Shown piece after piece: positions 1-20,860 of a stretch of 20,860 bases of DNA (position 1 is the first letter of the stretch; each line of letters opens with the position of its first letter). The DNA is taken from the IMG/VR virus record IMGVR_UViG_3300045738_000519, positions 1 to 20,860 of that record. The stretch is one strand, 5' to 3'. The notes under the pieces are model-generated. The model saw only the letters and a list, made by a program, of their open reading frames with translations, was not told the DNA's origin and ran no database searches. The position numbers and the translations under genes were made by a program. Source of the stretch: a virus.

Positions 1-60
1 TTTGAACCGATCGACCACAAGGGGATCGGGCTCATCACGATCGCAAAGAGGCGCGAGTGA
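1..60 (+). CDS. C-terminal end of an unknown protein (partial)
   Basis: The first frame is open from base 1 and reads FEPIDHKGIGLITIAKRRE before a TGA stop at 58-60. The stop overlaps the GTG start of the next gene (GTGA at 57-60), the same coupling used by many gene pairs in this window, so this is probably the tail of a real upstream gene. Nineteen residues are too few to assign a function. Confidence 0.55.
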   Translation, partial: FEPIDHKGIGLITIAKRRE

Positions 61-506
61 GCTCTCGAGGTCGCCTCAACTTCGCGTCGCTTCGCTTCGG
101 CGCGCGCGATGGCCATCCCTTCGATCGGCAAGACATCCCGAGAACCGAGGCGCAGCTCTTCGACGCCTGGGCCGCGCGCGTCGGCCTGGTCTCGCTCGCC
201 GGGTGCGTCGGCCAGGTCGACGCCGACCTGCTCGGGATCGAGGCGGTCGGAAACGCCTGGGCGGATCGAAACCCCGAGCGCGCGAAGATCACCTACATCG
301 CTCGGAAAGAGCGCCGGCGGGTATCCGACCTCGAGGCGAAAGAGCTCGACGACCTCGCGAACGTCGTCACCGAGCGCGCGCTCGAAGAGTTCGACCAGAA
401 GCGCGCCTTCGAGAAACTCCAAGCCTATCTAGTTGATTCAAACGAGCTCCTCGAGGCCGCTCGCGATCGTATCTATCTCGAGCAAAAGGCGGCCGAGCTC
501 CTATGA
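57..506 (+). CDS. Hypothetical phage protein, 149 aa
   Basis: I do not recognise this protein. It starts at GTG 57, overlapping the upstream stop by GTGA, and ends in an ATGA overlap with the zinc-ribbon gene, so it sits in a translationally coupled chain. Residues 1-60 are mixed and include a short hydrophobic stretch (VGLVSLAGCVG, about 42-52). From about residue 75 it is strongly charged and probably helical, rich in Glu, Arg and Lys, with two paired segments that could form a helical bundle or short coiled coil. No signal peptide, membrane span or catalytic motif is visible. Its place ahead of the late genes would suit a small DNA-binding or adaptor protein, but that is only context. Confidence 0.75.
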   Translation: MSSRGRLNFASLRFGARDGHPFDRQDIPRTEAQLFDAWAARVGLVSLAGCVGQVDADLLGIEAVGNAWADRNPERAKITYIARKERRRVSDLEAKELDDLANVVTERALEEFDQKRAFEKLQAYLVDSNELLEAARDRIYLEQKAAELL

Positions 507-1075
507 AATTCACGACGCCCGATCACGCTCTCCGCGCGACGGTCGAGATATACGAGCAGTGTTCGAGCGTCCAGGCAATGAACCCGGTCGCCCAGGAGGG
601 GACGCGCTTCGCTCGAGAGTGTGCGAAATGCGGAGCAAAACCCTACCGCGTGAAGCACGACCGGGACGGCGTCCCCTTTGCTCTTTGCCGGCACTGCGGC
701 AAGGACCGGCACCGCGAAGATGTGTATCTGCTTCGCGAGTCGGGGAAGGGCGGGGGGGACGTCGCGCGTGCACTTTGCACTCTTGCGGACCTCGAGCGGG
801 TGATTCGGCTCGCCGATCGTCGCGGTCGAGGTATTTTTCGCACTTATTCGGTGGTGGTTTTATCGCCCTGGCCGCTTTGGCAGGTCCGCGACTTTTGCTC
901 GGGGAAGAAGTGGGGACCTGGTCTCGGCGGCGGCTTCACCGATCGCACTCTTCGGCGCGCGATCCGCGACGGTCGCGCCGAGCTCGCGCGATCGCTACAC
1001 CGCTCGAATATGCTCGAGGGCGACCTCGCGGCCTGGACCGATACGCCAGGCGACTACGGTCGACGCTTCGCATAG
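503..1075 (+). CDS. Zinc-ribbon protein, candidate late-gene regulator
   Basis: A 190-aa protein with two CxxC knuckles, Cys40/Cys43 (CAKCG) and Cys62/Cys65 (CRHCG), spaced as a four-cysteine zinc ribbon; the hairpin between them is basic. Residues about 75-120 are helical and include ADLERVIRLADRRGRGI. Near the C terminus, GFTDRTLRRAIRDGRAELARSL (split about 147-168) looks like a helix-turn-helix or basic helix. It starts at ATG 503, overlapping the previous gene by ATGA. It is the last substantial gene before the structural block and is followed by a short gap with a palindrome, the usual place for a phage late activator or antiterminator; lambda Q also binds zinc through Cys pairs. I see no match to a named family, so the regulatory role is inference from zinc ribbon plus position. 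Confidence 0.72.
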   Translation: MKFTTPDHALRATVEIYEQCSSVQAMNPVAQEGTRFARECAKCGAKPYRVKHDRDGVPFALCRHCGKDRHREDVYLLRESGKGGGDVARALCTLADLERVIRLADRRGRGIFRTYSVVVLSPWPLWQVRDFCSGKKWGPGLGGGFTDRTLRRAIRDGRAELARSLHRSNMLEGDLAAWTDTPGDYGRRFA

Positions 1076-1096
1076 ATGGAGTGAGCTAGTAAGAGG

Positions 1097-1110
1097 GTTC
1101 CACGCGGAAC
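1097..1110. promoter_or_regulatory. Short perfect palindrome in the gap after the zinc-ribbon gene
   Basis: GTTCC at 1097-1101 and GGAAC at 1106-1110 form a perfect 5-bp inverted repeat around ACGC. It lies in the 55-base gap between the zinc-ribbon gene and the 58-aa peptide gene, and is followed immediately by the word AACGTAA (1108-1114), which recurs in other gaps. It could be an operator or a small mRNA hairpin just ahead of the ribosome binding site. A 5-bp palindrome can arise by chance, so confidence is low. Confidence 0.3.
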
Positions 1111-1130
1111 GTAAGAAGGGGTCGGCGACG

Positions 1131-1307
1131 ATGAAGAAGGGAAAGCAGCGAATCAAAAACGCAACCGAGCGCGCGGCACGCAAGCGATCGACGCCGCTAC
1201 CTCGCGAAGAAATGGAGCGCCTTTATGCACTCGACGCGAAGACCGACCAGGTCGCGCCGCTCTCGAGTTCGCCCGCCGAGCGCAAGATCGTGAAACGAAA
1301 AGTCTAA
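1131..1307 (+). CDS. Small basic hypothetical protein, 58 aa
   Basis: An ATG at 1131 opens a 58-codon frame ending in TAA at 1305-1307. A purine-rich ribosome binding site (AAGAAGGGG, 1113-1121) lies 9 bases upstream. The peptide begins MKKGKQRIKNATERAARKR, has a short acidic helix in the middle (PREEMERLYALDAK, about 24-37) and ends in RKIVKRKV, so both ends are basic. This resembles small nucleic-acid-binding phage peptides, but no family is recognisable. Codon use matches the neighbours and it fills most of a gap that would otherwise be empty. Confidence 0.6.
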   Translation: MKKGKQRIKNATERAARKRSTPLPREEMERLYALDAKTDQVAPLSSSPAERKIVKRKV

Positions 1308-1420
1308 ACGGGCTTGCGCCGGCGACAAATTACCCCCTACGATCCGAGAACCTGGGATTGTGCGCGCTGCCATGTGAGCCCGATCCTTTTGTCTCAGTGT
1401 TCCCCCACTGGAGGTCCGGC

Positions 1421-2047
1421 GTGCCGATCGTTGTCACCTTCGACGCGCCGGTCCGGGATCTCTCTCGCGCACTCACCGACTTTCAACGTCGGCAAGTTCC
1501 CTTCGCGACGGTGCTCGCGATCAAGTTCACCCTCGAAGACGCGCAGACAAAACTGCGCCGCGAGCTCGGCGACACCTTCAAGCTCCGAAACAAGTTCCTC
1601 GCCCAGGGCATCCGGACGCAATTCGCGAAGAAGCAGACGCTAGTCGGCAACGTCCATACCGTCGACGATATTCTCGCGACGCAAATCACCGGCGGGATCA
1701 AGGGCGGGATCCGCCGGCCGGTTCAGTTACCTCGAGCAGTGCGCGGCAGGGGTCGCGGCGACGATCGCGGCGCGGCCGAGAAGATCTTCCGCAAAGCAAA
1801 GCGACCGACGAAGCTCAAAACGAAGAAAAGGCACTTTACCCAAACGCTCCGCGACGGCGACGAAGCTCTCTTCCGCCGCCTGGGTAAGTCGCGATATCCG
1901 ATAGAAATTATGTGGCGCACGCGGACGAAGCCGATCCGCGTGAAGCCTGGATTCGACTTTTCCGCGATTGCGCGGCGAGTTTTCTCGAAGCGATGGGATA
2001 AAAATTGGGGCCGAGGGCTCGCGCGCGCGCTCTCGAGCTCGAAATAG
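1421..2047 (+). CDS. Putative minor tail protein Z-like protein
   Basis: The frame extends upstream to 1358, but GTG 1421 has an excellent ribosome binding site (GGAGG, 1410-1414) six bases upstream, giving 208 aa starting MPIVVTFDAPVRDLSRAL. The plan resembles lambda gpZ, which helps finish the tail end that joins the head: an N-terminal helix (DLSRALTDFQRRQVPFATV), then DAQTKLRRELGDTFKLRNKF, a basic middle rich in Lys and Arg, and a C-terminal FSAIARRVFSKRWDKNWGRG helix followed by ALSSSK. The resemblance is in layout and pattern, not strong identity. The gene lies upstream of the lysis genes rather than in the head-tail junction block, which is unusual for gpZ and weakens the call. An unknown structural protein is the alternative. 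Confidence 0.6.
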   Translation: MPIVVTFDAPVRDLSRALTDFQRRQVPFATVLAIKFTLEDAQTKLRRELGDTFKLRNKFLAQGIRTQFAKKQTLVGNVHTVDDILATQITGGIKGGIRRPVQLPRAVRGRGRGDDRGAAEKIFRKAKRPTKLKTKKRHFTQTLRDGDEALFRRLGKSRYPIEIMWRTRTKPIRVKPGFDFSAIARRVFSKRWDKNWGRGLARALSSSK

Positions 2048-2055
2048 CGCGGCGC

Positions 2056-2149
2056 AACGTAAGGCCTCGGGCCGGCGCGACGCTCCGCGCGGACGTGCTC
2101 GGCGCGTCGCTTCGCCTTTGCCGGTCCGAGCGTCGCGTCGGGTTACGTT
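2056..2149. repeat. Large imperfect inverted repeat before the lysis genes
   Basis: Matching arms lie in the same order on both sides. AACGTAA (2056-2062) pairs with TTACGTT (2143-2149); GCGACGCTC (2077-2085) with GAGCGTCGC (2128-2136); GGAC (2091-2094) with GTCC (2124-2127). Between them are asymmetric loops (14 versus 6 bases, and a 5-base bulge). The structure fills nearly all of the 116-base gap between the gpZ-like and holin-like genes and ends just before the holin ribosome binding site (GGGGGAG, 2154-2160). There is no T-run, so it is not a classical terminator. It could be a regulatory mRNA structure controlling lysis timing or a protein-binding site. Confidence 0.5.
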
Positions 2150-2163
2150 AAAAGGGGGAGCTC

Positions 2164-2364
2164 TTGAACGGACGCCGCGAGCGCCTGCTCGTTTCGATCC
2201 TGGCCGGCTTGGCGATGTCGCTGAGTGGGGTCGATTCATGGGCCGACCTACCGACAAAGATCGCGCCGATTTCTCTGGGGACTGGCTTCATCGTCCTGAG
2301 CGTTTACGCGCTCGAGCTCGCGATCGCAAACGGCCTCGAGCGCGCGAAGACTGGCCGACGATGA
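2164..2364 (+). CDS. Holin-like small membrane protein
   Basis: A 66-aa protein starting at TTG 2164, three bases after a strong purine-rich ribosome binding site (GGGGGAG, 2154-2160). It has a basic N terminus (MNGRRERLL), a first hydrophobic segment at about residues 8-21, a short polar link containing DSWADLPTK, a second hydrophobic segment at about 35-54 (ISLGTGFIVLSVYALELAI) and a basic C terminus (RAKTGRR). Two spans with a charged tail and a length below 100 aa fit a class II holin, the pore that lets the endolysin out of the cytoplasm. It overlaps the amidase gene by ATGA, the usual holin-endolysin pairing. Holins have little conserved sequence, so the call rests on topology and neighbour. 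The TTG start is supported by the ribosome binding site. Confidence 0.62.
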   Translation: MNGRRERLLVSILAGLAMSLSGVDSWADLPTKIAPISLGTGFIVLSVYALELAIANGLERAKTGRR

Positions 2365-2771
2365 AACCGATCACTCACCTGATAGTGCATCACTCGGCAT
2401 CACCTCGAGACTCGACGACGCTCGAAGACCTTGCGCGATGGCATACCGATCCGGCGAAGCCTGGCGGACCGTTCGACGCGGTCGCTTATCACTTCGTAAT
2501 TGAAGGCTATGGCCGGCTGAGATATGGCCGCCACGTGCGTTGGGTAGGGGCACACTCGGCGCCTAATGCTGCCAAGCTCGGCGTCTGTATTGTCGGCGAT
2601 CAGACCGATCCCGATGAGCGATGGAGCTCCACACAACTCGCGACGCTTCGGCTCTTGGTCGTGTCGCTGCGTATGATCGTGCCGGACCTGGACGTGATCG
2701 GGCACCGAGACGATCAACGCTCGGGCTATACCGAGTGCCCAGGCCTCGAGGTCGGCGCACTCAACCTATGA
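2361..2771 (+). CDS. N-acetylmuramoyl-L-alanine amidase (phage endolysin)
   Basis: A 136-aa single-domain amidase of the Amidase_2/T7 lysozyme/PGRP family, which cuts the amide bond between N-acetylmuramic acid and L-alanine in peptidoglycan. The zinc ligands are visible: His10 in LIVHHSAS, His115 in VIGHRD and Cys126 in YTECPG. AYHF at 42-45 matches the conserved tyrosine motif, and DLARWHTDP (23-31) the usual helix after the first ligand. Thr124 occupies the place where T7 lysozyme has its catalytic lysine, a substitution common in the wider family. Length is close to T7 lysozyme (about 150 aa); no signal peptide or binding domain is present, so it needs the holin-like protein to reach the wall. 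Start is ATG 2361, overlapping the holin stop; the frame continues upstream but the motif begins here. Confidence 0.9.
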   Translation: MKPITHLIVHHSASPRDSTTLEDLARWHTDPAKPGGPFDAVAYHFVIEGYGRLRYGRHVRWVGAHSAPNAAKLGVCIVGDQTDPDERWSSTQLATLRLLVVSLRMIVPDLDVIGHRDDQRSGYTECPGLEVGALNL

Positions 2772-2784
2772 AGGCCTATGAAGG
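2765..2784 (+). repeat. Tandem 10-bp duplication at the amidase stop
   Basis: CCTATGAAGG occurs twice head to tail (2765-2774 and 2775-2784). The first copy contains the amidase stop (TGA 2769-2771); the second supplies part of the ribosome binding site (AAGGGGAA, 2781-2788) for the next gene. It looks like a small slippage duplication that spaced the two genes. Confidence 0.6.
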
Positions 2785-2793
2785 GGAACGAAT

Positions 2794-3159
2794 ATGGCTC
2801 ACTCATTAGCGTCGCAGAGCTCAGTATTTGTCGACGTCGCGATCGCGGCATCGACCGCAGAGAACGTGATCACCGTGCCGCCTGGGATGCTCTTGAAGGC
2901 CGTTCTAATTCCGGCCGGATGGGAAACCTCGACGCTAACGCTCAAGTGTTCCGAAGATGGTGCTAGCTACTTCTTCCTGCGGAACTTGAGCGACTCAAAC
3001 CTAGTTGTGTATGGGGCGGCGAGCGCCAACTGGGAAGTCGCCAGCCAAAACGAAAGCAAGGCGACCGCCGGCTTTCCTCACCTTCTCTTCCGCCTGAGCG
3101 CGAACCAGACCTCGCCGCGCACGCTGCGGGTGATGTTCGTCACACCCTCATCGCATTGA
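2794..3159 (+). CDS. Beta-rich probable virion protein (decoration or fibre-like), 121 aa
   Basis: Starts at ATG 2794 behind AAGGGGAA (2781-2788). The sequence alternates short hydrophobic strands and turns with few helices, as in a beta sandwich. The pattern 'VPPGMLLKAVLIPAGWETST' followed by LTLKCSEDGASYFFL, a variable middle, then a C-terminal strand RTLRVMFV resembles a family of small uncharacterised phage proteins found near head genes, in which an amphipathic strand, an 'AW' turn and an 'S.DG..Y' turn recur. A role on the capsid surface or as a fibre part is inference. It is separated from the next gene by a 124-base gap, so it may end a transcription unit. No signal peptide or catalytic motif is seen. 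Confidence 0.72.
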   Translation: MAHSLASQSSVFVDVAIAASTAENVITVPPGMLLKAVLIPAGWETSTLTLKCSEDGASYFFLRNLSDSNLVVYGAASANWEVASQNESKATAGFPHLLFRLSANQTSPRTLRVMFVTPSSH

Positions 3160-3174
3160 CCTAGTTATAGCGAG

Positions 3175-3202
3175 CGGGTCCTTCCTAGAGGGTCGAGACC
3201 CG
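3175..3202. other. Inverted repeats in the 3160-3283 gap (possible weak terminator)
   Basis: CGGGTC (3175-3180) is complementary to GACCCG (3197-3202), and an alternative inner pairing GGGTC (3190-3194) with GACCC (3197-3201) has only a two-base loop. The region follows the beta-rich gene, and a near-palindrome TTTA...TAAA around an ACGT core lies at 3222-3237. There is no T-tract, so a rho-independent terminator is not supported. The 124-base gap holds no convincing gene. Confidence 0.25.
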
Positions 3203-3283
3203 AGGGTGACGCGGGCCGCAATTTAGTTACGTGTAAATGGCCAAGGGCACCGCGACGCAACGCAAGGGAGAAAGGCCGACGAC

Positions 3284-4228
3284 ATGGCGAAGGAGAAGTT
3301 CCCGGACCGGCTCCCAGTAGGCGACCTCGCGGATCTCGCGGCCGACTACAACCCCCGAAAGATCACCGACCAGAAACTCGCGGCGCTTCGCAAGTCGCTC
3401 CGCAAATATGGACACGTGCAGCTCGTCGTCGTGAACAAGCGAACGAAGCGCACGGGATGGCAAGCGAAGGCGACGCCGGTGATCGTCGGCGGGCATCAGA
3501 CGGTCCGCGCGGCCGCGCTCGAGCGGATCGACGAGCTCGCGATCCGCTGGGTCGACCTCGACCGCTACGACGAGCAGGAACTAAACATTGCACTCAACGC
3601 GATCGACGGCGACTGGGATCAGAAGCTACTGGCGCCACTGCTCGCCGGCCTCGAGTCGGTGAAGGCGGAGCGCGGCGGGCTCGAGACGACCGGCTTCACC
3701 GAGACCGAGATCACCGACATCCTCACCGCCGGCCTGGCCGAAGACGAAGACGAAGAAGAAGAGCTCGAGGATCGCCTGCTCTACGGCGGCGCGACCGCAC
3801 TCGAGCGCGGATCGGTGCCCTGGCGGCACTGGAAGAAGGCGAAGCTCCTCGAGGGCGACGTGCTCGACTTCGGATCGGGGAAGGAAGACCAGGGCGTCGC
3901 GCGCTTCGACGCCTTCACGCATCCCGACTATTCGGTGCTCCTCGAGCGATGGGATACCGTCACCTGTAACTACGTGCTGAACACTCAACCGGCGGACCAC
4001 CTGGTCCTTCAGATTTGCGTGATCCTCGCCGGCCTTCTTCGCCCAGGCGGTCAAGTTCTGATCGCTTGCATCACGCCAGGGAAGGCGCTCGACGGGACGC
4101 GCGCGGCCGGCGGTCGTGAGGCGAAGTCGCGCAGGGAATGGGAAGACCTGCTCGAGCGGATCTTTGTGCTCGAGCGCGTGAAGAGCGTCGGCTTCCTGGG
4201 CTGGATATGCCGACCGAAGGGCTCCTGA
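3284..4228 (+). CDS. ParB-like domain fused to a compact methyltransferase-like domain
   Basis: A 314-aa fusion. Residues about 10-110 are a ParB/Srx-like domain: NPRK at 23-26, the helix KLAALRKSLRKYGHVQLVVV (31-50) and VIVGGHQTVRAAALE (66-80), the phage form of the second ParB box. An acidic linker (EDEDEEEELED, about 153-163) leads to a C-terminal domain resembling a Rossmann methyltransferase: GDVLDFGSGK (191-200) as SAM motif I, a strand DTVTCNYVLNTQP (224-236), and LRPGGQVLIACI (252-263), the usual LxPGG turn. It lacks the DPPY/NPPY motif of DNA amino-methyltransferases; CNYVLN recalls the LGYVLNVI motif of phosphorothioation-associated putative methyltransferases. The TGA abuts the small terminase GTG, tying it to packaging. 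ParB-methylase pairs are common in phages as DNA modifiers; target and activity here are unknown. Confidence 0.78.
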   Translation: MAKEKFPDRLPVGDLADLAADYNPRKITDQKLAALRKSLRKYGHVQLVVVNKRTKRTGWQAKATPVIVGGHQTVRAAALERIDELAIRWVDLDRYDEQELNIALNAIDGDWDQKLLAPLLAGLESVKAERGGLETTGFTETEITDILTAGLAEDEDEEEELEDRLLYGGATALERGSVPWRHWKKAKLLEGDVLDFGSGKEDQGVARFDAFTHPDYSVLLERWDTVTCNYVLNTQPADHLVLQICVILAGLLRPGGQVLIACITPGKALDGTRAAGGREAKSRREWEDLLERIFVLERVKSVGFLGWICRPKGS

Positions 4229-4789
4229 GTGGCGGACCTGGTCGGCGTCGATGTCGTCGCAAGACTCTTGAAGATCGAACCGCGCCGGATCCAGTTCCTC
4301 GCGAAGGAAGGAATTATTCCAAAGGCGGCGCGCGGCCGTTACGACCTGGTCGCCTGCGTGCACGGCTACCTCGACTACGTCCGCGAAGGGCAACGCGATC
4401 GCGCGACGGTCGTCGACATGGAGGAGCTCCGGAAGCGGAAGCAACTCGCCGACACAGAGATCGCGGAGCTCGCACTCGAAGAAGCGCGCGGTCTGGTCGT
4501 GCCGATCGGCGTCGTGATCGCCGAGGTCGAAGACTGTCTTCTCCCGATCCGCGTGAAGCTCCTCGCAATGAAGACCCGATACTCGGGTCGCTGGGCGAAG
4601 ATCTCGCGCGCTCCAGCGATGGCGAAGGCGATCGAAGGGGCCGCGCTTGAAATCCTCGACGAGCTCACTAGCGGCGATGATGTCGCCCGAGTCGCTGGCG
4701 CGGCGAACAAGAAATCTAAAACAGTCCGGCCTGCTCCTAAGCAACGCCCTGCGGCGCGTCGTCCTCGAAAGACTAACGCCGCCTCCTGA
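4229..4789 (+). CDS. Terminase small subunit (Nu1-like)
   Basis: 186 aa, starting at GTG 4229 directly after the upstream stop. The N-terminal 40 residues fit a winged helix-turn-helix of the Nu1/MerR-like type: VDVVARLLKIEPRRIQFLAK, then EGIIPKAARGRYDLVACVHG, the last part like the wing and 'Y.....v..Y..Y' of Nu1-family proteins. A long charged helix follows (MEELRKRKQLADTEIAELAL, about 64-83), which in lambda Nu1 and gp1-type proteins mediates oligomerisation and contact with the large subunit. The C terminus is basic and Ala/Pro-rich (KKSKTVRPAPKQRPAARRP), probably disordered. It recognises the packaging start site and hands DNA to the large subunit. It overlaps the large terminase start by about 110 bases in another frame, further support for the pairing. 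Confidence 0.83.
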   Translation: MADLVGVDVVARLLKIEPRRIQFLAKEGIIPKAARGRYDLVACVHGYLDYVREGQRDRATVVDMEELRKRKQLADTEIAELALEEARGLVVPIGVVIAEVEDCLLPIRVKLLAMKTRYSGRWAKISRAPAMAKAIEGAALEILDELTSGDDVARVAGAANKKSKTVRPAPKQRPAARRPRKTNAAS

Positions 4790-6764
4790 CCAGAGCGTCT
4801 CGGACTGGGCCGACGAGCACCGGATCCTCTCGCCGGAGTCTTCGGCCGAGGCGGGCAAGTGGCACACTTCGCGCGTGCCCTGGACGCGCGACCCGATGGA
4901 CGCAAGCGGAGATCCCGAGTGTCGCGAGATCGTGCTCGAGTTCGCGGCGCAACTCGCGAAGACTGAGGTCCTGAATAATATTATCGGCCACCGGATGCAC
5001 CGCGACCCGGCGCCGATGCTCGCCGTCTTCCCGACCGATCGGATCGGCCAGACCTGGTCGAAGGATCGGCTCGCGCCGATGCTCCGCGATACGCCGGTGC
5101 TCCGGAATCTCGTCTATGACAAGGCGAACGTATCGAGGCGCGCGGCCTCGAGTGAGATCCTCGAGAAGAAATTTCCCGGCGGAGGTCTGGCGATCACGGG
5201 ATCGAACAGCGCGGCCGGCCTGGCGATGCGGCCAGTCCGCGACCTAATCGGCGACGAAGTCGATCGCTGGAGTGCGACGGCCGGCGGACGCGGCGGCGAC
5301 GAAGGCGATCCGATGGTGCTCGCCGCAAAGCGGACGAGCAACTTCGACACGTCACTTCAGGCCTGGGCGAGCTCGCCTGGGGAGCTCGGCCGCTCGCGGA
5401 TCCATAAAAGATACGAGCAAACCGACCAAAACCGATGGCACGCGCGCTGCGTATTCTGCGACGAGCTCGCCGTGCTCCTCTGGGAAAACGTCGACTTCCG
5501 CCTCGACGACCTCGACAAGGCCGACCTCGATCGGATGTCGAACGAAGAGCGGGCGTCGCGCGCGCAATACAAGTGCCAACACTGCGGGCAACACATGACC
5601 GACGACGACCGGCACGAATCGGCGAACCGTGGGAAGTATGTCGCGAAGAACCCGAAGGTCCGCGCGAAGCGTGGCTTCTGGATCAACGCGCTTAACTCGC
5701 CTTGGCTCTCGATGAGCGAGCTCGTCGAAGAGTGGCTCGACGCCCAGGGCGACCCGATGCTCTTGCAGGTCTTCATAAACACGCGACTCGCGGAGCTCTG
5801 GGATGCCGGCGCCGATCGCGTCGATCCCGAACACCTGATCGAGAAGCTCGAGCGATACCCGAGCTCGAAGATCCCGACCGGCGTGCTGATGGTCACGGCC
5901 GGCGCGGACGTGCAGAAGGATCGGATCGAAGTCTCGCTTTACGGCTGGGGCGTATCGGGCGAGCACTGGGCGCTCGAGCATCACGTCCTCACCGCCGACC
6001 CGGCGATCTTGCTCGAGGGCAAAGAGAACACCGCACTCGACGACCTGCTTCTCGACTCAAAGTTCGCGCGCGCCGATGGCGTCGTGATCCCGATCGCCGC
6101 GTCTTGCATCGACGCCGGCGGCCTGTTCAACGACGAAGTCTTGAACTACGCGCACAAGCGACGAGCGCGCCGCGTCTACGCCATTCGCGGCCGGGCCGGG
6201 CAAGGTCATCCCCTTTGGCCGCTCAAGGGCGCGACGCACCTCAAGGCCTCGAAGACGATCGGCCGGCGCGACGTCTATATGCTCGGCGTCGACACCGGGA
6301 AGACGGCGCTCCACTACCATCTGAGGAAGAAGCGCGAGGTCGACTGGACGAAGGGCGAGGTCTCGCCGGGTCTAATTCACTTCCCGACCAGGCCGGAGTT
6401 CGACGCGGAGTTCTTCGCGCAGCTCGCCGGCGAGTCGCCCAGGCCTCGGAAGGTCAAGGGGAAGCTCTCGGTCGAGTGGATCCAAGATTATCCGCGCGTC
6501 GAAGCGTGCGACTGCTGGGTCTACGCTCGCGCGGCCGTCGCGTCGCTCGCCGTGAATTGGACGAAGCTCCTCGCGCGCCGCGATCGCGCGGCCGCCGGCG
6601 AGCTCGAGTCCGCCGACCAGGCCGTCGCCGCACCGCGCTCGAGCTCGGCGACCAGGCCGGAAGACGACGACGATCCGGCGCCGCCCAGGCGACCTCGACG
6701 CACTAAACGGAAACCGCCGGGCCGTCGTCCGAAGAAGCGCGGCGGCTTCACGACGAACTATTGA
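4677..6764 (+). CDS. Terminase large subunit, GpA family
   Basis: ATPase-nuclease that drives DNA into the prohead. The frame opens at TTG 4647, but paired ATGs at 4677/4680 are the first ATGs and give a family-like N terminus; I chose 4677 (695 aa). Visible: the GpA signature VSDWADEHRILSPESSAEAG (about 41-60); a P-loop position reading AAQLAKTE (90-97), keeping Lys95 and Thr96 but lacking the usual glycines; Walker B with DE at 193-194 (LIGDEVDRW); CxxC pairs at 258/261 and 300/303 as a zinc knuckle; nuclease motif TAGADVQKDRIEV with Asp411, IDAGG with Asp479, and EACDCWVYAR with Asp612. The C terminus is basic and low-complexity. It overlaps the small subunit gene. The altered P-loop is the oddity; everything else fits GpA. 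Confidence 0.92.
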   Translation: MMSPESLARRTRNLKQSGLLLSNALRRVVLERLTPPPDQSVSDWADEHRILSPESSAEAGKWHTSRVPWTRDPMDASGDPECREIVLEFAAQLAKTEVLNNIIGHRMHRDPAPMLAVFPTDRIGQTWSKDRLAPMLRDTPVLRNLVYDKANVSRRAASSEILEKKFPGGGLAITGSNSAAGLAMRPVRDLIGDEVDRWSATAGGRGGDEGDPMVLAAKRTSNFDTSLQAWASSPGELGRSRIHKRYEQTDQNRWHARCVFCDELAVLLWENVDFRLDDLDKADLDRMSNEERASRAQYKCQHCGQHMTDDDRHESANRGKYVAKNPKVRAKRGFWINALNSPWLSMSELVEEWLDAQGDPMLLQVFINTRLAELWDAGADRVDPEHLIEKLERYPSSKIPTGVLMVTAGADVQKDRIEVSLYGWGVSGEHWALEHHVLTADPAILLEGKENTALDDLLLDSKFARADGVVIPIAASCIDAGGLFNDEVLNYAHKRRARRVYAIRGRAGQGHPLWPLKGATHLKASKTIGRRDVYMLGVDTGKTALHYHLRKKREVDWTKGEVSPGLIHFPTRPEFDAEFFAQLAGESPRPRKVKGKLSVEWIQDYPRVEACDCWVYARAAVASLAVNWTKLLARRDRAAAGELESADQAVAAPRSSSATRPEDDDDPAPPRRPRRTKRKPPGRRPKKRGGFTTNY

Positions 6765-6777
6765 GGAGCCTCCGTCG

Positions 6778-7395
6778 ATGCCCCAGGTTTTCACGATCCC
6801 CACAGTCGCGCCGCTCCGCGTTCGCTTCATGGAGCGCGTGACGTGGACTAGGACGTTTACCGACCCCCGGCGATCGCCTGCTGAATTTAGTTATAATTGG
6901 GGATGGTTGGTAAGCGCGGACTTCGCCGGACCCGAGAAGGGCGACGGCTTCACCGTCGACGGGACTCCAGTCGACATCACCACCGGCGAGTGGCAATTCC
7001 TCTTTGAGACGAACGACAAGGCGATCGGCGTCTTCGAGTGGCAGATGTGGGCGAGGCGACACCCCAGCTTTGTCGACGACGGCCAGGCCCGCACGATGCT
7101 CGAGACTGGCATCCTCGAGATTCTTCCAGGGTCACTCGATGGGGCGCGCGATCGCGACTCTTCGACGCACTTGTCGCGTATGCTCGCGCTCATCGAAGGC
7201 CGCCTCGAGGGCCGGGCTGATCTGGACGCCGAGACCTACAGTGTATCGGGCCGCTCGCTGTCGCGGATCCCGATGTCAGAGCTCCTCACAATGCAGGCCT
7301 ACTATTCGCGGCGCCGCCGAGCGGAGCTCGCGGCGCTCGAAAGAGGCGAAACACCTGGCCGCTTGGTCCGCCGCCGCGTCGCGGTGAGATTCTAA
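6778..7395 (+). CDS. gpW-like head-tail joining protein with an extra N-terminal domain
   Basis: 205 aa, ATG 6778 with GAGGAG (6764-6769) upstream. Residues about 130-185 match the gpW pattern: LSRMLALIEGRLEGRADLD, then TYSVSGRSLSRIPMSELLTM and AYYSRRRRAELAALERGE, i.e. helix, strand pair, 'S.SDL...i..l'-type helix and basic tail. gpW binds the bottom of the portal-filled head and is needed for tail attachment; the position between large terminase and portal is exactly that of lambda W. Lambda gpW is about 68 aa, so residues 1-120 here are additional: a beta-rich region with Trp-containing strands (RVTWTRTFTDP, SYNWGWLVSADF, GEWQFLFET, GVFEWQMWARR) resembling the N-terminal domains of small phage baseplate or fibre proteins. 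The gpW part is a pattern match; the N-terminal part is unassigned. Confidence 0.75.
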   Translation: MPQVFTIPTVAPLRVRFMERVTWTRTFTDPRRSPAEFSYNWGWLVSADFAGPEKGDGFTVDGTPVDITTGEWQFLFETNDKAIGVFEWQMWARRHPSFVDDGQARTMLETGILEILPGSLDGARDRDSSTHLSRMLALIEGRLEGRADLDAETYSVSGRSLSRIPMSELLTMQAYYSRRRRAELAALERGETPGRLVRRRVAVRF

Positions 7396-8981
7396 TGCTT
7401 CGCGACCTTCTCGGCCTCGACCAGGCCGTCGACCAGGCGCGAACGCAACCGCAACGCACTCCGCACCGGCCGCGATCGCGTGCGAGCTCATGGGATCCAG
7501 TCGACTCCGGTCGGCTCTTCAGCAACTTCGGGACCTCGAACCTCTCGGCCGATGAAGAAGTGAAACTTCGGCTCGAGAAAGAGCGCGCGCGATCGCGACA
7601 ACTCGAGCGCGAGAACCCCTGGGCCGTTCGTTACTTCACCCTATACGTCCAGAACGTGCTCGGCGACGCCGGGATCCGCCTGGTGCCGCGCGTGTTCGAC
7701 CAGGCCGCCGATGGGAAACAGGTCCCCGACCGCGACGCGAACAAACAGATCCGCGACGCCTGGGCGCGATGGGGCAAGCGGGGATCGCCGACCGTCGACG
7801 GCCGGCACTCTTGGGACACCGCGCTCGCGTGCATGGCCAAGAGTTACAAACGCGACGGCGAGGCTCTGCTCCGGATCTACCGCGGCGGCGAGTTTGGCGA
7901 GTTTGGCTACCAGGTCCAGCTCCGCGAGTCCGATCATCTTCCGATGACCTTGAACCGCGACTTCGGTCCAGGCATCGAAACCGGACACCGGATCCGGATG
8001 GGGATTGAGTTCGATCCGTTCGACAAGCCGGTCGCCTATTGGCTCAACGCTCGACACCCCGGCGCACCTCGAGGCGTGACGCTCGACCGCTTCACCCGCG
8101 TCCCGGCTGACGAGATCATTCACCTCTACGATCAGAAGCGGATCGACCAGTCGCGCGGCTTGCCTTCACTCGAGGCCGGGATCGCTCGGCTCTCAATGCT
8201 GCAAGGCTACGAAGAAGCGGAGCTCGTCGCGGCGCGCGCCGGCGCGTCGAAGATGGGCTTTATCCAGTCGGGCGACGGGAACGAATACGAAGGCGAAGCG
8301 GACGCGACCTACGACGACGACGAGATCGTCGAAGAGTTTTCACCGGGCACGATCGCGCAGCTCGGCGAGGGGCAAGAGTTTGTCGCCTGGGATCCGACGC
8401 ATCCGAACAGCGCCTTCGGCGACTTCGTCAAAAACGCGCTTCGCGCCTTCTTCTCGGTCGGCGGCGCGAGTTACAACTCGGGCGCGAACGACCTCGAGGG
8501 GGTCAACTTTTCGAGCCTGCGGGATGGAAAGCTAACCGAGCGCGACACCTGGCGACTCGAGCAGGAGCTCTTGATCGACATCGTATGCCGGCCGGTTTTC
8601 GAGTCTTGGCTTCCCCAGGCGATGCTCGGCCGCGCGATCGACCTGCCACTCGACAAGCTCGAGAAGTTCACCGAGCACCGCTGGCAGGGCCGCCGCTGGG
8701 AATGGGTGGACCCGGCGAAGGAAGCGACCGGGCACAAGATCCAGCTCGAGAACCGCACGACGACGGTCTCGCGGATCCTCGAGTCGCAAGGCCGGGACCT
8801 GCGCGATCACCTCGAGGAGCTCGCGCTCGAGATCGACCTGGCCGAGGAGCTCGGGCTCGAGAGCCTTCTCCCCTACGCCGCGCCGGCTGTGACAGATCCG
8901 GTCACACCGGCCGCTCCGCCTGGTCCGCCGGCACCGGACGAAGACGAACCCGAAGACCTCGAGGATCTCGATGAAGACTAA
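7395..8981 (+). CDS. Portal protein, lambda family
   Basis: 528 aa forming the ring at the special vertex through which DNA enters and leaves. It starts at ATG 7395 sharing a base with the upstream stop (TAATG). Family features: an N-terminal ERENPWAVRYFTLYVQNVLG segment (about 71-90) followed by GIRLVPRV, the typical 'N..a......nvvG.Gi.l' core; SYKRDGEALLRIYR (about 150-163); PVAYWLNARHPG; the ADEIIHLYDQKRIDQSRGLP wing (about 236-255), the 'H.f...RpgQ.RG.p' signature; and NFSSLRDGKL (the 'nySSlR.....' motif) with W at the expected spot. The C terminus is Pro/Asp/Glu-rich and disordered. It overlaps the next gene by 11 bases. Length is normal for the family. Confidence 0.93.
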   Translation: MLRDLLGLDQAVDQARTQPQRTPHRPRSRASSWDPVDSGRLFSNFGTSNLSADEEVKLRLEKERARSRQLERENPWAVRYFTLYVQNVLGDAGIRLVPRVFDQAADGKQVPDRDANKQIRDAWARWGKRGSPTVDGRHSWDTALACMAKSYKRDGEALLRIYRGGEFGEFGYQVQLRESDHLPMTLNRDFGPGIETGHRIRMGIEFDPFDKPVAYWLNARHPGAPRGVTLDRFTRVPADEIIHLYDQKRIDQSRGLPSLEAGIARLSMLQGYEEAELVAARAGASKMGFIQSGDGNEYEGEADATYDDDEIVEEFSPGTIAQLGEGQEFVAWDPTHPNSAFGDFVKNALRAFFSVGGASYNSGANDLEGVNFSSLRDGKLTERDTWRLEQELLIDIVCRPVFESWLPQAMLGRAIDLPLDKLEKFTEHRWQGRRWEWVDPAKEATGHKIQLENRTTTVSRILESQGRDLRDHLEELALEIDLAEELGLESLLPYAAPAVTDPVTPAAPPGPPAPDEDEPEDLEDLDED

Positions 8982-11100
8982 AAGCAAGCGACTCGCGCGC
9001 AATCAAAGGTCGGTAAAGCTCGGGCTCCAGGTCCGCACCGGCACGATCGAGCACCGCGAAGACGGCGACGGCGACGGCGAGACGATCGAGTTCAGCTTCT
9101 CGAGCGAGCTCCCCTATCGCCGCTATTTCGGCCTGGAGATTCTCGGCCACAAAAAGAGCGAGGTCCGGCTCGACGCGCTCAACGACGCGGCGCCGTTCCT
9201 GAAGGATCACGACACGCGGCAACAAATCGGCGTCGTCGAAAAAGCCTGGCTAACTGGCCGGCGAGGTTTAACGGTCGCGAGGTTTGGAAAAACCAACGCG
9301 GCCGTCGAAGAGCAGGGCGAAGTCTCCGGAAGGATCCGGACGAAGATCTCGGTCGGCTACCTGGTGCACGAAATGGTCCTGACGAAAACGGTCGACGATG
9401 TCGATCACTATCGCGTAACGGACTGGGAACCGCTCGAAGTCTCGACTGTAGCGATTCCTGCGGACGGCTCTGTCGGAGTCGGCCGCGACCTCGAGGCGCT
9501 CCCCGCTTTGGCGGAGCGCGTCGCGCAATTTCAAAATCATAAAACCCGCATTGTGCGAGCGCGGGAAGAGAGGATCCAAATGAACGAAATCCGAGTAGCA
9601 CTCAAGTCGACCGGCGTCGTCGTGCTGATCCGTGAAGACGACTTCGACGACGATCTGCACCTGAAACTCGCGCCCGAGCTCGACGCCGCCTCAGTGCCGG
9701 CGATCGCGCCTCGAGTCGAAGTCGGTCGCACCATGACCGAAGACGACGTGAAGCGTATTTCCCAGAAGGCCGCCGGCGAAGCGGCCGACGCCGAGCGATC
9801 GCGGATCGACCAGATCACGAAGCTCGGCCAGAAGTTCAACGCCAGCGACAAGGCGACGAACGCGATCCGAGCGAACGTGTCCTTCGCCGAGTTTCGCGAG
9901 GAGCTCTGGCTCTCCGGCGCGACGCCAGGCGGACGGACCGCAACCGGGGAGCGCGATTATCCCTCGATCGAAGGCAACCCGAACGACTCCGGCATGAGTC
10001 CCGGCGAAGCGCGCGATCAGTATTCGATCCTGCGGGCCGTGCAGTCGATCGTCTGGGACGATCCCTCGATCGCGCCATTCGAGCGCGAAGTGTCGGACGG
10101 CCTGGTCAAGCAGCATGAAGGCCGGCGACCTCGAGGTCTCTGGATGCCGCGCGAGCTCCTGGGCGCACCGATCGTGCCGACCGGCGCCGAGGCCGCACGC
10201 GACGCAATTATGCGCGCTGTCACCGCTGGAACGACCGGCGGGAACCTGGTCGCGACGAACCTGCTCGCGAGCTCTTTTATCGAGCTCCTGCGGAACCGTT
10301 CAGTCGTGCTCGAGCTCGGTGCGACGCTCCTGCCTGGTCTGGTCGGCGACGTCGACATCACGCGCCAGATCACGTCGGGCGCGGCCGCCTGGGTCGCGGA
10401 GTCCGGATCGGCGAGTGATGCCGATCTGACGCTCGACCTGGTCAGCTTGCGACCGAAGACGCTCACCGCGAAGAGCAAGATCACGCGCCGGATGATCCTC
10501 AACGCGACGCCGGCGATCGAAGGCCTCGTGCGCGCCGACCTGGCGAGCGCGATCGCGCTCGGCATCGACACGGCCGGGATCAGCGGCTCGGGATCCGGCG
10601 CAGTGCCGGAAGGGATCCTGAACATGAGTGGCATCGGTGCCGGCTTGTCGCTCGGTGCGAACGGCGGCGCCCAGACCTGGCGCAACCAGGTCGAGCTCGT
10701 GCGTGCGGTCAAGGCCGCAAACGCGGACTCGGGCTCGCTCGGCTGGGCGATCTCGACGAACGCCTGGGCGCATCTGATGGCACGGCCGAAGAGCGGAACC
10801 GACCCGGTCTTCATCCTGTCCGAGCCTGGCGATCGCTCGATCGGCCGGCGCCTAATCGCGTCCGAGCAGGTCCCGAGTAACCTCGTGAAGGCCTCGAGCG
10901 GCACGATCCTGAGCGCGATTATTTACGGCGCCTGGGATCAACTGCTGATCGGCGAGTGGGGTGCGATGGATCTGTTCCCCGATATCTACACAGACGGCGA
11001 CGAGGGGGCGACGATCCTGCGCGTCTTCCAAGACGCCGACATAACGGCACGGCACGAGGACGCCTTTGCGGCTTCGCAGGAAGTGAACACGACCACCTAG
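8971..11100 (+). CDS. Prohead protease-major capsid protein fusion
   Basis: 709 aa in one frame; ATG 8971 has GAGGA (8960-8964) upstream. Residues 1-175 are an HK97/U35-type serine protease: FLKDHD with His80 as the likely catalytic His, KISVGY with Ser127 as the likely nucleophile, and DWEPLEVSTVAIPAD (151-165), the conserved 'P.EiS.V..PAn..A' strand. Residues about 205-330 are charged and scaffold-like (delta domain). Residues about 330-705 are an HK97-fold capsid: LWMPRELLG, VGDVDITRQITSGAAAWVAE (458-477), KTLTAKSKITRRMILNATPA (496-515), IDTAGISGSGSGAVPEGIL (532-550) and C-terminal DITARHEDAFA. The protease cuts the scaffold and then itself. Fused protease-capsid genes are known in phages; here an internal start may also yield the capsid part alone. 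Confidence 0.92.
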   Translation: MKTKSKRLARNQRSVKLGLQVRTGTIEHREDGDGDGETIEFSFSSELPYRRYFGLEILGHKKSEVRLDALNDAAPFLKDHDTRQQIGVVEKAWLTGRRGLTVARFGKTNAAVEEQGEVSGRIRTKISVGYLVHEMVLTKTVDDVDHYRVTDWEPLEVSTVAIPADGSVGVGRDLEALPALAERVAQFQNHKTRIVRAREERIQMNEIRVALKSTGVVVLIREDDFDDDLHLKLAPELDAASVPAIAPRVEVGRTMTEDDVKRISQKAAGEAADAERSRIDQITKLGQKFNASDKATNAIRANVSFAEFREELWLSGATPGGRTATGERDYPSIEGNPNDSGMSPGEARDQYSILRAVQSIVWDDPSIAPFEREVSDGLVKQHEGRRPRGLWMPRELLGAPIVPTGAEAARDAIMRAVTAGTTGGNLVATNLLASSFIELLRNRSVVLELGATLLPGLVGDVDITRQITSGAAAWVAESGSASDADLTLDLVSLRPKTLTAKSKITRRMILNATPAIEGLVRADLASAIALGIDTAGISGSGSGAVPEGILNMSGIGAGLSLGANGGAQTWRNQVELVRAVKAANADSGSLGWAISTNAWAHLMARPKSGTDPVFILSEPGDRSIGRRLIASEQVPSNLVKASSGTILSAIIYGAWDQLLIGEWGAMDLFPDIYTDGDEGATILRVFQDADITARHEDAFAASQEVNTTT
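9567..9582 (+). promoter_or_regulatory. Internal ribosome binding site and ATG inside the protease-capsid gene
   Basis: AGAGAGGA (9567-9574) lies six bases after its GAGG core from an in-frame ATG at 9580 (Met204 of the fusion). Initiation here would give a 506-aa capsid precursor lacking the protease but keeping the scaffold-like region. The spacing is as good as that of genuine gene starts in this window. An AT-richer stretch (about 9529-9547) and a short hairpin (CCCGC 9545-9549 with GCGGG 9561-9565) sit just upstream, as at an intergenic junction. Confidence 0.55.
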
Positions 11101-11126
11101 CAGTAAGTGACAATCAACACCGAGAC

Positions 11127-11156
11127 GGCCGGCGCTCTCGTAAGCGGGCGCCGGCC
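11127..11156 (+). terminator. Strong GC-rich hairpin after the capsid gene
   Basis: GGCCGGCGC (11127-11135) and GCGCCGGCC (11148-11156) are a perfect 9-bp inverted repeat; a T-G and a C-G pair can extend it inward, leaving an 8-base loop. It lies 26 bases after the capsid stop, in one of the few intergenic gaps of the structural block. No run of T follows, so it is not a canonical rho-independent terminator. It more likely attenuates downstream transcription or protects the capsid mRNA 3' end, raising capsid output over its neighbours. Confidence 0.5.
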
Positions 11157-11190
11157 CGATCGCCCTACCAGGAACGGAGGACCGGCAACA

Positions 11191-11529
11191 ATGGCGAAGA
11201 AGAAGAGAACCGAAGAAGATCCAGAGTTCGTCGAAGTCACGGCGCGCGAACGGATCAACGGGATCGAGAAAGACAAAAACGGCCGCCGCAAGGTGATCGA
11301 GCAGGGCGAGGACTTCAAGTGTCCTTATCGACTCGCGCTTCGGCTCGAGCGATCCGGGAAGGTCGCGATCGACGACGACGATCGCGACGCCGCGAAGATC
11401 GGCGCCGCAACGAACCGGAAGGCGCAAGAAGACGCCGACCACGGCGAGCGCCGCCGGATCCAAGACCTCGACGATCGGATCGCCGAACGCGATAAGGGCG
11501 ACTCGAAGAAGCGCGGGAAGAAGGGGTGA
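11191..11529 (+). CDS. Small charged head-associated protein, 112 aa
   Basis: The frame opens at GTG 11107, but that would translate the hairpin; ATG 11191 with GGAGG (11176-11180) ten bases upstream is the better start, giving MAKKKRTEEDPEFVEVTARE. Residues about 27-60 follow a pattern seen in small phage proteins between capsid and connector genes: a 'k.Gr.kViEqGedFkcp..lA.rL..sGkV' run, i.e. two short strands and a helix. The remainder is highly charged, helical and probably disordered (DDDDRDAAK, then KAQEDADHGERRRIQDLDDR). Function unknown; the place between capsid and FII-like joiner suggests head completion. It overlaps the next gene by GTGA. Confidence 0.72.
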   Translation: MAKKKRTEEDPEFVEVTARERINGIEKDKNGRRKVIEQGEDFKCPYRLALRLERSGKVAIDDDDRDAAKIGAATNRKAQEDADHGERRRIQDLDDRIAERDKGDSKKRGKKG

Positions 11530-11864
11530 ACCCCGAGACCGCCGCCGACCGCCGGATGTTTGTGCAGGACTTTGGCGAGACCTGCACGATCACGCCGACC
11601 GCCGGCGGGACTCCCTTCACGATCTCCGCGATCTTCAACGCGGGACCGCAACGGACTAGCGAGCTCGAGCTCGACCAGATCGGGTCGACGAACGTCGTCG
11701 GCTCGAACCCGCACCTCGAGCTCTCGAGTGAAGAGCGCGCGAAGATCGCGGAGCTCGACGAGGTCGCGATCCCGTCGAAGGCGCCGATCACCTACCGGAT
11801 CTCGACGATCGAACCGGAAGACGTCGACGGCGGCTTCTTCGTCGCTGAGCTCTTGGAGGTTTGA
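11526..11864 (+). CDS. Head-tail joining protein, lambda FII-like
   Basis: 112 aa from GTG 11526, overlapping the previous stop. The N terminus RRMFVQDFGETCTI (about 9-22) followed by a beta strand pair and GTPFTISAIFNAG (28-40) matches the FII/attachment-protein plan ('f..dfG..v.......i.aifd..'), a small beta barrel that docks under the portal and receives the tail. SSEERAKIAELDEVAIPS and ITYRISTIEPEDVDGGFFVA complete the strands expected in this family. Lambda FII is 117 aa, so length fits. The position after capsid and before a tail-terminator-like gene supports the call. Confidence 0.72.
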   Translation: MNPETAADRRMFVQDFGETCTITPTAGGTPFTISAIFNAGPQRTSELELDQIGSTNVVGSNPHLELSSEERAKIAELDEVAIPSKAPITYRISTIEPEDVDGGFFVAELLEV

Positions 11865-11867
11865 CCC

Positions 11868-12536
11868 GTGCAGGACCTCACCGCGCTTGAAGCCTCGACG
11901 CAACTCCAGGCGATCCTCCGCGCGACCTGGGCGGCGCATTCAGACTTTGCCGGCGTGCAGATCGACGCGCCTCGCCTGATCGACGTGCCGCCGCAGAGCG
12001 CCGGAGCGAAGCGGATCTCGATCTCGATCAACGAGCTATCAGTCCGCGAGGTCGCAACGGAAGCGCCGAAGGCCTGGATCGTCGACGCGACGCTCTCGGT
12101 GTATTGCCTGGTCGAGTCGCCCTATCCAGAAACCGACACAAGCGGGGATCCGGCGGCGGCCGTGCTCGGCGTGTTGAACCCGTTAGCGATCACAACGGAG
12201 AAGCGTCTCGGGTCGGATCTTCGCGCCATTCGAGAGGTCGACCCGAAGACCTTCCTCTCGTGTCAGTTCTACGACTTCAACTTCGCCAGCTATTCAGCCG
12301 GCGTCGACGACAACGGGCAACGACTTCAGGCGCTCGGGCTCTTCGAGTATCAACTCGGTTTTTTTATTCCCGAATACATCGACACCGAGGACTACTTCCG
12401 ACTGCTAGAAACTAATATTGATTGGAATCTATACGGCGGGATCGGCGACACGATCTTTCCGGAGGAGCCACACGCCGAAGACGATCACACGATCGTCATC
12501 GCCGCGCCGCCGGCGCCTGGACCTACAGGACCCTAA
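11868..12536 (+). CDS. Putative tail terminator or neck protein
   Basis: 222 aa from GTG 11868, four bases after the FII-like stop. I do not recognise a precise family. The fold looks alpha/beta: an N-terminal helix (LEASTQLQAILRATWAAHSD, about 7-26), strands KRISISINELSVRE and KAWIVDATLSVYCLVES (the 'w...a.l.vd..v..' strand seen in gpU-like terminators), a helix ending in EKRLGSD, and a strand pair around GLFEYQLGFFIPE. The C terminus is Pro-rich and probably disordered. In this gene order the place between FII-like joiner and sheath is where the tail terminator or completion protein stands, the ring that stops tail growth and meets the head. Assignment is from position and general shape. 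Confidence 0.62.
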   Translation: MQDLTALEASTQLQAILRATWAAHSDFAGVQIDAPRLIDVPPQSAGAKRISISINELSVREVATEAPKAWIVDATLSVYCLVESPYPETDTSGDPAAAVLGVLNPLAITTEKRLGSDLRAIREVDPKTFLSCQFYDFNFASYSAGVDDNGQRLQALGLFEYQLGFFIPEYIDTEDYFRLLETNIDWNLYGGIGDTIFPEEPHAEDDHTIVIAAPPAPGPTGP

Positions 12537-12672
12537 CCCGCAATTTCGCCGGCCAGGCCGTGCTCGCTCTCGTTCGCCGAGAGCTCGAGGCGTCCAGGTC
12601 AAACCATACCGACACCCTCGCGATCGTCGCTCTCTGGCGATCCTCGAGGGCCGGTCTGAGGAGCTCGCACCG

Positions 12673-12903
12673 ATGGCAACGAAAACAAGCTACACGCCGA
12701 CCCTGGGCGATCCGGTCGTCGTCACGATCGCCGAAGGTCACGCGGTCCGCGATCCGCTCAGCCTGGTCAAGCTCGCCGATGGCGACGTCGTGATCTGGTC
12801 GACGCACTTTCAACGGCGCCTAAACGAAGGATCGTTGACTGTCTCGCAATACAAACCCGAGAAACCGACGAAGAGCTCGAGCTCCTCGGGCGGGAAGGAG
12901 TAA
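12673..12903 (+). CDS. DUF2635 family protein (Mu gp38-like)
   Basis: 76 aa. The open frame runs further upstream, but ATG 12673 with GAGGAG (12658-12663) nine bases before it gives the family-like product. The core, EGHAVRDPLSLVKLADGDVV then FQRRLNEGSLTVS, matches DUF2635: 'p..G..VRDP......lp..G..V.....W.RRl.dGdv'. In Mu-type phages this small protein is encoded directly before the tail sheath, as here; its function is unknown. The C terminus is Lys/Ser-rich. The 136 bases upstream (12537-12672) contain no frame with a credible start and ribosome binding site. Confidence 0.75.
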   Translation: MATKTSYTPTLGDPVVVTIAEGHAVRDPLSLVKLADGDVVIWSTHFQRRLNEGSLTVSQYKPEKPTKSSSSSGGKE

Positions 12904-12909
12904 CAAATT

Positions 12910-14364
12910 ATGCCTGGCTTTTCAGAAATTCCGATCTCTCTTATGGTCCCTGGCGCTTATGCGGAGGTCGACCCGGTCGTCGCCTCTCAAGGTCCCGGCG
13001 TCTTCCCCCTTCAGGCGCTTATCATCGGCCAGAAGACCTCGGCCGGCACCGTCACCGCGCTAACGCTAACGCCGACGACCTCGGTCGAGCAGGCGCGCGA
13101 GGAGCACGGTCCCGGCTCGATTGGACATCTGCTCGCGAAGGACTGGTTCAGCCAGGGCGGCGGCGTCGCGCTCGACATGATTTGCCAAGACGACGCCTCT
13201 GGCACGCCGGCGGCTTCGACGCACGTCGTCACCGGCACGATCACGGCGCCTGGTGCGGTCCTGATCTATGTCGCCGGCGAGCGAATCTCGATCACAGTTA
13301 GCACCGACGCCTCGACCGCCGCTGGACAGATTCGGACGGCGCTCCAGGCGCTTCCCGATCTTCCCGTCACCGTCACCGGCGCCGGCGCGAATATCATCCT
13401 CACGGCGAACAACGACGGCACAGCGGGCAACTATATCGACATCCGATACAACCATTTGCCGGGCGAGGCGTTTCCCGGCGCTTTGGCGATCACCAATCCG
13501 GTGATGACCTCCGGCGCGACCGATCCGGTCGTCTCGGCGGTATTCGCCGCGATCGCGGGCAAGCGTTACGACGTGATCGTCTCGGCCTTTACCGACACAA
13601 CGAGCCTGAACCTTATCCAGACCGAGCTCGAGGCGCGCGCGGTCGCCCTGGTCGGACATCCGGGAATGCACTTCTCGGCGACGGCGAACATACACGGGAG
13701 TCTCGTCTCGCAGGGCGACGCTCGGAATAACAAATTTGAAGTTCTTATCGGGATGGAAGTGCAACCCGTCTGGCCGCAGATGCGCGCGGCCGGCGTCGCT
13801 GCCCAGGCGGCGATCCTCTTGCAAGAGGATCCCGTTCGACCGCTCACCGGCCGCAAGCTCCTCGCCGGCCAGGGACCGGCCGAGTCGGACAAGTTCACAA
13901 CGGCCGAGCGCGACCTGCTTCTTCACGATGGGATCTCGACGCTCCGCTACCAGGCCGGCAACCGGGCGACGATCGAACGCCTGATTACGACCTACCAGGA
14001 GACGAGCGGCGGATCTCCCGACACGGCCTTCCTCGACGTGCAAACGGCCTTCGGCCTGGCCTTCCTGCGCCGCTCGTATGTCGCGCACTTCGACATCCAG
14101 TTCGCGTCGCACAAGCTCGCCGCAAATGGCACGCCGATCGGGCCGGGCTCGGTCACGGTCACGCCCGAGATCGCGAAGGCCGACGCGGTCGCCTGGTATT
14201 CGGCGCAAGTGACCGAGGGCGTCGCCGAGGATCTCGAGGGCTTCAAGACGAACACGACCTTCCAGATCGCAAGCGCAGATCCGAACCGCCTCGAGGGATT
14301 CCTCGCGGTGAACCTACAGAACCAGCTTCGCGTTTCCGCGACGCTCTTCCAGTTCGCACGCTAG
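12910..14364 (+). CDS. Contractile tail sheath protein (Mu gpL-like)
   Basis: 484 aa, close to the 495 aa of Mu gpL. N terminus PISLMVPGAYAEVDPVVASQ (8-27) is the classical 'ip.s.r.PG.y.Ei' start that links sheath subunits; QALIIGQKTSAGT follows as the first core strand, then DWFSQGGGVALDM. Residues about 105-200 are a beta-rich insertion (TVTGAGANIILTANNDGTAG) typical of the gpL subfamily. YDVIVSAFTD, DARNNKFEVLIG, GRKLLAGQ, YVAHFDIQFASHKLA and the C-terminal RLEGFLAVNLQNQLRVSATL strand fit the conserved sheath core. It assembles around the tube and contracts on infection. Ribosome binding site GGAAGGAG lies about ten bases upstream, overlapping the end of the DUF2635 gene. Confidence 0.92.
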   Translation: MPGFSEIPISLMVPGAYAEVDPVVASQGPGVFPLQALIIGQKTSAGTVTALTLTPTTSVEQAREEHGPGSIGHLLAKDWFSQGGGVALDMICQDDASGTPAASTHVVTGTITAPGAVLIYVAGERISITVSTDASTAAGQIRTALQALPDLPVTVTGAGANIILTANNDGTAGNYIDIRYNHLPGEAFPGALAITNPVMTSGATDPVVSAVFAAIAGKRYDVIVSAFTDTTSLNLIQTELEARAVALVGHPGMHFSATANIHGSLVSQGDARNNKFEVLIGMEVQPVWPQMRAAGVAAQAAILLQEDPVRPLTGRKLLAGQGPAESDKFTTAERDLLLHDGISTLRYQAGNRATIERLITTYQETSGGSPDTAFLDVQTAFGLAFLRRSYVAHFDIQFASHKLAANGTPIGPGSVTVTPEIAKADAVAWYSAQVTEGVAEDLEGFKTNTTFQIASADPNRLEGFLAVNLQNQLRVSATLFQFAR

Positions 14365-14393
14365 TCGCGCGAGCACCGAAGGAGAAATGAACT

Positions 14394-14768
14394 ATGGCAG
14401 CTCCGGGAATTGTGAAGGCCGGCGTCGCGTCGATGCGCGTCAATGGCAAACCCGTCACCGTGATGGGGAATATCGTAGTAAATCTCGGAACCGAGAAGCG
14501 CGAAACCCTACAGTCGGCGACGGGACCAGTCGGCTACAAGGCGGAGAGCGGCACGCCGTCGCTCACCTTCGAGTCGGTCTTCGACTCGAGCGTCGACATC
14601 CGAGAGCTCTATGAGCTCTCCGGAATCCCGATCACCGTCACGCTCCGCGACGGGACCTCGTTCGCCTTCGCTAACGCCTGGAGCCTGGGCGAAGGCGACC
14701 TCGAGAGCGAAGAAGGGAAACTCGCGCTCGTCTTTAACGCACTGACCGCGGAACAAATCACCGCATAA
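14394..14768 (+). CDS. Tail tube protein (Mu gpM-like)
   Basis: 124 aa, matching the roughly 118 aa of Mu gpM. AAGGAG (14379-14384) is nine bases from ATG 14394; an out-of-frame ATG at 14387 is too close. Sequence is almost entirely beta: GVASMRVNGKPVTVMGN, RETLQSATGPVGYKAESGTP, SLTFESVFDSSVDIRELY, ITVTLRDGTSFAFANAW, then GDLESEEGKLALVFNA, the conserved end of Mu-type tube proteins ('g.....d.eeG.....f.g'). Hexamers stack to form the inner tube through which DNA passes. It lies directly after the sheath gene, as in Mu. Confidence 0.9.
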   Translation: MAAPGIVKAGVASMRVNGKPVTVMGNIVVNLGTEKRETLQSATGPVGYKAESGTPSLTFESVFDSSVDIRELYELSGIPITVTLRDGTSFAFANAWSLGEGDLESEEGKLALVFNALTAEQITA

Positions 14769-14780
14769 AAAGGGGAACCA

Positions 14781-15164
14781 ATGGCGAATAAGGACCGGCA
14801 AATCGAGAAGACGATCGAGCTCACCGGCACGATTCACGCCTTCGGCGAGGAGTCGGGCGAGCTCGTCTTTTACGAACCGAGGGCGGAGCTCTTGCGATCC
14901 ATCGAAGCGAACGACCAGGCCGGCGAGCAAAGCCTCGCGATTGTTTCCGAGCTCACTGGCGTTCCGATGGAACAGCTCGACGATCTGAGCCTCACCGATG
15001 GCATGATCGCGATCGGGGTAGGCGCGGACATCGTAAAAAAAAGTTCAGACCAGGCGCAGGAGATTCTCAAGTCGCTCGGGATCCTCGACGAAGACGACGA
15101 GGAAGAAGAAGCGCAAGAGCGCGAAGCAGGCGCGCCGGGCGCGACGAAGAAGCTAAATTCGTGA
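14781..15164 (+). CDS. Tail assembly chaperone (E/41/14 family)
   Basis: 127 aa from ATG 14781 behind AAAAGGGG. KTIELTGTIHAFGEESGELV then FYEPRAELLRSIEA and LAIVSELTGVPMEQLDDLSL (52-71) match the P2 gpE/Mu gp41/HK97 gp14-type chaperone: a strand pair with 'l..P......' followed by 'l..l.g.....v..l...D'. Such proteins keep the tape measure in solution while the tail is built. The C terminus is very acidic (DEDDEEEEAQE). The gene carries an A8 run at 15035-15042 giving an in-frame A AAA AAA heptamer at Lys86-Lys87, and the -1 frame stays open into the next small ORF, the classical arrangement for a frameshifted chaperone pair. TGA at 15162-15164 overlaps a GTG at 15161. Confidence 0.88.
   Translation: MANKDRQIEKTIELTGTIHAFGEESGELVFYEPRAELLRSIEANDQAGEQSLAIVSELTGVPMEQLDDLSLTDGMIAIGVGADIVKKSSDQAQEILKSLGILDEDDEEEEAQEREAGAPGATKKLNS
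15035..15041 (+). other. Candidate -1 ribosomal frameshift site (A AAA AAA)
   Basis: The heptamer A AAA AAA is in the correct register: AAA AAA are codons 86 and 87 of the chaperone. A slip back by one base continues with AAG at 15041 and stays open to TAA 15326-15328, giving a 182-aa product (87 + 95 residues). Purine-rich GGGGTAGG (15015-15022) lies 12 bases upstream and could act like the Shine-Dalgarno-like stimulator of dnaX. Runs of eight A are rare in this GC-rich sequence, where Lys is mostly AAG. Confidence 0.6.
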
Positions 15165-15328
15165 TCTTGCGGCTCTGGCGCCTCGAGGCAAACTGGCGCG
15201 ATCCGTTTGGTCTCTTGGCGATGGTTTTCGGCTGGACTCCGGCGGAGCTCTTCGACTTGACGCTTCGCGAGTTCGACGCCTGGGTGCTCCAGGCTAAGAA
15301 GTGGGGACCTCATGGCCGGAAAGCGTAA
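15161..15328 (+). CDS. Tail chaperone extension (gpE'/gpT-like), frameshift partner
   Basis: A small frame of 55 codons from GTG 15161, lying in the -1 frame relative to the chaperone. Its product includes NWRDPFGLLAMVFGWTPAEL (11-30) and FDLTLREFDAWVLQAKK (31-47). This 'lA..fgW.p.el..mtl.El..W...A' pattern matches the downstream half of frameshifted chaperones (P2 E', lambda T), which bind the tape measure. It ends 17 bases inside the tape measure gene, also typical. It may be made as a fusion through the A AAA AAA site or on its own by reinitiation at the GTGA overlap (15161-15164); the sequence allows both. In the fusion, the linker between the two halves is strikingly Arg-rich. Confidence 0.75.
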   Translation: MILRLWRLEANWRDPFGLLAMVFGWTPAELFDLTLREFDAWVLQAKKWGPHGRKA

Positions 15329-16856
15329 AGCAAAATTCCAGGTCCTCCTCGCGGCCGTCGACAAGGTCTCGGCACCGATCCGCAAGATGAACCGCTCGAT
15401 CGAGAAACTGACCCGGCCGATTCAGAAACTCAAACGCCAGATGAGCTCGCTCGCCAGGGAAGCCGGCTTTAAGAAACTGGGCGGCGCGATCGCCGGCGTC
15501 GGAAAGCAGTTCGCGAAGCTCGCGCTCGTCGGCGCGGTCGCGGTCGCCGGGCTGTTCCGCGCACTCGATCGCACGTCGAAGACGATGGACACGCTCGCGA
15601 AGACAACGCGCGCCCTGAATTTCCCTGTCGAAGAGTTCCAAAAGTGGAAACAGGTCTCACAACTGGCCGGCGTCGGCGCCGAAAACTTCGACAAGTCGAT
15701 CCAAAAACTGTCGAAGAATATCGGCGAGCTCCGACTGAACACCGGCACGATGTCGACGATCCTCGACAAGGCAGACCCGGCTTTCAAAAAGCAGCTCGTC
15801 AACGCAAAGAACAACGCCGAGGCCTTCGACCTCGTGATCGACAAGATGCGAAGCCTCACCTCTGCCCAGGACCGAGCGGCACTGGCGAACGCGGCCTTCG
15901 GGCGCGGCGGCAAAGAGCTCATCAACGTCGCGAACCTGTCGGCGAAAGAGATCGCCAAGCTCAAGGAACAGGTCTCCGGACGCGGCGGAATAATCTCGAG
16001 CGAGGCACTCGCGAACGCGGAGACCTTTCAAGACTCGCTGCTTCTCGTGAAGACGGCGATCGGAAATATATGGAGCGAGATCGCGGGGAACCTTTTCCCG
16101 GTCGTCTCGAAGATGATGGACGGCGTCCGCGAGTGGGCGACCGCCAACAAAGAGTTGATTCAGGTCAAAGTAACCGACTTTATTCGCGGCGCGATCGACG
16201 CCGGCAAGAAGATGATCGAAGTCTTCAGGGAATGGGGACCGAAAGTCTGGAATATCGTCAAGTCTCTTGGCGGCCTGAAATTTATCTTGGGGCTGGTCGG
16301 CGCGATCACCCTCGCACCGTTAGTGCTCGCGATTCTAGGAGTCGGCGCCGCACTGATCCCCGTGATCGCTTCGGTCGGCACTTTGGGCTTGGCCTTTCTG
16401 GTCGCACTGGGGCCGGTCGGCTTGCTCGTGCTCGGTATTGCCGCAGTCGTTACGGCGCTCGTTCTTAACTTCGACAAGATCAAAAACTTCTTCCTGAGCA
16501 CCAAAATCGGCGGCGCGGTCGGGAAACTGTTTTCCGGCGAAGGCGGGATAGCTTCGCTCAAGGCGAGCAACGAGGCGCAGGGTATCGGCGTTGGCGTCGG
16601 CGGGAACGGGTCGCTCAAAGCGAGCAACGAGGCGCAGGGCATCGTCGGCGTCGGCGGGATAGCTTCGCTCAAGGCTATGCTCGAGGCGCAGAATATCGGC
16701 GTCGCCGGCGCGGAAACACCGGCACCGGCCGGACCAGGCGGACCGATCGAGCTCGTGATGCGCGTCGACCAGGCGGGCACCGTGACCGGGATCGAGCCGG
16801 AGACCGATAGCGAGCTCACGATCGCCAGCGAAGGCCTGGCCGGAGAGGCTTTCTAA
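15312..16856 (+). CDS. Tail tape measure protein
   Basis: 514 aa from ATG 15312 behind GGGGA. N terminus FQVLLAAVDKVSAPIRKMNR then SIEKLTRPIQKLKRQMSSLA is the usual helical start of Mu-type tape measures. Residues 85-260 contain the phage tail tape measure core: LDRTSKTMDTLAKTTRALNF, the FQKWKQVSQLAGVGAENFDK motif, then ALANAAFGRGGKELIN (189-204) and ETFQDSLLLVKTAIGNIWSE. A long hydrophobic region (about 320-387) would form several membrane-inserting helices, used at DNA delivery. Residues 411-465 are three near-identical 18-19 residue repeats. The protein sets tail length; at about 1.5 angstrom per residue 514 aa suggests a short tail near 75-80 nm. Its start overlaps the chaperone extension. 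Confidence 0.92.
   Translation: MAGKRKAKFQVLLAAVDKVSAPIRKMNRSIEKLTRPIQKLKRQMSSLAREAGFKKLGGAIAGVGKQFAKLALVGAVAVAGLFRALDRTSKTMDTLAKTTRALNFPVEEFQKWKQVSQLAGVGAENFDKSIQKLSKNIGELRLNTGTMSTILDKADPAFKKQLVNAKNNAEAFDLVIDKMRSLTSAQDRAALANAAFGRGGKELINVANLSAKEIAKLKEQVSGRGGIISSEALANAETFQDSLLLVKTAIGNIWSEIAGNLFPVVSKMMDGVREWATANKELIQVKVTDFIRGAIDAGKKMIEVFREWGPKVWNIVKSLGGLKFILGLVGAITLAPLVLAILGVGAALIPVIASVGTLGLAFLVALGPVGLLVLGIAAVVTALVLNFDKIKNFFLSTKIGGAVGKLFSGEGGIASLKASNEAQGIGVGVGGNGSLKASNEAQGIVGVGGIASLKAMLEAQNIGVAGAETPAPAGPGGPIELVMRVDQAGTVTGIEPETDSELTIASEGLAGEAF
16542..16706 (+). repeat. Three tandem repeats in the tape measure gene
   Basis: Units at 16542-16598 (57 bp), 16599-16652 (54 bp) and 16653-16706 (54 bp), all in frame, encode GG..SLKA..EAQ.I-type units of 19, 18 and 18 residues. 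Units 1 and 2 share SLKASNEAQGI; unit 3 has SLKAMLEAQNI but keeps the unit 1 start at DNA level. They lie after the hydrophobic region. In-frame repeats of this kind can expand or contract by recombination, so copy number may vary between relatives. Confidence 0.8.
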
Positions 16857-18185
16857 GTGCCCGACGAAGTCGAGGAAGACTGGAAGACACGACTCCAGCC
16901 CGCGTCGATCGGCGGCGTGCCCTTCTTCACACTCGACGCCGGCTTCTCGTTTGGCCGCCGGCTCGAGGTCAACGAATATCCGGACCGCGATCTTCCGCAC
17001 ACGCGAGACCTGGGCCGTCGCGCCGATCGCTTCGATCAGGTCGCCTTTGTGGTCGGCCCAGACTACGACCTGCAACGCGATCGCCTGATCGAGGTGCTGC
17101 GGTCGAAGGGCGTGCTCGAGCTCGTCACCGAGCGGCACGGGACGCACCGGGTTAGGATCCAGACCGGCTCGGTCCGCGAGTCCGGCAAGGCCGGCCGCTT
17201 CGCGAAGATCACCTTCAAGGCCGTCGAAGCCGGCGTGAACCGCGCCCCGACGATCGACGTCACAACGGCGGACGCACTCAAGGCGGCGGCCGAGTCGGCG
17301 AAAGAAGGCTCGCTTACCTCGTATCTGCTCAAGGTCGAGGCCGGCGTCGGCTGGGCTCAGACCGCTCTGATCGACAATATCAGCTTCGGTCTTGCCATAT
17401 TCACGACCGGCCTCGAAATCTACAAAACGACCGCCTCGGTCAAATCAGTATTTCTTGAAGAGCTCGAGCGAGATCGGGGAATTTCTCAAGGTCGAAGCGG
17501 CCGTCGACCCGGCGAGATCGCAAACGAGGTGAGAGCTCTCGCCGCCCAAGTCTTGTCGGACGATCAACTTCTTCAGGCGCACCGCTTCGGCGAGACCGGC
17601 TCGAGGATCCTCGACATCGCCTCGGACATGGCGGCCGTCGACGAAGATGTCCGCGAACGCTTGCGCGTGCTCGAGGGCATGAGGCACGACGGCGAAGACG
17701 AGATCGACGCGCCGCTCGGTCCCGAGCTCCCTCGCGACGCGACGATCACGCTCTCGGCGGACGCGCTGCTAGTTGCCGAGAACCGACGCGCCCTGGCCGA
17801 CCTGATTCGTCAAGGGATTGTAATCGCGCGCGGCCTGGTCCTGCTCGAGGCGGACCTTCGGCGAGCTCAGGAAGTGGATCGCCTGCGCGACGACTTCCTC
17901 GGGCCGATCGACGAAGAGATCGAAACCGCCGGCCTGGTCGCCGACGACGACGCCTACATTTCGCTCCGAGAGTTCCGCGCGGCCGTGCTGCGCGACCTGT
18001 CGATTCGCGGTGAACAACTCGCCGAGCGCGCCGACTACACGCCGCCCGAGGCGACCTCCGCGCTCCTGCTATCGCAACGACTTTACGGGACCGGAGCGCG
18101 CGACCGCGAGCTCGAGCTCGAGCTCCGCGCGGATCACCCGGCCTTCATTCCTGCGCTTGTGCCGATCCGAGTCGCGCGTGTCTGA
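16857..18185 (+). CDS. DNA circularisation/baseplate protein (Mu gpN-like)
   Basis: 442 aa from GTG 16857, directly after the tape measure stop. Residues about 8-125 match the DNA-circularisation N-terminal domain: DWKTRLQPASIGGVPFFTLD, then GRRLEVNEYPDRDLPHTRDL (33-52), the 'GRR...hEyP.rd.p..eDlG' signature, FVVGPDYDLQRDRLIEVLRS and a closing strand. Despite the historical name, Mu gpN is a virion baseplate-hub component linking tube to baseplate. The rest is helical and acidic, with long charged helices (DPGE-poor, rich in Arg/Glu) and a C-terminal strand region AFIPALVPIRVARV. Mu gpN is 491 aa, so length is reasonable. It overlaps the next gene by 8 bases. Confidence 0.87.
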   Translation: MPDEVEEDWKTRLQPASIGGVPFFTLDAGFSFGRRLEVNEYPDRDLPHTRDLGRRADRFDQVAFVVGPDYDLQRDRLIEVLRSKGVLELVTERHGTHRVRIQTGSVRESGKAGRFAKITFKAVEAGVNRAPTIDVTTADALKAAAESAKEGSLTSYLLKVEAGVGWAQTALIDNISFGLAIFTTGLEIYKTTASVKSVFLEELERDRGISQGRSGRRPGEIANEVRALAAQVLSDDQLLQAHRFGETGSRILDIASDMAAVDEDVRERLRVLEGMRHDGEDEIDAPLGPELPRDATITLSADALLVAENRRALADLIRQGIVIARGLVLLEADLRRAQEVDRLRDDFLGPIDEEIETAGLVADDDAYISLREFRAAVLRDLSIRGEQLAERADYTPPEATSALLLSQRLYGTGARDRELELELRADHPAFIPALVPIRVARV

Positions 18186-19257
18186 TGACCAGGTCGAAAT
18201 CTTCGTCTCGGCCGGCAAGCTCATCGGATGGAAGAGCGTCGAAGTCGTGCGGACGATCGAGTCGGTCGCCTCCGGCTTCAGCTTGACAATGAGCGAGCTC
18301 GAGCTCGACGATCCGGCGCGGAGGATCTTGCGGCGAGGCGACGATGTCGAGGTCCGCATCGCCGGCGTCCCGATGCTGAAGGGGTATATCTGGAAGCTCG
18401 CGCCCAGCTACTCGCCGAGCGATCACTCGATCGCCGTAACGGGTTGGGACGTCACCGCCGACCTCCAGAAGTGCAGCAACAAAGCACCGCTTCACGTGCC
18501 GGCGCGGCTAGAAATGATCGTCGCCGACATCTGCAAACCATTCGGGATCTCGGTCTCGGTCGACGTCGATACCGGCGCAGTCTTTCATAGCTTCACCCCC
18601 GAAGTCGGCGCGAGTGCGGACTCGATCATCGACAAGCTCGTCCGATATCGCGGCGTGATTCGCGTCTCGGATGGCGTCGGCGGCCTGCTGATTACCTTGC
18701 CGGGATCCGAGCCGGCGACGACCTCGCTCTCGACGGGCGACAATATCTTGACCGGCTCGGCGGTCTACGATGATTCGGAACGGTTCCAGGAGATCACACT
18801 TGAGGCGCAGCGCGACGTCGGCTGGGGTGGGGTCGATGAGGGCGCGTCGATCGTCGCGGTCGCAACGGATCCCAACATGAACGCGGAGCGGTATCTTCCG
18901 CTAGTCGACATCCCGACCGATCCGCCAGACGGGAAGATCGCACTCCAGGCGCTCGCGCAAAGAGAGATCAACCTGCGCGCCGGCCGATCGCAGCGAGTGA
19001 CCTACACCGTAAGGGGATGGCGACACAATGGCGACGACGGTCCGCTATGGAATCCCGGCGAGCTCGTCACGATCGCCGACCCTTGGCTCGCAGTGAGTCA
19101 GGTAATGCTACTCACGACCGCGAGCTTCAGCTTCGCAAAGAACAAACGGAAGACGAAGCTCTCTTTTATGATCCCGGAAGCCTTCGACCTGCGCGAAGTA
19201 AAGCAGGCACCCGAGGCCGGGCTCGGCGCCTGGGCGACGCAGGACTCGCAACTATGA
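18178..19257 (+). CDS. Baseplate hub protein (Mu gp44/gpP-like)
   Basis: The frame extends upstream, but GTG 18178 overlaps the gpN-like stop by 8 bases and gives 359 aa starting VSDDQVEIFVSAGKLIGWKS, the expected first strands. Mu gp44 is 379 aa and forms the trimeric hub joining tube and spike (same fold as P2 gpD and T4 gp27). Matching features: GWKSVEVVRTIESVASGFSL then TMSELE, RGDDVEVRIAGVPMLKGYIW, SITVTG-like SIAVTGWDVTADLQKC (the 'v.Gr....DLvdcs' motif), LEMIVADICKPFGISVSVD, and NPGELVTIADPWL near the end. It overlaps the gp45-like gene by ATGA. Confidence 0.9.
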   Translation: MSDDQVEIFVSAGKLIGWKSVEVVRTIESVASGFSLTMSELELDDPARRILRRGDDVEVRIAGVPMLKGYIWKLAPSYSPSDHSIAVTGWDVTADLQKCSNKAPLHVPARLEMIVADICKPFGISVSVDVDTGAVFHSFTPEVGASADSIIDKLVRYRGVIRVSDGVGGLLITLPGSEPATTSLSTGDNILTGSAVYDDSERFQEITLEAQRDVGWGGVDEGASIVAVATDPNMNAERYLPLVDIPTDPPDGKIALQALAQREINLRAGRSQRVTYTVRGWRHNGDDGPLWNPGELVTIADPWLAVSQVMLLTTASFSFAKNKRKTKLSFMIPEAFDLREVKQAPEAGLGAWATQDSQL

Positions 19258-19856
19258 GCGCGATCGGCCAGGAGTTGAAGCGCGCGATCCGCAAGCGGAT
19301 CGGCGCAATGATAAACCGCTTCCTCGTAGCCGCGATCGACGACACCGGGCTCGATGCTCGAGGGATCGAGTCACACCAGCGAGTCGACGGGACGATCTTC
19401 GACGCGGAGGCACTTCACCGAGGCGCCTCGCACTTCCAGGCCTACGGTATGAGCTCGCACCCTAAGATCGGCGCCGAAGGGATCGCGCTCCAGATCGGAG
19501 GATCTCGAGGTCGCCTGGCCGTGCTCAATGTCGACGATCCGCGCGCGCGGCCGACCGGCCTGGTCGAGGGCGAAGTTCAGATCTACACCGACGAAGGTCT
19601 CGTTTTGCACGCGAAGCGCGGCCGCATCGTCTACGTGCGCGGCACGACGCTCGACCTCGAGACGACCGGCGCGGCGAAGGTGAAATCGAGCGCCGGAGAA
19701 GCGCGGCTCGAAGGAACGACGGTGGTCCTGGTCGGCTCGGTCACGATCGACGGGATCGACTGGGCAACTCACGCGCACGACGCGACCGGCGGGACGCCTC
19801 CCTTCACCGACTCGGTCTCAGGCGCGTGCTCAGGGAAAACGGGGCCGCCTGTCTAA
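19254..19856 (+). CDS. Baseplate spike/assembly protein (Mu gp45-like)
   Basis: 200 aa from ATG 19254 (ATGA overlap with gp44-like); Mu gp45 is 197 aa. The first 100 residues are the OB-like attachment part (IGAMINRFLVAAIDDTG, QAYGMSSHPKIGAEGIALQI, then RLAVLNVDDPRARP). From about 105 the short beta repeats EGEVQIYTDEGLVLHAKRGR and VYVRGTTLDLETTGAAKVKS form the triple-stranded beta helix of the membrane-piercing spike. The THAHD motif at 172-176 has the HxH (173/175) that in P2 gpV-type spikes holds a metal ion near the tip. It acts as the needle on baseplate contraction. Confidence 0.9.
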   Translation: MSAIGQELKRAIRKRIGAMINRFLVAAIDDTGLDARGIESHQRVDGTIFDAEALHRGASHFQAYGMSSHPKIGAEGIALQIGGSRGRLAVLNVDDPRARPTGLVEGEVQIYTDEGLVLHAKRGRIVYVRGTTLDLETTGAAKVKSSAGEARLEGTTVVLVGSVTIDGIDWATHAHDATGGTPPFTDSVSGACSGKTGPPV

Positions 19857-20443
19857 TGTCCGACCTACGACTCGAGCGATCAAATCTTCGCTACGACAAC
19901 CCGGCCGGGCCGATCTTCCCGGTCGAGGATGGAATGGGAACGCCTGGGCAAGGCCAGGCCGCCGGCGATTCAGTCTCCGGCGAGCGGCGGTCCGGCTTCG
20001 ACCTGCTCTTCGCACCGGCGCCGGCCTGGGGCGAGCTCCAAAAAGACAACGGCCTGCGCTCACAAGTCGTGCTCTCGGTGCTCACCGATCGCCTGGCCGA
20101 AGACTCGGACGAAGTTCCCGACACCGGGAACAAGGCCTTCCCAGAGCGGCGCGGCTATTGGGCGGACTTCCTCTCGCCGCTCGGGCCGGACGATCGCTAC
20201 GGCTCGAGGCTATGGCTGCTCGACGGCGCTCCACTCAACGCGGCGACCCGAGCTCGCGCTCGGGCCTACATCCTCGAGGCGCTTGAGTGGATCCGGACCG
20301 AAGGGATCGGGATCCCCAGCGTCTCGACTCGAGTCCCTTCACGCGGCCGGCTCGAGATCACGATCACAATCACCGACGCGACGACCAGGGCGGAGCGTCG
20401 CTATGCCCTGCTCTGGAATGCGATGGAAAGAGAGGGCGCCTAG
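19856..20443 (+). CDS. Baseplate protein, GP46 family (Mu gp46-like)
   Basis: 195 aa; ATG 19856 shares its A with the TAA of the gp45-like gene (TAATG). The GP46 core is clear: LRSQVVLSVLTDRLAEDSDE (67-86) followed by FPERRGYWADFL (95-106), the 'l.tAv.isLfTDrra..de.....RGwWgd' signature, then SRLWLLDGAP, TRARARAYILEALEWI and strands of the C-terminal half. Mu gp46 is about 145 aa, so the first 60 residues here form an N-terminal extension, Gly/Pro-rich and probably loose. gp46 corresponds to T4 gp25, which starts sheath polymerisation from the baseplate wedge. Confidence 0.87.
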   Translation: MSDLRLERSNLRYDNPAGPIFPVEDGMGTPGQGQAAGDSVSGERRSGFDLLFAPAPAWGELQKDNGLRSQVVLSVLTDRLAEDSDEVPDTGNKAFPERRGYWADFLSPLGPDDRYGSRLWLLDGAPLNAATRARARAYILEALEWIRTEGIGIPSVSTRVPSRGRLEITITITDATTRAERRYALLWNAMEREGA

Positions 20444-20860
20444 ATGCCATTCGACCGGCCGACCGTGCAGGATATCCTGGCGCGCGTGCAAGGCGACGTC
20501 AAAGGCGTGCTCGTCGACTTCGATCCCTATGCACCTCGGACGACGACGCTCGCGCTCATTACCGCGCTAACCGCCCAGGCGCATGAGTTGAACGGCCGGC
20601 TCGAGCGCGCAGCGCGCAACCGCTTCGGCGATACCGCAGAATTCGCCGAGCTCGTCCGCCTGGCCGCCGAGGAAGGTCTCTCGCAAAACCTGGGCAACGA
20701 AGCGCAAGGCTACGCGCGCTTTGCACTCGCCGCCGAGATCACACCGGCACCGACCGCCGGGCTCTTCCTGGTCAACGGGAGCGGCGAACGATACGAGGCC
20801 TTAACCTTCCCGTGGGTTTCGTCGCTGGGCTCCTACGTGCCGCAGATCGAAGCGGTCGCA
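20444..20860 (+). CDS. Baseplate J-like protein (Mu gp47-like), N-terminal part
   Basis: Starts at ATG 20444 directly after the TAG of the gp46-like gene and is open to the end of the window (139 codons), so it is cut by the window. The start MPFDRPTVQDILARVQGDVK is the family's typical 'mpf.rPtl.eli.r...D', followed by TLALITALTAQAHELNGRLE, NRFGDTAEFAELVRLAAEEG (64-83) and NEAQGYARFALA, matching the baseplate J pattern 'dTA..e.L.r.a...G..r..a..A.G....'. Mu gp47 is about 360 aa and forms the baseplate wedge with gp46 and gp48; the rest should lie beyond the window. Confidence 0.9.
   Translation, partial: MPFDRPTVQDILARVQGDVKGVLVDFDPYAPRTTTLALITALTAQAHELNGRLERAARNRFGDTAEFAELVRLAAEEGLSQNLGNEAQGYARFALAAEITPAPTAGLFLVNGSGERYEALTFPWVSSLGSYVPQIEAVA

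Follow-up and report, generated by a model that had tools for sequence, protein, structure and literature searches.

A probable frameshift of the P2 E/E+E' type in the tail chaperone of an uncultured, Mu-tailed phage

Between the tail tube and tape measure genes of an uncultured phage lie a chaperone gene and, overlapping its end, a short reading frame, which raises the question of whether this frame is a gene of its own or the end of a longer chaperone made by frameshifting. The sequence studied is a virus record of 20,860 bp (hereafter the window), which carries a contractile tail module of the Mu type. The sheath gene (12910-14364) precedes the tail tube protein gene (14394-14768; PF10618 Tail_tube, E 1.4e-17), which like all features of the chaperone unit and the tape measure gene lies on the plus strand. 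The chaperone unit sits between the tail tube gene and the tail tape measure protein gene (15312-16856; phrog_8125 tape measure, E 3.6e-42), and baseplate genes are located downstream of the latter. Upstream of the Mu-type tail, one 709-aa frame (8971-11100) joins a prohead protease-like region, whose PF04586 match is below the cut-off, with a major capsid protein (PF05065).

The unshifted chaperone (14781-15164) is composed of 127 residues and appears to resemble P2 E and Mu gp41, as judged by a PF10109 match below the cut-off and by fold. The Phage_TAC_7 profile PF10109 (cut-off 25) gives 19.8 bits for the window, 25.4 and 25.6 bits for the related contigs L002 and L008, and 13.9 bits for a third, L003. 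Profile-profile comparison of the window chaperone with P2-like E proteins yields a probability of 63% (E 7e-5), and its best fold match in BFVD is the tape-measure chaperone of Burkholderia phage Mica (probability 1.00, E 1.3e-3); a fold search of the PDB with the same model returned nothing significant. In the AlphaFold model the folded part ends at about residue 98, and the remainder is predicted to be disordered. The position of the protein and the gene order fit a P2 E-type unit.

The -1 frame contains no stop from 15041 up to the stop codon at 15326-15328. This extension of 95 codons plus stop (15041-15328) comprises a linker and a GpE'-like domain, and homologous extensions are found in L002, L003, and L008. 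Its distal part coincides with a 55-codon ORF (15161-15328), which starts with GTG, contains a GpE'-like motif, overlaps the chaperone stop as GTGA, and overlaps the ATG of the tape measure gene (15312) by 17 bases. Phage_P2_GpE (PF06528) matches the window extension with 27.1 bits, above the curated cut-off of 23, while the matches in the other three -1 frames are slightly below it. A first-pass annotation of the window, made from the letters alone, had already described the open -1 frame passing through a gpE'/gpT-like ORF with the 17-base overlap, and both descriptions hold. The predicted structure of the extension is of low confidence (pLDDT 52). As statistical evidence, the openness of the -1 frame is weak in this GC-rich genome, where 68% of stretches of 41 codons taken from the window's genes lack a stop in -1; under synonymous shuffling the frame stays open with a probability of 0.23 in the window, 0.12 in L002, 0.35 in L003, and 0.08 in L008.

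A switch into this frame could take place at an A8 run (15035-15042), which is the sole A-run of at least seven bases in the entire window. The chaperone frame reads the region as GTA AAA AAA AGT, so that the heptamer A_AAA_AAA (15035-15041) is in register and its two AAA codons (15036-15041) specify chaperone residues 86-87, within the last helix of the model. The coordinates and the register agree with those given in the first-pass annotation. From the slip to the -1 stop are 95 codons, giving a predicted fusion of 182 aa with V-K-K-K-F at the junction and a predicted junction peptide in the ADIVKKKFRPGAGD region. Outside the chaperone, none of the Lys-Lys dipeptides is written as A_AAA_AAA (0/8 in the window, 0/4 in L002, 0/2 in L003), and at the window's codon usage Val-Lys-Lys would be written GTA-AAA-AAA with a probability of roughly 0.061 x 0.269 x 0.269 = 0.004. 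The wording of the slip site goes beyond chance. A second homopolymer heptamer, T_TTT_TTT, occurs in register at 12359-12365, 59 codons before the end of the gene at 11868-12536; it is probably there by chance, because the L002 homologue encodes GFY where the window has GFF and the heptamer is not conserved.

Searching IMG/VR with the sheath, the tape measure, and the chaperone yielded three related contigs: L002, whose sheath is 62% identical to that of the window, L003, with a sheath identity of 48%, and L008/L005, in which the tape measure is 55% identical. The chaperone query by itself found no relatives among viral contigs or phages, tape-measure and sheath profiles found none in GTDB genomes, and among phage records the sheath matches do not exceed 36% identity. 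In L002 and L008 the slip site reads GTA AAA AAA AAT (A9), and in L003 it reads CAA AAA AAA CAC (A8). Positions 15035-15041 are invariant in the DNA alignment of the four loci, and in each contig, as far as its sequence is available, the run at the slip is the only one of seven or more A. These runs represent only three independent lineages, L002 and L008 being close. Particularly, the L003 chaperone is only 34-35% identical to that of the window and even the codon before the run differs (CAA instead of GTA); at this distance synonymous bases are expected to have drifted, and the run is nonetheless kept. In all four loci the -1 frame is open from the slip into a GpE'-like domain, and a GpE-family domain is detected in each. 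The slip site, the open -1 frame, the GpE'-like domain, and the gene order are thus conserved.

The first-pass annotation, in proposing that the tail chaperone gene undergoes a programmed -1 frameshift, had named stops in the -1 frame of homologues, or a missing A-run, as findings that would speak against this proposal. None of the three homologous contigs has a -1 stop between the slip and GpE', all three carry A_AAA_AAA at the homologous codons, and the proposal gains support from them. It is likely that a -1 frameshift of the P2 E/E+E' type on the A-run makes a longer chaperone-GpE' protein, and the 55-codon ORF is probably not a separate gene.

The slip can be placed relative to those of seven P2-like or Mu-like phages (P2, KS14, Menos, Bacillus ZY1, Halomonas 4908, Klebsiella CP052639, and Bordetella PBb001). 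As a positive control, the scan recovers the P2 T6G heptamer at 19678-19684, ending one base before the annotated site at 19685. In 7/7 of these phages T_TTT_TTG is located 10 residues past an Asp that is invariant across an alignment of eleven chaperones. In the window clade the slip lies 12-13 residues past this Asp, that is, within 2-3 residues of the P2-like position; identity in the alignment is only about 20%, but no gap falls between the Asp and the slip. The first-pass annotation had regarded the slip as oddly early, exchanging an acidic tail for an Arg-rich linker. The exchange stands. The early position was rejected on alignment with the P2-like E proteins: the slip of the window clade is not early, because the heptamer occupies the matching position after the conserved Asp in an ungapped stretch, and it is the unshifted tail that is longer. 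From the slip to the chaperone stop there are 33-40 codons in the window clade and 6-16 in the P2-like phages, and from the slip to the FGW motif 60-65 and 17-35 residues, respectively.

The unit shares several features with P2 E/E+E'. In both, a chaperone gene, whose PF10109 match in the window is just under the cut-off, lies between tail tube and tape measure; its -1 extension closes with a GpE (PF06528) domain and overlaps the beginning of the tape measure gene; and a single heptamer stands in register at corresponding places of the chaperone core. The differences from P2 lie in the heptamer (T_TTT_TTG in P2, A_AAA_AAA in the window), in the distance from the slip to the chaperone stop (6 codons in P2 versus 33-40 in the window clade) and to the FGW/FHW motif (25 residues versus 60-65), and in the tail proteins, which in the window are of the Mu type. 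T_TTT_TTG, the common trait of the P2-like set, is thus absent at the window slip. T7G and T7C have been reported in P2-like phages and prophages (PMC3931495), and T_TTT_TTC occurs in two further IMG/VR contigs, L025 and L026; because the heptamer varies in this way, the window slip marks a variant. By its architecture, the unit appears to belong with the P2 E/E+E' frameshift and is predicted to work like it.

The best cultured sheath relative is the Mu-like Bordetella phage PBb001, which has the same Mu-type tail module, a PF10109 chaperone with a GpE'-like -1 extension, and its slip 10 residues past the conserved Asp. It differs in its T6G heptamer and post-slip tail of 10 codons, and its sheath is only 36% identical. 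The published PBb001 record annotates the chaperone alone, so a frameshift product appears to be missing from it; an open -1 frame with the T6G slip and the GpE'-like domain (L016 4689-4847) fills the gap before the tape measure. More remote are L025 and L026, whose tail tubes are 25-26% identical to that of the window. Both have a PF10109 chaperone above the cut-off, an in-register heptamer 10 residues past the Asp, and an open -1 frame that runs into a short domain containing FW, upstream of the tape measure, with 10 (L025) and 23 (L026) codons from slip to chaperone stop. They differ from the window in the T_TTT_TTC slip and in a -1 domain without PF06528 match. These slips are located at 2884-2890 in L025 and 3608-3614 in L026, and the -1 domain contains FWRLDP.

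Frameshifting in the phage lambda G/G-T unit takes place at GGGAAAG. There, too, a minor extended form arises by -1 slippage near the end of a tail chaperone gene (PMC5009743), but the T domain is of another kind and the tail is long and non-contractile. TP901-1 also has the heptamer GGGAAAG (PMC4493119). The same type of heptamer as in the window is found in unrelated genes, at the bacterial A_AAA_AAA and A_AAA_AAG frameshift sites of dnaX and the chelatase cluster. In a reporter, A-runs of 7, 9, and 11 gave 10%, 40%, and 63% frameshifting (PMC3711429).

The longer protein could also arise without any slip of the ribosome, if RNA polymerase added an A within the A8 or A9 run in some transcripts and normal translation then made the fusion. 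All four loci have such a run, and the fusion would be identical at the junction (V-K-K-K-F). In addition, A-runs longer than seven are used in programmed transcriptional realignment according to the GeneTack study (PMC3711429), and the A11 run of Citrobacter tssM is a proven case of transcriptional slippage (PMC4256274). A run of eight is nevertheless short for efficient polymerase slippage. Moreover, the bases common to all runs are exactly the in-register A_AAA_AAA, which polymerase slippage does not need, although this argument is weak given the length of the run over two Lys codons. The heptamers T6C and T6G at the matching place in relatives and P2-like phages suit ribosomal rather than polymerase slippage; because of them ribosomal slippage is favored, and we consider the transcriptional explanation, though a real rival, unlikely.

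Translational coupling would instead yield a separate 55-aa protein, by re-initiation at the GTG at 15161. The GTGA overlap, in which the first-pass annotation saw this alternative, is indeed present in the window; a GTG also follows shortly past the chaperone stop in L002 and L003, and P2 E' likewise has a possible GUG start, lacking a ribosome binding site (PMC3931495). Re-initiation itself fits the relatives poorly. The overlap is absent from L002, L003, and L008. In L008, the first ATG, GTG, or TTG that the -1 frame offers after the slip is an ATG within the GpE' core, 78 bases downstream of the chaperone stop, yet the residues preceding this ATG (LFFQLWTLDEDWRDPFG) match those of L002 (VFFIVWRLDEDWREPFG). 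L026 likewise has an internal ATG as its sole start. Shine-Dalgarno pairing at the candidate starts amounts to -0.4 to -3.0 kcal/mol (-0.4 for the window GTG), compared with -4.7 to -9.8 kcal/mol at the neighboring real starts examined. Since re-initiation also leaves the conserved A-run unexplained, this route is very improbable. That a Lys-Lys pair merely fell into an A-run and the -1 frame is accidentally open beside a short non-functional ORF draws on the commonness of open -1 stretches in the window's genes, but the homologues, in which the only A7+ run of each contig is conserved in three lineages and all four -1 frames match the GpE family, appear to have largely refuted this reading, which hardly deserves further credit.

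Ribosomal slippage on the A-run may be assisted by neighboring elements. The purine stretch reported by the first-pass annotation 12 bases upstream corresponds to the Shine-Dalgarno-like GGGGTAGG (15015-15022), a possible stimulator with an anti-SD duplex of about -6.6 kcal/mol; an equally good site occurs in about 8% of comparable stretches. Upstream of the slip, such an element (about -6.5 kcal/mol) is shared by the window, L002, and L008; it was looked for but is absent in L003. In L002 and L008, about 4-6 bases separate the slip from a stem of 8-10 pairs, with hairpin z over 55 bases of -1.0 and -3.2, respectively. Over the same 55 bases, neither the window nor L003 has a downstream RNA structure better than shuffles. 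P2 and P2-like Burkholderia phages are also without downstream hairpins (PMC3091744).

According to the frameshift model, translation of 14781-15164 by most ribosomes would yield the 127-aa chaperone and its acidic tail. In a minority, the two tRNA-Lys on AAA AAA (15036-15041) would slip back one base in tandem, and these ribosomes would read the -1 frame from 15041 to 15328, producing a 182-aa protein composed of the chaperone core, the Arg-rich linker, and the GpE'-like domain. If the two products act as lambda gpG and gpGT do (PMC5009743), the common short form may coat the tape measure protein, while its linkage to the tail tube protein would fall to the rare long form. That ribosomes slip here, how efficiently they do so, and what the two products do is inferred from the sequence.

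The stretch read in both frames has opposite charge in each. The 40-codon acidic tail of the unshifted chaperone (15042-15161) has a net charge of -8, within a range of -7 to -11 across the window clade; when read in -1, this stretch carries +4 to +11, the Arg-rich linker of the window reaching +11. The linker may be a by-product, because in the -1 frame acidic GAN codons are prone to become NGA (Arg, Gly). The synonymous-site comparison proposed in the first-pass annotation was made for L002 and L008, and its pattern of substitutions changes at the slip. Before it, 13/13 substitutions fall on 0-frame third positions; the 9 differences in the 100 bases after it are distributed 1, 4, and 4 over the 0-frame positions; and for those in the GpE' domain, counted by position in the -1 frame, the distribution is 11, 4, and 22, which is what a -1 frame that codes there should show. 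This codon-by-codon comparison covers the close pair L002/L008 only, with too few changes to test dual coding and an overlap too short to establish selection on both frames. As a tentative and rather doubtful idea, the 33-40 post-slip codons may be selected in both frames, giving the common short form an acidic tail and the rare long form a basic, Arg-rich linker, and the two forms may compete or pair on the tape measure protein.

A frameshifted tail chaperone is a well-known phage device; the slippery sequence and the longer overlap are what differ from P2. Automatic annotation would list the 55-aa frame as a separate gene, which it probably is not. With our reading, the E/E+E' frameshift would also occur in a lineage of uncultured phages with Mu-type tails. 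Apparently, the place of the slip in the chaperone can stay the same while the slippery sequence changes (T6G, T6C, A7 or longer), and the two-frame overlap can grow to about 40 codons. If dual coding were true, the short and long chaperones of these phages would differ in charge over one and the same stretch.
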